DNA of 64,000 nucleotides from Aquipuribacter nitratireducens. Its GTDB lineage: Bacteria; Actinomycetota; Actinomycetes; Actinomycetales; JBBAYJ01. The stretch spans positions 62,001-126,000 of the forward strand of contig NZ_JBBEOG010000004.1 of assembly GCF_037860835.1 (NCBI RefSeq), written 5' to 3'. A model generated the notes under the pieces. It was not told the origin of the DNA, searched no databases, and saw only the letters and a program-made list of their open reading frames with translations. A program made the position numbers and the translations under genes. Of this stretch, positions 1 through 64,000 are shown piece by piece. Numbering within the stretch: the first letter of the stretch is position 1; every line of letters begins with the position of its first letter.

Positions 1-30
1 CCCGCCGCCACCCCACGACCAGGAGGACCC

Positions 31-441
31 GTGCCACAGATGCCCATGCCCGACGACGTCATGGCGCTGCTGCGCCGGCCGAACCCCGCCGTCATGGCGA
101 CGGTCGCGAAGGACGGCCGGCCCGTCACCGTCGCCACCTGGTACCTCGTGGAGGACGACGGGCGGGTCCTCCTCGGCCTCGACGCCGGCCGCGCCCGCAT
201 CGACCACCTGCGGCGGGACCCGCGTGTCTCGCTCACCGCGCTCGCGAGCGACGACTGGTACACCCACGTCAGCGTGCAGGGCCGGGTCGGTGACATCGTC
301 GACGACGAGGGCCTACGGGACATCGACCGCCTGTCGCGGCACTACACCGGGCGCGACTACCCGACACGGGACCGACCGCGCGTCAGCTGCCACCTCACGA
401 TCGAGCGCTGGCACGGCTGGGGAGCCGCGCGGCGGGACTGA
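31..441 (+). CDS. PPOX-class F420-dependent enzyme
   Basis: The 136-residue product matches the small flavin/F420-binding split-barrel (pyridoxamine oxidase-like) family. It has the N-terminal pattern VMATVAKDGRPV, followed by WYLVEDDGRVLLGL and the DPRVSLTAL strand typical of the Rv1155-like TIGR03618 group. Members bind F420 or flavin and reduce or oxidise small molecules in the cytosol; the substrate cannot be read from sequence. The GTG start is chosen because AGGAGG lies 4 nt upstream at 21-26. The length is normal for the family. It converges with the SRPBCC gene 22 nt downstream, so they are not one operon. Subfamily is inferred; the fold assignment is fairly secure. Confidence 0.85.
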   Translation: MPQMPMPDDVMALLRRPNPAVMATVAKDGRPVTVATWYLVEDDGRVLLGLDAGRARIDHLRRDPRVSLTALASDDWYTHVSVQGRVGDIVDDEGLRDIDRLSRHYTGRDYPTRDRPRVSCHLTIERWHGWGAARRD

Positions 442-462
442 CACCACCGAAGGGGACCCTGC

Positions 463-909
463 TCACCGCGCCTCGGCGAGCTCCTTCACCGTGGCCAGGG
501 CGCGGACCCACGCCTGCACCATGTCGTCGTAGTAGGCGTCCTCCATCGGTGCGGAGATCGCGACGTGCGTGGCGCCGCTCACGTCGGTCAGGCGGTAGGT
601 CTCGTGCGTGCCGGCCCACAGGCGGGCCTGTTCGCTCTCGACGTCGTCGACGCCACCGCCCACCACGCCGGTGTACTCGACGTCGAGGAGCTCCGGCCTG
701 CGGCTCGTGACGACACGACCGACGAGCCCGGTCCCGTCGGGGCCGAGGAAGCGGACCGTGCTGCCCTCCCGCCAGTCCGTCCGGGCGTAGGACCCCTCCG
801 CGAACTCCGCAGTCCACTTCCGGTAGGTGAGGTCGCCGGTCAGCACGTCCCACGCCTGCTCGGGCGTGGCCGCCACGTCGATCTCCTGCTCGATGGTGCG
901 CGTCGCCAT
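463..909 (-). CDS. SRPBCC (START/Bet v1-like) family protein
   Basis: A 148-residue protein beginning with the SRPBCC signature strand: IEQEIDVAATPEQAWDVLTG, then a W-containing turn and a long C-terminal helix (MVQAWVRALATVKELAEAR). This fold makes a hydrophobic ligand pocket; actinobacterial relatives are called polyketide cyclase/dehydrase-like or AHSA1-like. The ligand is unknown. The ATG start is supported by AGGAGGACACC directly upstream. It sits alone between a PPOX gene and the first VapBC module. Confidence 0.8.
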   Translation of the reverse strand: MATRTIEQEIDVAATPEQAWDVLTGDLTYRKWTAEFAEGSYARTDWREGSTVRFLGPDGTGLVGRVVTSRRPELLDVEYTGVVGGGVDDVESEQARLWAGTHETYRLTDVSGATHVAISAPMEDAYYDDMVQAWVRALATVKELAEAR

Positions 910-986
910 GGTGTCCTCCTGGTCGATGGGTGTGCCAGGGAAGACGCTGCGCCGGTACGGGACTCATCGGTGGGGCGACGTGGGCC

Positions 987-1421
987 TCACTCCGGCGGGA
1001 AGGGGTGGCGCCACCGCAGCCCGGGGAAGCGGGCGAAGTCGCGGTCCGTCGTCACCCACTCGCTGCCGGACTCGACGGCCAGCGCCGCAAGGTAGGCGTC
1101 GGGGACGAGGTTCCCCCGGGCGCCGGCATCCCGGCACAGGCGCGTGAACAGGTCCCAGTGCCGCGGCCCCGGCGCGACGACGACGCACGTCGGCAGCGCC
1201 CGCAGCCGTCCCAGCTCCTCGAGCACGTGCTCCGAGGGGGTGGGCGGCGAGAAGACCCGCGGGTGGGTGAGGACTCGCAGGACCCCGCTGAGGACGATGT
1301 CGGCGAGGCCGAAGGGTGCGGGCCCGCTCGCTGTCTCCTCCAGCCAGTGCCGGTAGCGGGCGTGGTCCGGTGCGTCGCTGCGGAGCGCCCGGACGAGGAC
1401 GTTGACGTCCGGGAGGATCAC
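987..1421 (-). CDS. vapC: VapC-type PIN-domain toxin
   Basis: A 144-residue PIN-domain protein. It opens with MILPDVNVLVRALRSD, giving the first metal-binding Asp at residue 5, and ends with VPDAYLAALAVESGSEW followed by TTDRDFARF, which supplies the C-terminal acidic cluster. The middle segment VLSGVLRVLTHPRVF matches the Mtu-type PIN group (TIGR00028), which often lacks a glutamate there. Such proteins are Mg-dependent RNases held inactive by VapB. The start overlaps the antitoxin stop by 4 nt (ATGA), so the two are translationally coupled. The frame is intact, so the toxin is probably functional. RNA target unknown. Confidence 0.85.
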   Translation of the reverse strand: MILPDVNVLVRALRSDAPDHARYRHWLEETASGPAPFGLADIVLSGVLRVLTHPRVFSPPTPSEHVLEELGRLRALPTCVVVAPGPRHWDLFTRLCRDAGARGNLVPDAYLAALAVESGSEWVTTDRDFARFPGLRWRHPFPPE

Positions 1422-1657
1422 CCGCGCTCCATGAGATCGAGGAGGGACGCCGTGTCGTCGAGGTCGACCCCGGGCTGCAGCCCGTCACCAGAGAACGGCC
1501 GGAGCTCGAAGCGCTCCGTTCCCTCGCCTGCAGCCGCACGTGACAGCGACTCACGCAGCGCGTCCTCGATGACGGAGGTCAAGGTGCGGCCCGAACGCAA
1601 CGCCTCCGCCTTGGCGCGGCCGACGAGGTCGTCGTCGAGGTTGAGAGTCGTCCGCAT
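1418..1657 (-). CDS. vapB: VapB-type ribbon-helix-helix antitoxin
   Basis: The start MRTTLNLDDDLVGRAKAEA is a classic VapB ribbon-helix-helix (type 2 AbrB/MetJ-like) N terminus. The chosen ATG removes four upstream residues that do not fit the family. The C-terminal half (after about residue 45) is polar and should wrap the toxin. Length of 79 residues is normal. Together with the overlapping vapC it forms a type II toxin-antitoxin operon. Autorepression by the VapBC complex is known for the family and inferred here; no clear operator was identified in the short upstream region. Confidence 0.85.
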   Translation of the reverse strand: MRTTLNLDDDLVGRAKAEALRSGRTLTSVIEDALRESLSRAAAGEGTERFELRPFSGDGLQPGVDLDDTASLLDLMERG

Positions 1658-1747
1658 GCAGAGAAGCATACGCTGCCCGCAGACATCTGCACGATGCTGT
1701 GATCCACCTCATGCCCGTCTCAGCAGGAGGCATCTGCTTAGCCCGGC

Positions 1748-1753
1748 TAATAT
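1748..1753 (+). promoter_or_regulatory. -10 element (TAATAT) of a leaderless promoter
   Basis: TAATAT is a near-perfect -10 hexamer in an otherwise GC-rich stretch. Exactly 6 nt separate it from the GTG of the downstream DMT-type transporter, which places the transcription start at or next to the first codon. No Shine-Dalgarno sequence precedes that GTG, so a leaderless mRNA is inferred. No convincing -35 box was found. Confidence 0.6.
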
Positions 1754-1759
1754 TGCTGG

Positions 1760-2845
1760 GTGAGCCGACGAACCCGCCAGGTCCTTCTCGGGCTCGTCGG
1801 CACCGTCGCGGTCGGCGTGCTCGTCGCCGCGCAGTCCCGCGTCAACGGTGAGCTCGCCCCCCGCTTCGCCCCCTCGACCGGCCCGGACGCGTGGTGGGTG
1901 TGGCGCGGACCGGCGGACGACGCGGTCGCGGCCGGCATCGACGCCGCAGTGCTCTCCTTCGCCGTCGGCTGGCTCATCGTCCTCGTCGGCACCCTCGTCC
2001 AGGCGCGCGGTCGCCACGGCATGGCCGAGGTGGTGCACGCGCTGCGCGACGGGTCGCTGCGCTGGTGGATGCTGCTCGGCGGGCTCGGCGGTGCCACCTT
2101 CATCGCCGGGCAGGGCATCGCCGTGCCGGTCCTCGGCGTCTCCGTCTTCGTCGTCGCGACCGTCGCGGGCGTCACGGTCGGCGGGCTGCTCGTCGACCGC
2201 TTCGGCCTCGCCCCCGGCGGTGCCCGGCCCTACACCGCCCGGCGCGTCATCGGCTGCGTCCTCGCGGTCGGCGGGGTCGCGTTCAGTGTCTCCGGCAGCC
2301 TCGACGGCGGCATCGCGAGCGGCGCGTCGGTGCTGCTCTTCTCCGTCGTCCTGCTCGCGTGCCTGCCGATGGGCGCACTCACGGCCGCCCAGCAGGCCGT
2401 CAACGGCCGGGTCGCGCAACGGTCGCGGACCCCGTGGGTCGCCGGACTCGGCAACTTCACCGCCGGGCTCGCGGCGCTGCTGCTCGCCCGGCTCCTCCTG
2501 ATCGGCACGGTGGCGCCCGGACCGCTGCCCGACCAGTGGTGGCTGTGGCTGTCGGGGCCGATCGGGCTGTCGTTCATCCTGCTCGGGGCCGTCCTCGTCC
2601 GGACTCTCGGCGTGCTCCTGCTGAGCCTCGGCAACACCGGTGGCCAGCTCGTCGGCTCCATCGCCATCGACGAGCTCTTCCCCACCGCCGCGGGCCGGCC
2701 CGGACTCGTCGAGCTCGTCGCGGCCGTCGTGATCTTCGTGGCCGTCGCGCTGGCCGCCAGCCGGCCTCGTCGACGCCCCGCCCCGCCCGGTCCCGCGGGC
2801 CCGCCGACGGTGCGACGTGAGCCGGTGGGCGCCGGTCGGCCCTAG
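1760..2845 (+). CDS. DMT-superfamily (YdcZ/DUF606-type) transporter
   Basis: A 361-residue membrane protein with about ten hydrophobic segments arranged as two homologous halves. Each half carries the YdcZ/DUF606 marker in which an N-terminal helix ends in an AAQ(S/Q)xVNG motif: VAAQSRVNGEL near residue 25 and TAAQQAVNGRV near residue 210. That doubling is typical of the long actinobacterial members; short members are about 150 residues. The C-terminal 30 residues are Pro/Arg-rich and cytosolic by the positive-inside rule. Substrate unknown for this family. Start GTG is supported by the -10 box 6 nt upstream rather than by a ribosome binding site. Confidence 0.8.
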   Translation: MSRRTRQVLLGLVGTVAVGVLVAAQSRVNGELAPRFAPSTGPDAWWVWRGPADDAVAAGIDAAVLSFAVGWLIVLVGTLVQARGRHGMAEVVHALRDGSLRWWMLLGGLGGATFIAGQGIAVPVLGVSVFVVATVAGVTVGGLLVDRFGLAPGGARPYTARRVIGCVLAVGGVAFSVSGSLDGGIASGASVLLFSVVLLACLPMGALTAAQQAVNGRVAQRSRTPWVAGLGNFTAGLAALLLARLLLIGTVAPGPLPDQWWLWLSGPIGLSFILLGAVLVRTLGVLLLSLGNTGGQLVGSIAIDELFPTAAGRPGLVELVAAVVIFVAVALAASRPRRRPAPPGPAGPPTVRREPVGAGRP

Positions 2846-2926
2846 GTCCCTCCTCCGGCTGGCCCCACCTCCCCAGCGCCCGGCCGCCCCATTCCGGGGA
2901 AACCGCCGCGCGACGAGCGTGGAGCC

Positions 2927-4471
2927 ATGAGCCCCCGCCCCCGCCGCGCCCTCGTCGCCGCCGTCGCCGTGAGCCTCGCCGTCCCCCTCGTCCTCGTCGG
3001 CGCCGGCGTGCTCGTGCGCTGGTGGGTCGCCCGCACCGACACCGTCGGCCAGGTCGCGTTCGAGCGGCCGCTGCACGTCCCGCCGCTCGCGCCGTCCCGG
3101 GTCGAGGCCGACGGCACCCGCGTCTTCGACCTCGCGATGCAGCCCGGCAGCAGCCGCTTCACCGGCGAGGGGGAGTCACCGACGTGGGGCGTCGACGGGG
3201 CCTACCTCGCGCCGACCCTGCGCGCCGCGCGCGGGGAGACGGTGCGGGTGGAGGTCACGAACGACCTGCCGGAGGCGACGAACCTGCACTGGCACGGCAT
3301 GCACCTGCCGGCGCGGATGGACGGCGGTCCGCACCGCATGGTGCAGCCGGGCGAGACGTGGACGCCGACGTGGACCGTCGACCAGCCCGCAGCCACGACC
3401 TGGTACCACCCGCACGCGCACGGCTCCACCGCGACGCACGTGGCCCGCGGGCTCCTCGGCGCGTTCCTCCTCGACGACCCCGAGGCCGCCCCGGAGGGCC
3501 TGCCCGACACCTACGGCGTCGACGACGTCCCGCTGCTCCTGCAGGACGTCCGGCTCACCGGTGACGGCCGGCGGCGCGAGCAGGGCACCGGCGGGACGGT
3601 CGGTCCGCTCGGCACGCGGCTGCTGGTCAACGGCACCGTCGGCCCGGTCCTCGACGTCACCACCGAGGCCGTGCGCCTGCGCCTCGTCAACGCCTCCGCC
3701 GCGCGGGTGTACGACCTCGTCCTGTCCGACGCGCGCCCCTTCCACGTCGTCGCGACCGACGGCGGTCTGCTGGCGGCGCCCGTCGAGGTCGACTCCCTGC
3801 GGCTGACGCCGGGGGAGCGGGCGGAGGTCGTCGTCCGCCTGTCGGCCGGGGAGACCGTCGACCTGCGCAGCAGGCCGCCTGCCCTCGGTGTCAGCGCCCC
3901 GGTCGCGCGGCTGGTCGGGGCACGGGACGCCTTCGACGTGCTCCGACTGCGCGCCGCCGACGAGCTCGTGGCCTCCCCGCCACTGCCGCAGGTCCTCGCC
4001 GCGGCGCCCGACGTCGACGAGGACGACGCGACCCGCGAGCGCGAGATGGTCCTGTCCGGCGACGCGATCAACGGCAACGGCCACGACCTCTCGCGCGTCG
4101 ACGTCGTCGTCGAGGCCGGCGCCGTCGAACGGTGGGTCGTGCGCAACGACGACGGCATCCCCCACAACTTCCACGTCCACGACGTCCGTCTCGTCGTCGC
4201 CTCGCTCGACGGGCAGGCCCCGCCGCCGGTGCTGCGGGGCTGGAAGGACACCGTCTGGGTGGCCCCAGGCACGGAGGTCGAGCTCGTCGTCCGCTTCGGC
4301 GACCACACCGATCCCGACGTGCCGTACATGTTCCACTGCCACGTCCTCGCCCACCACGACCGCGGGATGATGGGCCAGTTCGTCGTCGTCGAGCCCGGGA
4401 CGGCCGCCGACCATCCGGGCACCGTCGGCACGAGCGTCGACGACGCGATCTTCCCGTCCCACGACCACTGA
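2927..4471 (+). CDS. Multicopper oxidase, exported
   Basis: A 514-residue multicopper oxidase with three cupredoxin domains. All copper-ligand motifs are visible: LHWHGMHLP around residue 123, WYHPHAHGSTATH around residue 160, HNFHVHDV around residue 413, and the C-terminal FHCHVLAHHDRGMM, whose Cys and flanking His form the type 1 site with a Met axial ligand. An Arg-rich N terminus followed by about 20 hydrophobic residues suggests a signal anchor or Sec-type signal; a twin-arginine motif is not clear. The family oxidises phenols, Cu(I) or Mn(II) with reduction of O2 to water outside the membrane. No metal-response operator is evident. The gene starts 81 nt after the transporter and may share its transcript. 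Confidence 0.9.
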   Translation: MSPRPRRALVAAVAVSLAVPLVLVGAGVLVRWWVARTDTVGQVAFERPLHVPPLAPSRVEADGTRVFDLAMQPGSSRFTGEGESPTWGVDGAYLAPTLRAARGETVRVEVTNDLPEATNLHWHGMHLPARMDGGPHRMVQPGETWTPTWTVDQPAATTWYHPHAHGSTATHVARGLLGAFLLDDPEAAPEGLPDTYGVDDVPLLLQDVRLTGDGRRREQGTGGTVGPLGTRLLVNGTVGPVLDVTTEAVRLRLVNASAARVYDLVLSDARPFHVVATDGGLLAAPVEVDSLRLTPGERAEVVVRLSAGETVDLRSRPPALGVSAPVARLVGARDAFDVLRLRAADELVASPPLPQVLAAAPDVDEDDATREREMVLSGDAINGNGHDLSRVDVVVEAGAVERWVVRNDDGIPHNFHVHDVRLVVASLDGQAPPPVLRGWKDTVWVAPGTEVELVVRFGDHTDPDVPYMFHCHVLAHHDRGMMGQFVVVEPGTAADHPGTVGTSVDDAIFPSHDH

Positions 4472-4478
4472 GCGGCGC

Positions 4479-4931
4479 TCAGGGCGGTGCGGCGCTCGGG
4501 TCGACGAGCTCCGCGTGCTGCTCGAGCTCGACCCACCCGGCCGGGACCCCCGCGCCGGACGTACGCGCGGTGCTAGTGCTGGGTCGCGTTCCACAGCCGC
4601 GCGGCTCGACCTGCTCGCGCATCCGGTACATGACGACGACCTCGGCGAGCGACAGCCTCGGCACGCGGGCGCCCTTGTGGCGCTCGTGCCGGACGAGACC
4701 CTCGGCCTCGAGCAGGCGCAGCGCCTCCCGCACCGGCGGCCGGCCGGCACCCAGCCGCGCGGCGACGTCCTCCTGGCGGACCCGGTCCCCCGGGCCCAGC
4801 TCCCCGTCGGGGATCGCGGTGCGCAGGTGGTCGGCGACGCGGGCGCTCGCGGCGCCCACCTCGCCGGGAGCGTTTCCGCTCAGAGGGACGCACGAGTCGG
4901 GGCTCGGCCGCGAGGGCGGCTCCGCAGGCAT
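4479..4931 (-). pseudogene. Truncated GntR/FadR-family regulator
   Basis: The N-terminal part is a good GntR winged helix: a helix (ARVADHLRTAIPDGEL), then LGPGDRVRQEDVAARLG, the recognition helix GRPPVREALRLLEAEGLV and the wing HERHKGARV. After the first linker residues of the C-terminal domain (MYRMREQVEP) similarity stops and about 45 unrelated residues follow. The roughly 130-residue FCD ligand domain is absent, and there is no room for it before the oppositely oriented oxidase ends 8 nt away. GGAGGA 8 nt upstream supports the ATG used. It is best read as a remnant that lost its effector domain; a short DNA-binding protein could still be made. Confidence 0.65.
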
Positions 4932-5074
4932 GCACGAGTTCCTCCACACCCAGTACCTCGCCGTCGACCTCTGACCGCGACCGCGGCGCCCGTCTCCGGT
5001 GCGGAGCGGGACCCGCGTCGTCCGTACGATCGAGGCATGCCTTCACATAGCGGCGTCCCCGCCGGGCTCCCACG

Positions 5075-6424
5075 GTGAGCGGCGTCCTCGTCGACGCGCT
5101 CCTCGTCCTGTTCTTCATCGTCGTCGGCGGGGTCTTCGCCGGCAGCGAGATCGCCCTGGTGTCGCTGCGCGAGTCGCAGATCGACGGGCTCCGGCGCCGC
5201 GGCGGGCGCGGCGCGACCGTCGCGAAGCTCGCGGAGGACCCCAACCGCTTCCTCTCCGCGGTGCAGGTCGGCGTCACGGTCACCGGCTTCTTCTCCGCGT
5301 CCTTCGGTGCCGCGACGATCGCGCCCGTCCTCGCGCCGCGGCTCGAGCAGCTCGGGTTGTCCGCCGGCGCCGCGGGGACCGTCGCGTTCGTCGGCATCAC
5401 CCTCGTCGTCGCCGGCCTGTCGCTCGTGCTCGGGGAGCTCGCCCCCAAGCGGCTCGCGCTCCAGCGCGCCGAGGGGCTGTCGCTGCTCGTCGCGCGCCCC
5501 CTCGACCTCGTCGCCCGCCTGCTGCGGCCCGTCATCTGGTTCCTCGGCAAGGCGACGGACGTCGTGGTGCGCATGCTGGGCGGCGACCCCGCAGCCAGCC
5601 GCGAGGAGATGGGCGAGGAGGAGCTGCGCTCCCTCGTCCGTGAGCACGAGGCCCTCGACCCCGTCGAGCGACGCATCGTCAGCGAGGCGCTCGAGCTCGC
5701 CGACAAGTCGGTGCGGGACGTCCTCGTGCCGCGCACCGAGGTCGCCGTCCTGCCCGCCACGCTCACCGTCGAGCAGGCGCTCGACGAGGCCGTCGGGCGA
5801 CCGCACTCCCGCTACCCCGTCGTCGGGGAGAACGTCGACGACGTCCTCGGCTTCGTCCACGTCCGCGACCTCTACGGCACCGTCCGTGCGGGCGGCGGGG
5901 GCCGGGGGCTCGACGAGATCGTCCGCCGCGTGCCCGTCCTGCCCGAGAGCCTGCCGGTGCTCGGGGCCATGAGCACGATGCGCCGCGCGCACGTCCACCT
6001 CGCCGTCGTCGTCGACGAGTACGGCGGCAACGCCGGCATCGTCACGCTCGAGGACCTCGTCGAGGAGGTGCTCGGTGACATCCGCGACGAGTACGACCCG
6101 CCCGACGACGCCGGCCCCCGGCTGCCGGAGGGCGTCGTCGAGGTCGACGGGCTCCTCCACGTCGACGACGTCGGCGAGCACGTCGACGGCCTCGAGCTGC
6201 CGGGCGAGGGGTTCGAGACCGTCGGCGGGTTCGTGCTCGACCGCCTCGGCCGGGTGCCCGAGGTCGGCGACACCGTCGACGCCGGCACCCACGAGCTGCG
6301 CGTGGTCGAGATGGACGGGCGACGGGTCTCGAGGGTGCGCGCGCTGCCCGTGGCGGCCGACCCCGACGAGCCCGACAGCCCCGACGACCCCGACGCGGCG
6401 GGCACCGACGAGCGCCACGACTGA
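5075..6424 (+). CDS. CNNM/CorC-HlyC family membrane protein with CBS pair
   Basis: 449 residues. The N-terminal CNNM transmembrane domain (about residues 1-190) shows GSEIALVSLRESQI, VQVGVTVTGFFSASFGA and LVLGELAPKRLALQ, all hallmark segments. Two CBS motifs follow (about 210-330, including DVLVPRTEVAVLP and VVDEYGGNAGIVTLEDLVEE), then a CorC_HlyC domain (about 345-430). Relatives are linked to Mg2+/Co2+ export or to membrane stress tolerance. The acidic C-terminal tail is dispensable-looking. The GTG start lacks a clear Shine-Dalgarno; TACGAT at 5026-5031 could be the -10 with a leader of about 40 nt. It is followed closely by the carotenoid cyclase. Confidence 0.88.
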   Translation: MSGVLVDALLVLFFIVVGGVFAGSEIALVSLRESQIDGLRRRGGRGATVAKLAEDPNRFLSAVQVGVTVTGFFSASFGAATIAPVLAPRLEQLGLSAGAAGTVAFVGITLVVAGLSLVLGELAPKRLALQRAEGLSLLVARPLDLVARLLRPVIWFLGKATDVVVRMLGGDPAASREEMGEEELRSLVREHEALDPVERRIVSEALELADKSVRDVLVPRTEVAVLPATLTVEQALDEAVGRPHSRYPVVGENVDDVLGFVHVRDLYGTVRAGGGGRGLDEIVRRVPVLPESLPVLGAMSTMRRAHVHLAVVVDEYGGNAGIVTLEDLVEEVLGDIRDEYDPPDDAGPRLPEGVVEVDGLLHVDDVGEHVDGLELPGEGFETVGGFVLDRLGRVPEVGDTVDAGTHELRVVEMDGRRVSRVRALPVAADPDEPDSPDDPDAAGTDERHD

Positions 6425-6446
6425 GCGCCCCGCGATACTGGGCCGC

Positions 6447-7760
6447 GTGACCCCTGCCCGGTCCGGTGGCGACACCGCCGACCTCGTGCTGACCGGGGGC
6501 GGGGGCGCGGCCCGGTGCGTCCTGCTCGCGCTCGCCGGAGCCGACCTCGCCGGCCGGCTCCCGCGCCCGCTGCGGGTGGTCGTCGTCGACCCGGTCCCAG
6601 CGGGCGACCACCCGGCCCGGCACCGCACGTGGTGCTCGTGGGGGGTCGCCGACCCGCTGCTGTCGCCGGTCGTGCACGCGTCGTGGCGCCACGTCCGCGT
6701 CCGGGACGGCGCGCGGGACCTCGTCCTCGACCTCGACCCCCTGCGCTACCGCCTCGTGCGCAGCGACGACCTCGAGGAGCACGTCGCGGAGCAGGTGGCG
6801 AGGGCGCCCGGCCTCCTCGTCGACCACGTCGCGACCACCGCCACCTCGGTGGCCGACGACGGGCCGGGCCGGGCGCGGGTCGACCTCGCCGACGGCGACC
6901 ACATCCGCGCGTCGCTGGTCCTCGACTCCCGGCCCGCGCGGCCGGTGAGGCCCGGCTCGGTGTTCTGGTGGCAGCACTTCCGCGGCTGGACCCTGCCGGC
7001 GGGGGCGGTCGCCGACCGGCCGGCCGGCGCGGACGGCGCCGTCGACCTCATGGACTTCCGGACGCCTCAGCCGGCGCGCGGCCTCTCCTTCGGCTACGTC
7101 CTGCCTCTGCCCGACGGGCGCTCGCTCGCGGAGTACACGGAGTTCTCCCCGGAGCGCCTCGACGACGCCGGCTACGACCGCGCCCTGCGGGACTACCTCG
7201 GTCTGCTCGGGGTCGACCCCGCCGTCGTGCCCGACCACGTGGAGACCGGCGCGATCCCCATGACGGACGCCCGCTTCGCCCGCCGCGCCGGTGACCGGGT
7301 CCTCCGCATCGGGACCGCGGGCGGCGCGACCCGCGGCTCGACGGGCTACACGTTCGCGGCGATGCTGCGCGACGCGCGCGCCGTGGCGGGCCTCGTCGGC
7401 GCGGGTGGGCTCGGTCGTCCCGGTCGCCTCCACCTGCCCGCGCCCTACCCGCGCCGGCACCGCTGGATCGACGCCGTCCAGCTGCGGGCCCTCGACGCCG
7501 GGCTCGTCGCCGGTCCGCGCTTCTTCGTCGACCTCTTCGAGCGCCGCCCCGCCGGTCAGGTCCTCCGCTTCCTCGACGGCCTCACGAGTCCCGCGGAGGA
7601 GGTCGCCGTCATGTCGGGGGCGCCGACGCTGCCGATGACGCGCGCGGCGGCCCAGGACGCGCGCGCCCGCGTGGCCCGCACCGTCCGGCGTCGGCGGCCA
7701 CCGTCCCCACCGCCCGTCCCGGCGCCGCCCGTGCCCGCGCCGCCCGTGCTCCGCTCGTGA
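6447..7760 (+). CDS. Lycopene cyclase (CrtY/CrtL type)
   Basis: A 437-residue FAD-type lycopene cyclase-like protein. It has a glycine-rich N-terminal dinucleotide loop (LVLTGGGGAARCVLLAL), the cyclase motif LAEYTEFSPE around residue 228, GSTGYTFAAMLRDA around residue 298 and a C-terminal FFVDLFERRPAGQVLRFLDG. These enzymes close the psi ends of lycopene to beta rings at the membrane. The GTG start at 6447 is chosen because an ATACTG -10-like box sits just upstream and the conserved domain begins 10 residues later. A Pro/Arg tail after residue 405 is unusual. No other carotenoid genes lie in the window. Its stop overlaps the cardiolipin synthase start by 4 nt. Confidence 0.85.
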   Translation: MTPARSGGDTADLVLTGGGGAARCVLLALAGADLAGRLPRPLRVVVVDPVPAGDHPARHRTWCSWGVADPLLSPVVHASWRHVRVRDGARDLVLDLDPLRYRLVRSDDLEEHVAEQVARAPGLLVDHVATTATSVADDGPGRARVDLADGDHIRASLVLDSRPARPVRPGSVFWWQHFRGWTLPAGAVADRPAGADGAVDLMDFRTPQPARGLSFGYVLPLPDGRSLAEYTEFSPERLDDAGYDRALRDYLGLLGVDPAVVPDHVETGAIPMTDARFARRAGDRVLRIGTAGGATRGSTGYTFAAMLRDARAVAGLVGAGGLGRPGRLHLPAPYPRRHRWIDAVQLRALDAGLVAGPRFFVDLFERRPAGQVLRFLDGLTSPAEEVAVMSGAPTLPMTRAAAQDARARVARTVRRRRPPSPPPVPAPPVPAPPVLRS

Positions 7761-9340
7761 GCGGGTTCCTCGACGCGGTCGTCCGGCAGGTCGCCGCCGT
7801 CGTCGACGGCCTCCGGGAGGGCCCGGGCGACGACGGCTGGGACGTCGGCGACGTGCTCCTCACCATCGGGGGCCTCGGGCTCGCGGTGCTCGGCGTCCTC
7901 GCGCTCCTCACGATGTTCGTCGTCGTGCCGAAGGACCGGCGGCCGTCGTCGGCGACCGCGTGGATCCTCACGATCCTGCTCGTGCCGCTCGTGGGGCTCG
8001 TCGCGTTCTTCCTCATCGGCAGCCCGAGGCTGCCGAAGGCGCGGCGGGACAAGCAGGTCGACGTCGACCGGTTGATCACCCAGCGCACCCGTGAGCACGG
8101 CATCGGCCTCGACCGCGTCCCCGGGCCGGACTGGCTCGACCCCGTCGTGCGGCTCAACCAGAGCATCGGCGCCATGCCGATGCTCAAGGGCAACGACGCG
8201 CGCATCTGGACCGGCTACGAGGCGACCATCGCGGCGATGACCGCCGACGTGGCCGCGGCGCAGGACTTCGTCCACGTCGAGTTCTACATCCTCTCCCTCG
8301 ACGACACGACGGCCCCCTTCTTCGACGCCCTCGACGACGCCGTCCGGCGGGGTGTCACCGTGCGGGTGCTGCTCGACCACGTCGGCTCCTGGCGCTCCCC
8401 GGGGTACCGGCGCACGCTTCGCCGGCTCGACGAGGCCGGGGTGCCGTACCGGCTCATGCTCCCGGTGCAGCCGTGGTTCGGTCGTTACCAGCGCCCCGAC
8501 CTCCGCAACCACCGCAAGATCGTCGTCGTCGACGGTCGAGTGGGCTGGATCGGCTCGCAGAACCTCGTCGACCGCACGTACAACCGCCGTGCGAACATCC
8601 GGCGCGGCCTGCGCTGGCAGGACCTCATGGTGCGGGTGCGCGGGCCGGTCGTGCAGGAGCTCGACGCCGTCTTCGCCACCGACTGGTTCAGCGAGACAGA
8701 CGACCTGCTCGACGTCGAGACCCCGGACGCGCTGCCGGGCGGGGTGGGCAGCGCGAGCGACGCCGAGCTGCTCGCGGAGGAGGCCGGTCCGCTGTCGTGC
8801 CAGGTCGTGCCGAGCGGGCCGGGCTTCGACTACGAGAACAACCTCCGGCTGTTCAACGCGCTGCTCTACGCGGCGCGTCGCCGCGTCAGCATCACGAGCC
8901 CCTACTTCGTGCCGGACGAGTCGCTGCTGTACGCGGTGACCGCCGCGGCGCTGCGCGGCGTCGACGTCGAGCTGTTCGTGCCGCAGGAGGGCGACCAGCT
9001 GCTCGTGCACCACGCCCAGCGCTCGTACTACGAGCAGCTGCTGCGCTCAGGGGTCCGCATCCACCGCTACCCGGCCCCCTACGTGCTCCACGCCAAGCAC
9101 ATGACGGTCGACGACGACGTCGCCGTGGTCGGCTCGTCCAACCTCGACATGCGGTCCTTCAGCCTCGACCTCGAGGCGACCCTGCTCGTGCACGGCCGCT
9201 CGTTCTGCGACGAGCTGCGCCGGGTCGAGGACGGCTACCGGGCCGTCTCCACCGAGCTGCAGCTCGAGGACTGGGTGGGGCGCTCGCGGCGCGAGGTGCT
9301 CCTCGACAACGTCTCCCGGCTCACGTCGGCGCTGCAGTAG
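7757..9340 (+). CDS. cls: Cardiolipin synthase
   Basis: A 527-residue phospholipase D-family cardiolipin synthase. Two N-terminal membrane helices (about residues 33-58 and 68-90) precede two HKD motifs: NHRKIVVVDGRVGWIGSQN and HAKHMTVDDDVAVVGSSN. It condenses phosphatidylglycerol molecules into cardiolipin at the inner face of the membrane. PLD-type bacterial enzymes normally have this length and layout. GTGA overlap with the lycopene cyclase stop implies translational coupling, an uncommon pairing of two membrane-lipid functions. It ends 34 nt before the first repeat of the adjacent cassette. Confidence 0.92.
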   Translation: MSGFLDAVVRQVAAVVDGLREGPGDDGWDVGDVLLTIGGLGLAVLGVLALLTMFVVVPKDRRPSSATAWILTILLVPLVGLVAFFLIGSPRLPKARRDKQVDVDRLITQRTREHGIGLDRVPGPDWLDPVVRLNQSIGAMPMLKGNDARIWTGYEATIAAMTADVAAAQDFVHVEFYILSLDDTTAPFFDALDDAVRRGVTVRVLLDHVGSWRSPGYRRTLRRLDEAGVPYRLMLPVQPWFGRYQRPDLRNHRKIVVVDGRVGWIGSQNLVDRTYNRRANIRRGLRWQDLMVRVRGPVVQELDAVFATDWFSETDDLLDVETPDALPGGVGSASDAELLAEEAGPLSCQVVPSGPGFDYENNLRLFNALLYAARRRVSITSPYFVPDESLLYAVTAAALRGVDVELFVPQEGDQLLVHHAQRSYYEQLLRSGVRIHRYPAPYVLHAKHMTVDDDVAVVGSSNLDMRSFSLDLEATLLVHGRSFCDELRRVEDGYRAVSTELQLEDWVGRSRREVLLDNVSRLTSALQ

Positions 9341-9373
9341 CGCGCGCCCGCTTGCGCGCTCAGGGCTTCCGCA

Positions 9374-9500
9374 GGCTCCGAGGGAGTCGTTTCTGTCGTG
9401 GGCGGGAGGTCTTTCGGGCCCTCAGGGCTCCGAGGGAGTCGTTACGGTCGTGCGTCGGGGCCGCTCAGGGCCGTCACGGCTCCGAGGGAGTCGTTGTGGT
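9374..9500 (+). repeat. Three direct copies of a 23-26 bp repeat upstream of an AbiEi-like gene
   Basis: Copies begin at 9374, 9426 and 9478, an exact 52-bp period. Each starts with the 18-bp core GGCTCCGAGGGAGTCGTT. Copies 1 and 2 continue with a variable base pair and end in GTCGT (9374-9399 and 9426-9451); copy 3 (9478-9500) diverges after the core. Two more copies lie downstream of the gene in reverse orientation (10493-10517 and 10545-10570, again 52 bp apart). The spacers between copies are unrelated. Nothing like this occurs at other genes in the window except the analogous, differently sequenced repeats at 44.1 and 45.1 kb. Confidence 0.85.
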
Positions 9501-9593
9501 GCCCCCTGGCGGCCGTCGTCCACAGGTCGCCGGCGTCATACACAGGGAAGCGGCCGTCTTCCGTCGGGAGGGCGCCGTGCCCACGGTCGAGGG

Positions 9594-10493
9594 ATGGCTC
9601 TCGAGGCTCTCGCTGCCGTCCAGGACGGCGTCGTCACCGGCCAGCAGCTCCACGATCACGGCGTCACGGTGTCGCGGCTCCGCACCCAGCTCCGCCTGGG
9701 CAGGTGGGTGCGCATCCGCCGGAACGCCTACCTGCTCGATCTCGTGAGGAACGTGCAGGACCCGTGGGTCCAGGCTCGAGCCGTCTCGCTCACGATGCCG
9801 GGCGTCGTCGTCTCGGGAGCGAGCGCGGCCCGCCTGTGGGGCATCGAAGGCGCGACGGCCGAGACCGTGGAGGTGACGGTGCCGCGACGACGAGCGCTCC
9901 GAGCGCGTCCGGACCTCGCCCCGCGACGACGTGAGATCGGTGACGGCGACGTCACGCTGCTCCGCGGCATCCCGGTGACCACGGCACTGCGCACCGTCCG
10001 CGACCTGGTCCTGGACGGCGACCGGCTCTCCGCGCTCGCCGTGTGCGACTCCGCGCTGCACAAGCGGCTGCTGCTGCCCGGCGACCTCCTGACGGCGCGG
10101 GCGCAGGCGGACGGGCTCCCGGGCAGTGCCGGTGTGGCGGACATCTGGGCCCTCGCGGACGGCAGGGCGGAGTCCGTCCTGGAGAGCCGCGTGCGTCTGA
10201 GGTGCATCGACGGTCTGGTGCCCCCTGACGACCTGCAGGTGGTCATCCGCGCCTCCGACGGGCGCTTCGTCGCGCGGGCGGACCTCGCGTGGTCGCGTCG
10301 CTCGCGTGGCAGGACCGGCCTCCTCGTCGTCGAGGCCGACGGGCGAGTGGTCCACGGCACCGTCGAGGCGGCGTACCACGACCGCTCGCGGCAGAACGAT
10401 GTGGTCGGCACGGGGCACGACATGCTGAGGGTGACGTGGCGGGACACGACGGACGCCCTCACGATCCCACGGGCGGTCCGCACCGTCCTGTGA
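9594..10493 (+). CDS. AbiEi-like / DUF559-type protein, cassette A
   Basis: 299 residues. The N terminus (about 1-60) is an AbiEi-antitoxin-like winged helix: VVTGQQLHDHGVTVSRLRTQ then GRWVRIRRNAYLL. A middle domain contains VVVSGASAARLWGI and TTALRTVRDLVLD. The C terminus (about 205-299) resembles a Vsr/DUF559 PDDEXK nuclease: a Glu in ESVLESRVRLR, an Asp in ARADLAWSR, then LLVVEADG, and a basic stretch AAYHDRSRQNDVV. Actinobacteria carry many such orphan genes with no AbiEii partner, as here. Function unproven. Start ATG chosen because conserved sequence begins there. The stop lies against the first downstream inverted repeat, so the gene is tightly bracketed by repeats. Confidence 0.75.
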   Translation: MALEALAAVQDGVVTGQQLHDHGVTVSRLRTQLRLGRWVRIRRNAYLLDLVRNVQDPWVQARAVSLTMPGVVVSGASAARLWGIEGATAETVEVTVPRRRALRARPDLAPRRREIGDGDVTLLRGIPVTTALRTVRDLVLDGDRLSALAVCDSALHKRLLLPGDLLTARAQADGLPGSAGVADIWALADGRAESVLESRVRLRCIDGLVPPDDLQVVIRASDGRFVARADLAWSRRSRGRTGLLVVEADGRVVHGTVEAAYHDRSRQNDVVGTGHDMLRVTWRDTTDALTIPRAVRTVL

Positions 10494-10570
10494 CGACAGG
10501 AACGACTCCCTCGGAGCGCTTGGTGCGCCCGATTCGCCCATTCGACGACAGAAACGACTCCCTCGGAGCC
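10493..10570 (-). repeat. Two inverted copies of the cassette A repeat
   Basis: Copies at 10493-10517 and 10545-10570 are the reverse complement of the upstream repeat, with the shared core AACGACTCCCTCGGAGC. The outermost copy (10545-10570) and the outermost upstream copy (9374-9399) are perfect 26-bp inverted repeats of each other. The inner copy abuts the stop codon of the AbiEi-like gene. Starts are 52 bp apart, the same period as upstream. Such hairpins could also act as transcription terminators, but the conserved period and the match on both sides of the gene are not explained by termination. Confidence 0.85.
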
Positions 10571-10599
10571 CTTCGGCGGCCCGGGTGCCGGTCCGGCCG

Positions 10600-12060
10600 T
10601 CACGGCACGAGGTCGACGTCCTCCAGCCCGTCCGCGCTCGGGTGCCACGCCGGCTCGACGTGGTCGACGAGCCGGTCGGCGAGGCCCGTGTACGACTGGG
10701 GGGTGAGCGCGAGGAGGCGCTTCTCGGTGTCCTCGGGCAGACCGAGGCCCCGCACGAACTCCGCCATGGCGGCGGCGTCGACCCGGCGACCCCGGGTCAG
10801 CTCCTTGAGGCGCTCGTAGGGGTTCGGCAGCCCGTGCAGGCGCATGACGGTCTGCACGGCCTCGCCGAGGACCTCCCACGCCCCTTCGAGGTCGCGGTCG
10901 AGGACGGCCCCGTCGACGTCGAGGCTCGTGAGGCCGCGGCGGACGTTGTCGATCGCGACGAGCGAGTGCCCCAGGCCCACGCCGATGTTGCGCTGGGTGG
11001 TGGAGTCGGTGAGGTCGCGCTGGAGGCGGCTCGTGACGAGCGTCTGCTGCAGCACGTCGAGGAGGGCGTTCGACAGCTCGAGGTTCGCCTCGGCGTTCTC
11101 GAACCGGATGGGGTTGACCTTGTGCGGCATGGTGCTGGACCCGACGGAGCCGGCGGTGGTCAGCTGCGTGAAGTAGCCCTGGGAGATGTACGTCCACACG
11201 TCGGTGCAGAGGTTGTGCAGCACCCGGTTGAAGCGCGCGATGTCGGCGTACAGCTCCGCCTGCCAGTCGTGGGACTCGATCTGCGTCGTCAGGGGGTTCC
11301 ACGTGAGGCCGAGGCCCTCGACGAAGTCCCGGGCGACGTCCTCCCAGTCCGCCTCGGGGGCCGCGACCACGTGCGCGGCGTACGTGCCCGTCGCCCCGTT
11401 GATCTTGCCGAGGTAGTCGGCGGAGCGCACGCGCGACAGCTGTCGCTGCAGCCGGTGGGCGAGGACGGCGAGCTCCTTGCCCATCGTCGTCGGGGTCGCC
11501 GGCTGCCCGTGCGTGCGGGACAGCATCGGCACCGAGCGGTACTGGCGGGCCATGCCGCCGAGCTGCTCGACGAGCGCGCCCGCGGCCGGCAGCCACACCT
11601 CCCGCACAGCCCGTTGCACGAGGCGCGCGTAGGCGAGGTTGTTGACGTCCTCGCTCGTGCACGCGAAGTGGACGACCTCCGACAGGTCCTCCAGCGAGGT
11701 GCCCGCCATGCGCTGCTTGAGGAGGTACTCGACGGCCTTGACGTCGTGGACCGTCACCTTCTCGATGTCCTTGAGCTCGAGGACGGTGTCGGCGTCGAAG
11801 GCGGCGGCGATGCCGTGGAGGCGGTGGACCTCGTCGTCGCGGAGCCGCCGCACGCCCGGGAGCACCTGGCGCTTCGTGAGGTGGAGCAGCCACGCCACCT
11901 CGATGCGGAGGCGCTCGCGGTTGAGCGCCGGCTCCGAGAGGTGCTCGAGCAGCCCCTCGACGGCGGGCCGGTAGCGGCCGTCCAGCGGGCTGAGGGTGAC
12001 CTCACCGAGGTCGGCGGCGACCCTGGCGGACGTGCGGGAGACGGCGGGCTGATCGGTCAC
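10600..12060 (-). CDS. purB: Adenylosuccinate lyase
   Basis: A fumarase/aspartase-superfamily lyase of the E. coli PurB type: it opens with LSPLDGRYRPAVEGLLEHLSE and carries the signature loop GSSTMPHKVNPIRFENAEAN with its catalytic Ser region. It acts twice in purine synthesis, releasing fumarate from SAICAR and from adenylosuccinate. The GTG at 12060 is preferred because AGGA lies 7 nt upstream; an in-frame ATG at 12078 would lengthen it by six residues but has poor spacing. It is the last gene of a minus-strand run with the kinase and phosphatase upstream. Confidence 0.93.
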   Translation of the reverse strand: MTDQPAVSRTSARVAADLGEVTLSPLDGRYRPAVEGLLEHLSEPALNRERLRIEVAWLLHLTKRQVLPGVRRLRDDEVHRLHGIAAAFDADTVLELKDIEKVTVHDVKAVEYLLKQRMAGTSLEDLSEVVHFACTSEDVNNLAYARLVQRAVREVWLPAAGALVEQLGGMARQYRSVPMLSRTHGQPATPTTMGKELAVLAHRLQRQLSRVRSADYLGKINGATGTYAAHVVAAPEADWEDVARDFVEGLGLTWNPLTTQIESHDWQAELYADIARFNRVLHNLCTDVWTYISQGYFTQLTTAGSVGSSTMPHKVNPIRFENAEANLELSNALLDVLQQTLVTSRLQRDLTDSTTQRNIGVGLGHSLVAIDNVRRGLTSLDVDGAVLDRDLEGAWEVLGEAVQTVMRLHGLPNPYERLKELTRGRRVDAAAMAEFVRGLGLPEDTEKRLLALTPQSYTGLADRLVDHVEPAWHPSADGLEDVDLVP

Positions 12061-12081
12061 GGCGTCATCCTCGCGCATGCC

Positions 12082-12891
12082 TCACGCGTACCGGGCCGCC
12101 ACCTCCGCGGCCTGGCTGCCGTACCCGCCGCCGAAGAGGGCGGCGTGCACGAGCAGCGGGTGCAGCTGGTGGAGGCCGACGCGCTCCTGCCAGCCCTCGG
12201 CCAGGGGAGCTGCCTCGTCGTACGCGGCGAGCACCCGGGTCAGGTGGGGCAGGTCGAAGAGCGCGAGCATCGCGAGGTCGGTCTCGCGGTGCCCGCCGTG
12301 GGCGGCGGGGTCGACCAGCACGACGCCCTCTGCGGTCCACAGGACGTTGCCGTTCCACAGGTCCCCGTGCAGCCGCGCCACGGGCTCCGCCGCGCCTCCC
12401 GCGCCGGGGTCGGCGACGAGCCGGTCGAGGACCCGGCCGACGACCGCCGACTGCTCCGCGGTGACGGCGCCGGTGTCGTGAGCCAGCCGCAGGTACGGCA
12501 GGAGCCGGTGCTCGGCGTACCACGGGGCCCAGTCGGTCCCGGCGCGCAGCGGCAGCACGAGGGGGCCGATGTAGCCGTCGCCCTCCCACCCGGCCGGTGG
12601 GCTGCCGAGGTGCGGGGCGCCGGCGGCGTGGGTGACGGCGAGGCGGCGGCCGAGCTCCTCCGCGGCCCCGGCCGTCGGCGCGACCTCCGTCAGCCGCGGC
12701 AGGACGAGGGCGTCGTCGTGGACGGCCACCGGCCGGACCACCGGCACGCCGCCGGGCACCTGCAGCCACCGCAGCCCCGCCGCCTCCACCGCGAAGTAGC
12801 CCGGCGGCGCGTCGACCCGCCGCTTGACGAGCAGGTCGGGGTCGTCGGCGAGGCGGACCCCGTCCCCGACGCCGCCCGGCTCGACGCTCAC
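12082..12891 (-). CDS. Fructosamine kinase family protein
   Basis: About 269 residues of the APH-like kinase fold. VARLHGDLWNGNVLW is the catalytic loop and VLVDPAAHGGHRETDLAML the metal-binding segment typical of fructosamine/ketosamine-3-kinases. These phosphorylate Amadori products so that glycated proteins or amines can be repaired or used. The GTG start is chosen because it overlaps the stop of the phosphatase gene as GTGA. Coupling with a low-molecular-weight phosphatase fits a deglycation role, since ribulosamine/fructosamine kinase genes are commonly found beside such phosphatases in bacteria. Confidence 0.88.
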   Translation of the reverse strand: MSVEPGGVGDGVRLADDPDLLVKRRVDAPPGYFAVEAAGLRWLQVPGGVPVVRPVAVHDDALVLPRLTEVAPTAGAAEELGRRLAVTHAAGAPHLGSPPAGWEGDGYIGPLVLPLRAGTDWAPWYAEHRLLPYLRLAHDTGAVTAEQSAVVGRVLDRLVADPGAGGAAEPVARLHGDLWNGNVLWTAEGVVLVDPAAHGGHRETDLAMLALFDLPHLTRVLAAYDEAAPLAEGWQERVGLHQLHPLLVHAALFGGGYGSQAAEVAARYA

Positions 12892-13439
12892 CGGTGCTCC
12901 CGGTCCCGGACGTCCACGACGCGACGCGACAGGTGCGCGAGGAGCCCCTCGCACGCGCGCTCCACCTGGTCGAGGACGAGGTCGAAGGCGTCGAGGTCGG
13001 AGTAGTAGGGGTCCGGCACGTCGAGGCTGCGCCCGATGTCCGCGCCGTGCGCCGCCGCCTCGGCGACCTCCGCCAGGCCGGGGTCGAAGGCCCGCAGCAG
13101 CCGCACCTTCTGCCGGTCGTGCTCGCTCGTCGTCCAGCCGCGCAGGGTGCGCATGTGCCCCCGGTCGAGAGCGAGGACGAGGTCGAGCTCGGGCAGCCAG
13201 GCGGGGTCGAAGAGCCGCGCGCGGTGGGCGCCGCCGTCGTAGCCGCGGGCGGCGAGGGCCCGCAGCGTGCGATCGTCAGCGCGTTCGCCGATGTGCCAGT
13301 CGCCGGTGCCGGCGGACGTCACGGCCACGAGGTCCCCGAGGCCCGCCTCCTGCACCTTGTGGGACAGCACGAGCTCGCCCATCGGAGAGCGGCAGATGTT
13401 GCCCGAGCACACGAAGCACACGCGCATCGGCCCCGGCAT
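12888..13439 (-). CDS. Low-molecular-weight protein-tyrosine-phosphatase family protein
   Basis: 183 residues. The P-loop CSGNICRS (residues 10-17) provides the nucleophilic Cys and Arg, and the general-acid segment DVPDPYYSD lies near residue 142, both diagnostic of the family. It hydrolyses phosphotyrosine or small phospho-compounds in the cytosol. The start MPGPMRVCFVCSG may be the ATG used or the Met five codons later. It is first in the operon with the fructosamine kinase, so a substrate related to phosphorylated sugar adducts is plausible; this is inference. Confidence 0.88.
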   Translation of the reverse strand: MPGPMRVCFVCSGNICRSPMGELVLSHKVQEAGLGDLVAVTSAGTGDWHIGERADDRTLRALAARGYDGGAHRARLFDPAWLPELDLVLALDRGHMRTLRGWTTSEHDRQKVRLLRAFDPGLAEVAEAAAHGADIGRSLDVPDPYYSDLDAFDLVLDQVERACEGLLAHLSRRVVDVRDREHR

Positions 13440-13581
13440 GGGCGCAATCCTGCCCCGCGACGGCGCGCGGCGACACCCCGCCGGCCGTCGTCGTCCTCAC
13501 AACCGCACCGGCGCGGCGGTCGTCCACAGCCGCAGGTCCACCGCCGCCCGCGCGCAGCCGGGTCGGCCGCAGGCTGGCCGT

Positions 13582-13779
13582 GTGCCGGACGACATGTGGG
13601 TGGGGTTGGGAGCGGCCGTCGCCGAGGTGGCGGCGCGCGCGGCCGCAGCGCCGCCGACCTCCTGGCAGGGGCCGGCGGCGGAGACGTGCGCTGCCGAGGT
13701 GCGTTCCGCCGTCGCGGCCCTCGACGACGCCGAGGCCGGGGTCGCACGGGCCGCGTCGAAGGCCCGGGAGGCCGGGTGA
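13582..13779 (+). CDS. Small WXG100-like protein
   Basis: A 65-residue, Ala-rich, largely helical protein: VAEVAARAAAAPPTSWQGPAAETC followed by a long helix to the end. The W-x-G turn (SWQGPA) between two predicted helices is the hallmark of ESAT-6/WXG100 proteins, although it is shorter than the usual 100 residues. The GTG start is set by the context: a CAGGCT -10-like box ends 6 nt upstream. The stop overlaps the next start (GTGA), so it is translationally coupled to a putative hydrolase. Such pairs recall type VII secretion substrates and chaperones, but no secretion genes are in the window. Confidence 0.6.
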   Translation: MPDDMWVGLGAAVAEVAARAAAAPPTSWQGPAAETCAAEVRSAVAALDDAEAGVARAASKAREAG

Positions 13780-15293
13780 GCGCCGCAGGTGGTCTCACGG
13801 TGACGGGCGGCACCGGCGGGGTCACCGCCCACCTGCCCGACCTCGACCGCGCGGCCGCGGTCCTCGCCGACTGCGCCGGCGACTGTGGGCGCCTCGTCGG
13901 TCTCGTGCTCGCGGAGGCGGCCCGCTGCGCGGGGCGCGCCGCGGCCGTGCTGCTGACCGCTCCCGTCTCCCCCCTCGCCCCGGTCGTCGCCCTCGACCTC
14001 CTCGGCAGCGCGGCTGCCGGCGCGGCCGCCGCGGAACGCCTCGCGCAGGCGGCCCGCGCGCTCGCCGTCGCGGCCGGCGCGCTCGCGCAGGTCGCGCTCG
14101 TCTACCGCGGGCGCGAGCAGGCGCTGGAGCGCCTGATGACGGGCGTCCCGATCGCCGTCGGCGCGGTGGTGCGCGGTGCGGTCGTCGCGACCGTGCTGAC
14201 CCCGGGTGGTCGGCTCGTGCTCGGCTCGCTCGCAGCCCAGGCGGGCGGCGGGCTCCTCGTCGTCGGCGCAGTTCGTGGAGACGGGCCCGTGGCGGCGGCA
14301 CGGGCCGGTGTCACGTCGGTCGCGCGCGCCGGCCCGGTCGACCTCGTCGTGCGCTCCGTGCCGGGCCTGCTGGGGGTGGCGGACGTGCCGGCCGCGGCCC
14401 GACTGGTCGTGGGTGCCGGACGGGTGGTGGGCCTGCTGCCGCCTGCGCACGACGACACGTCCGTCGCCGTCCACGACCTCGGCGTCCGGACCTGCGCGCC
14501 CGCCGGCGGCCCGTCGACCGGCAGGCCCGCGGCGGGCGTCGCGGAGCTGCTCGAGCGCTCGCAGTCGGTGGCGGCGTGGCGCGAGCCGGGTGCCGGACGT
14601 CACGACACGCTCCCGCCCGGGTCGGTGAGGCCCGGACGGGGCGAGGTGCGCGTCGACCGGGTCGTCGGCGCGGACGGCGAGGTCGCGTGGGTGGTCCACG
14701 TACCCGGCACCCAGGAGTGGGACTCCGACGGCGAGGGCTCCCCGATGGACATGGCGGCGAACCTCGCCCTGGTCGGCGGGGCGGGCAGCGCCGTCACCAC
14801 GGGCACCGCGGCCGCCCTCCGGCACGCGGGGGCTCGACCGGGCCAGCCGGTGCTCCTCGTCGGGCACTCCCAGGGCGGTCTCACCGCGGCCCACCTCGCG
14901 GGCGACCCGCTCCTGCGGCGCCACGCCACCGTCACCCACGTCGTGACGGCCGGCTCACCCGTCGCGGGGCGCCCCGTCCCGACCGGGGTGCGGGTGATGG
15001 CGATCGAGCACCACGACGACCTCGTGCCGCGCCTCGACGGTCGTGTGCACCCCGACCTGCCCGACCGGGTGAGCGTGACGACCCGTGCACCGGACGGCCC
15101 GTGGCGGCACGACGCCGTCCCCGCCCACAGCTCCGGCGCCTACGTCGAGACGGCGCGGCGGGTCGACGCCTCCGACCACCCGTCCCTCGTCGACGCCCGT
15201 GCCGCACTGGCGCCGTTCCTCGACCGGGACGGCGCCTCGTGCACCTCGCGCCGCTACCGGCTGGTCCGCGGGGGCGGGGAGGGGGTCGGATGA
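13776..15293 (+). CDS. Alpha/beta hydrolase with helical N-terminal region
   Basis: 505 residues. The C-terminal half is an alpha/beta hydrolase or lipase: VWHVHVPGTQ-like strand, nucleophile elbow LVGHSQGGLTAAHLAG, an acid candidate in EHHDDLVPRLDG and a His candidate in AHSSGAYVE. The first 150 residues are Ala/Leu-rich helices with several Cys, then another hydrophobic stretch (about 130-170) that may contact a membrane. No signal peptide is seen. Its start overlaps the WXG-like gene, so the pair probably acts together; secretion as a complex is an inference. The substrate is unknown. Confidence 0.7.
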   Translation: MSAAGGLTVTGGTGGVTAHLPDLDRAAAVLADCAGDCGRLVGLVLAEAARCAGRAAAVLLTAPVSPLAPVVALDLLGSAAAGAAAAERLAQAARALAVAAGALAQVALVYRGREQALERLMTGVPIAVGAVVRGAVVATVLTPGGRLVLGSLAAQAGGGLLVVGAVRGDGPVAAARAGVTSVARAGPVDLVVRSVPGLLGVADVPAAARLVVGAGRVVGLLPPAHDDTSVAVHDLGVRTCAPAGGPSTGRPAAGVAELLERSQSVAAWREPGAGRHDTLPPGSVRPGRGEVRVDRVVGADGEVAWVVHVPGTQEWDSDGEGSPMDMAANLALVGGAGSAVTTGTAAALRHAGARPGQPVLLVGHSQGGLTAAHLAGDPLLRRHATVTHVVTAGSPVAGRPVPTGVRVMAIEHHDDLVPRLDGRVHPDLPDRVSVTTRAPDGPWRHDAVPAHSSGAYVETARRVDASDHPSLVDARAALAPFLDRDGASCTSRRYRLVRGGGEGVG

Positions 15294-15312
15294 CCCCCGT
15301 CGACACCGCGCC

Positions 15313-15318
15313 TACAGT
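15313..15318 (+). promoter_or_regulatory. -10 element (TACAGT) of pat, leaderless
   Basis: TACAGT is followed 6 nt later by the GTG of the aminotransferase gene. The arrangement equals that at 1748, 24147 and 58004 and indicates a leaderless transcript independent of the preceding hydrolase gene. Confidence 0.55.
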
Positions 15319-15324
15319 GCGGAC

Positions 15325-16398
15325 GTGGTCGACGCCGTCCCCCGCCTCCGCGCCGCGCTGTCCGCCCTGCCCGCGTACCGCCCAGGCCGGGCGCCCAGCG
15401 GCGGGGGAGGACCGGCGTTCAAGCTGTCGTCGAACGAGAACCCGTATCCGCCGCTGCCGTCGGTGCTCGGCGTGCTCGCCGACGCGGACCGCCTCGTCAA
15501 CCGCTATCCCGACATGTTCGCCACGGGGCTCGTCCACCGCATCGCCGCACGCCACGGCGTCGCAGCGGAGCAGGTCGTGTGCGGGACGGGCAGCGTGGGG
15601 GTGCTCGGTCAGGTGGTCCAGGCCACGTGCGAGGCGGGCGACGAGGTGGTCTTCGCCTGGCGCTCGTTCGAGGCCTACCCGATCGTCGTCGGCGTCAGCG
15701 GCGCCACCGCGGTCCGGGTCCCCCTGGCCCCGGACGGCCGGCACGACCTCGACGCCATGGTCGCGGCCGTCACCGAGCGCACCCGGCTCGTCCTCGTGTG
15801 CAGCCCGAACAACCCGACCGGCCCGGCGGTTCACCGCGAGGAGATGCTCGACCTCCTCCGGCGGGTGCCGCGTGACGTCGTCGTCGTGCTCGACGAGGCG
15901 TACGCCGAGTTCGTCCGGGACCCGGCCGCGGTCGAGGGTCCGCCGCTGCTCGAGCAGCACCCCAACCTCGTGGTCCTGCGCACGTTCTCCAAGGCCTACG
16001 GGTTGGCGGCGCTGCGCGTCGGCTACGCGCTGGCGACCCCGGTCGTCGCCGACGCGCTCCGGGCGACCGCGGTTCCCTTCGGGGTCTCCGGCCCCGCGCA
16101 GGCCGCCGCCCTCGCGTCCCTCGACGCCGAGGACGAGCTCCTCGAACGGGTGGGGGACCTCGTCACGGAGCGCGACCGTGTCCGCGCAGCGCTGCGCGGC
16201 GTCGGTTGGGAGGTGCCCGAGCCGCAGGGGAACTTCGTGTGGCTCGCGCTCGGTGACCGGACGGAGGAGTTCGTCGCGGCCTGCGAGGCCGTCGGCGTCA
16301 CCGTCAGGGGCTTCCCCGGGGAGGGCGCCCGCTGCTCGATCGGGGAGCCGGAGGCCAACGACCTGCTCGTCCGGACCGCAGGCGGCTTCGCCCCGTAG
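15325..16398 (+). CDS. pat: Aromatic amino acid aminotransferase (Pat/HisC-like)
   Basis: A 357-residue class I/II PLP aminotransferase. FKLSSNENPYPPLPSV, WRSFEAYPIVVGVSGA, CSPNNPTGP and LRTFSKAYGLAALRVGYAL (Schiff-base Lys) follow the order seen in actinobacterial Pat, the putative phenylalanine aminotransferase closely related to HisC. It would convert aromatic 2-oxo acids and amino acids using glutamate. The lack of any other histidine gene nearby favours Pat over a dedicated histidinol-phosphate aminotransferase, though the two overlap in activity. The GTG start is fixed by the -10 box 6 nt upstream and gives the normal family length. Confidence 0.82.
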   Translation: MVDAVPRLRAALSALPAYRPGRAPSGGGGPAFKLSSNENPYPPLPSVLGVLADADRLVNRYPDMFATGLVHRIAARHGVAAEQVVCGTGSVGVLGQVVQATCEAGDEVVFAWRSFEAYPIVVGVSGATAVRVPLAPDGRHDLDAMVAAVTERTRLVLVCSPNNPTGPAVHREEMLDLLRRVPRDVVVVLDEAYAEFVRDPAAVEGPPLLEQHPNLVVLRTFSKAYGLAALRVGYALATPVVADALRATAVPFGVSGPAQAAALASLDAEDELLERVGDLVTERDRVRAALRGVGWEVPEPQGNFVWLALGDRTEEFVAACEAVGVTVRGFPGEGARCSIGEPEANDLLVRTAGGFAP

Positions 16399-16481
16399 CG
16401 CCGTCCCCGTCCCACGTCCCGACCGGCCGGTCCGCAGGGCCGGGAGGGGGCGGTGACGGAGAGTGCCTCCCCGGAACGGGC

Positions 16482-16509
16482 TAAAGATTTCGGACAGGTC
16501 CGTCGATAC
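16482..16509 (+). promoter_or_regulatory. Putative sigma28 (FliA/WhiG-type) promoter
   Basis: TAAA at 16482-16485, a 16-nt spacer, then GTCGATAC at 16502-16509. The WhiG/FliA consensus is TAAA-N15/16-GCCGATAA, so 10 of 12 consensus positions match at the right spacing. The AT-rich box stands out in GC-rich DNA. It lies about 110 nt before the GTG of the secreted low-complexity protein. The identity of the cognate sigma factor is inferred; none is encoded in the window. Confidence 0.5.
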
Positions 16510-16619
16510 CGTCGTCGCAGAGGTTCCCCCACCGCGACGGCGCCGTCGTTCGCGACAGGACGGGACCTCGCAGAGCGGTCAGGACCGGCGGGAGCCGGCC
16601 GGAGGAGACGGAGGCAGGC

Positions 16620-17846
16620 GTGGGCCTGAGCCAAGGGGCGTCGTTCCTCGTCGCGACGATCGCCCTCGGTGCCGTGTCGACCGCGTCCGTCGCCTCCGTC
16701 GCCGTCGTCGGCTGGAGCTCGTACAGTACGCCCGCCGTCGAGCGGCCGGTGGCCGCCGACACCGCCGCGGTCGTGCCCGCTGGCCCGGACTCGTCCCGGC
16801 AGGTCGGCGTGGTTCGGCAGCCGCCGTCCGTCACGGTCCCGTTCTCGCCCGAGCGCACCGCGGTGCTCATCGCGGTCGCCAACGAGGACCTGACCTTCGG
16901 CGAGGACGGCCGCATCATGGAGCCGAGCCTCACGGCGTCGCCCGAGCCGTCCGTCCTCGGCCCGTCCGAGCTCGTGCCCCCGTCCGTCGTCGAGGCGCCG
17001 GTGCCGACCGCCCCGTCGTCGCGGCCGCCCACCATCGTCGAGGTCGTCGTCGGCGTCGTGCCGGACCTCGTCGAGGTCGTCGAGACCCCCACCGAGGGCC
17101 CGACCCCGACCGGTACGCCGACGGCGGCGCCCACGGACGGGTCGACGGCCACCCCCACGGACACTCCGACGTCGGCACCGACTGACACCCCGACCGACGC
17201 TCCGACGATCAGCCCGACGGACACCCCCACCACGCCCCCGACCGACGAGCCGTCGGGCACCCCGACCTCCACCCCGACTCCCGAGCCGTCCCCCTCGCCG
17301 TCGGGTGGGCCGCGAGACCCCGGTGGCCGTCCGTCCGACGAGCCGCGCCCCTCGCCGACGGCTCCGGGCCGTCCGGACGAGCCGTCGCCGCCGACCGACC
17401 GGCCGTCCGCCTCACCGGAGGCTCCCGGCCGCGACGACGTCGAGGCCGCGGAGAAGGCCGCGCAGAAGGCCGCGCAGAAGGCCGCCGAGAAGGCGGCCAA
17501 GGAGAAGGCGGCTGCGGAGAAGGCGGCTGCGGAGAAGGCCGCGAAGGACAAGGCCGCTGCCGAGAAGGCCGCTGCCGAGAAGGCGGCGAAGGACAAGGCC
17601 GCGAAGGACAAGGCGGCTGCGGAGAAGGCCGCGGTGGAGAAGGCGGCCAAGGAGAAGGCGGCCAAGGAGAAGGCCGCGAAGGAGAAGGCGGCCAAGGAGA
17701 AGGCCGCGAAGGAGAAGGCGGCCAAGGAGAAGGCCGCCAAGGAGAAGGCCGCCGCCGAGGAGCGAGGCCGCTCGTCCACCGCTCCCGGCCAGGCGGGCAC
17801 CCAGGGCTCGGCGTCCAACGGCAAGGGCTCGCCCGGCCAGTCCTGA
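16620..17846 (+). CDS. Secreted low-complexity protein with Pro/Thr linker and Lys/Ala/Glu repeats
   Basis: 408 residues, no recognised enzyme domain. A signal-like hydrophobic segment lies at residues 7-32. A short region to about residue 155 has no obvious family. A Thr/Pro/Ser-rich stalk (about 156-275, many TPT/PTD units) follows, then a highly repetitive Lys/Ala/Glu helix (about 277-380) built from KEKAA-type pentads, and a Gly/Ser-rich tail. The layout resembles a cell-wall-spanning stalk plus a charged helical rod; the Lys/Ala part also resembles histone H1-like or TolA-like sequence. GTG start with GGAGACGGAGG upstream. The probable sigma28 promoter suggests co-expression with motility or developmental genes. 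Function unknown. Confidence 0.7.
17449..17760 (+). repeat. In-gene 15-bp tandem repeat array coding Lys/Ala/Glu pentads
   Basis: Roughly twenty imperfect 15-bp units of the type GCGGCCAAGGAGAAG and its synonymous variants (GCCGCG, GCGGCT) run without interruption inside the secreted protein gene. The pentad encoded is mostly AAKEK, with AAAEK and AAKDK variants. Units near 17641-17760 are almost identical, which suggests recent expansion by slippage; length variation between strains is expected. Confidence 0.8.
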
Positions 17847-18005
17847 CGCCGGCACTCACGCCCACGGCGGCTGATCCCCCCGAGGGCCATGGGTAAGGTC
17901 TGCGGTGACCGGGCCCACCGCCCGGGGGCCGGCACCCGCCACGCACCAGCGCGGCTGCCGGGTCGGCGAGGCGGGGCGATCCCCTGCCGAGGCGAGGAGG
18001 TGCAC

Positions 18006-19217
18006 GTGCCCGACACCGTCGTCGGAACGGCAGCCGGCCCCGACCGGGCGCTGTCCGTACACCGCACGCACGAGGACCGCTCCCGCGCAGGCGCGGACGA
18101 GATGGTCCAGCTCATCAGTCCGGAGGGGGAACGGCTCGAGCCCCGCGGGGCGGCGGAGGAGTACGCCGGCCACGTCGAGGACGTCACCGACGACGACATC
18201 CGCGGCATGTACCGCGACATGGTCATCGTCCGGCGCTTCGACAGCGAGGCCACGGCGCTGCAGCGGCAGGGCGAGCTCGGCCTGTGGGCCAGCCTGCTCG
18301 GTCAGGAGGCGGCGCAGGTCGGCAGCGGACGGGCCCTGCGACCGCAGGACTACGTCTACCCGACGTACCGCGAGCACGGCGTCGCGTGGTGCAAGGGCGT
18401 CCCGCCCAAGACGCTGCTCGGGCTCTACCGCGGGGCGAGCCTCGGTGGTTGGGACCCCGCCGAGCACAACTTCGCGCTCTACACGATCGTCATCGGGTCG
18501 CAGACGCTCCACGCGACGGGCTACGCGATGGGCCTGCAGCGCGACCACGCCGTCGGCACCGGCGAGCCCGACCGAGACACCGCCGTCGTCGCCTACCTCG
18601 GTGACGGCGCCACGAGCCAGGGCGACGTCAGCGAGGCGCTCGTCTTCAGCGCCGTCTACAACGCCCCCGTCGTGTTCTTCTGCCAGAACAACCAGTGGGC
18701 GATCAGCGAGCCGAACGCCCGGCAGACCCGGGTGCCGCTGTACCGGCGCTCGTCCGGCTTCGGCATCCCCGGCGTGCGGGTCGACGGCAACGACGTGCTC
18801 GCGACCCTCGCCGTCACCCGCGCCATGACCGAGCGCGCGCGCTCGGGCGACGGCCCCGGCTTTATCGAGGCGTGGACGTACCGCATGGGCGCGCACACGA
18901 CCTCCGACGACCCGACCCGCTACCGCATCGCGGCCGAGGTCGAGGAGTGGAAGCTCAAGGACCCCATCGCCCGCGTGAAGGCGTACCTCGCGCGGACGGG
19001 CGCGGCCGACGAGGCGTTCTTCGCCGACGTCGAGACCGAGGCCCAGGACATCGCCACCGAGCTCCGCACCGCCTGCCGCACCATGCCGGACCCGGAGCCC
19101 GAGTCGATGTTCGACCACGTCTACGCCGAGCCCCACGCCGTCGTCGACGCCGAGCGCGAGGAGTACCTCGCCTACCGGGCGGGCTTCGCCGACGAGACGG
19201 AAGGGGCCGGCGCATGA
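18006..19217 (+). CDS. 2-oxoacid dehydrogenase E1 component, alpha subunit
   Basis: About 403 residues. The thiamine diphosphate motif starts at [14 protein letters not shown] and closes at the CQNNQW segment; the substrate-side segment [14 protein letters not shown] is typical of pyruvate/branched-chain E1 alpha. It decarboxylates a 2-oxoacid and passes the acyl group to E2 lipoate together with the beta subunit. GTG 18006 is preferred because AGGAGG ends 5 nt upstream at 18000; an in-frame ATG at 17889 would add 39 Arg/Pro-rich residues that look non-coding. TAAGGT at 17894-17899 is a candidate -10. Whether the substrate is pyruvate or branched-chain oxoacids cannot be decided. Confidence 0.9.
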
Positions 19218-20209
19218 GCTCGACGAGTCTCGGCAAGGCCATCAACGCCGGTCTGCGGGCCGCGATGGACGACGACCCGAAGGTCGTCCTCATGGGCGAG
19301 GACATCGGCGCCCTCGGCGGGGTCTTCCGGGTGACCGACGGTCTGCAGAAGGACTTCGGCGAGGACCGCGTCATCGACACCCCGCTGGCGGAGTCCGGCA
19401 TCGTCGGCACCGCGATCGGCCTCGCGATGCGCGGCTACCGGCCCGTCGTCGAGATCCAGTTCGACGGGTTCGTCTTCCCCGCGTTCGACCAGATCGTCAC
19501 GCAGCTGGCGAAGATGGGGAACCGGTCGAACGGGCACACGCGGCTGCCGGTCGTCGTGCGCATCCCGTTCGGCGGGGGCATCGGCGCGGTCGAGCACCAC
19601 TCCGAGTCGCCCGAGGCCTATTTCGTCCACACGGGTGGGCTCCGGGTCGCGAGCCCGGCCACGCCCGAGGACGCGTTCTGGATGATCCAGCAGGCCATCG
19701 CCTGCCCGGACCCCGTGGTGTTCCTCGAGCCGAAGCGGCGGTACTGGGACAAGGGTGAGGTCCCCGACGGGGTCTCCCTCGCCTCCGGCGAGGCGCCGCT
19801 GCCCATGCAGTCGGCGCGGGTCGCCCGCGAGGGCCGCGACGTCACGCTCCTGTGCTACGGGCCGATGGTGCGCACGTGCCTCGCAGCCGCGGAGGCCGCG
19901 GCCGAGGACGGCACCGCGGACATCGAGGTCGTCGACCTGCGGAGCCTGTCCCCGCTCGACGTGCCGACCGTGGTGGCGTCGGTCCAGCGGACGGGTCGCG
20001 CGGTCGTCGTCCACGAGGCTCCCCTCACGCTCGGCTTGGGTGCCGAGCTCGCCGCCCGCATCCAGGAGGCGTGCTTCTACCACCTCGAGGCACCGGTGCT
20101 GCGGGTCGGTGGGTTCTCCACCCCGTACCCGGCGGCCAAGATCGAGGACGAGTACCTGCCGGACCTCGACCGCGTCCTCGACGCCGTCGACCGGTCGCTC
20201 GCGCACTGA
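19214..20209 (+). CDS. 2-oxoacid dehydrogenase E1 component, beta subunit
   Basis: 331 residues of the transketolase-like E1 beta: LGKAINAGLRAAMDDDPKV, GEDIGALGGVF, DTPLAESGIVGTAIGLAMRG and FDQIVTQLAKM are all family blocks, ending with the transketolase C-terminal domain (EAPLTLGLGAELAARIQE). It forms the alpha2beta2 E1 with the upstream subunit. The ATG overlaps the E1 alpha stop by 4 nt, giving coupled synthesis. Length is standard. Confidence 0.93.
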   Translation: MSSTSLGKAINAGLRAAMDDDPKVVLMGEDIGALGGVFRVTDGLQKDFGEDRVIDTPLAESGIVGTAIGLAMRGYRPVVEIQFDGFVFPAFDQIVTQLAKMGNRSNGHTRLPVVVRIPFGGGIGAVEHHSESPEAYFVHTGGLRVASPATPEDAFWMIQQAIACPDPVVFLEPKRRYWDKGEVPDGVSLASGEAPLPMQSARVAREGRDVTLLCYGPMVRTCLAAAEAAAEDGTADIEVVDLRSLSPLDVPTVVASVQRTGRAVVVHEAPLTLGLGAELAARIQEACFYHLEAPVLRVGGFSTPYPAAKIEDEYLPDLDRVLDAVDRSLAH

Positions 20210-20240
20210 CGCGCGGGCCGAGAAGGAAGGACCAGACGCC

Positions 20241-27822
<7,582 letters not shown>

Positions 27823-27873
27823 CGCTTCACCGACTGCAGCGATACGAAGTGGTCCTGTCGCGGATGGTCCCCC

Positions 27874-27879
27874 TAACGT
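27874..27879 (+). promoter_or_regulatory. -10 element (TAACGT) of lysE
   Basis: TAACGT ends 7 nt before the lysE GTG, implying a leaderless transcript. The LysG palindrome is about 45 nt further upstream, a normal activator distance for LysR-type regulators. Confidence 0.45.
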
Positions 27880-27886
27880 CGGCTGC

Positions 27887-28486
27887 GTGACCGCCCTGCT
27901 CGCCGGCCTCGGCCTCGGCCTCTCCCTCATCGTCGCGATCGGCGCCCAGAACGCCTTCGTCCTGCGGCAGGGGCTGCGAGGGGAGCACGTCGGCGCCGTC
28001 GTCGCGGTGTGCGCGACCTCCGACGCGGTCCTCATCAGCGCGGGCGTCGCCGGCGCCGGTGCGCTGCTCGAGGCCGTCCCGTGGTTCGTCGTCGTCTTCC
28101 GCTTCGGCGGTGCGGCGTTCCTCCTCCTCTACGCCGCGTTCGCCGCGCGACGGGCGCTGCGACCCGGGACGCTCGACCCCGCTCGGGCGCCGGTCCGTGC
28201 GGGACTGCTCCCGACCGTCGGGACGGCCCTGGCGCTCACGTGGCTCAACCCGCACGTCTACCTCGACACCGTCGTGCTCCTCGGCTCCGTCGCGCAGGGC
28301 TGGGGCGATGCCCGGGTGCTCTTCGCCGTCGGCGCCGTGGCCGGGAGCATCATGTGGTTCGCCCTGCTCGGGTTCGGCGCGCGCCTGCTGCGACCGGTGT
28401 TCGCCCGGCCCGGCGCGTGGCGCGTGCTCGACGCGCTCGTCGCCGTCGTCATGGTCGCGATCGCGGTCGGTCTGCTGGTGGGGTGA
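27887..28486 (+). CDS. lysE: LysE/ArgO-family basic amino acid exporter
   Basis: 199 residues, six hydrophobic segments. IGAQNAFVLRQGLRGEHV near the N terminus and TWLNPHVYLDTVVLLGS in the middle are the defining LysE/ArgO motifs. It exports lysine or arginine when internal pools rise. It pairs with the divergent lysG, whose product should activate it. Length is normal. GTG start fits the -10 box at 27874. Confidence 0.92.
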   Translation: MTALLAGLGLGLSLIVAIGAQNAFVLRQGLRGEHVGAVVAVCATSDAVLISAGVAGAGALLEAVPWFVVVFRFGGAAFLLLYAAFAARRALRPGTLDPARAPVRAGLLPTVGTALALTWLNPHVYLDTVVLLGSVAQGWGDARVLFAVGAVAGSIMWFALLGFGARLLRPVFARPGAWRVLDALVAVVMVAIAVGLLVG

Positions 28487-28507
28487 GTGTCGAGGGCGCG
28501 TGCGAGC

Positions 28508-30634
28508 ATGCTCGCCGTGACGGACCTCACGACGGACACCTCGGACATCCCGGACACCGCGCGCGAGGCTGACGCGGCCACGAGCCCGTTCGCCGACCTC
28601 GACGCGTACCAGGCGCTGCCGCGCCTCGGCGGTCTCGCTCTCAGCCCGGACGGCACGCGGCTCGTCACGGGCCTGCAGACCCTCAACCCCGAGGCCAACC
28701 GCTTCGTCACCGCGCTGTGGGAGGTCGACCCGAGCGGCCGCAGGCCCGCGCGCCGGCTCACGCGCAGCGCGAAGGGGGAGAGCCTCGCGACGTTCACGCC
28801 CGACGGCACCCTCCTCTTCACCTCCGCCCGGCCGGACCCCGACGCCCCGGGCGACGACGACGGGCCCGCGGCGCTGTGGGCGCTCCCGCCCGGTCCCGGC
28901 GAGGCCCGTGTGGTCGCCGCCCGCCCCGGCGGCATCGGTGTCGCGTGCGTCGCGAGGGACTCCGGCGACGTCGTGGTGACGAGCGCGACGCTGCCCGGCG
29001 CCGACGACACCGCCGCATCCGACGAGGAGCGGCGCAAGGCCCGCAAGGACGGGAAGGTCACCGCGATCCTCCACGAGGCCTTCCCCGTGCGGTACTGGGA
29101 CGGCGACCTGGGTCCCGACGCGCCCCGGCTGCTCGTCGGCCGGCTCGGTGACGACGACGACGCCGACCTCGAGCTGCGCCAGGTCGTCGGGCACGTGCGC
29201 CACGGCCTGCGCCACGCCGTCGTCGACGTCACAGCCGACGGGCGGACCGCGGTCACGACGTGGGACACCATCGAGGGCCGCGCCGTCAGCCGCTTCTCCC
29301 TCGTGAGCATCGACCTCGCGACCGGGGCACGCCGCACCCTCCTGTCGGACCCCGACCTCGAGTTCGAGCAGCCGCGCATCAGCCCGGACGGCTCGACCGT
29401 CGCGCTGCAGGTGTACCGCCGCTCCACCCCGGACGACCCGGGCGACTACCGCCTCGCCGTCGCGCCCCTCGGGCGCCCGGGCGAGGTCGACAACGGCAGC
29501 GAGCACGTCACCTACCGCGAGGTGGCGCCGGGCTGGGACCGCTGGTCGGGCCGGCCGGTGTGGACCCCGGACGGCCGGGCGCTGCTCGTCACCGCCGACT
29601 CCGACGGGCGTGCGCCGGTGTTCCGCGTCGACGTCGCCTCCGGCGCCGTCACCCAGCTGACCGGCGACGACGCCGCCTACTCCGACGTCGTCGTGAGCGC
29701 CGACGGGCGGCACGTCTACGCCCTCCGCTCCGCGGTCGGCGCCCCGCCGGCTCCGGTCCGCCTCGACCCCGAGACCCCGCACCAGACGCCGGTGCATCTG
29801 CGGGGCCCCGTACCCGCGCCCGTCGTGCCGGGCCGGCTCGAGGAGGTCACCGCGACGGGGGAGGACGGCACCCCCCTGCGGGCGTGGCTGTGCCTGCCGG
29901 ACGGCGCCGACGAGGAGCGCCCGGCGCCGCTGCTCCTGTGGATCCACGGTGGTCCGCTCGGGTCGTGGAACGCGTGGTCGTGGCGCTGGAACCCGTGGCT
30001 CGCCGTGGCCCGCGGCTACGCGGTCCTCCTGCCCGACCCCGCCCTCTCGACCGGCTACGGGATCGAGTTCATCCGCCGCGGTTGGGGGGCGTGGGGCGAC
30101 GCGCCCTACAGCGACCTGCTCGCGCTCACCGACGCAGCCGAGGCCCGCGGCGACGTCGACGAGACGCGCACCGCGGCCATGGGCGGTTCCTTCGGCGGCT
30201 ACATGGCGAACTGGGTGGGCGGCCACACCGACCGCTTCCGCGCGATCGTCACCCACGCCTCGCTCTACGCCCTCGACCAGTTCGCGGCCACCACCGACGC
30301 CGCCCACTACTGGGAGCGCGAGATGAGCCCGGAGATGACGGCCCACCACAGTCCCCACCACCACGTGGACCGCTGGGTCACCCCGACCCTCGTCGTGCAC
30401 GGCGACAAGGACTACCGCGTGCCGATCGGCGAGGCGCTGCGCCTGTGGTGGGACCTCGCGAGCAAGGACACCGACGAGCACGGCGTCATGCCGCACAAGT
30501 TCCTCTACTTCCCGGACGAGAACCACTGGATCCTCACGCCCAACCACTCGACGCTCTGGTACGAGACGGTCTTCGCGTTCCTCGCCCACCACGTGCTGGG
30601 GCAGGAGTGGCGCACGCCCGAGCTGCTGCGGTGA
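28508..30634 (+). CDS. S9-family peptidase (prolyl oligopeptidase-like)
   Basis: About 708 residues. The first 430 form a WD40-like/beta-propeller (repeated SPDGTRLV-type strands), and the C-terminal alpha/beta hydrolase holds the catalytic Ser in MGGSFGGYMANW, Asp in VHGDKDYRVP and His in DENHWILTPNH. It cleaves oligopeptides, acylaminoacyl- or dipeptidyl-type. No signal peptide, so cytosolic. Start is uncertain: GTG 28487 directly follows lysE, ATG 28508 and GTG 28517 are alternatives and none has a good ribosome site. Confidence 0.9.
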   Translation: MLAVTDLTTDTSDIPDTAREADAATSPFADLDAYQALPRLGGLALSPDGTRLVTGLQTLNPEANRFVTALWEVDPSGRRPARRLTRSAKGESLATFTPDGTLLFTSARPDPDAPGDDDGPAALWALPPGPGEARVVAARPGGIGVACVARDSGDVVVTSATLPGADDTAASDEERRKARKDGKVTAILHEAFPVRYWDGDLGPDAPRLLVGRLGDDDDADLELRQVVGHVRHGLRHAVVDVTADGRTAVTTWDTIEGRAVSRFSLVSIDLATGARRTLLSDPDLEFEQPRISPDGSTVALQVYRRSTPDDPGDYRLAVAPLGRPGEVDNGSEHVTYREVAPGWDRWSGRPVWTPDGRALLVTADSDGRAPVFRVDVASGAVTQLTGDDAAYSDVVVSADGRHVYALRSAVGAPPAPVRLDPETPHQTPVHLRGPVPAPVVPGRLEEVTATGEDGTPLRAWLCLPDGADEERPAPLLLWIHGGPLGSWNAWSWRWNPWLAVARGYAVLLPDPALSTGYGIEFIRRGWGAWGDAPYSDLLALTDAAEARGDVDETRTAAMGGSFGGYMANWVGGHTDRFRAIVTHASLYALDQFAATTDAAHYWEREMSPEMTAHHSPHHHVDRWVTPTLVVHGDKDYRVPIGEALRLWWDLASKDTDEHGVMPHKFLYFPDENHWILTPNHSTLWYETVFAFLAHHVLGQEWRTPELLR

Positions 30635-30737
30635 CGGCACCTGTGACGACGCACGAAGCCGGTCTGCGGCGGCCGGGACTGCGTGCTCGCGCTGCGCGTC
30701 CGGCCGGCGGGCCGGGGCGCGGCGGCCGGAGGGGTGG

Positions 30738-31808
30738 TTGGCTGACGGGGTGACGACGACGAGCACCCGCGTCCCCTACGAGCCGGTCCGCGACCGCCCC
30801 GTCCGCTGGGGGGTGGTCGGGCCCGGTCGCATCGCGAACGGCGTCGTCCGCGACCTGCGGGAGCAGTGCGCCGCCGACGGCGTCCTCCATGCCGTCGCCT
30901 CCCGCAGCGTCGACCGTGCCCGGGTGTTCGCCGACGAGCACGGCGCCGCGGTCGCGTACGGCTCCTACCTCGAGCTGCTCGACGACTCCGACGTCGACGT
31001 GGTGTACGTCGCGACCCCGCACCGGCAGCACCACCAGCTCGCGCTCGCCGCGCTCGAGCGCGGCAAGCACCTGCTCGTGGAGAAGGCCTTCACGTGCACC
31101 CTGGCCGGGGCCGAGGAGGTCGTGGCAGCGGCCCGCGAGCGTGGGCTGTTCGTCATGGAGGCGATGTGGACGCGCTTCCAGCCGACCGTCGTCCGCCTCC
31201 GCGAGCTCGTCGCCGAGGGCGCGGTCGGGGACGTGCGGAGCGTGCGCGCCGACCTCGGGCTGCGGGTGCCGTTCGACGCCGCGGACCGGCTGTGGGACCC
31301 CGCCCAGGGCGGTGGCGCGCTCCTCGACCTCGGCGTCTACCCGCTCTCGTGGCTGCAGATGGTGCTGGGCGGCCGCCCGACCCGCCTCGACCACGTCGGG
31401 AGCCTCGCGCACAACGGCGTCGACGCCGAGTCCACGCTGCTGTGGCACGCCGAGGACGGTCGCCACGGCGTCGCGTCGTGCTCGCTCCTGTCGCCCCTGC
31501 CCGGGGCAGCCGCGGTGTTCGGGGGCGAGGGCTGGATCGAGGTGCCCCCGCGCTTCCACCACCCCGACCGCCTGCTCGTCCACCGTCGGCGCGACGGGCG
31601 CTCCGTCGAGTCCACCGAGGAGGTCGTCGCGCCGGCGCGCGGGACCGGGTACTCCCACGAGCTCGACGAGGTGCACCGCTGCCTGCGGGAGGGGCTCACC
31701 GAGTCGCCGACCATGCCGCTCGACGACACGCTCGCGGTCATGGGCGTGCTCGAGGAGGCCCTCCACCGCCTCGGGATCACGTTCACCGAGGACGACGCCG
31801 TGGTGTGA
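30738..31808 (+). CDS. Gfo/Idh/MocA-family NAD(P)-dependent oxidoreductase
   Basis: About 356 residues. Rossmann motif WGVVGPGRIANGVVRDL, then VDVVYVATPHRQHHQLALAALERGKHLLVEKAFT, which carries the EK motif of the family, and a C-terminal alpha/beta domain with DLGVYPLSWLQMVLGG. These enzymes oxidise sugars, inositols or trans-dihydrodiols. TTG 30738 has GGAGG 5 nt upstream; GTG 30750 is the alternative. Substrate unknown. The gene is followed by the direct repeats at 31846. Confidence 0.88.
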   Translation: MADGVTTTSTRVPYEPVRDRPVRWGVVGPGRIANGVVRDLREQCAADGVLHAVASRSVDRARVFADEHGAAVAYGSYLELLDDSDVDVVYVATPHRQHHQLALAALERGKHLLVEKAFTCTLAGAEEVVAAARERGLFVMEAMWTRFQPTVVRLRELVAEGAVGDVRSVRADLGLRVPFDAADRLWDPAQGGGALLDLGVYPLSWLQMVLGGRPTRLDHVGSLAHNGVDAESTLLWHAEDGRHGVASCSLLSPLPGAAAVFGGEGWIEVPPRFHHPDRLLVHRRRDGRSVESTEEVVAPARGTGYSHELDEVHRCLREGLTESPTMPLDDTLAVMGVLEEALHRLGITFTEDDAVV

Positions 31809-31845
31809 TGCCGGGTCCCACCGGCGGCCGTCAGGACGAGCGAGC

Positions 31846-31920
31846 GTCGTCGATCATGACCGTGGTCGCCTGGGCCGGGCGTGCTGCGCGACGCGGGTCG
31901 TCGATCATGACCGTTGTCGC
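31846..31920 (+). repeat. Pair of 24-bp direct repeats without a gene between
   Basis: Copies at 31846-31869 and 31897-31920 share GTCGTCGATCATGACCGT then differ by one base before GTCGC; the period is 51 bp. The 27-bp spacer is unrelated. They occupy most of the gap between the oxidoreductase and DUF805 genes. Size, spacing and position are close to the 52-bp-period repeats at 9374-9500, yet the sequence is different. Two converging genes end here, so a terminator role was considered, but neither copy forms a strong hairpin with the other. Confidence 0.8.
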
Positions 31921-31926
31921 ACGGGA

Positions 31927-32439
31927 TCAGCGTGAGGCGTCGCCCGGCAGCAGGGTACGGCCCGGGCCGTACGCGAACGACACGGAGGACGGGGCGGCCG
32001 GAGCGGGCGGGGCGGCGACGAGACCGGCCCGAGGGTCCGGGCCGAACCGGTTGGGTCCCGCGTCGGACTCGCGGACCATGTGGACGAGCAGCAGCAGACC
32101 GCCGACGAACGGCACGAACGAGATGCAGTACCACCAGCCGCTGCGCCCGCTGTCGTGGAGGCGCCGGACCGACACCGCGAGGGTCGGCACGAGCAGGCCG
32201 AGCGCCACGAGGCCCGCGGCGCCGAACGCGAGGAACGCGCCGACGAGGGCGCCGGGGCTCGTCGGCTGGCCGGTCACCGGGTCCGTGGCGCCCGCGAGCA
32301 GGAGCGTGCCGACGAGGTACGGCAGTCCGTAGACGAGCGCGTAGAACAGCGTGAACCACCAGTACTCCGAGCGGCGCGCGCGCCCGTCGAACGTGGCGTA
32401 CTGACGCAGGACGGAGGCGACGGCCCCGGTGAAGGTCAT
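31927..32439 (-). CDS. DUF805 membrane protein
   Basis: 170 residues with FDGRARRSEYWWFTLFY at the N terminus and SVRRLHDSGRSGWWY after the third helix, both diagnostic of DUF805 (YhaH-like) proteins. Four transmembrane helices are expected. A Pro/Ala-rich cytosolic tail of 40 residues is typical in actinobacteria. Function of the family is unknown. Confidence 0.88.
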   Translation of the reverse strand: MTFTGAVASVLRQYATFDGRARRSEYWWFTLFYALVYGLPYLVGTLLLAGATDPVTGQPTSPGALVGAFLAFGAAGLVALGLLVPTLAVSVRRLHDSGRSGWWYCISFVPFVGGLLLLVHMVRESDAGPNRFGPDPRAGLVAAPPAPAAPSSVSFAYGPGRTLLPGDASR

Positions 32440-32517
32440 GCCGACGAGTGCAGCAGGACCGCGCCGCGTGCGGGCGGCGTCTCGTCGGACGCCACCCGCA
32501 CGGCGCAGAGCGTGCGT

Positions 32518-33141
32518 TCAGCCGGTGAAGTCGGCCTCCGCCGGCACCGGTTCGGCCGGTCGGGCGGTCGGTGACGGGCTCGGCTGCGGGCTGGTCGACG
32601 GCTCCGGCTCGACCTCGACGAGCTCGTAGGGGAACACCGACGACCCGGAGAGCGTCATCGTCTCGTCACCCACGCCGACCCAGGCGGCACCGAACGGGTC
32701 GGGGTAGCTGCTGTCCACCTCGAAGAACGGGTCCAGTCCCGGCTCCCACGTGACGAGCCCGTTCGAGGTCGGAGGGAGGATCTGCAGCTCCGAGGTCTCG
32801 ACCACGAAGTTGGTGTAGGGGACCACGCACCCGTCGTCGGTCGAGGTGATGGTGACCGTCCGCGCGCCGGGGTCGATGTCGACCTCGGCGGACCCGCACT
32901 GGCTGCTCGGCTGCACGAGGTCGTCGGCGGTGAGCTCGGCGCCCTCGCCGACGGTGACGTCCTCGGCGCGGTAGATCGTCGCCTCCGCACCCGGTCCGGT
33001 ACCGGCGTAGAAGCGGACGGTGATCGTCACGGGGTCGACCAGCGCCGCGGCGGGTGCGGCACCTCCCGCGAGGAGTGCGAGAACTGACACCGTGACGACG
33101 GTGGCGCTGGTGACGGAGCTGACGACGGTGCGACGGCGCAC
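32518..33141 (-). CDS. Secreted protein of unknown function
   Basis: 207 residues. A signal peptide (VRRRTVVSSVTSATVVTVSV then LLAGGAAPAAALV) precedes a beta-rich mature part with Cys in QCGSAEV and DDGCVVPY that could form one disulfide. The tail is Pro/Ser/Glu-rich (EPSTSPQPSPSPTARP), typical of cell-wall-exposed proteins. GTG start is backed by AGGGGGA 4 nt upstream; upstream in-frame codons look non-coding. No family recognised. Confidence 0.7.
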   Translation of the reverse strand: MRRRTVVSSVTSATVVTVSVLALLAGGAAPAAALVDPVTITVRFYAGTGPGAEATIYRAEDVTVGEGAELTADDLVQPSSQCGSAEVDIDPGARTVTITSTDDGCVVPYTNFVVETSELQILPPTSNGLVTWEPGLDPFFEVDSSYPDPFGAAWVGVGDETMTLSGSSVFPYELVEVEPEPSTSPQPSPSPTARPAEPVPAEADFTG

Positions 33142-33237
33142 GGGGTCCCCCTGGGTGTGACGGACGGTGGAGCGGACCCTGTCACACCTGGGACGACCGT
33201 GCGGCCGATTCACCGACCGAGTCCCCGGACGCACGAA

Positions 33238-33274
33238 CGAGGGCGGGCCCGACCACCGGTCGGGCCCGCCCTCG
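33238..33274 (-). terminator. Strong hairpin terminator after the YceI gene
   Basis: A 17-bp perfect stem, CGAGGGCGGGCCCGACC pairing with its complement around the loop ACC. It begins 16 nt past the end of the minus-strand yceI-like gene. No U-tract follows, as is usual for high-GC actinobacteria. Confidence 0.8.
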
Positions 33275-33290
33275 GGGAGCGCAGGAAGGC

Positions 33291-33875
33291 TCAGGCGTTC
33301 TTCACGAGCGCGACGTCGAAGTCGAGCTTGATCTTCTCCGAGACGAGGACGCCGCCGGTCTCGAGCGCGGCGTTCCACGTGAGGTTCCAGTCCTTGCGGT
33401 TGACGACGGCCTTGCCCTCGAAGCCCGCGCGGTAGTTGCCGAACGGGTCCTTCGCGGAGCCGTCGAAGGTGAGGTCGATGCGGACGGGCTTCGTCACGTC
33501 CTTGATGGTGAGGTCGCCGACCAGGGTGAAGGTGCCGGCGGCGACGTCGACGTCCTCGACGCCGGTCGAGCGGAAGGTCATCGTCGGGTACTGCTCGACG
33601 TCGAAGAAGTCGCCGGAGCGCAGGTGCGCGTCGCGGTCGGCGGAGCCGGTGCTGACGGACGCGAGCTGGATCGTGACCTCGGCCGTGCTGTTGGCGGGGT
33701 TCGCGGTGTCGATGGACACCGTGCCCTCGAAGTCGGAGAACGAGCCCTTGACGTTCGTGACCATGGCGTGGCGGGCGGTGAAGCCGAGACGGGTGTGCGA
33801 GGCGTCGATCGCGTAGGTGCCGTTGAGGTCGGCGATGGCCTCGCTGGGGGCCTTGTCGAAGACGGTGTCGGTCAT
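33291..33875 (-). CDS. YceI-family lipocalin-like protein
   Basis: 194 residues. YAIDASHTRLGFTARHAMVTNVKGSF is the YceI opening; HLRSGDFFDVEQYPTMTFRST and GDLTIKDVTKPVRIDL are the other conserved blocks. The fold is an elongated beta barrel binding polyisoprenoid-like lipids. No signal peptide, so it should be cytosolic, as for many actinobacterial members. CAGGAGCTCCCC precedes the ATG. The palindrome at 33915 probably controls it. Confidence 0.92.
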   Translation of the reverse strand: MTDTVFDKAPSEAIADLNGTYAIDASHTRLGFTARHAMVTNVKGSFSDFEGTVSIDTANPANSTAEVTIQLASVSTGSADRDAHLRSGDFFDVEQYPTMTFRSTGVEDVDVAAGTFTLVGDLTIKDVTKPVRIDLTFDGSAKDPFGNYRAGFEGKAVVNRKDWNLTWNAALETGGVLVSEKIKLDFDVALVKNA

Positions 33876-33914
33876 GGGGAGCTCCTGGAAGGGTGCGGGT
33901 GGGGACGGACAGCA

Positions 33915-33930
33915 GGTTGAAGTCTCAACC
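33915..33930. promoter_or_regulatory. MarR-type operator upstream of yceI-like gene
   Basis: GGTTGA-AGTC-TCAACC is a perfect 6-bp inverted repeat, 40 nt upstream of the YceI ATG. TTGA...TCAA dyads are common targets of MarR-family redox or ligand sensors. The regulator itself is not adjacent. Confidence 0.5.
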
Positions 33931-33974
33931 ACTGTTGGGTATTCCCGCCACCCGAGCGCGCCCGGTAGAGCGAC

Positions 33975-34937
33975 CTACCAGTCGAGGTCGACGACGACCG
34001 GTGCGTGGTCGGAGCCCGGCGTGCCGATGCGGGGACGCGGGTCGTCGGTGACGCTCGGCAGCCCACCGCCCGGCTGCACGTCGATCGCGGCGTCTGCGCC
34101 GTCGATGCGCTCGAGCAGGGCGCGCGAGACGAGGAGGTGGTCGATGAGCTCGCCGCTGCCGCGGTAGACGCGGGAGAAACGTCGCTCCTCGGGGATGAGC
34201 GGCGCCACGTTCCACAGCCGCCACGGGTCGCCGCGGTCGGGGATCCGCTCACCCGCCGTGCCGATCTCCGAGCCGGGCGGCCCCTGGAGCACCTGGGTGG
34301 TCGCGGCGTCGGTCGTGTCGTTCATGTCGCCGGCGACGACGAGGGCGACGGAGTCACCGCGGCCGTCGAGCACGCGGTTCGCGGCGACGCGGAGCGTCGC
34401 GGCCTCGGCCGCCCGGCGGTAGAGGGCGTAGGCGCCGGCACGGGCCCGCTCGCCCTCGTCGCGCGGGCCGAACCGGCCGCCCGGGTAGGTGAGGAGCTTC
34501 GACTTCAGGTGCGCCGTGAGGACGTGCAGCGGCCCGGAGTCGGCGGCGACCGTCACGAGCAGCGCGCCGCGGCCCAGGCGGTCCTGCGTCGTCCCCGAGT
34601 CGTCGACCTGGACCGGCCGCAGCCGGGGCGCGAACGCCTCGACGTCGTCGGTGGCGACGACGTCCCGGGTCGTGAGGACGCCCACCCGGATGCCACGGGA
34701 GTCCGGCGCACGGGACGCCCGGGACACCCAGTCGCCGCCCGTCGCGGCGCGCAGGGACGCGGTGAGGTCGTCGAGGGCGCGCTCGTCGCCGATTTCCTGC
34801 ACCGCGAGGACGTCCGGCGCGAGCGCGGCCACGACGCCCGTCAGGGTCTCGAGCGTCGCCGCGTGCTCCTCGGGGGAGGGGGTGTCCTCCCCGCCGGGGG
34901 AGAAGAGGTTCTCGACGTTCCACGTCACGACCCGCAT
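33975..34937 (-). CDS. Endonuclease/exonuclease/phosphatase (EEP) family protein
   Basis: 320 residues. TWNVENLF (Asn), VLAVQEIG (metal-binding Glu), VVAGDMNDT (Asp/Asn) and GSDHAPVVVDL (Asp-His) are the ordered catalytic motifs of the EEP fold. Members are metal-dependent nucleases or phosphatases; no signal peptide is present, so it probably acts inside the cell. Substrate unknown. Its start precedes the end of the unknown three-gene operon by about 50 nt on the same strand, so it may be its distal member. Confidence 0.87.
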   Translation of the reverse strand: MRVVTWNVENLFSPGGEDTPSPEEHAATLETLTGVVAALAPDVLAVQEIGDERALDDLTASLRAATGGDWVSRASRAPDSRGIRVGVLTTRDVVATDDVEAFAPRLRPVQVDDSGTTQDRLGRGALLVTVAADSGPLHVLTAHLKSKLLTYPGGRFGPRDEGERARAGAYALYRRAAEAATLRVAANRVLDGRGDSVALVVAGDMNDTTDAATTQVLQGPPGSEIGTAGERIPDRGDPWRLWNVAPLIPEERRFSRVYRGSGELIDHLLVSRALLERIDGADAAIDVQPGGGLPSVTDDPRPRIGTPGSDHAPVVVDLDW

Positions 34938-34985
34938 GCCGACAGGAGACGCCGGACGCGCTCCTGATGCACCTCCCGCCGTCGG

Positions 34986-35648
34986 TCAGCCCGTGCCCGT
35001 CGCGGCCGCGACCGTGAGGTCGAGGACGCGTTCGTCGAGGACCGCGCCGAGGCGGAGCGCGACGTCCCACACCTCGAGCGCGGCGAGGAGCGGGACACCG
35101 GCGCGCCTCGCCGTCCGCGCCGGCCCCAGGTCGAGGACGTCGAGGACGCGCAGCTCCGCCAGCCGCGGCGCCAGGTCCGCGGGCGCGACGAGGGCGCAGG
35201 CCCTCGCGCGGGCGAGCGCGACGACCGGCAGCCGGGCACTCTCGCGCTCGGCGAGCGCGAGCACGTCCGCGGGCGGGGCGTCGGCGAGCGTCCCCACCGT
35301 CCTCCACCCGGCGCCGGTCAGGACCTTCGCCCAGCGGGGCCCGACGCCCAGGACGGCGGAGACGGGGAGGCGGGCGACCGCCGCCGCCACGCGGGGCGCT
35401 GCGGGCTCCTCCTGCGGCGGCGACACGCCGCCCGGCAGCGGGTCGCCCGGGCGCAGCCGCACCTCTCCCAGCCAGGCCGCGGCGGGGTCGTCGCTCTCCC
35501 GTCCGACCCGGGCCACGACCTCGTCGAGGCGCAGCACGGACCCCGGCTGCCGGAGCGTCGCCCGCACGCCGAGGTCGAGGTCGCGGGCGAGGAGCGCGGC
35601 GAGGGCGAGCGCGTCGTCGTCGGCGTCGTCGAGGACCGGCGTGCTCAC
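34986..35648 (-). CDS. Uncharacterised protein with helix-hairpin-helix-like segment
   Basis: 220 residues, no family recognised with confidence. The middle contains VLGVGPRWAKVLTGAGWRTV followed by GTLADAPPADVLALA, which has the spacing of a helix-hairpin-helix as in DUF4332-like proteins. A second, weaker HhH-like segment is VLDLGPARTARRAGV. The first 70 residues are acidic. The ATG overlaps the stop of the preceding gene by 4 nt, so the two are coupled. It is the third member of the unknown operon. Confidence 0.6.
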   Translation of the reverse strand: MSTPVLDDADDDALALAALLARDLDLGVRATLRQPGSVLRLDEVVARVGRESDDPAAAWLGEVRLRPGDPLPGGVSPPQEEPAAPRVAAAVARLPVSAVLGVGPRWAKVLTGAGWRTVGTLADAPPADVLALAERESARLPVVALARARACALVAPADLAPRLAELRVLDVLDLGPARTARRAGVPLLAALEVWDVALRLGAVLDERVLDLTVAAATGTG

Positions 35649-36370
35649 AGGACCGTCCGGAACGTCACGCGCACCTCGCCGAACACGTCGGCGCGCACCG
35701 TGGCGTCCTGCACCATGTCGGGCGACGCGGGTCGCACGGCGAGCCTGACGCCGGACAGGGCGGACGGGACCCGCGCGACGAGGTCGGGTCGCACCCGGGC
35801 CAGCACCGCGAGCCGCGGGTCGAGCGAGGTCTTCGTCGCCGAGCCGTCGCCGGGCCGGGTGAGCCCGCTGGCGCGTCCCGGCTCCTCGGGCTTCTCGCCG
35901 GGGTCGACGACGGAGTACGTGAGCTTCGCCGACACCGTCCCCCCGTCGACGACCACCCGCGGCAGGCCGGTGCGGGCCGCCTCCCGCAGCCCGGACAGGT
36001 GCCGTTCCGCGAGGTGCTCGGCGACGGCCCGCCGGACGGCGGCCGCGCCGGCCTCGGTCAGCGTGCGGCCCTCGACGTGGCTGTCGTCGAGGTCGAGCTC
36101 GAGGCCGGCGAGCACGTCCTTCGGGGGGACGGGCCCGCCGGGCACGGCGCTCGTGCCGCCCTGCTCGCCGGGCAGGAGGGAGGCGAGCGCGGCGTCGACC
36201 TCCTCGGCCGGCAGCAGGAGGGCGTACTCCTCCGGCGACATCGTCGCCGAGGCGGCGAGGTCGCGCAGGCGCTCCTCCTGCTCGGTGTGGGCCGCGATGA
36301 CCGACGCGGTGGTCTCCGACAGGAGCGTCGAGACGAACTCGGCGAACCCCAGGTCCGCCGGACCGGGCAT
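35645..36370 (-). CDS. Uncharacterised protein, paralogue of the upstream gene
   Basis: 241 residues. An N-terminal helical region (FAEFVSTLLSETTASVIAAH), a central acidic linker, then VVVDGGTVSAKLTYSVVD and a C-terminal strand VFGEVRVTFRTVL. The same blocks occur in the same order in the neighbour at 36381 (FPEFTCKLVTDTFDALIAAN; VVEDGTIETRLSFRAT; IFGGVKINFRTDYL), so the two are diverged duplicates. No catalytic motif, signal peptide or membrane helix. It sits 10 nt after the first gene and overlaps the third. Confidence 0.6.
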   Translation of the reverse strand: MPGPADLGFAEFVSTLLSETTASVIAAHTEQEERLRDLAASATMSPEEYALLLPAEEVDAALASLLPGEQGGTSAVPGGPVPPKDVLAGLELDLDDSHVEGRTLTEAGAAAVRRAVAEHLAERHLSGLREAARTGLPRVVVDGGTVSAKLTYSVVDPGEKPEEPGRASGLTRPGDGSATKTSLDPRLAVLARVRPDLVARVPSALSGVRLAVRPASPDMVQDATVRADVFGEVRVTFRTVL

Positions 36371-36380
36371 CCCCGCCGCC

Positions 36381-37172
36381 TCAGGCCGGGTTGAGCGGCA
36401 GGTAGTCGGTACGGAAGTTGATCTTGACGCCGCCGAAGATGTCGACCGTCAGCGTCGAGCTGCTGACCTGCGACGTGTCGACGGTCCGCACCCGCACGTT
36501 GCTGTACGACGTCGACGCCGACGCCTTCACCCACGCCGACACGAGACCGCCGGTCTTCGCGTTGGCGCGGAACTGGAAGGCGGTGCGGGAGGCGTCGGTG
36601 CTCCGCAGGGACGAGGAGTCGAAGCCGGTGGCGCGGAACGACAGCCGCGTCTCGATCGTCCCGTCCTCCACGACGAGGCGGAGCATGCCCTGCCGCACCA
36701 TCTCGGTGAGCAGCGTGTACTTGTTGGCCGCGATCCGCTTCGCCGCCGCCTCCATGATCGCGTCGACCCGCGCCTGGGTGAGGTTGCCGGTCTCGGCGAC
36801 CTTGTTGTCGTTCGCGATGCTCGCGCCCGGCACCTCGAGGGCGGTGTTGAGCGAGTCGCGCTCGGCGGCACTCAGCGTGCCCCCGACGACGACCTTCGTG
36901 GGGTCGGAGTCGGCGGTCGGGTTCTCCGGCGGTGCGGCGGCCGACAGCAGCTGGAGGATCTCGGTCGGGCCGATGTCGTCCTTCGTGTCGTTGATGTACG
37001 TGCTCAGCGACTTCGACGTCGCCTGGAGCAGCTCGACGAACGCCTGCTGCTGGCGGATGTTCGCCGCGATGAGGGCGTCGAACGTGTCGGTGACGAGCTT
37101 GCACGTGAACTCGGGGAACTGGACGTCCTCGAGCCGGCTGGCCGCCGCCAGCGCGTCGTTGACTGCACCCAT
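36381..37172 (-). CDS. Uncharacterised protein, first gene of a three-gene operon
   Basis: 263 residues. A long amphipathic N-terminal helix (FPEFTCKLVTDTFDALIAAN and RQQQAFVELLQATSKSLSTY) suggests a coiled-coil or oligomerisation segment. A polar linker follows, then a beta-rich C-terminal domain ending in VDIFGGVKINFRTDYLPL. No signal peptide or membrane helix. GAGGAGAGACACC precedes the ATG. It shares its architecture with the next gene. Function unknown; a structural or assembly role is a guess from the helix plus beta-domain layout and the duplicated gene. Confidence 0.6.
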   Translation of the reverse strand: MGAVNDALAAASRLEDVQFPEFTCKLVTDTFDALIAANIRQQQAFVELLQATSKSLSTYINDTKDDIGPTEILQLLSAAAPPENPTADSDPTKVVVGGTLSAAERDSLNTALEVPGASIANDNKVAETGNLTQARVDAIMEAAAKRIAANKYTLLTEMVRQGMLRLVVEDGTIETRLSFRATGFDSSSLRSTDASRTAFQFRANAKTGGLVSAWVKASASTSYSNVRVRTVDTSQVSSSTLTVDIFGGVKINFRTDYLPLNPA

Positions 37173-37269
37173 GGTGTCTCTCCTCGCCGTCGGGCCGGGT
37201 GCCGCACCGTGCGGTCACCCACGGGGGCGAGGAGTCGACGAGGGGTGACGGTGATACGTCGGCGGGGCG

Positions 37270-38178
37270 TCAGCCCTTCTCCGCGCCGGCGGTGCCGCCG
37301 CGGACGAAGTACCGCTGGAACACGATGAACACGACGGCGACCGGGATCGTCATGAGGAGCGCCGCCGCCATCGTCACGGGGTACTGCTGGCCGGAGCCGA
37401 GCTGGCCGCTCGTGAGGTTCGCGACCCCCTTCGTCAGCGTGTAGAGCGCGGGCTCGTTCGAGGCGACGATGAAGTGCGGCAGCTCGTTCCACGAGCCCTG
37501 GAAGGACAGGATCGTCACGGTGATGAGCGCGGGCTTGGCCATCGGCAGGACGACCGACCAGAAGATGCGGAAGGTGCTCGCGCCGTCGATGCGGGCGGCC
37601 TCCTCGACGGACACGGGGATCGACTCGAAGAACTGCTTCATGATGAAGACGCCGGCGGCGTCGACGAGGAGCGGCACGACGAGCGCGGAGTACGAGTTGT
37701 ACATCCCGAGCTGGTTGAGCACGAGGAACTTCGGGATGAGGAGGATGACGCCCGGCACGGCGAGCACCGCGAGGACGGCGGTGAAGACCGCGTCGCGGCC
37801 CTTGAACTTCAGGCGCGCGAGCGCGTAGCCGGCGAGGGAGTTGAAGAACACGCGCCCGGCGGTCACGAGCACCGCGACGATCGTGGAGTTCATCGCCCAC
37901 AGCGGGAAGGCGACCTCCCCGAGGCGCTCGAAGGCCGCGAACGAGACCGGGTCGGGCCACAGGGACAACGGGTTGCCGACGGCGTCGACGTCGGTCTTGA
38001 ACGACGTCGCCAGCTGGATGAGGAACGGGTACACGTAGACGACGGAGAAGACGAGGAGGACCCCGTAGCCCAGCAGCAGCGTGGTCGGGCGCTGCCACGC
38101 CCGGCGACGCCCGCGCCCCGAGCCGCTGATCGTCCCGGTCGCGGTGGCGCCCGCGCGGCCCTCGGTGGTGACGCTCAT
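37270..38178 (-). CDS. Carbohydrate ABC transporter permease (MalG type)
   Basis: 302 residues, six transmembrane helices. The EAA loop, EEAARIDGASTFRIFWSVVLP, contacts the ATPase. It forms the membrane channel together with the MalF-type permease, whose stop overlaps this start (ATGA). No ATPase gene is present; actinobacteria often use a shared MsiK-type ATPase for such systems. About 100 nt separate its end from the unknown operon's first gene. Confidence 0.93.
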   Translation of the reverse strand: MSVTTEGRAGATATGTISGSGRGRRRAWQRPTTLLLGYGVLLVFSVVYVYPFLIQLATSFKTDVDAVGNPLSLWPDPVSFAAFERLGEVAFPLWAMNSTIVAVLVTAGRVFFNSLAGYALARLKFKGRDAVFTAVLAVLAVPGVILLIPKFLVLNQLGMYNSYSALVVPLLVDAAGVFIMKQFFESIPVSVEEAARIDGASTFRIFWSVVLPMAKPALITVTILSFQGSWNELPHFIVASNEPALYTLTKGVANLTSGQLGSGQQYPVTMAAALLMTIPVAVVFIVFQRYFVRGGTAGAEKG

Positions 38179-39401
38179 TCCGTGCCTCCTCCGGTCTCGC
38201 TGGTGGCCGTGTTCGAGTGCTGGACGCCCCACGCCTGCGCCTGCCCGGGCCGGTGCCCGCGGGCGCCGCGGCCCCGCTGCCGGCGCTGTGCCTTCCGCTC
38301 GGCAGCAGCGTCCTTGTCGCGGAAGAGGAACCGCTGCAGCGTCGTGAGGACGAAGATGATCGCGAAGAGGACGAACGACATCGCCGCGGCGACGCCCCAC
38401 TCGAAGGACTCGAAGGCGTAGAAGTACGAGAGGAAAGCGGGCGTGAGGGTCGTCTTCGCGGGGCCGCCGTCGGTCATGACGTAGATCTGGTCGAAAACTT
38501 GCCACGTGCCGATGAGGCCGAGGGTGAGCACGAGCAGGACCGTCGGGCGCAGGTGCGGGAGCGTGACGGCGCGGAAGCGCTGCCAGCGGTTCGCGCCGTC
38601 GACGACGGCCGCCTCCTCGACCTCGACCGGCACGTCCTGCAGCGCCGCGAGGAACATGAGGAGGAACGTCCCGGTCGTCGTCCACACGACGAGGATGATG
38701 ATGACGCTCAGCGCGACGCTCGGTCCGGCGAGCCACTCCCACAACGACAGCCCGAGAGCCGAGGGGCCGGTGAGCGCCTCGGGCGGCGAGCCCGTGTCCC
38801 ACAGGCCGATGCCGTCCCCGAGCAGGTGGAGCAGCCCGCGGCTGTCGGAGAACCACGTCGGCCCGTCGACGCCGAAGAAGGCGAGGAACGTGTTGACCGC
38901 GCCGGTCCCCGTGAAGAGGAAGAGGAACGTCAGGCTGATGGCGACCGAGCTCGTGACGGACGGGAAGTAGAACGCCGTCCGGAAGAAGCCCTTCGCCTTG
39001 AGGAGCTGGTTGTTGAGGACCGTCGCGAGGAACAGCGCGAGGACCGTCTGCGCGGGGACGACGAGCAGGACGTAGTAGACGTTGTTGCGGATGCTCGTCC
39101 AGAAGTCGCTGCGCGTGAGGCCCGGCTCGGTGAGGATCCGCGCGTAGTTCTCGAAGCCCACGAAGCCGACGTCGCCGGAGAACGGGCTGCCGCGGCCCGT
39201 CCAGTCGCTGAGGCTCACCCACAGCGCCATGACGATGGGGACGAAGAGGAACAGCCCGAGCACGGCGACGGTCGGCGCGACGAAGAGCCACCCCGCCACG
39301 CCCTGCCCGCCGCGGATGCCGCGACGGCGCCGTGTCCCCTCCCGGCCGGGCGGCCGGTCCTCCACCTGCGCGTCGGCGCGGTCCTGCAGGTCGTGCGCCA
39401 T
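38175..39401 (-). CDS. Carbohydrate ABC transporter permease (MalF type)
   Basis: 408 residues. An Arg-rich cytosolic N terminus (about 30 residues), six to seven helices, and the EAA loop EEAAVVDGANRWQRFRAVTLP. A larger extracytoplasmic insertion around residues 180-235 (GLWDTGSPPEALTG) and a basic C-terminal tail distinguish it from the shorter MalF/UgpA-like forms. It pairs with the MalG-type permease downstream. Confidence 0.92.
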   Translation of the reverse strand: MAHDLQDRADAQVEDRPPGREGTRRRRGIRGGQGVAGWLFVAPTVAVLGLFLFVPIVMALWVSLSDWTGRGSPFSGDVGFVGFENYARILTEPGLTRSDFWTSIRNNVYYVLLVVPAQTVLALFLATVLNNQLLKAKGFFRTAFYFPSVTSSVAISLTFLFLFTGTGAVNTFLAFFGVDGPTWFSDSRGLLHLLGDGIGLWDTGSPPEALTGPSALGLSLWEWLAGPSVALSVIIILVVWTTTGTFLLMFLAALQDVPVEVEEAAVVDGANRWQRFRAVTLPHLRPTVLLVLTLGLIGTWQVFDQIYVMTDGGPAKTTLTPAFLSYFYAFESFEWGVAAAMSFVLFAIIFVLTTLQRFLFRDKDAAAERKAQRRQRGRGARGHRPGQAQAWGVQHSNTATSETGGGTE

Positions 39402-39504
39402 GGGTCCTCCTCGATCCGTGCGCGCTGCGTCGTGCTGGTCGTGCTGGGTCCTGCGGCGGGTCCCGGCCGGTCGGTGTCCGGGTGACCGACCGGCCGGGGG
39501 TCCC

Positions 39505-40782
39505 TCAGCCCGCGGCGGCCTCGGCGTTCGTCTGGAACTGCTCGAGGATCTGCGCGGGGTCGGTCGACTCCAGCTGCTCGAGCTGGGAGTCGAGGTCGGC
39601 GAGGACGGGGTCGAGGCCGGGCTGGCTCACCGGGCCCTGGCCGTACTCCGCGCCGGCGATGAAGGGGGCGTCCTCGGGGAACGCGGCCACGTAGTCCTCC
39701 TGGGCGGACTGCCGCGACGGCATGACGCCGAACGCCTCCGCGAACTCCAGCTGCTGCTCCGGCGTCGTGAGGTGCGCGACGAGGTCGACGGCGGCCGCCT
39801 GGTCCGGCGAGTCGGCCGCGACGCCCCAGCACTGGGTGAACAGCAGGGTGCCCGGCCCGGCCGGACCCTCGGGCAGCTCGACGACGGTGTACTCGACGTC
39901 CGGGTAGTCGTTGCGCATGGCGCCCCGGATCCAGTTGCCCTCGATCGTCATGGCCGCCCGCTCGGTGCCGAAGGCCTCGCCGCCCCAGCCGGAGTCGACC
40001 TCGGGCGGCAGGACGGCGGCCCCGGACTCGAGCAGTCCCCGGGCGTACTCCAGCGCCTCGACGTTCGCCTCCTGGGTGGCGGTCGGCTCGCCCGTCTCCG
40101 GGTCGACCCACCAGCCACCGTTCTGGACGAGGAACGCACCGACCCGGTCGCGGCCGACGCCGAGCGCGAGACCCGCCTGGTCGCCGCTGCCGAGCTGTTC
40201 GGCCACGGCCTGCAGCTCCTCCCACGTGGTGGGGATGTCGTCGTCGGTGAGCCCGGCGGCCTCCCACGCGGCGGTGTTGATCTGGAGCGCGAGGGTCGAG
40301 AAGTCCTTGGGGGCGCAGTACTGCTGGTCCTCGAAGGTGAAGCTCTGCCGCAGCGACTCGTAGAAGTCGTCGTTGTCCTCGAGCTGGTCGGCGTAGGGGT
40401 AGAGGTTGCCGTTGGCCGCGAGCGTGGCGAACTGGCCTGCGTCGACGTAGAACACGTCGGGCGGGTTGCCGCCGGCGAAGCCCTGCGACAGCTCCTGGTT
40501 GATGTCCTGCGCCGGGCGGACCTCGACGCTGTTGCCGGTCTCCTCCGCCCACTCCTGGGCGGCGGCCTGCACGGCCTCGGTCTCGGCGTCACCGCTGGAG
40601 GCGATGAGCACCTCGAGGTCGACGGGGCCCTCGGCGGACGCCGGGGCGCCGGACGCGCCGCCCGCGGCGTCGCCGTCCTCCTCGAAGCCGCTCCCGCCGC
40701 AGGCGGCGAGGGCGGTGACGCCGGCGAGGCCGAGTGCGAGCGCGGCCACCTTGCGGTGGGTGCGTGCGGTGGTCGTGGTCAC
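39505..40782 (-). CDS. Extracellular sugar-binding lipoprotein of an ABC importer
   Basis: 425 residues. A lipoprotein signal with lipobox LAAC (VTALAACGGSG) anchors it outside the membrane. The mature part is a family 1 solute-binding protein with the segments WAEETGNSVEVRPAQD, DVFYVDAGQFATLA and AAMTIEGNWIRGAM. The residues seen do not fix the sugar; the adjacent debranching enzyme suggests maltodextrin or another alpha-glucan. AAGGAG lies 10 nt before the GTG start. Downstream of lacI in the same direction, 47 nt apart. Confidence 0.9.
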   Translation of the reverse strand: MTTTTARTHRKVAALALGLAGVTALAACGGSGFEEDGDAAGGASGAPASAEGPVDLEVLIASSGDAETEAVQAAAQEWAEETGNSVEVRPAQDINQELSQGFAGGNPPDVFYVDAGQFATLAANGNLYPYADQLEDNDDFYESLRQSFTFEDQQYCAPKDFSTLALQINTAAWEAAGLTDDDIPTTWEELQAVAEQLGSGDQAGLALGVGRDRVGAFLVQNGGWWVDPETGEPTATQEANVEALEYARGLLESGAAVLPPEVDSGWGGEAFGTERAAMTIEGNWIRGAMRNDYPDVEYTVVELPEGPAGPGTLLFTQCWGVAADSPDQAAAVDLVAHLTTPEQQLEFAEAFGVMPSRQSAQEDYVAAFPEDAPFIAGAEYGQGPVSQPGLDPVLADLDSQLEQLESTDPAQILEQFQTNAEAAAG

Positions 40783-40829
40783 GGTCGTGTCTCCTTCGGA
40801 TCGGGGCTGGGTGCTGGCTGGTCGGGTCG

Positions 40830-41894
40830 TCACGCGCGGGACAGGCCCGGCGGCACGGCGAGGGTGGGAGCGAGGAGCACGCCGCGCGGGGTCGGCTGCT
40901 CCCCGCGCAGGCGGGGGACGAGGAGGTCGAGGCACGCGTGGGCGGCCTCGCGGACGGGCTGGGCGACGCTCGCCATGCCGAGCGCGGCCGTCACGGGGGT
41001 CGCGTCGAAGCCGACGACCGTGAGCGCCCGGCCCGCCGCCGCGGCGGCGCGGTGCGCGCCGAGGGCGAGGGTGTCGCTCGCGCACACGAGCGCGTCCGGC
41101 GCGTCGGGCCGGTCCAGCAGCGCGGCCGTACAGGCCTGGGCCGCGTCGGTGTCGTTCTCGCACGCCGCCTCGACCCGCTCCGGCGAGCCGGCCGCGACGA
41201 GACCCGCGAGCCAGCCCGCGCGCCGGTCGGCGCCGGTCGCACCGTCGTCGGGCCAGCCGAGGAAGCCGATGCGACGCGCGCCGCGGGCCGCGAGCCACTC
41301 GACGGCGGCCTCGGTGCCGGCGGCGCCGTCGACGTCGACCCAGTCGTGAGGGGGCTCCTCGACGTTCCACGGCCGGCCGAACGCGCAGAACGTGAGGCCG
41401 AGCTGGGCGAGGCGGGCGGGGCGCCCGTCGTGGACGTTCGTCGCGGTGAGGACGACGGCGTCCGCGGCGCCGCTGCCGATGACGTCCTCGACGACCGCGA
41501 GCTCGGTCTCCTCGTCCGGCTGTTGCGCGTACAGGACGACCCGCTGGTCGAGGCGCTGGCCGGCCTCCGCGAGACCGTGGAAGAAGGCGTCGAGGACGAG
41601 ACCGGAGATGCCGTCCTGCGGGCGGTCGGCCCGCACGGCGACGGCCTGGGCCCGGCGGGTGGCGAGCTGGCGCGCGGCGACGGACGGGCGGTAGCCGGTC
41701 TCGCGCACGGCCTGCAGGACCTTCTCGCGGGTGGCGGCGGCGAGCCGGTCGGGGCGGTGGAGGGCGTTGGACACGGTCTGGCGCGAGACACCGGCCCGAG
41801 CCGCGACGGTCTCGAGCGTGGGGGCGGACCCCGTGGCCGTCGCAGCGGTGAGCGACCGCTGGTGCGGCGGGGTCGTGGCGGTCTCGTCCGTCAC
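40830..41894 (-). CDS. LacI-family transcriptional regulator
   Basis: About 354 residues. Helix-turn-helix PTLETVAARAGVSRQTVSNALHRPDRLAAATREKV plus hinge YRPSVAARQLATRRA, then a periplasmic-binding-like effector domain. GTG 41894 is preferred because GAGGAGG ends 5 nt upstream; the upstream codons to 41957 would cover the operator. It is the first gene of the sugar-import operon, so it should repress the binding protein and permeases as well as the divergent glucosidase, both through the paired operators at 41946-41971. Confidence 0.9.
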   Translation of the reverse strand: MTDETATTPPHQRSLTAATATGSAPTLETVAARAGVSRQTVSNALHRPDRLAAATREKVLQAVRETGYRPSVAARQLATRRAQAVAVRADRPQDGISGLVLDAFFHGLAEAGQRLDQRVVLYAQQPDEETELAVVEDVIGSGAADAVVLTATNVHDGRPARLAQLGLTFCAFGRPWNVEEPPHDWVDVDGAAGTEAAVEWLAARGARRIGFLGWPDDGATGADRRAGWLAGLVAAGSPERVEAACENDTDAAQACTAALLDRPDAPDALVCASDTLALGAHRAAAAAGRALTVVGFDATPVTAALGMASVAQPVREAAHACLDLLVPRLRGEQPTPRGVLLAPTLAVPPGLSRA

Positions 41895-41945
41895 CCGGGC
41901 CTCCTCGCTCGGAACCTGGCGCCGGTCGGGCGGACCGGCTAGGTT

Positions 41946-41971
41946 TTGAGCGCTCAACTTTGAGCGCTCAA
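41946..41971. promoter_or_regulatory. Two tandem LacI operators
   Basis: TTGAGCGCTCAA occurs twice, at 41946-41957 and 41960-41971, each a perfect 12-bp palindrome with the central CG that LacI-family hinge helices intercalate. Centres are 14 bp apart, so dimers would bind with a rotated register of about 1.3 turns. They lie between the divergent regulator and debranching genes, covering both promoters. Confidence 0.85.
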
Positions 41972-42031
41972 AAGACCATAGACCACCCGCGCCCGGCTGT
42001 CACGGGGGCGGGGCAGGAGAGGGTGGAGCAC

Positions 42032-44098
42032 GTGACGGGGACGACGGAGACACCGGGAGCGACACCGCACCGCCAGCCGTGGGTCCACGACCTCGTCCTC
42101 TGCCTGGCCGCGCCGACGCAGGTGTGGTCCGCGGCGGACGGGCAGGTGCGGCACGAGGGCGTGCAGGGCGTCCTGCACGCGGACCGGCGCACGCTCTGCG
42201 GTGCGGTGCTCACCGTCGACGGCGAGGAGCCGACGGCGGTCGCACACCACTCCGACGGCGGGGACGCGCACGTGTTCGTCGCCGTCGCCCGTTCCCTCGG
42301 CGACCCGGGTCCCGACCCGACGGTGCGGGTGGAGCGGCGCCGGGAGGTGGAGCCCGGGCTCGTCCGTGAGCAGGTGACGCTCGTCTCGACGGCCGCCCGC
42401 CCGGTCACGACCGACGTCGTGCTGCGCGTCGCCGTCGACCTCGCCCACCTCGACGCCGTGAAGGCGGGCAAGGCAGCGGCGACGCTCGCGCCAACCGTCA
42501 CCGGGGCGGAGACCGGGTGGCGGGACGGGGGCCTCAGCCTCGGGCTCCGTGCCCACGGTGCGGCCCGCGAGGTCGTCGAGGGGCCGGCCGGGCCGGAGGT
42601 CGAGCTGCGCTGGCGCGTCCAGGTGGCGCCGGGCGAGCGGGTGACCCGCGAGGTGCTCCTCCCGGTGTCCGACTCGGGCGCCGTCGTCACGAGCCCGAGC
42701 CGCCCCGCCACCTGGCACTCGCCCGCCGTCGAGAGCGCGGACCGGAGGCTCGCCCCCGTGCTCGAGCGAGCCGTCGCGGACCTGCGCCTGCTGCGCCTCG
42801 CGACAGCCGACGCCCCCGAGGAGGAGTTCCTCGGTGCGGGCGCGCCGTGGTTCCTCACCCTCTTCGGGCGCGACTCGCTGTGGGCGGCGCGCATGCTCCT
42901 GCCCCTCGGCACCGACCTCGCCGCATCGACGCTGCGGGTCCTCGCCCGTCGGCAGGGCACGGTCGTCGACGCCGGCACCGCGCAGCAGCCCGGCAAGATC
43001 CTCCACGAGGTCCGCGGTGCCGCCTTCTCGATCGAGGCCGACGGTGCGCACACGCTGCCGCCGGTCTACTACGGGACCATCGACGCGACCCCGCTGTGGG
43101 CGCTCACCCTCCACGACGCGTGGCGGTGGGGCCTGCCGGACACCGACGTCGAGCCGCTCGTGCCGGCGCTCGAGCGGGCCCTCGCGTGGCTCGTCGAGCA
43201 CGGCGACGCCGACGGCGACCACCTCCTGGAGTACGTCGACGAGTCCGGGCACGGCCTGTCGAACCAGGGGTGGAAGGACTCCGGCGACGCGGTCCGGCGC
43301 GTCGACGGCTCGCTCGCGCACGCCCCGGTCGCGCTGTGCGAGGTGCAGGGTTACGCGTACGCGGCGGCGCTGCGCGGGGCCGACCTCCTCGAGCGCTTCG
43401 GCCGCGGCGGCACCGACCGGTGGCGGGAGTGGGCGGGTCGGCTGCGCGAGCAGTTCCGCCGGCGGTTCTGGGTGGAGGACGCCGTCGGGCCGTTCCCGGC
43501 GATCGCGCTCGACGGCGACAAGCGGCCGGTCGTGTCGTTGACGAGCAACATCGGCCACCTGCTCGGGACGGGGCTGCTGTCGGACGGCGAGGTCGACGCC
43601 GTGGCACGGCGTCTGGTCGCGCCCGACCTGCTGAGCGGCTTCGGCGTACGGACCATGTCGAGCGCGGCCGCGGGCTACAGCCCGACCGGCTACCACGTGG
43701 GGTCGGTGTGGCCGCACGACACCGCCATCTGCCTCGCCGGCCTCGCGGCCGAGGGCCGGCCGGAGGTGGCCCCGGTGGCCGAGGCGCTGCTGGGGGCGCT
43801 CCACGCCTTCGACGGCCGCCCGCCCGAGCTGTTCGCCGGCGACCCGCGCTCGGTGCACCCCGCACCGGTGCCCTACCCCGCCGCCTGCCGCCCCCAGGCG
43901 TGGTCCGCCGCAGGGGCGGTGGCGCTCGTCGAGGCCGTGCTCGGCCTGCGGGTCGACGTGCCGGCGGGCCGGGTGACGGCGGCTCCGGTGCAGCCGTGGT
44001 CGCTCGGCTCGACGGTCGTCGACGGGCTCCGGGCCGGCGGCGACCCGCTACGCGTCGCCGTCGACGACGCCGGTGCCGCGGAGGTGACCTGGCGCTGA
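42032..44098 (+). CDS. Glycogen-debranching-type alpha-glucosidase (amylo-alpha-1,6-glucosidase-like)
   Basis: About 688 residues. The N-terminal beta-rich domain (about 1-220) is of the PF14742 kind found in bacterial debranching-like proteins, and the remainder is an (alpha/alpha)6 barrel with FLTLFGRDSLWAARML, GKILHEVRGAAFSIEADG, GLSNQGWKDSGDAV and VWPHDTAICLAGL, which holds candidate catalytic acidic residues (Asp in GRDS, Asp in WKDSGD). It should remove alpha-1,6 or other linked glucose from imported dextrin. GTG 42032 has AGGAGAGG 9 nt upstream. Divergent from the importer operon and expressed from the LacI operator region. Confidence 0.82.
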   Translation: MTGTTETPGATPHRQPWVHDLVLCLAAPTQVWSAADGQVRHEGVQGVLHADRRTLCGAVLTVDGEEPTAVAHHSDGGDAHVFVAVARSLGDPGPDPTVRVERRREVEPGLVREQVTLVSTAARPVTTDVVLRVAVDLAHLDAVKAGKAAATLAPTVTGAETGWRDGGLSLGLRAHGAAREVVEGPAGPEVELRWRVQVAPGERVTREVLLPVSDSGAVVTSPSRPATWHSPAVESADRRLAPVLERAVADLRLLRLATADAPEEEFLGAGAPWFLTLFGRDSLWAARMLLPLGTDLAASTLRVLARRQGTVVDAGTAQQPGKILHEVRGAAFSIEADGAHTLPPVYYGTIDATPLWALTLHDAWRWGLPDTDVEPLVPALERALAWLVEHGDADGDHLLEYVDESGHGLSNQGWKDSGDAVRRVDGSLAHAPVALCEVQGYAYAAALRGADLLERFGRGGTDRWREWAGRLREQFRRRFWVEDAVGPFPAIALDGDKRPVVSLTSNIGHLLGTGLLSDGEVDAVARRLVAPDLLSGFGVRTMSSAAAGYSPTGYHVGSVWPHDTAICLAGLAAEGRPEVAPVAEALLGALHAFDGRPPELFAGDPRSVHPAPVPYPAACRPQAWSAAGAVALVEAVLGLRVDVPAGRVTAAPVQPWSLGSTVVDGLRAGGDPLRVAVDDAGAAEVTWR

Positions 44099-44108
44099 GC
44101 CAACGGCT

Positions 44109-44183
44109 CGCCACGACGACATCACAGACCCCCTCTGCGCGCCGTGACGCGCGCTGTGGAGGCTTCGCGATGTCGTCGTGGCG
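44109..44183 (+). repeat. Inverted-repeat pair upstream of AbiEi-like gene, cassette B
   Basis: CGCCACGACGACATC at 44109-44123 and its perfect complement GATGTCGTCGTGGCG at 44169-44183 face each other across 45 bp, just after the debranching gene. The right-hand copy belongs to a 25-bp block, TTCGCGATGTCGTCGTGGCG plus CCGCC (44164-44188), that recurs downstream with two changes. Confidence 0.85.
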
Positions 44184-44241
44184 CCGCCGTCCCTGTGGAT
44201 GACGGCCGCGAGGAGCAACCCGGGCCGGGCACAGTCGGCGG

Positions 44242-45153
44242 GTGCCCCTCCCGCCGCACCACGTCGTCGCCGCCCTCGGCGGTGTCGCCTCGTACCGGCG
44301 CGTCGTCGCCGTCTGCGGCCGGCACGCGCTGCGACGCGCCGTCGCGGGCGGCCAGATCCTGCGCCTCGGCCGCAACCGCTACGGCCTGCCCGGGCTCGAC
44401 GCCCAGCTCGCCGCCGCGCACGGTCACCGGGCGTGCCTCAGCCACCTCAGCGCCGCCGTGCACCACGGCTGGGGCGTCCTCGACCCGCCGCGCGACCTGT
44501 GGTTGACCCTGCCCCGCGGCCACAAGCACGCCCCCCGCGCCGGCACCGTGTGGTCGGCGGCCACGCTGAGCGACGCCGAGGTCGCCGCGGGGGTGACGTC
44601 ACCGGCCCGGACGGTCCTCGACTGCGCCCGGTCCCTGCCCTTCGCCGCCGCGCTCGCGGTGGCCGACTCCGCGCTTCGCTCGGGGGCGGTCACGCCCGAG
44701 GAGCTGGTGGAGCTCGCCCAGGCCACCCGCGCGCCCGGAGTCGTCGCGGCCCGGTCCGTCGTCGCCCACGCCGACGGACGGGCGGCCAACCCCTTCGAGT
44801 CCGGGCTCCGCGCCATCGTCCTCGAGGTCGGGCTGCGAGGCTTCGTGCCCCAGCTCGTCGTGACGGGTCCGGGCCTGTTCGCGTGCGTCGACCTCGGCGA
44901 CCCGGAGCGTAAGGTCGCCTTCGAGGCGGACGGCTACGGGGTGCACGGCACACGCCGGGCGTTCGCGCACGACCTCGCCAGACACGACGACCTGCAGTCC
45001 GACGGGTGGGTGACCCGTCGCTTCGCCTTCGAGCACGTCTTCCGCCGGCGGGGGTGGGTGGCGCGGCAGGTGCTCACGGCCGCCGCGCAGCGCGTGGTGC
45101 CCGCGCCACGACGACATCGCACACGCGTGAACGGTGCCCGAAAGGCCTCCTGA
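44242..45153 (+). CDS. AbiEi-like / DUF559-type protein, cassette B
   Basis: 303 residues. The N-terminal winged helix (SYRRVVAVCGRHALRRAVAG, ILRLGRNRYGLPGL) is AbiEi-like. The middle contains CLSHLSAAVHHGWGV and SPARTVLDCARSLPF. The C-terminal 120 residues follow the Vsr/DUF559 nuclease pattern: Glu in NPFESGLRAIVLEVG, Asp in CVDLGDPERKVAFEADGYG and the basic segment RRAFAHDLARHDDLQSDGW. It shares this architecture with the gene at 9594, but the two are clearly diverged. CACAGT ends 6 nt before the GTG. The last 17 codons run into the downstream repeat pair. No toxin partner gene is adjacent. Confidence 0.78.
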   Translation: MPLPPHHVVAALGGVASYRRVVAVCGRHALRRAVAGGQILRLGRNRYGLPGLDAQLAAAHGHRACLSHLSAAVHHGWGVLDPPRDLWLTLPRGHKHAPRAGTVWSAATLSDAEVAAGVTSPARTVLDCARSLPFAAALAVADSALRSGAVTPEELVELAQATRAPGVVAARSVVAHADGRAANPFESGLRAIVLEVGLRGFVPQLVVTGPGLFACVDLGDPERKVAFEADGYGVHGTRRAFAHDLARHDDLQSDGWVTRRFAFEHVFRRRGWVARQVLTAAAQRVVPAPRRHRTRVNGARKAS

Positions 45154-45183
45154 CCCGGTTCGCGATGTCGCTGTGGCGCCGCC
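45103..45183 (+). repeat. Inverted-repeat pair downstream of cassette B
   Basis: GCGCCACGACGACATCGC (45103-45120) overlaps the coding end of the AbiEi-like gene. Its inverted partner GCGATGTCGCTGTGGCGC (45162-45179) has two mismatches and lies 41 bp further on. The block 45159-45183 matches 44164-44188 in 23 of 25 bp, as a direct repeat enclosing the gene with a 995-bp period. Confidence 0.85.
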
Positions 45184-45204
45184 CACCACGGCTGTTCGCC
45201 GCGC

Positions 45205-45831
45205 TCAGTCCGCGTCGCAGCTCGCCCACTCGGAGTCGACGTTCGCGAAGGCGATGGCCGGCTCGAGGCTGAAGTGGGACTCGACAGCGCCGCTGTGCGG
45301 GCGCTCGTGAACGAGGAACGGGCCCAGACCGCTCCGCACGCTGGGGACCATCGCGGTGGCCGAGCCGACGGACGCGCACCCCTTGCCCGCGACGACCCGG
45401 AACGTCACGTCGACCGACTCACCCGCAGCGAGGCGTTCGACGTCGACGACACCCACCTCGAGGACGTGCTCCGGCCGCGAGTCGCGGTCCGACCCCCTCG
45501 CCGGGGCCAGTGGGCGAGCCGCACCGCCGACGGCGGCCCCGTCGAGCCGGTAGGGGAAGCCGGTACCCGGACCGCCGAGCGGGAATCCGAAGCGGCGCAC
45601 GTCGACGGGCAGAGGGCCCGCGTTCGTCACGGACCACGTCGCCGTGCACTCGAGGTCCTCGGAGATCGCGATCAGCCGACGGTCGGCGGCGAAGGGGTCG
45701 AGCGGATCGACATCGTCGGCGAACACCGTGCGACTCACGGGGACGGTCCGACCCGACGCGCAGTCGTAGAGGGGACCCTGCACCGCCACCCACCCGGACA
45801 CCACACGGGAGCCGGTCCCGGTACGCGACAA
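45205..45831 (-). CDS. Hypothetical protein, possibly 5'-truncated
   Basis: 208 residues, beta-rich, with ten Thr/Val strand-like segments and a Cys pair (DCASGR; LECTAT) plus GKGCAS and ASCDAD near the end, which looks like an extracytoplasmic domain. But no signal peptide is present: the open frame begins at a TTG only 9 nt after an in-frame stop. Either the N terminus was lost or the true start is a later GTG. No family recognised. The gene lies against cassette B's outer repeat. Confidence 0.45.
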   Translation of the reverse strand: MSRTGTGSRVVSGWVAVQGPLYDCASGRTVPVSRTVFADDVDPLDPFAADRRLIAISEDLECTATWSVTNAGPLPVDVRRFGFPLGGPGTGFPYRLDGAAVGGAARPLAPARGSDRDSRPEHVLEVGVVDVERLAAGESVDVTFRVVAGKGCASVGSATAMVPSVRSGLGPFLVHERPHSGAVESHFSLEPAIAFANVDSEWASCDAD

Positions 45832-46075
45832 GAGCTGTCAGTGGTCCTCGCAGCAGCACTCGGACCGCTTCCCCGAGCTTCGCCCGGTCAGCACCCGGCG
45901 TGGTGCCAGCGAACTCCCAGGAACGGCTGCCACGGTCCCCGACGTCACCCGACCGGGCGATCGAGCGCGAGGCGCCGCGTCCCGAGTCACCCCTGGGCCC
46001 GGGACGCACCCGGGTGCCGTCCGTCGTCGTCGACCCGCCCCCGGCCGGTCGGCACCGGTCGGGACCGGGTCATGA

Positions 46076-47107
46076 GTGGTGCCCCTGCACCGGATCGAGT
46101 GCTCCGTGACCTGCCTGTTCGTCTCCCCGGAGGCCGCCGCGCCTCGCGCGGCCGCCCACCCGGCGTCGCTCCTCACGCCCACCCTCGCCCACCGGCACAC
46201 CCCTGCGCCGACCACGCACCCTGTGCCGCCCGAGCTCGTCCGCTGGTTGCTGACGCGCGCGGCCGGTGCGCTGGTCGTCGTCGTCCTGGCCGTGCTCGTC
46301 CTCGTCGACGGCCCGCTCCTGCCGGCGCCCGAGCCGCCGCGCTGGGCGGTCGTCCGGGACGGGTTCATGGCGGTCCTGGGGTGGGCGGCGGTCGCCGTCG
46401 GCGTCGCCGGGGCGTGGCCGCAGGTCGTGCGGCTCGTGCGCTCCGGCCGCCCGGACGGCGTGTCGTGGCTCGGCACCGTCCTCGGCGTCGGCACGCCGAT
46501 GCTGTGGCTGTCGTACGGGCTCGCCTCGGGCGACGCGGTCCAGGTGACGGCCAACACGCTCGGCCTGCTCGCGGGCGCCGCGGCGCTCGTCGTGCTCGCA
46601 GGGCTGCGACTGGCCGCGCCGACCGACGAGGGGGGCCGCGGGCTCGTGCGCCGCTCCGTCCGCGGCTCCGTGACCGGCCTCCTCGGACTCGCCGGGCTGC
46701 TCGTCGTCGCGCTCGTCGTCGCCGGGCCGGCGGTCGTGCCCGTCCTCGGCGCCGTGGCCGCCGGCGTGGCGCTGGTGCGCCAGGTGCCGCAGGCGGTGCT
46801 GGTCGTGCGGACCGTGCGCTCGCGCACCCCGGGCGGGCTCGCAGGGCTCTGCCCCTGGACGTCGGCCCTCGCCGTCGCCTCCGCCGTCCTCTGGCTCGGC
46901 TACGGGCTGCTCGCCGTGGACGCGGCCGTCGTCGTGACGTCCGCGGTGAGTGCGGCTCTGGGGTGGGTCGTACTGGTCCTGCGCGTGCCGCCGCTGCGGG
47001 CGGTCCGCGCTGCGCGCTCGGGCAGGCTCGGTGCGGTCGCGGCGGCCGTCGCCGCCGCGTGGGCGCGCGAGCTCGGCCCCGTCGTCCGCTGGTACCGCAC
47101 CGCGTGA
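46076..47107 (+). CDS. PQ-loop membrane protein with two repeats
   Basis: About 343 residues, start uncertain (GTG 46076, or a later GTG near 46223). Two PQ-loop segments are visible: VAGAWPQVVRLVRSGRPDGVSWLG around residue 110 and VRQVPQAVLVVRTVRSRTPG around residue 230, each with flanking helices, total about seven. The segment VLWLGYGLLAVDAAVVVTSAVS is typical of SemiSWEET/MtN3-type helices. SemiSWEETs usually carry one unit; two in one chain resembles a SWEET arrangement. Substrate unknown. Confidence 0.65.
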   Translation: MVPLHRIECSVTCLFVSPEAAAPRAAAHPASLLTPTLAHRHTPAPTTHPVPPELVRWLLTRAAGALVVVVLAVLVLVDGPLLPAPEPPRWAVVRDGFMAVLGWAAVAVGVAGAWPQVVRLVRSGRPDGVSWLGTVLGVGTPMLWLSYGLASGDAVQVTANTLGLLAGAAALVVLAGLRLAAPTDEGGRGLVRRSVRGSVTGLLGLAGLLVVALVVAGPAVVPVLGAVAAGVALVRQVPQAVLVVRTVRSRTPGGLAGLCPWTSALAVASAVLWLGYGLLAVDAAVVVTSAVSAALGWVVLVLRVPPLRAVRAARSGRLGAVAAAVAAAWARELGPVVRWYRTA

Positions 47108-47123
47108 GCGGGAGGATGAGGGC

Positions 47124-47531
47124 GTGGCGCTGATCCTCAACATCCTGTGGTTCTTCTTCGCCGGGCTCGCGACGGCGTTCTCCTACGTGGTCGCGGGCGT
47201 CATCGCGTGCCTGCTCGTCGTCACCATCCCGTTCGGCGTCGCGTGCTTCCGGCTGGCCGGCTTCGCGCTGTGGCCGTTCGGGCGCACCGTCGTCGACCGG
47301 CCGACGGCAGGGGTCGTGACGGCGCTCGGCAACGTGCTGTGGTTCCTGCTCATCGGGTGGTGGCTCGCCCTCTCGCAGGTGGTCTACGCCGTCGGCCTCG
47401 TGCTGACGATCATCGGCATCCCGTTCGGGATCGCGACGCTCAAGCTCGCGATCCTGTCGTTCAACCCCCTCGGCAAGGAGGTCGTGAGCAGCGCGGAGGC
47501 CCGGGGACGTCTCGTGCCGGTCGTGCGCTGA
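47124..47531 (+). CDS. YccF-domain membrane protein
   Basis: 135 residues, four hydrophobic segments. ILNILWFFFAGLATAFSYVVAG, TIPFGVACFRLAGFALWPFG and IIGIPFGIATLKLAILSFNPLG are the two symmetric YccF motifs. GGAGG lies 8 nt before the GTG start. Family function unknown. The stop lies 1 nt from the convergent gene's stop. Confidence 0.9.
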   Translation: MALILNILWFFFAGLATAFSYVVAGVIACLLVVTIPFGVACFRLAGFALWPFGRTVVDRPTAGVVTALGNVLWFLLIGWWLALSQVVYAVGLVLTIIGIPFGIATLKLAILSFNPLGKEVVSSAEARGRLVPVVR

Positions 47532-47532
47532 G

Positions 47533-48504
47533 TCACCGCCCGTCCGGCTCCGCCGGAACCAGCGGCGGCAGCGTCCACGTGCCGTCGAGCACCTCCCGGC
47601 GGGGGCGGTACAGGCGCACGAGGATGTTCCAGCCCTCCGGCACAGGGATGGCGTTCGGCAGCTCGGGCTCGACGTCGGCAGGCAGGAACCGGACGGTGAC
47701 CGACCCGTCGCCGTCCTTGTCGCCCATGACGCTGTTGACCGAGTAGCGCCCGGAGGCGTTCGGCGCGAAGTACCCGGATGCGTCGTAGACGGAGACGGAC
47801 CAGAAGGCGTCGACCGGGACGTCGGTGAACGTCATGTCGTAGCGACCGGGCGGAAGGCGGGGATCGAGGCCGGCGTAGGCCGCCTCCGTCGTGGGCAGGC
47901 CGCCCCATCCCGCCGCCGTCCCGATGAGGTGGCGGACCGGCTCCACCTGGTCGCGGCGCCCGAACATCCGGTCGAAGCTCACGAGCCGGCTCGCGAGGCG
48001 CAGGAGCGCGTCGCGCGTGTCGTCGAGGCTCTCGGGGTCGGTGTCGGGCGCGCTGAACGGCACGGCGGAGCCCGCGGTCAGCACGAGCTCGTCCTGCAGC
48101 GCCGCGACCCGTGCGAGGTCGGCCGGGTCGGCCGCGTCGACGAGCACGCGCACGGCCACGAGGACGTGTGAGCCCCCTGCGTCGTCCGACCGCCCTGCTC
48201 CGAGGTCGTGGCGGCCGGGGGCGTGGTGGATCGCCGTGACGAAGTGGTCCTCGTCGACGACCATCGCCGAGAGGTACCGCTCCCCGGCGTCCGGGAGCGT
48301 CACCGAGGCCCCGCGGGAGACGTCGACGACGGCGAAGCTGTACAGCGTGTCGCGGTTGAGCCGGATGACCGTCTGCTCGTGGACGGAGGCGGGCTCGCGG
48401 TTGTGCCGGAAGCGGTTGACACCGCCGGCGGAGGTCTGGATGTCGGAGAGCATGCGGGCGGTCTCGGCGCGGACGAAGCTGTCCACGTTGACGGGTGCGG
48501 CCAC
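47533..48504 (-). CDS. DUF1254/DUF1214-domain protein
   Basis: 323 residues. An N-terminal DUF1254 (VIRLNRDTLYSFAVVDVSRG) and a C-terminal DUF1214 (YSVNSVMGDKDGDGSVTVRF; PEGWNILVRLYRPRREVLDG) are in the normal order. These domains occur in bacterial proteins linked to lipid or surface metabolism, function unresolved. The GTG has AGGAGGAGG nearby. No signal peptide, so it may be cytosolic. Confidence 0.8.
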   Translation of the reverse strand: MAAPVNVDSFVRAETARMLSDIQTSAGGVNRFRHNREPASVHEQTVIRLNRDTLYSFAVVDVSRGASVTLPDAGERYLSAMVVDEDHFVTAIHHAPGRHDLGAGRSDDAGGSHVLVAVRVLVDAADPADLARVAALQDELVLTAGSAVPFSAPDTDPESLDDTRDALLRLASRLVSFDRMFGRRDQVEPVRHLIGTAAGWGGLPTTEAAYAGLDPRLPPGRYDMTFTDVPVDAFWSVSVYDASGYFAPNASGRYSVNSVMGDKDGDGSVTVRFLPADVEPELPNAIPVPEGWNILVRLYRPRREVLDGTWTLPPLVPAEPDGR

Positions 48505-48601
48505 GACGGTCCTCCTCCTGCACGATGTCGCGGGGACGATAGGAACGCGGAGACCGCGGGCGCGCCACCCGTCGCGGGTGACCGCGCGGTCACTGAGCGG
48601 C

Positions 48602-48946
48602 TCACTGCAGCCGCCACGCCCCGTCGACGCGCACCATGCGCCGGACCCGCTCGACGGCCTCGACGGGGAGCGGCCCGTACACGTGCGGGAACCGCTCGCC
48701 GACCCCGGCGAGGTCCTCCTCCCGCACGGGCGCCCCGACCCGCGACGCATCGATCTGGAGGAGCAGCAGCTCGCCGTCCCAGTCCGCGAAGACGGCCGCG
48801 GCGACCTCGTCGACCTGGTGCATCCACGAGCAGTGGACGAACCCGACGTCGGCGAGCGACGCCCCTCGGGTCGAGCGCTCGTAGCGGCCCGTCGCCTGCG
48901 CGGCGACCCAGTCGTCGGGCACGGCGAGGTGGAAGAGCGGGCGCAC
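48602..48946 (-). CDS. DUF952 protein
   Basis: 114 residues starting VRPLFHLAVPDDWVAAQATG, with SLADVGFVHCSWMHQVDEVA and FPHVYGPLPVEAVERV as conserved DUF952 blocks; the family folds like a small ADP-ribosyltransferase-like domain. Cytosolic. Function unknown. It is divergent from the thioredoxin-NHL gene. Confidence 0.85.
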   Translation of the reverse strand: MRPLFHLAVPDDWVAAQATGRYERSTRGASLADVGFVHCSWMHQVDEVAAAVFADWDGELLLLQIDASRVGAPVREEDLAGVGERFPHVYGPLPVEAVERVRRMVRVDGAWRLQ

Positions 48947-49009
48947 GGGTCGAGCGTGGCAGGTGACCCGGCGGGAAGGCGGGGCAGGCCGGTCCGGTTG
49001 ACTCCCGTC

Positions 49010-51010
49010 GTGACGACGAGCACGACACCAGCTCCCTCTCGCCGGGTCCGGGTCCGCGCGCCCCGGCTGCAGGGCCGCGGGTGGCTCAACACCGGTGGCC
49101 GTCCCCTCGACCTCGAGACCCTCCGCGGCCGCATCGTCCTGCTCGACTTCTGGACGTTCTGCTGCGTCAACTGCCTGCACGTGCTCGACGAGCTCCGGCC
49201 GGTCGAGGCGGAGTTCGCCGACACGCTCGTCGTCGTCGGCGTGCACTCCCCGAAGTTCGAGCACGAGACCGACCCCGACGCCCTCCGCGCCGCGGTCGAG
49301 CGCTACGACGTCCACCACCCGGTCCTCGACGACCCGCAGCTGCTGACGTGGCAGGCGTACGCGGCGCGCGCGTGGCCGACCCTCGCCGTCGTCGACCCCG
49401 AGGGGTACGTCGTCGCGCAGCTGTCCGGGGAGGGCCACGCGGACGGGCTGCGGAGCCTGCTGCGTGAGCTCGTGGCCGAGCACGAGGCGAAGGGGACGCT
49501 GCGTCGCGGCGACGCGCCCTACGTGCCGCCGCCCCGCGAGGACACGCCGCTCCGGTTCCCCGGCAAGGTCCTGCCTCTGCCGGGGCGCGATGGCGGCGAG
49601 CCGACGCTCCTCGTCTCCGACACGGCGCGGCACCGGCTCGTCGAGCTCGCCGTTGATGCGGAGAGCGTCGTGCGGACCATCGGTGACGGGACGCGCGGGC
49701 TCGTCGACGGGGACCCGGCCACGGCCCGCTTCGGCGAGCCGCAGGGCCTCGCCCTGCTCCCGGCGGAGGTCGCCGCACGCGTCGGGTACGACGTCGTCGT
49801 CGCCGACAGCGTCGGCCACTGCCTGCGCGGCGTCCGGCTGGCCGACGGTCGCGTCACCACCGTCGCCGGCACCGGCGAGCAGCTGCGGGAGCGCGCGGGC
49901 GGCGGCCCCGCCCTCGCCCAGCCGCTCAGCACGCCGTGGGACGTCACGTGGTTCGACGGCCAGGTCGTCGTCGCGATGGCGGGCCTGCACCAGCTGTGGG
50001 CGTTCGACCCGGCGCCCGAACCGGCCGACGGCGTGGTCCGCGTCCTCGCCGGCACGTCTGCCGAGGGCCTGCGCGACGGTGCGGCCGAGCACGCGTGGTT
50101 CGCGCAGACCTCCGGCCTCGCCGTGTCCGCGGACGGCACCCGGCTGTGGCTCGCCGACTCCGAGACCAGCGCCCTGCGGTGGGTCGAGCGCGCCGACCTC
50201 GGCGACCCCGCGGCGCCCGCCCCCGACCGCAGCGCGCCGGAGGTCACGGACACGCGGCTGGCGAACGCCGCCGCGGCAGCCGGGCCCGGCTACGTCGTCG
50301 GCACGGGCGTCGGGTCGGGCCTGTTCGACTTCGGCCACGTCGACGGACGGGGCGGGGTCGACGGGCCGGCCCGGCTCCAGCACCCGCTCGGCGTCGCGGT
50401 GCTGGCCGACGGCAGCGTCGCGGTCGCCGACACGTACAACGGTGCCGTCCGTCGCTACGACCCGTCGACGCAGGAGGTGACGACGCTCGCGAACGGGCTC
50501 GCCGAACCCTCCGACGTCGTCGTCGACCCGGCGGACCCCTCCCTGCTGCTCGTCGTCGCGAGCGCCTCGCACGAGGTCGTCCGCGTCCGGCTCCCTCGCG
50601 AGGCGGCCCGGATCGACACCGGCGCTCGCCGCACGCAGCGACCCCCCACGCCCGTGGCGCCCGGCCCGGTCCGGCTCGAGGTGGCCTTCGTCCCGCCGAG
50701 CGGGCAGAAGCTCGACGACCGGTGGGGCGACCCGTCGCGGCTCAGCGTGTCGGCCACGCCCCCGGAGCTGCTGGCGGAGGGCGCGGGAAGCGGTGCCGGC
50801 CTCGGGCGCGACCTCGTCCTGGCCGGTCCGCCGGGTGCGGAGGGCGTGCTCCACGTCAGCGTGCAGGCCGCCGCCTGCGACGGTGACCCCGTCACCGGGG
50901 AGGTCCCCGAGCACGCCGCCTGCCACCTCTACCAGCAGGACTGGGGCATCCCCGTGGTGCTGTCCGAAAGCGGGACCAACCGGTGTGACCTGGACCTTCG
51001 CGGGGTGTGA
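49010..51010 (+). CDS. Thioredoxin-NHL repeat fusion protein
   Basis: 666 residues. Residues about 25-165 form a thioredoxin/TlpA-like domain with the redox motif WTFCCVNCLHVLDEL; the C-V-N-C pair supplies the disulfide, with an extra Cys before it. Residues about 185-520 form an NHL six-bladed propeller, and a final beta-rich domain ends with two further Cys pairs. The layout is like NHLRC2. No signal peptide, so cytosolic redox function is likely. TTGACT lies 6 nt before the GTG. Confidence 0.85.
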   Translation: MTTSTTPAPSRRVRVRAPRLQGRGWLNTGGRPLDLETLRGRIVLLDFWTFCCVNCLHVLDELRPVEAEFADTLVVVGVHSPKFEHETDPDALRAAVERYDVHHPVLDDPQLLTWQAYAARAWPTLAVVDPEGYVVAQLSGEGHADGLRSLLRELVAEHEAKGTLRRGDAPYVPPPREDTPLRFPGKVLPLPGRDGGEPTLLVSDTARHRLVELAVDAESVVRTIGDGTRGLVDGDPATARFGEPQGLALLPAEVAARVGYDVVVADSVGHCLRGVRLADGRVTTVAGTGEQLRERAGGGPALAQPLSTPWDVTWFDGQVVVAMAGLHQLWAFDPAPEPADGVVRVLAGTSAEGLRDGAAEHAWFAQTSGLAVSADGTRLWLADSETSALRWVERADLGDPAAPAPDRSAPEVTDTRLANAAAAAGPGYVVGTGVGSGLFDFGHVDGRGGVDGPARLQHPLGVAVLADGSVAVADTYNGAVRRYDPSTQEVTTLANGLAEPSDVVVDPADPSLLLVVASASHEVVRVRLPREAARIDTGARRTQRPPTPVAPGPVRLEVAFVPPSGQKLDDRWGDPSRLSVSATPPELLAEGAGSGAGLGRDLVLAGPPGAEGVLHVSVQAAACDGDPVTGEVPEHAACHLYQQDWGIPVVLSESGTNRCDLDLRGV

Positions 51011-51058
51011 GGGGCGGCGTCGGGTTTCGTGAGGGGACCGCTCGGGTATCTGCCGATC

Positions 51059-51322
51059 ATGACCATCGGTAGCGGCATCGCCCTCATCATCCTGGGCGCG
51101 ATCCTGGCGTTCGGTATCGACGCCGACCAGTTCGGCGGCATCAACGTCCAGACCATCGGCTACATCCTCATGATCGGCGGTCTGGTCGGCACGCTCATCG
51201 GCGTCGGGCTCATGTCGCGGCGCACGGCCCCGCGGCGCACGAGCCGCACGGAGGTCGTCGAGCAGAACCAGACCCCGACCGGTACGGAGACGGTGCGCCG
51301 CACGGACAACGACTACCACTGA
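51059..51322 (+). CDS. DUF6458-family small membrane protein
   Basis: 87 residues starting MTIGSGIALIILGAILAFGI, the conserved N terminus of DUF6458. A second helix (IGYILMIGGLVGTLIGVGLM) is followed by a Thr/Arg-rich tail. Start ATG 51059 rather than GTG 51029 because the family begins here and TATCTG lies 6 nt upstream. Function unknown. Confidence 0.85.
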   Translation: MTIGSGIALIILGAILAFGIDADQFGGINVQTIGYILMIGGLVGTLIGVGLMSRRTAPRRTSRTEVVEQNQTPTGTETVRRTDNDYH

Positions 51323-51375
51323 GCCGGCGCCCGGGGTGGCGGGTGCCGCCGCCCGAGGGCTGACACGCTGACGGC

Positions 51376-52017
51376 ATGGAGCTCGTCGACGCCGTCCGCG
51401 CCCGTCGCATGGTGCGCGCCTACGACCCCGGGCGCCCCGTCGTCGACGAGGTTCTCCAGCGGCTCCTCGACCTCGCCGTCCGGGCGCCGTCGGCGGGGTT
51501 CACGCAGGGGTGGGACTTCGTCGTCATGCGAGGTCCGGTGCTCGAGCGGTTCTGGGAGCTCACGACGGACGGGGCGCGCGTCCCGGACTCGTGGCTGCGG
51601 GGGATGCGCACCGCCCCGCTCTGCCTGCTCGTGCTGTCGGACCCCGACCGCTACCTCGACCGCTACGCCGAGCCCGACAAGGGCTGGACCGACCGGGACC
51701 CCGGTCGCTGGGCGGCGCCCTACTGGGACGTCGACACCGGGATGGCCGCGCTGCTCGTGCTGCTCGGCGCGGTCGACGAGGGTCTCGGAGCCTGCTTCTT
51801 CGGCGTCCAGCCGGAGCACCACGACACGGTCAAGGCCGAGCTCGGGGTGCCGGGCGGCCGACACGTCGTCGGCGTCGTGAGCCTCGGCCACCCCGCGCCC
51901 GACCGGCGCTCGCCGTCGTTGCGGCGCGGCCGGCGACCGCTGGCCGAGGTCGTGCACGACGGGCGCTTCGGCACCCCGCCGGCGTGGACCGCACCGGAGG
52001 GCGAGCCGCGCTCCTAG
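51376..52017 (+). CDS. Nitroreductase-family flavoprotein
   Basis: 213 residues. MELVDAVRARRMVRAYDP is the phosphate-contacting start, LAVRAPSAGFTQGWDFVVM the FMN-binding strand, and VDEGLGACFFGVQPEHHDTVKAELGVP the C-terminal block. It uses NAD(P)H and FMN to reduce nitro or other compounds; substrate unknown. The stop overlaps the convergent gene's stop (CTAG). Confidence 0.87.
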   Translation: MELVDAVRARRMVRAYDPGRPVVDEVLQRLLDLAVRAPSAGFTQGWDFVVMRGPVLERFWELTTDGARVPDSWLRGMRTAPLCLLVLSDPDRYLDRYAEPDKGWTDRDPGRWAAPYWDVDTGMAALLVLLGAVDEGLGACFFGVQPEHHDTVKAELGVPGGRHVVGVVSLGHPAPDRRSPSLRRGRRPLAEVVHDGRFGTPPAWTAPEGEPRS

Positions 52018-52493
52018 TGGTGCCGGACGGCCGGGTGCTCGGGCGCCGGGTCGTCGTCCGCGGACAGCGGCGCCACGTAGCCGTCCCACTCCTCCTGCGT
52101 CCACGTCTCGGCCTCGTCCCAGAAATCCGGCGGTTCCGGCACGCCGTAGCGACGCACGAACCACCGGCCGATGGCGCGGTGGACCCACAGGTAGGGCAGG
52201 AGGCCCACCGGGATCAGCACGGCGATGACGAGGAGCGCACCGCCGTCAGGTCCGAACGGGATGTCGACCGACGGTCGTCCCTCGGGGTCGGACGGCGGGT
52301 ACAGGAGGAAGAGCGCCGCCGCGAGGACCCCGAGCATCGCGACGGTGCCCCCGGCGCCCATCGCGAGCGCCCGGGTGATGCTGAGCCGCAGGCTCTGGTT
52401 CGTGAAGTACTCCGTGACCCGGTCCGAGCGCGACCGGATCTCCGCCAGCTCGTCCCACGTGCCGTGCCATCGGCGGAACCCAGGCCTGATCAC
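52014..52493 (-). CDS. Uncharacterised two-helix membrane protein
   Basis: 159 residues. An N-terminal polar region (WHGTWDELAEIRSRSDRVTE) precedes helices LGVLAAALFLLY and LLVIAVLIPVGLLPYLWVH, and an acidic/His C terminus follows. No family recognised. GTG start. Convergent with the nitroreductase. Confidence 0.6.
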   Translation of the reverse strand: MIRPGFRRWHGTWDELAEIRSRSDRVTEYFTNQSLRLSITRALAMGAGGTVAMLGVLAAALFLLYPPSDPEGRPSVDIPFGPDGGALLVIAVLIPVGLLPYLWVHRAIGRWFVRRYGVPEPPDFWDEAETWTQEEWDGYVAPLSADDDPAPEHPAVRHH

Positions 52494-52568
52494 GCTCTCG
52501 ACGCTAGCCCGGAAGCCCTCGACCTCGCTCGGTCCGGGCGTCCGCCTGTGGACGACGCCGCCCGTGGG

Positions 52569-54425
52569 TCAGAACGCGGCTTCGGGCACCTCCATGAGCC
52601 CGTCGTCGACGGTCTCGGCGATGCGGCGCTCCGCGGACAGCCGCGGCAGCACCGTCCGCGCGAAGAACCGGGCGGCCGCGACCTTGCCGGTGTAGAAGTC
52701 ACGGTCCCTGGCGCTGACGCCTTCGCGCGCGAGGGCGCCGAGCGCGACGTCGGCCTGGCGCAGCAGGAGCCACCCGACGACGAGGTCGCCCGCGGCCAGC
52801 AGCAACCGCGTGGAGTTCTGCCCGACCCGGTAGATGCTCCGCGGGTCACCGCCCTCCGTGCGAGGGTCGGCGGCCATGGCGGCGCCGATCATCGTGCCGA
52901 CGATGCCCTGGACGTCGTCGAGCGCCTGCGCGAGGAGCTCCCGTTCGGTCGCGAGGTCGCCGGAGCCGTCGTCGGCCTTCACGAACTCCTGGATCTGGCC
53001 GGCGACGTGACCGAGCGCCTGCCCCTTGTCCCGCACGATCTTGCGGAAGAAGAAGTCGAGCCCCTGGATCGCCGTCGTGCCCTCGTACAGGGTGTCGATC
53101 TTGGCGTCCCGCACGTACTGCTCGATCGGGTAGTCGGCGAGGAAGCCCGAGCCGCCGAGCGTCTGGAGGCTCTCCGTCCCCAGCAGCACCCACGAGCGCT
53201 CCGAGCCGCAGCCCTTGACGAGCGGCAGCAGCAGGTCGTTGACCCGCTCCGCGGTCTCGTCGCGCTCGCCGCGGCGGCCGGCGAGGTCGACCGCGTCCTG
53301 GAACGTCGCGGTGTACGCGATGAGGGCGCGCAGGCCCTCCGCGTACGCCTTCTGCGTCATGAGCGACCGGCGGACGTCGGGGTGGTGGGTGATCGTCACC
53401 CGGGGAGCGGACTTGTCCGTCATCTGCGTGAGGTCGGCGCCCTGCACGCGCGTCTTCGCGTACTCGAGGGCGTTGAGGTAGCCCGCCGACAGCGTCGCGA
53501 TCGCCTTCGTGCCCACCATCATCCGCGCGTACTCGATGATCTTGAACATCTGGGCGATGCCGTCGTGGACCTCGCCGAGCAGGGTGCCGACGGCCGGGAC
53601 GCCGTCGACCTCGCCGAAGCGGACCTCGCACGTCGTCGACACCTTGAGGCCCATCTTGTGCTCGACGTTCGTGACGAAGGCCCCGTTGCGCTCCCCGAGC
53701 GCCCCGGTCGCGGGGTCGACGTGGAACTTCGGGACGATGAACAGCGACAGCCCCTTCGTGCCCGGACCGGCGCCCTCGGGCCGGGCGAGGACGAAGTGGA
53801 TGATGTTGTCGGCCATGTCGTGCTCGGCGGAGGTGATGAACCGCTTGACGCCCGTGACGTGCCACGTGCCGTCCGGCTGCTGCACGGCCCGCGCGCGACC
53901 GGCGCCGACGTCGGAGCCGGCGTCCGGCTCCGTGAGGACCATCGTCGCCCCCCAGCGGTCGTCGACCATGAGCTGGGCGAGCCGCTTCTGCTCGTCGGTG
54001 CCGAGCGCGTGCATGACGTGGGCGAAGCTGAACGAGGAGGCGTACATGTGGACCGCCGGGTTGGCCCCGAGGACCATCTCCGACGCCGCCCACCGCAGCG
54101 ACGGCGGCACCTCGGTGCCGCCGAGCGCCTCGGGCAGCTCCATGCGCCACCACTCGGAGTCGAGGTAGGCCTGGTAGGAGGCCTTGAACGACTCCGGCAG
54201 CGTGACGGAGTGGGTGGTGGGGTCGAAGACCGGCGGGTTGGCGTCGGAGCCGAGGAGCGAGTCCGCGAGCTCGTTCTCCGCCAGGCGCGCGACCTCCTTG
54301 AGGATCTCGTGCGCGACGTCGGTGTCGACGTCCCCGTACGCGCCGCTGCCCAGCACCTCGTCGCGCCCGAACACCTCGAAGAGGTTGAACTCGATGTCGC
54401 GCAGGTTGCTCCGGTAGTGCCCCAT
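52569..54425 (-). CDS. Acyl-CoA dehydrogenase
   Basis: About 618 residues. Domains in order: N-terminal helical part; [19 protein letters not shown], the FAD/substrate middle domain; [14 protein letters not shown]; and the C-terminal FAD-binding block [36 protein letters not shown], with the Glu in YEGT the likely catalytic base. It is of the long type with an extra C-terminal domain, as in AidB/DmdC-like members. GGAGG-ACGGCG-ATG supports the start. The palindrome pair upstream marks probable TetR control. Confidence 0.9.
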
Positions 54426-54478
54426 CGCCGTCCTCCGTAAGGGGACGTCCACGTCCCCGTCGTCGCGCCGACCGTGCG

Positions 54479-54519
54479 GTTACCCGTCGGTAACCCTGAG
54501 GATGCTACCGACGGGTAAC
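54479..54519. promoter_or_regulatory. Inverted repeat, TetR-type operator for beta-oxidation gene
   Basis: GTTACCCGTCGGTA (54479-54492) and TACCGACGGGTAAC (54506-54519) are perfect inverted repeats over 14 bp with 13 bp between. The left half is itself nearly symmetric, GTTACC-CGTC-GGTAAC (54479-54494), so two operators may lie side by side. It sits between the acyl-CoA dehydrogenase and the divergent flavoprotein. Confidence 0.7.
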
Positions 54520-54589
54520 TTTTGCAAGGGCCCTCACCCTGCCGCCGCGCCCTTCCCACCGGCAGGGCTCCGACGGCACCCTGGGGGGC

Positions 54590-55699
54590 GTGCCGACGCG
54601 GGACGGGGTGCCTGGTGGCGGTCCGGTGCGCCCGGGGACCCTCGACGTCGTCGAGCTCGACGACCTCCTCGACCCCGCGACCGCCCTGTCGACGGTCGGA
54701 GCCCCCGACCCCGGCGCCGTCGACCTCCTCGTGGTCGGCGCAGGCCCGGTCGGGCTCTACGCCGCGTACTACGCCGGCTTCCGCGGGCTGTCGGTCGCGC
54801 TCGTCGACTCCCTACCCGAGCCCGGTGGGCAGGTCACCGCCATGTACCCGGAGAAGCTGATCTACGACGTCGCCGGGTTCCCGGCGGTCAAGGGCCGTGA
54901 CCTCGTCGAGGGGCTCGTCGAGCAGGCGGCGCGCTACCGCCCGACGTACCTGCTCGGCTGCCAGGCCCGCGAGCTCGTCGACGACCCCGACGGCGACGGG
55001 CTCCTGGTCGCCCTCGCCGACGGGCGGACCGTCCGTGCCCGCGCCCTGCTCGTCACGGCCGGCATGGGGGAGTTCACGCCGAAGCCGCTGCCGGCTGCGG
55101 ACGGGTTCGCCGGCGAGGGCGTCGTCCACTTCGTCCCCCGTCCGGACGTGCTCGCGGGACGCGACGTCGTCGTCGTCGGCGGCGGGGACTCCGCCTTCGA
55201 CTGGGCGCTCATGCTCGCCCCGCTCGCGTCGTCGGTGACGCTCGTGCACCGGCGGCAGCAGTTCCGCGCCCACGCCGGCACGGTCGCCGCCGTCCAGACG
55301 CTCGGGGTGCCGCTGCTCGGCGGCTTCGAGGTCGTGAAGCTCGGGGCCGACGCGGAGGGCCTGCTCGCCTCGGTGACGGTCGAGGGCCGGGTTCCGGCGA
55401 CCGCGGGAGAGCGGCACGAGCTGCCGGCGGACGTCGTCGTCGCGGCCCTCGGCTTCCACGCCGACCTCGGTCCGCTCGCCGGCTGGGGCCTGGAGCTGCG
55501 GAAGCGGGCCGTCGTCGTCGACTCCCGCATGCGGACGACCCGCCGACGCGTCTACGCCGCCGGGGACGTCTGCACGTACGAGGGCAAGGTCAAGCTCATC
55601 GCGACGGGGTTCGGGGAGGCGGCGACGGCGGTCAACAACCTCGCGGTCGACCTCGATCCCAGCGCGCACGTGTTCCCGGGGCACTCGAGCGAGCCGTGA
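54590..55699 (+). CDS. Ferredoxin-NADP reductase-like flavoprotein (TrxR-like FNR)
   Basis: About 369 residues. FAD site LLVVGAGPVGLYAAYYAGFRG, NADPH site VVVVGGGDSAFDWALML, and C-terminal VYAAGDVCTYEGKVKLIATG. The redox CxxC of thioredoxin reductase is missing, which points to the type 2 ferredoxin/flavodoxin-NADP reductases of Gram-positive bacteria. GTG start with GGGGGG just upstream. It would supply or accept electrons for ferredoxin in the cytosol. Confidence 0.88.
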   Translation: MPTRDGVPGGGPVRPGTLDVVELDDLLDPATALSTVGAPDPGAVDLLVVGAGPVGLYAAYYAGFRGLSVALVDSLPEPGGQVTAMYPEKLIYDVAGFPAVKGRDLVEGLVEQAARYRPTYLLGCQARELVDDPDGDGLLVALADGRTVRARALLVTAGMGEFTPKPLPAADGFAGEGVVHFVPRPDVLAGRDVVVVGGGDSAFDWALMLAPLASSVTLVHRRQQFRAHAGTVAAVQTLGVPLLGGFEVVKLGADAEGLLASVTVEGRVPATAGERHELPADVVVAALGFHADLGPLAGWGLELRKRAVVVDSRMRTTRRRVYAAGDVCTYEGKVKLIATGFGEAATAVNNLAVDLDPSAHVFPGHSSEP

Positions 55700-55708
55700 C
55701 GGGGTGCG

Positions 55709-56464
55709 TCACGGCATGACGTCCCCGCTGTTCGGGTGGAGCGTCTGCCCGACGTAGACGTCGCCGTCGGGTGAGGCGGCGAGCAGCAGGACGCTCGGCG
55801 TGATCTCCTCGACGCGGGCGAAGCGGCCGAGCGGCAGCTCGGCGGTCTTCTGCTGCTTCCACTCGTCGTCGAGGTCGCCGGTCATGTCGGTGTCGACGGG
55901 GCCGGGCGCGACGGCGTTGACGAGCACCCCGTGCGCGGCGACCTCGCGGGCGAGCGACCTGGTGAACCCGATGACGCCGGCCTTGGCGGCGCTGTAGTGC
56001 GCCATCCCGGGCGCCCCCTTGACCGCGAGCTGCGAGGTGACGTTGACGACGCGACCCCAGCCCTGCTCGCGCATCCCCGGCAACGCCTCGTGGGTGCAGA
56101 GGTAGACGCTGCGCAGGTCGCTCGCGACCATCGCGTCCCACTGCTCCACCGGCATCTCCTCCAGCGGCGACTCGTCGAGCGTCCCGGCGTTGTTGACGAG
56201 CACGTCGAGGCCGCCCAGCTGCTCACGCGCGGTGCGGACGACGTGGACCGCCTCGTCGGCGTCGGACACGTCCCCCACGGCGGCGATCCCGTGACCGCCG
56301 GCCTCCTCGCAACGACGGATCACGTCCTCGAGCGCGTCGGACCGCGATCGCCCGTTGACCGCGACGGCCGCGCCCTCCCGCGCGAACGCGACTGCGACGT
56401 CCGCGCCTATCCCCCTGCTGCCACCCGTCACGAGCACCCGTCGCCCTCCGAACCGTCGTGTCAT
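55709..56464 (-). CDS. SDR-family oxidoreductase (FabG-like)
   Basis: 251 residues, classical short-chain dehydrogenase: TGGSRGIG cofactor loop, NNAG, catalytic Ser in NVTSQ and YSAAK with Tyr/Lys. GPVDTDMTGDL follows. Similar to 3-oxoacyl-ACP reductases; the actual substrate is not determined. It converges with the flavoprotein gene. Confidence 0.9.
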   Translation of the reverse strand: MTRRFGGRRVLVTGGSRGIGADVAVAFAREGAAVAVNGRSRSDALEDVIRRCEEAGGHGIAAVGDVSDADEAVHVVRTAREQLGGLDVLVNNAGTLDESPLEEMPVEQWDAMVASDLRSVYLCTHEALPGMREQGWGRVVNVTSQLAVKGAPGMAHYSAAKAGVIGFTRSLAREVAAHGVLVNAVAPGPVDTDMTGDLDDEWKQQKTAELPLGRFARVEEITPSVLLLAASPDGDVYVGQTLHPNSGDVMP

Positions 56465-56530
56465 GGTCCGGGTCCTACCCGTCGCGTGCCCCGGGATGCT
56501 CCCGTCGGCCGAGGCGAGTAGTCAGGGGCG

Positions 56531-57823
56531 ATGACGTCGCCGTCCGTGGGCCGTGCCGCGCAGTCGTCCGTCTACCGCGCGGGGGCGCTGGGGACCCGAC
56601 CGTGGGTACCCGTCGCACCGGTCCGGCTCGAGCGCGCGGCCCGACGGGCGATGAGCCGGCGGGCGTGGGCGTACGTCGCCGGCTCGGCCGGGACCGAGGC
56701 GACCGCAGCCGCGAACCGAGCGGCCTTCGACCGGTGGCACCTGGTCCCGCGGGTGCTGCGGGACGTCGCGACGCGCGACCTGTCGACCGAGGTCCTCGGG
56801 CGACACCGCGACACCCCGCTCGTGCTCGCGCCCATGGGGGCGATGGGCCTCGTGCGGGGGGACGCCGACGTGGCCGTGGCCCGCGCGGCGGCCGCGGCGG
56901 GCGTCCCCTACGTCGCCTCGACGCAGGCGTCGGCGCCGATGGAGGAGACGGCCCGGGCGGTCGACGGGGCGGAGTGGTGGTTCCAGCTGTACTGGAGCAA
57001 AGACGACGAACTCGTGACGAGCCTCGTGCGCCGCGCGGAGGCGGCCGGGGCGTCGGCGCTCGTCGTCACCCTCGACACCCACGTGCTCGGCTGGCGGGCA
57101 CGCGACCTCGACCTCGGTCACCTGCCGTTCGCGCGCGGCGAGGGGATCGCGCAGTACACCTCCGACCCCGTGTTCGTCGACCTCGTGCGCCGCCGCGCGG
57201 CGGCGGCGGTCGCCAGCGGACCGCGGCCGCGCCCGACCCCCGCCGCGTTGGCCACCCTCGCCTCGATCGCCCGCCGCCACCCGGGCAGGTCGTTCGCCGA
57301 GAGGCTGCGCTCACCCCTTCCGCGCGCGGCCGTCGAGACCTTCCTCGACGTGTTCTCCCGGTCCGACCTCACGTGGGACCACCTCGCGTGGCTGCGCGAG
57401 CGGACGCGGCTGCCCATCGTCCTCAAGGGCATCCAGCACGCCGACGACGCCGAGCGGGCCCTCGACGCCGGCGTCGACGGCGTCGTCGTCTCCAACCACG
57501 GCGGGCGGCAGGTCGACGGGGCGGTCGGTGCCCTCGACGCCCTGCCGGCGGTGGTCGCCCGGGTCGACGGCCGGGTACCTGTGCTCTTCGACAGCGGGGT
57601 GCGGGGAGGAGCCGACGTCGCGAAGGCGCTGGCGCTCGGTGCCGACCTCGTCGGGCTCGGTCGGCCGTGGGCGTACGGCCTCGCCGTCGGCGGGTCCGAG
57701 GGTGTGGACGAGGTGCTCCGCAACGTGCTCGCGGAGCTCGACCTCACGATGGCGCTGGTCGGAGTGCGAACCGTCCGGGACCTGCGTGACGACGACGTCC
57801 TGGTCCCGGCGACGGGGCGGTGA
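56531..57823 (+). CDS. FMN-dependent alpha-hydroxy-acid oxidising enzyme
   Basis: 430 residues of the lactate oxidase/dehydrogenase family. FMN barrel with APMGAMGLV, QLYWSKD, VTLDTHVLGWRARD and the catalytic segment VSNHGGRQVDGAV (active-site His and Arg). VLFDSGVRGGADVAKALALGADLVGLGRPW completes the FMN phosphate site. Substrate may be lactate, by similarity to lactate 2-monooxygenases. The ATG lies 6 nt after TAGTCA. Confidence 0.88.
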   Translation: MTSPSVGRAAQSSVYRAGALGTRPWVPVAPVRLERAARRAMSRRAWAYVAGSAGTEATAAANRAAFDRWHLVPRVLRDVATRDLSTEVLGRHRDTPLVLAPMGAMGLVRGDADVAVARAAAAAGVPYVASTQASAPMEETARAVDGAEWWFQLYWSKDDELVTSLVRRAEAAGASALVVTLDTHVLGWRARDLDLGHLPFARGEGIAQYTSDPVFVDLVRRRAAAAVASGPRPRPTPAALATLASIARRHPGRSFAERLRSPLPRAAVETFLDVFSRSDLTWDHLAWLRERTRLPIVLKGIQHADDAERALDAGVDGVVVSNHGGRQVDGAVGALDALPAVVARVDGRVPVLFDSGVRGGADVAKALALGADLVGLGRPWAYGLAVGGSEGVDEVLRNVLAELDLTMALVGVRTVRDLRDDDVLVPATGR

Positions 57824-57878
57824 GGCCGCCCGGAGGGAGCCGGTATGCTGCCTGCTCGCAGGGCCGCAGCGCCCTCGC

Positions 57879-57949
57879 GCGGATGTAGTTCAATGGTAGA
57901 ACTTCAGCTTCCCAAGCTGACGGTGCGGGTTCGATTCCCGTCATCCGCT
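57879..57949 (+). tRNA. tRNA-Gly (anticodon CCC)
   Basis: A 71-nt cloverleaf. Acceptor GCGGATG pairs CATCCGC (57942-57948) with discriminator T at 57949; D-arm from GTTCAATGGTAGAAC; anticodon stem TCAGC/GCTGA with loop TTCCCAA, anticodon CCC at 57911-57913; T-arm GCGGG-TTCGATT-CCCGT. No encoded CCA. TATGCT at 57844-57849 is the probable -10. It decodes GGG, frequent in this GC-rich genome. Confidence 0.95.
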
Positions 57950-58003
57950 CACTCGTCTCGAGCGCCTCAGCGGCCGCCCTGGTTCATGTACACCACGCAG
58001 GGC

Positions 58004-58009
58004 TACCGT
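58004..58009 (+). promoter_or_regulatory. -10 element (TACCGT) of the second vapB, leaderless
   Basis: TACCGT ends 6 nt before the GTG of the antitoxin gene. Same spacing as at 1748, 15313 and 24147. Confidence 0.55.
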
Positions 58010-58015
58010 TACTTC

Positions 58016-58273
58016 GTGGCGCTCACCATCAAGAACGCGTCCACGGAGGCGCTCGCCCGCGCCGTGGCGGAGCGGACAGGCGAGGGGCTGACGCAAGCGG
58101 TCACGACCGCGCTCGAGGAGAGGCTCGCGAGACTTGCTCGCGACGCCGACCGCGACGCGCGCCGCCGCCGCCTCCTGGATCTGGCGGCCGATGCCGGGCG
58201 GCGCTGGCCCGACCACCTCGTGACGGTCGAGCACGGCGACCTCCTCTACGACGAGAGGGGCCTGCCGCGGTGA
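58016..58273 (+). CDS. vapB: VapB-type antitoxin (Rv0623-like)
   Basis: 85 residues: VALTIKNASTEALARAVAER then TGEGLTQAVTTALEERLARL, the N-terminal form typical of Rv0623/PSK-type antitoxins. A basic, Arg-rich middle and a C-terminal LVTVEHGDLLYDERGLP complete it. GTG start fixed by the promoter 6 nt upstream. It overlaps the toxin reading frame by GTGA, so coupling would be normal, but the toxin is interrupted. Confidence 0.85.
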   Translation: MALTIKNASTEALARAVAERTGEGLTQAVTTALEERLARLARDADRDARRRRLLDLAADAGRRWPDHLVTVEHGDLLYDERGLPR

Positions 58274-58668
58274 TCGTCGACACTTCTGCGGTCGTCGCCG
58301 TCCTCCGCGACGAGCCCGATGCGGCGCGCTACGTCGAGGCGATGCTGGACGACCGGCTGCTCATGGCGGCGCCGACGTGGGTGTAGACCTCGGTCGTCGT
58401 CGACGCCGCGGGCGACGACCCTGTGCTCAGCGCTCGCCTCGACAGGTTCGCCCGCGAGATCGGTCTCCGTGTCGAGCCCTTCACCGACGAGCACGCTGCA
58501 CTGGCGCGCGAGGCGTACCGACGCTTCGGGCGCGGGTCAGGACATCCTGCGCGGTTGAACCTCGGCGACTGCTACTCGTACGCGTTGGCCGCCGCCACGG
58601 GTGAGCGGTTGCTCTTCAAGGGCGACGACTTCGGGTACACCGATCTGCAGCCCGCGCTCGAGGTCTGA
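58270..58668 (+). pseudogene. vapC: VapC toxin interrupted by an in-frame stop
   Basis: Read through, the frame gives a complete PIN-domain toxin of 132 codons: VIVDTSAVVAVLRDEPDA (first Asp at residue 4), then APTWV, a TAG at 58384-58386 (codon 39), then TSVVVDAAGDD, and later RLNLGDCYSYALAAATGERL and FKGDDFGYTDL with the other acidic residues. Relatives normally carry a Glu, the second metal ligand, at the position now held by TAG (GAG to TAG would suffice). Without readthrough only 38 residues are made. Alternatively, translation could restart at GTG 58411. The remainder of the frame is intact, so the inactivation is recent or the stop is a sequencing error. Confidence 0.8.
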
Positions 58669-58669
58669 G

Positions 58670-58728
58670 ACCGGTGACCGGTCGCGGGCCGCGCCTCGAC
58701 GCGACCCACGACCGGCCCTGTCACCGGT
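58670..58728. terminator. Nested hairpin between convergent genes
   Basis: ACCGGTGAC (58670-58678) pairs GTCACCGGT (58720-58728), and inside it GGTCGCG pairs CGCGACC. It fills the gap between the vapC pseudogene and the convergent secreted protein gene, so a bidirectional terminator is likely. Confidence 0.6.
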
Positions 58729-58731
58729 GGA

Positions 58732-60192
58732 TCAGCGCGCGCCGCCCTGACCGCGGTTGGTGCTCGAGGACTTCGCCCGCGACTGCAGGACGAAAAGACC
58801 CTCGTCCGAGCTCGTCGCGACGACCTTCCCGTCGCCGAAGAACGGGTAGTTGCCCCACGTGCCGGCGAACGCGGTCGCGTCGTCGGCCGGGTACACGTCG
58901 AAGTAGCCGCGCATCGTGAGCCGGCCCTTGTCGGCCTTCCACGAGTCGTAGAGCCACACGCCGGACGTGTAGTTGGACTGGTACAGCAGACCGTCGAGCA
59001 CGAACATGTTGTGGTCGATGGACGTGTTGCCGTCGCCGTGCTCGCCGATCACCCTCGCGTCGTCGAGGTCGGTGAGGTCCCAGATGAACGTCGTGCGCTC
59101 CGGGACCGCGCCCGACAGCTCGTCGAGCTCGTCCCCGAGGAAGAAGTACGTCTGGTCCTCGCTCCACCACCCCTGGTGGGTGTAGATGTCGCCGACCTCC
59201 AGGCCCTCCTCGTAGTACGTGAGGCGGTCGATGACCGTGATGTCGGAGGCGTCGGTCGCGTCGTAGATCGTCACGGTGTCCTCGTTCGACCCGATGCAGA
59301 TCTCACGACCCTGGTAGTCGGCGTCCGGACCGCTGTAGGCCACGCAGTGGATGTCGTGGCTGTAGCCGTCGGCGTTCATGCAGCCGATGAGCTTCGGGGC
59401 GTTCGGGTCGGTCGCGACGTCGTAGACGAGCGCCCCGCCGCTGCCGTTGAGCACCGGGAAGCCCGGGTTCGGCGTCCCGCACTCGTCGGCGACGTCGTAC
59501 ACGGACCCGACGACGTACATCCGCCCCGTCTCGACGTTGAGGGAGACGTTGTGCGACTGGGTCACGTCGTCGATCTGCGCCGTCTTCTCGATGGTCCCCG
59601 GACCCGTGCGCCCGCGGAACTGCGTGAGGTCGACGACCTGGATGCCGAAGCCGTCGAGGTCGCCGGTCGCCGGGTTGTACGTGGCGAGGTCGATGGCCTC
59701 GGCGACGATGTAGGCGGTGTCCTCGTAGACCCGCACGTCGCCCCAGATGTTGCCCTGGTCGCCGGGCGCGGAGGACTCCAGCGTGCCGAGGTAGACGGGG
59801 TTCTCGCCGTCCGTGACGTCGACGAAGGCGGTGCCCTCGAAGCTGCCGACGATCGCGACCTGCATCCCGGTCTCGGAGTCCTCCCAGCCCCACAGGTCGT
59901 TGAGGAACGTCGCCTCGAGGTCGGGCAGGGGCGTGAAGGAGGCGAGATCCACCTTGTGGCAGGGGAAGATCCCCGCCATCCCGTCCTCGCACCGCACCCC
60001 GGACTGCGCCTCCATCGGCACCCCACCCGGGCTGACGTCCTCCACGACGCCGGTGTAGTTGGTGCCCTTGAGCACCGTGGTCGCGTCGCCGCCGAAGTCG
60101 TGGACCGGGTGGCCGGACGCGGGCTGTACCGCCACGACCGTCATCGCCGCCACGATGGCGGCCGCGCCGCCGATCCGTGCTGTTCGCCTCAT
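58732..60192 (-). CDS. Choice-of-anchor B family (LVIVD repeat) secreted protein
   Basis: 486 residues. A signal peptide (MRRTARIGGAAAIVAAMTVV then AVQPASGHP) is followed by a beta-propeller built of LVIVD-type repeats (VAIVGSFEGTAFVDVTDGEN, VYEDTAYIVAEAIDLATYN, TQSHNVSLNVETGRMYVVG). The closing part SHDIHCVAYSGPD and THQGWWSEDQTYFFLGDELDE are typical of the choice-of-anchor B family. No anchor motif is visible at the C terminus. Cell surface or secreted; ligand unknown. Confidence 0.85.
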   Translation of the reverse strand: MRRTARIGGAAAIVAAMTVVAVQPASGHPVHDFGGDATTVLKGTNYTGVVEDVSPGGVPMEAQSGVRCEDGMAGIFPCHKVDLASFTPLPDLEATFLNDLWGWEDSETGMQVAIVGSFEGTAFVDVTDGENPVYLGTLESSAPGDQGNIWGDVRVYEDTAYIVAEAIDLATYNPATGDLDGFGIQVVDLTQFRGRTGPGTIEKTAQIDDVTQSHNVSLNVETGRMYVVGSVYDVADECGTPNPGFPVLNGSGGALVYDVATDPNAPKLIGCMNADGYSHDIHCVAYSGPDADYQGREICIGSNEDTVTIYDATDASDITVIDRLTYYEEGLEVGDIYTHQGWWSEDQTYFFLGDELDELSGAVPERTTFIWDLTDLDDARVIGEHGDGNTSIDHNMFVLDGLLYQSNYTSGVWLYDSWKADKGRLTMRGYFDVYPADDATAFAGTWGNYPFFGDGKVVATSSDEGLFVLQSRAKSSSTNRGQGGAR

Positions 60193-60287
60193 CGCGAATC
60201 TCCTCCGCCGCCGGGGGGTCTGCTCCGGCGGACCCGAGGGACCCTAGGCGGGACGGCGGACAGACACGCCGAAACCACTCGAATCGG

Positions 60288-60303
60288 CCGACCGGACGGT
60301 CGG
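60288..60303 (-). terminator. Short hairpin after the LiaF-like gene
   Basis: CCGACC-GGAC-GGTCGG, a 6-bp GC stem starting 8 nt after the stop of the minus-strand gene. Weak by itself but properly placed. Confidence 0.4.
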
Positions 60304-60310
60304 ACTCCCG

Positions 60311-60988
60311 TCAGCGGGCCTTGTTCTTCACCTCGACGCCGCCGAACAGCGCCGTCGCCCGGACGTCGAGCACGGGTGCGCCGTCGACGGGCGTGCCGTT
60401 GCCGGACGTCTTGTCGTCGAGCCCGCCGAAGAGCGGCAGCCCGTGGAGGGTGACGCGGGTGTCCTCCGGCACGATCACCTCGACCCCACCGAAGAGGGCG
60501 AACGCGTCGACCCGGGCCCCGGGCGCGACGCGGGCGTCACGGAGGTCGAGGGTGGCCCCACCCAGGACGGCGGCGACGTCCGCGTGCTCGAAGTGCGAAG
60601 ACCGGCTGCGGGTCTCGGACCCGCCGAGCAGGGCGACCGTGGTGCCCGACTCCGACGCCGTCGGGTCGCCGGACCTGCGACGCAGCCCTGTCAGCAGCAG
60701 CCACGAGCCGACGAGGATCGCGAGAGTCGGCCAGAGCCAGACGCTGAGCGAGACCTCGACGAGGCGTCCCACTTGCAGCACGACACCGACGACGGTCACG
60801 ACGACCGGGCCGAGCGACACGCGTCGTTCGGCGAGCACCGAGAGGAGGCCGAGCGCGATGAGCGCGAGCGGCCACCACTGCGACAGCACCGCACCTGCGT
60901 CGAGCACCTCGACCGCGTCGAGGAGCCACACCGCGCCGACCGTGATGAGCAGACCCGCGACCCACACCCGCACGACCATCGTCACCAT
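60311..60988 (-). CDS. LiaF/LiaI-like membrane protein
   Basis: 225 residues. Four short N-terminal membrane helices with the DUF5668 pattern WWPLALIALGLLSVLAERR and LWPTLAILVGSWLLLTGL; then a cytosolic LiaF-like beta-roll with DVAAVLGGATLDLRDARVAPGARVDAFALFGGVEV and LFGGLDDKT repeats. LiaF-type proteins keep envelope-stress sensors inactive; no two-component genes are adjacent. It is divergent from the sigma factor gene. Confidence 0.82.
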   Translation of the reverse strand: MVTMVVRVWVAGLLITVGAVWLLDAVEVLDAGAVLSQWWPLALIALGLLSVLAERRVSLGPVVVTVVGVVLQVGRLVEVSLSVWLWPTLAILVGSWLLLTGLRRRSGDPTASESGTTVALLGGSETRSRSSHFEHADVAAVLGGATLDLRDARVAPGARVDAFALFGGVEVIVPEDTRVTLHGLPLFGGLDDKTSGNGTPVDGAPVLDVRATALFGGVEVKNKAR

Positions 60989-61175
60989 CTCCTCCGGAGG
61001 ACGTCAGCGTCCCGCGGCCCGGAGCGACCGTGCCGGGACCAAGGTCACGACGTCACATCCGACGGGCCGGCGGTGCTGTAGAGGTATGGACCTCATCCGG
61101 CACGGCGGCAGCGCGGCGACGCTGCCCGGGCCACCGGTGCTGCGGACCGACGCGCAGGGGAAGGAGACGGGGAGC

Positions 61176-61694
61176 GTGACGACGGGCGCCCGGCAGCAGC
61201 CGGTGCGGGAGGACCTCGAGGACGTCTTCCGCGCCGCCTACCCCCGAGTCGTCGCCGTCGCGGCACGGGTCCTCGGGGCCCGCAGCGAGGCGGAGGACGT
61301 CGCCCAGGAGGTCTTCCTCTCCTTCGCACGCTCCGACGTGCCGCCCGGCCAGGCGCCGGGCTGGCTGTCGGTCGCCGCGGCGCACACGGCGCTCAACCAC
61401 CTGCGCACCGACCGCCGCCGCGCCTCCCGCGAGGAGGCCGTGACCACGCACCACGACCACGCGCCGGACGTCGCCGACGAGGTCGTCACCTCCGACGAGC
61501 GGCGCCGGGTGCGGGCGCTGCTCGCCCGGTTGCCTCACCGCCAGGGCGTCGCACTCGTCCTGCGGCACAGCGGCCACAGCTACGCCGAGATCGCCGCCGC
61601 CCTCGACCTCGCCCCCGCCGGTGTCGGTACGACGCTGCGCCGGGCCGAGGCCGCCCTTCGTGAGGAGATGGATCGCCATGGCACACCCGACTGA
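61176..61694 (+). CDS. ECF-type RNA polymerase sigma factor
   Basis: 172 residues. Region 2: LEDVFRAAYPRVVAVAARVLG then SEAEDVAQEVFLSFARS; region 4: LPHRQGVALVLRHSGHSYAEIAAALDLAPAGVGTTLRRAEAAL. GTG 61176 has AAGGAG 9 nt upstream; an ATG at 61086 is an alternative start adding 30 residues. The following anti-sigma gene overlaps its end by 17 nt, as is usual for such pairs. Confidence 0.9.
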   Translation: MTTGARQQPVREDLEDVFRAAYPRVVAVAARVLGARSEAEDVAQEVFLSFARSDVPPGQAPGWLSVAAAHTALNHLRTDRRRASREEAVTTHHDHAPDVADEVVTSDERRRVRALLARLPHRQGVALVLRHSGHSYAEIAAALDLAPAGVGTTLRRAEAALREEMDRHGTPD

Positions 61695-62796
61695 CGGCAC
61701 GCTGCGACGGCTCGTCGACGAGCCGCACGGCGTGAGCGACACCGAGCGCGACCACGTCGTCGCGTGCGCCACCTGCGCGGCGGCGCTCGGCTCCGTGCGG
61801 GACGACGCCGCCCGCGCCGCCCTGCTGCTCGACGACCCGGCCGTCGGGCGGCACGAGGACGACGTCGACGCCGCGTGGCAGCGGCTCTCCACCGCCCTCG
61901 CACACGACGTCGCCCCGGTGACCGCCCTCCCCCGGGGCGCGGTGCCGGCGCGTCGCCGCTGGCGGCGGGCCCTGCGCAGCCCCGCCGCGGCGCTCGTCAC
62001 CACCGCGGCCGTGCTCGCCGGCGCCGGCGCCGCCGCCGCGGGCGACTGGCTCCCGATCTTCCGGACCGAGCGCGTCGCCGCGCCCGACGCCACCCGGGCC
62101 GAGCTCGTCACGCTGCCCGAGCCGGAGGACCTCGACGCCTACGGCACGCTCGAGGTCCTCGCCCCGCCCGAGGTCCGTGAGGTCGACGGTGCGGCGGCCG
62201 CGGAGGCTGCGACGGGTCTCGCCGTCCCTGTCGTGCACGACCTCCCGCGGGGCGTGACGGGCAGCCCCCGGCTGCTCGTCGCCGGGCAGGTGAGCGCGGA
62301 GTTCACGTTCTCGGAGGAGGAGGCCGCGCGGACGGCCGCCGAGCTCGGCGCCGCCCTCGAGCCGGTCCCGGGGGGCCTCGACGGGACCCGGTTCCGCCTC
62401 GTCGCCGGACCCGGTCACGCGAGCGTGTGGTCGGAGGCGCGTGGGGTGCCCGCGCTCGTCGTCGGCCGCGCCGTCGCGCCCACCGCGTTCTCGACGGGCG
62501 TCCCGCTCGAGGAGGCCGTGGAGTTCCTCGCGAGCCTGCCCGGGCTCCCGCCCGGCACGGCACGGACGCTCACCGAGTTCGCCGGTGACGGCGCCACGCT
62601 GCCGCTGCCGATCGGGACCGACGAGGCGACGACGACGACCGCCGACGTCGGCGGGGTCGACGCCACCGTCGTCACCGCCCGCGACGGGACGGCGGCCGGG
62701 GTCGTGTGGGTCGAGGACGGCGTCGTGACCGCCGTCGCCGGGTCGCTCGGCGGTGACGAGGTCCTCGCCGTCGCCCGTGGGCTTCGCGACCGGTGA
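61678..62796 (+). CDS. Anti-sigma factor, membrane anchored
   Basis: 372 residues. A cytosolic N terminus with HVVACATCAAAL (H-x3-C-x2-C), the ZAS zinc-type motif, then a helix (AAALVTTAAVLAGAGAAAAG, about residues 105-123) and a large extracytoplasmic domain of about 240 residues with no family identified. It would sequester the ECF sigma factor until an external signal is sensed. Starts 17 nt inside the sigma gene. Confidence 0.85.
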   Translation: MAHPTDGTLRRLVDEPHGVSDTERDHVVACATCAAALGSVRDDAARAALLLDDPAVGRHEDDVDAAWQRLSTALAHDVAPVTALPRGAVPARRRWRRALRSPAAALVTTAAVLAGAGAAAAGDWLPIFRTERVAAPDATRAELVTLPEPEDLDAYGTLEVLAPPEVREVDGAAAAEAATGLAVPVVHDLPRGVTGSPRLLVAGQVSAEFTFSEEEAARTAAELGAALEPVPGGLDGTRFRLVAGPGHASVWSEARGVPALVVGRAVAPTAFSTGVPLEEAVEFLASLPGLPPGTARTLTEFAGDGATLPLPIGTDEATTTTADVGGVDATVVTARDGTAAGVVWVEDGVVTAVAGSLGGDEVLAVARGLRDR

Positions 62797-63770
62797 CCGC
62801 CCGGACGGACGTGCCGGTCCCCGCCCACGACTCGCCCGCGGTGTGGTGCTCCGGGCTGCGGAAGCGGTACGGGCGCCGCACCGCCGTCGACGACGTGTCG
62901 TTCGCGGTCGGGCGCGGGCGGGTCGTCGGGCTGCTCGGACCGAACGGCGCGGGCAAGACGACGGTCATCAAGAGCCTGCTCGGCCTCGTCCGTCCCGACG
63001 CAGGGGAGGTGATGCTCCTCGGTCGGCCCGCGACCGAGCCCGTGTCCCGCGCCGCCGTCGGCTACCTGCCCGAGCTGTTCCGCTACCAGCCGTGGCTCAC
63101 CCCGGCCGAGGTGCTGCGCCTCCACGTGCGGCTCGCAGGGGCACGCGTCTCCGGCGCGGAGCAGCGGGACCGGCTCGCGCTCGTCGGGCTCGACGACCGT
63201 GCCGACGACCGCGTCGGCGGGTTCTCCAAGGGCATGCAGCAGCGGCTCGGCCTCGCCGTCGCCCTCGTCGCCCGCCCGGAGCTCGTCGTCCTCGACGAGC
63301 CGACCTCGGCCCTGGACCCGCTGGGCCGTGCCGACGTCCGCGACGTCCTCCTCGGGCTGCGGGAGTCGGGGGTCGCCGTGCTCCTCAACTCCCACCTCAT
63401 CGGGGAGGTCGAGCGCGTCTGCGACCACGTCGTCGTCCTCGACCACGGCCGCGTCGCCGCGTCCGGCAGCCTCGAGGAGCTGCTGGGCCGCCGCGGCCTG
63501 CGGCTGCGCCTCGGCGGCCTGGACGCGCGTGCGCTCGCGCGCCTGGCGTCGGTGGGGACGCTCGAGCGGCAGGGAGACGTCGTGACCGTCACCTTGCCGA
63601 CCGCGGGTGCGGAGCCCGACGCCAACGACCGCCGCGTCCCGGACCTCGTCGCCGACCTCGTCGCGCTCGGCGTCCGGGTCCACTCCGTCGAGCCCGTCCG
63701 GATGAGTCTCGAGGAGCGGCTCCTCGACATCCTCCGGAGTGCGACGCCGGCGCAGGAGGTGGCGTCGTGA
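62793..63770 (+). CDS. ABC exporter ATP-binding protein
   Basis: 325 residues. Walker A GPNGAGKT, signature FSKGMQQRLGL, Walker B LVVLDEPTSALDP and H-loop LLNSHLIGEVE. A C-terminal extension from about residue 225 replaces the usual short end. It is coupled to both neighbours by GTGA overlaps, so sigma, anti-sigma, ATPase and permease form one operon. Confidence 0.92.
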   Translation: MTARTDVPVPAHDSPAVWCSGLRKRYGRRTAVDDVSFAVGRGRVVGLLGPNGAGKTTVIKSLLGLVRPDAGEVMLLGRPATEPVSRAAVGYLPELFRYQPWLTPAEVLRLHVRLAGARVSGAEQRDRLALVGLDDRADDRVGGFSKGMQQRLGLAVALVARPELVVLDEPTSALDPLGRADVRDVLLGLRESGVAVLLNSHLIGEVERVCDHVVVLDHGRVAASGSLEELLGRRGLRLRLGGLDARALARLASVGTLERQGDVVTVTLPTAGAEPDANDRRVPDLVADLVALGVRVHSVEPVRMSLEERLLDILRSATPAQEVAS

Positions 63771-64000
63771 GCGCCCGTGTCGTCCTCACGGTCGCCGCCC
63801 TCACGCTGCGGGAGACGAGCCGCCGCCGCGTCATCCGGGCGCTCGTCGTCCTCACCGCGCTTCTCCTCACCCTCAGCGCGTGGGGGTTCTCCCGGCTCGC
63901 GGTCCTCGAGCTCGACGGGGGCGCCCTCACGTCGGGGGAGGCCCGGCTGACGGCGTCGATCGTGCTCAACCTCGTGATGTTCGGGCTCAGCCTCATCGCC
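63767..64000 (+). CDS. ABC exporter permease, partial (window end)
   Basis: The first 78 codons only, starting at a GTG that overlaps the ATPase stop. VLTVAALTLRETSRRRVIRA is a cytosolic amphipathic start, LVVLTALLLTLSAWGFSRLA the first membrane helix and SIVLNLVMFGLSLIA the start of the second. This is the ABC-2 type layout. The gene continues beyond the window. Confidence 0.85.
   Translation, partial: MSARVVLTVAALTLRETSRRRVIRALVVLTALLLTLSAWGFSRLAVLELDGGALTSGEARLTASIVLNLVMFGLSLIA

Follow-up and report, generated by a model that had tools for sequence, protein, structure and literature searches.

The locus and its repeats

The window, that is, the whole 64,000-nucleotide stretch of the Aquipuribacter nitratireducens genome that was analysed, carries a single gene bracketed by copies of one short repeat. 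The features of this locus are as follows.

9374..9399, + strand: upstream repeat copy 1, 26 bp, perfect inverted partner of 10545-10570
9426..9451, + strand: upstream repeat copy 2, 52 bp after copy 1
9478..9495, + strand: upstream repeat copy 3, 18-bp core, 52 bp after copy 2
9594..10493, + strand: gene for a 299-aa protein (ATG at 9594, stop at 10493), with an AbiEi fold in residues 1-189 and an EDxHD/Vsr-like nuclease fold in residues 194-299
10493..10518, - strand: downstream repeat copy 1, reverse orientation
10545..10570, - strand: downstream repeat copy 2, reverse orientation, 52 bp on

The sequence GGCTCCGAGGGAGTCGTT is matched perfectly at 9374, 9426 and 9478 on the forward strand and at 10553 on the reverse strand, and with one mismatch at 10501 on the reverse strand. 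Shuffles of the window gave a mean of 0.23 matches at up to three mismatches and never reached six, so a chance origin of the repeats was rejected. The match positions and the shuffles confirm the arrangement described in the earlier note, three forward and two reverse copies around one gene. The period of exactly 52 bp on either side of the gene and the perfect 26-bp inverted pairing of the outermost copies (9374-9399 with 10545-10570) were confirmed as well. A search of Rfam for a known RNA element in the repeat gave no match. From reading of the open reading frames, the gene is flanked by convergent genes, one phospholipase-D-like and the other adenylosuccinate-lyase-like.

The encoded protein

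The fusion of an AbiEi-like part to a nuclease, suggested earlier from the letters, was borne out; the Pfam evidence is weak and the structural evidence clear. Pfam returned AbiEi_4 (E 6e-5) and REase_MTES_1575 (E 1e-3), both under the curated cut-offs, while the PADLOC model AbiEi matched with E 3e-23. The predicted structure (pLDDT 95.9) resembles the AbiEi antitoxin 6y8q in residues 1-189 (Z 12.3, 181 residues) and the catalytic domain of I-Bth0305I, 3r3p, in residues 194-299 (Z 11.0, 91 residues, rmsd 2.7); the next-best match for the nuclease fold was TnsA with Z 7. Residues 53-189 also resemble nucleotidyltransferases (MenT1 and ANT(2'')) with Z 8-9, a likeness that may be a property of the AbiEi C-terminal domain.

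No variation was seen among 68 homologues at E197, D230, E247 and G250, and very little at E193 and D249; as judged from the sequence, the catalytic residues of the predicted nuclease are intact. A candidate recognition helix, residues 26-35, varies more than the nuclease (entropy 2.7 versus 2.0), as expected of a putative recognition helix if targets diverge. Pfam assigned AbiEi_4, MTES_1575, DUF559, AbiEi_1 and one stray CMD to the 68 members, and found no transposase of the HUH Y1 type (Transposase_17, IS200-IS605 fold) in them. Inspection of the neighbouring open reading frames by eye revealed no adjoining AbiEii (DUF1814) toxin gene. With the phospholipase-D-like and adenylosuccinate-lyase-like genes as neighbours, the absence of a toxin partner reported earlier stands, and a toxin-antitoxin pair was rejected for want of a partner gene. 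Since neither the phage nor the plasmid collection gave a match to the protein, a phage or plasmid gene was likewise rejected.

Paralogues and gene-less arrays in the source genome

The 16-mer core of the window repeat also occurs in two gene-less arrays of the same genome, each between convergent genes by reading of the open reading frames. Other members of the family, treated below, lie within the window itself.

C1:554447-554565: gene-less array of the window repeat family, 3 copies
C11:89084-89151: gene-less array of the window repeat family, 2 copies
31849..31919, - strand: gene-less two-unit array with a 51-bp period, of the family flanking paralogue C8:13073
44108..44184, no strand assigned: upstream palindromic pair of a second cassette, GCGATGTCGTCGTGGCGC at 44108 (-) and 44167 (+)
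44242..45153, + strand: gene of the second cassette, 303 aa, 33% identity over residues 82-275 of the window protein
45103..45179, no strand assigned: downstream palindromic pair of the second cassette (45103 -, 45162 +), overlapping the 3' end of its gene

The repeat is therefore not private to the window gene, as had been supposed, its core being dispersed in two further arrays. Rather than sitting at many unrelated genes, the extra sites are gene-less and mostly intergenic. The proposed search of the genome and its relatives with the repeat core was productive in the source genome only, as the exact 16-mer was absent from the genomes of 98 relatives, which is explained by the repeats being private.

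Three close paralogues with 46-49% identity to the window protein are present in the genome, and each has its own distinct array on both sides (6+5, 5+4 and 2+2 copies). The period of these arrays is 52 bp, with 51 bp in one family, and all four repeat families of the genome also occur as gene-less arrays elsewhere. By crude gene calls, nine of the gene-less arrays lie between convergent genes, eight between tandem and one between divergent genes; two lie in an open reading frame and two are ambiguous. In the fetched loci 90 units were located, with a spacing of 52 bp in 54 of 60 cases and of 51 bp in the other six. The core of ~24 bp is conserved while the sequence of the ~28-bp spacer is not, which means that the length of the spacer is constrained; together with the core it amounts to about five turns of B-DNA. 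Such a fixed spacing would suit proteins bound side by side on the same face of the helix. The 303-aa protein of the second cassette is a distant homologue in which E193 is apparently replaced.

Flanking repeats at homologous loci

With a profile built from eight homologues, 104 of 149 genomes from the order were found to contain relatives, and with a broader profile 88 of 214 good-quality genomes from across the phylum contained homologues. Eighty homologous loci were fetched and, together with four from the source genome, make a set of 84. The threshold for a repeat match was set at the 99th percentile of mismatched flanks, and blocks 1 kb further out served as controls. A matching repeat on both flanks was found at 48 of 60 loci of close homologues and at 20 of 24 of distant ones, in all 68 of 84, compared with one of 87 control pairs; the remaining 16 loci had no matching flanking repeat at this threshold. 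Outside the order, after removal of four loci whose flanks overlapped at contig ends, 13 of 21 intact loci had the repeat on both flanks and none of 29 controls did. Homologues are thus regularly flanked, and neither of the two conditions under which the earlier note would have given up the cassette idea applies.

The flanking repeats are palindromic in 45 of 67 loci against two of 168 control regions. At many homologous loci they are inverted or palindromic and at some direct; at the window locus they are inverted. The upstream repeat ends at a median of 130 bp before the start codon and the downstream repeat begins at a median of 21 bp after the stop codon. In most genera the repeat is a palindrome of ~60 bp, often dispersed. 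The suggestion that array, gene and spacing belong to one unit gains strong support from homologues that repeat the architecture with private repeats of their own, and the reading of the protein as an enzyme with its own array of predicted sites gains the same from the private matching of their flanks. Two loci outside the order (L323 and L324) each lie beside an apparent rpoC 3' end, with palindromes of the form GAGCAGACGCAAAAGCCCCC on both sides of the homologue; these palindromes are terminator-like and apparently related to each other.

Dispersal and structure of the palindromes

In three congeneric genomes (G010, G044 and G028) ten palindromes were followed by BLAST. Seven had 5-10 sites away from the gene; an eighth had a handful, most of them in a sister genome, and the other two had no further site; every palindrome match listed had E < 6e-4. 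The copies in each genome mostly match the version of that genome's own gene best. Two further repeat families with many dispersed copies were found in G104 and G118, and the copy number of the dispersed repeats ranges from 2 to about 20 sites. At two other loci (L081 and L096) palindromes flank the gene and no dispersed copies were found.

Thirty copies of one repeat family, family A, align without gaps as 27+8+27 bp with a variable centre. When the columns were shuffled, the number of paired-change cells exceeded that in all 500 shuffles while the number of changed pair positions did not, so that paired change in the arms is suggestive only. In the alignment of this family (A3) a stem mismatch at columns 24/39 is kept in 25 of the 30 copies, mostly as A opposite C, which on the other strand is G opposite T. 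Vsr enzymes nick at T:G mismatches. Speculatively, the kept mismatch may mark a strand or a cut site.

Covariation of repeat and gene

Positional orthologues in three species (L082, L085 and L084) have repeats that agree better between the left and right side of one locus (scores 45-48) than between species (scores 11-32), so that the two sides drift together. Protein pairs at least 60% identical have a recognisable repeat in common in 79% of cases, those of 50-60% identity in 3%, and those below almost never. The rank correlation between repeat and protein similarity over all pairs was 0.106, within the range of 500 permutations with a maximum of 0.14. It is weak because repeat similarity vanishes below 60% identity, and the binned comparison is the informative one. 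Where cassettes occupy the same position, their proteins are 45% (L069/L088) and 56% (L070/L066) identical with neighbours at 81-93% and 84-97%, respectively, which indicates that cassette genes evolve faster than their neighbours.

Presence and absence of whole cassettes

The window cassette is absent at the same site from both congeners compared: G001 has an empty gap of 44 bp and G002 an unrelated gene. The flanks of the congeners are 70-87% identical, too diverged for exact junctions or a target duplication to be defined. A clean empty site was obtained in another genus (g24), where the L070 cassette of G104 (1,210 bp, comprising the gene and both palindromes) is absent from G118. The 2-kb flanks are 97.3% and 95.4% identical, 3 bp are kept at the empty site, and no target duplication was found there. 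Loss in G118 is more probable than gain in G104, as relatives are found next to this flank in G149 and G032. The comparison of strains with and without the cassette, as the earlier note had advised, therefore delivered a clean empty site for L070 and fell short at the window locus itself. The idea of a cassette is upheld by the presence and absence of whole units in both comparisons. The repeat is absent from the empty sites.

A close cognate of L069 is found only in G118 and G104, and G047 and G152, where it has no close relative, show one repeat site at most. In G149 and G032 family-A palindromes are kept at 93-96% identity while the most similar cassette proteins reach no more than 43-47% identity with the family-A enzyme; these copies are possibly relics. 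The element sites examined in genus g24 are common to G118 and G104, while the more distant G032 is without one and has a half-element at another. Across the g24 genomes no case of precise insertion of an element was demonstrated, and no direct case of a new insertion was found among the genomes compared.

Relation to known systems

The closest parallel is with the RAYT genes, which are flanked by their own repeats, the REPs being dispersed extragenic doublets of which tandem arrays occur (PMC2817692, PMC3116915). RAYTs and REPs co-evolve, with the gene at one site and faster than its neighbours, and palindromicity is kept (PMC2817692, PMC3116915). The present cassettes likewise have a single-copy chromosomal gene between its own repeats, dispersed extragenic repeats as doublets, tandem arrays and kept palindromicity, and gene and repeats co-evolving at a fixed site with the gene faster than its neighbours. 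They differ in that the enzyme is an AbiEi and EDxHD/Vsr-like nuclease protein where RAYT is an HUH/Y1 tyrosine transposase, that the basic motif is 18-27 bp, that the source genome has direct arrays phased at 52 bp where REPs are inverted doublets, that copy numbers are lower than those of typical REPs, and that no transposition intermediate is known for them. The family works like REP/RAYT without being a member of it, because the enzyme is unrelated.

The targets bound by AbiEi-type proteins consist of two 23-bp inverted repeats separated by 3 bp, or of pairs separated by 13 bp, and AbiEi and Rv2827c autorepress via inverted repeats in their own promoters (PMC7319586). The window protein shares with these proteins of the type IV toxin-antitoxin system AbiE the fold of residues 1-189, and the bound pairs of ~23 bp match the palindromes described here in size and spacing. 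The cassettes are not an AbiE system because the AbiEii toxin gene is missing; in addition a nuclease is fused, and the repeats also lie downstream and dispersed. I-Bth0305I, which according to a review forms a dimer on a target of almost 60 bp (PMC3943268), is alike in the fold of the nuclease domain (Z 11.0), and its ~60-bp target has the size of the palindromic unit. The cassettes have a free-standing gene, no intron and another DNA-binding module, and they are not classical homing genes because the empty sites are without the repeat. The C-terminal domain matches MTES_1575 (PF18741)/DUF559 in sequence; the MTES_1575-type Vsr-REase domain was described in a large HEPN/helicase conflict protein (PMC3710099), a context without private repeats. 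Among open-licence papers none was found that links these proteins to repeats.

Proposed mechanism and alternatives

Taken together, the results make it rather probable that these loci are a large family of single-gene cassettes in Actinomycetota with a lifestyle like that of REP/RAYT and an unrelated enzyme, including the predicted binding, cutting and repair-driven copying of the repeats. The N-terminal part would recognise a private motif of ~18-27 bp that occurs in two or more copies: in most genera an inverted pair forms a palindrome of ~60 bp, and in the source genome the copies are direct repeats at five DNA turns (52 bp). By analogy with the AbiEi pairs and the I-Bth0305I dimer target, the geometry of the palindromes (~60 bp with arms of about 23-27 bp) suggests binding by two molecules. 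The bound copies would dimerise or align on one face of the helix, which would bring two nuclease domains into contact for nicking or cutting of the repeat. With another copy as template, repair could then homogenise the repeats and expand the tandem arrays, and occasionally seed or remove copies or the whole cassette. These steps are inferred, and so is a selfish or domesticated role of the cassettes. Several observations count against this explanation: no new insertion was seen directly, 16 of the 84 loci had no matching flanking repeat, the flanking palindromes of L081 and L096 have no dispersed copies, and family-A palindromes persist in G149 and G032 in the absence of a close cognate gene. 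Self-cutting of the chromosome at many sites would also harm the host unless rare or regulated. It is possible, though we propose it tentatively, that the cassettes constitute a new class of mobile or intragenomic-selfish DNA, in which EDxHD/Vsr-like nucleases carrying AbiEi DNA-binding domains copy their paired repeats and cassette by break repair, an independent invention resembling REPIN/RAYT with many private families per genome across Actinomycetota.

The repeats might instead be operators of an orphan AbiEi-like autorepressor with the nuclease perhaps acting elsewhere, the dispersed arrays being a regulon, titration sites, insulators or terminators. Autorepression of AbiEi and Rv2827c from promoter inverted repeats (PMC7319586), the repeats 5' of the gene, the many dispersed sites in convergent or tandem intergenic space and the capacity of palindromes to act as transcription terminators speak for operators. 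We nevertheless consider this unlikely, as the copies on the two sides of the gene match and change together, the upstream repeats end well before the start codon (the median of 130 bp given above), many dispersed sites lie between convergent genes, an odd place for operators, several independent families occur per genome, and the nuclease residues are near-invariant in 68 proteins.

A classical homing-endonuclease gene would cut an uninterrupted site and have the cassette copied in, leaving the repeats as remnants of the target. We regard it as improbable in spite of the shared fold with a homing enzyme, I-Bth0305I, and the presence and absence of whole cassettes, since an uninterrupted target is expected at the empty sites and the repeat is missing there; moreover, the repeats flank the cassette and are not split by it, the genes keep one site across species, and phage and plasmid matches are lacking.

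That the nuclease is an anti-phage effector, kept inactive by chromosomal repeats acting as decoys or sinks in self/non-self discrimination or defence, is very improbable. Domains of the AbiEi family and of the Vsr-like type often occur in conflict systems (PMC3710099 for the second type), and PADLOC models recognise the AbiEi part; there is, however, no toxin or partner gene, and defence alone leaves the private co-drifting flank repeats and the tandem 52-bp expansion unexplained. Dispersed short palindromes are elsewhere often non-autonomous elements, yet the reading of the repeats as miniature elements of another transposase that flank the gene by coincidence has next to no probability and is refuted as a general explanation, because the repeat matches the protein gene by gene, being private to each and common only to proteins at least 60% identical, and flanks 68 of 84 loci against 1 of 87 controls.

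Significance and other features of the window

Many proteins of Actinomycetota bear the label AbiEi antitoxin, DUF559 or REase_MTES_1575, and they are catalogued as orphan antitoxins or as unknowns. The private, often dispersed and co-drifting repeats that accompany most members give these proteins a testable function, and they account for one class of actinobacterial intergenic repeats. The preferred reading, cassettes with a REP/RAYT-like lifestyle, suggests that this lifestyle arose more than once, from different enzymes; should the repair-driven spread be true, the cassettes would merit a class of their own. The many natural pairs of protein and target also offer a means of learning how AbiEi-type domains read DNA.

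Two other repetitive features were observed in the window. A tandem array with 15/45-bp units at 17443-17753 reads as coding repeats rich in Lys, Ala and Glu. At 41945-41971, just upstream of a large open reading frame, a 14-bp palindromic unit, TTTGAGCGCTCAAC, forms a perfect tandem that resembles the operator of a regulator.
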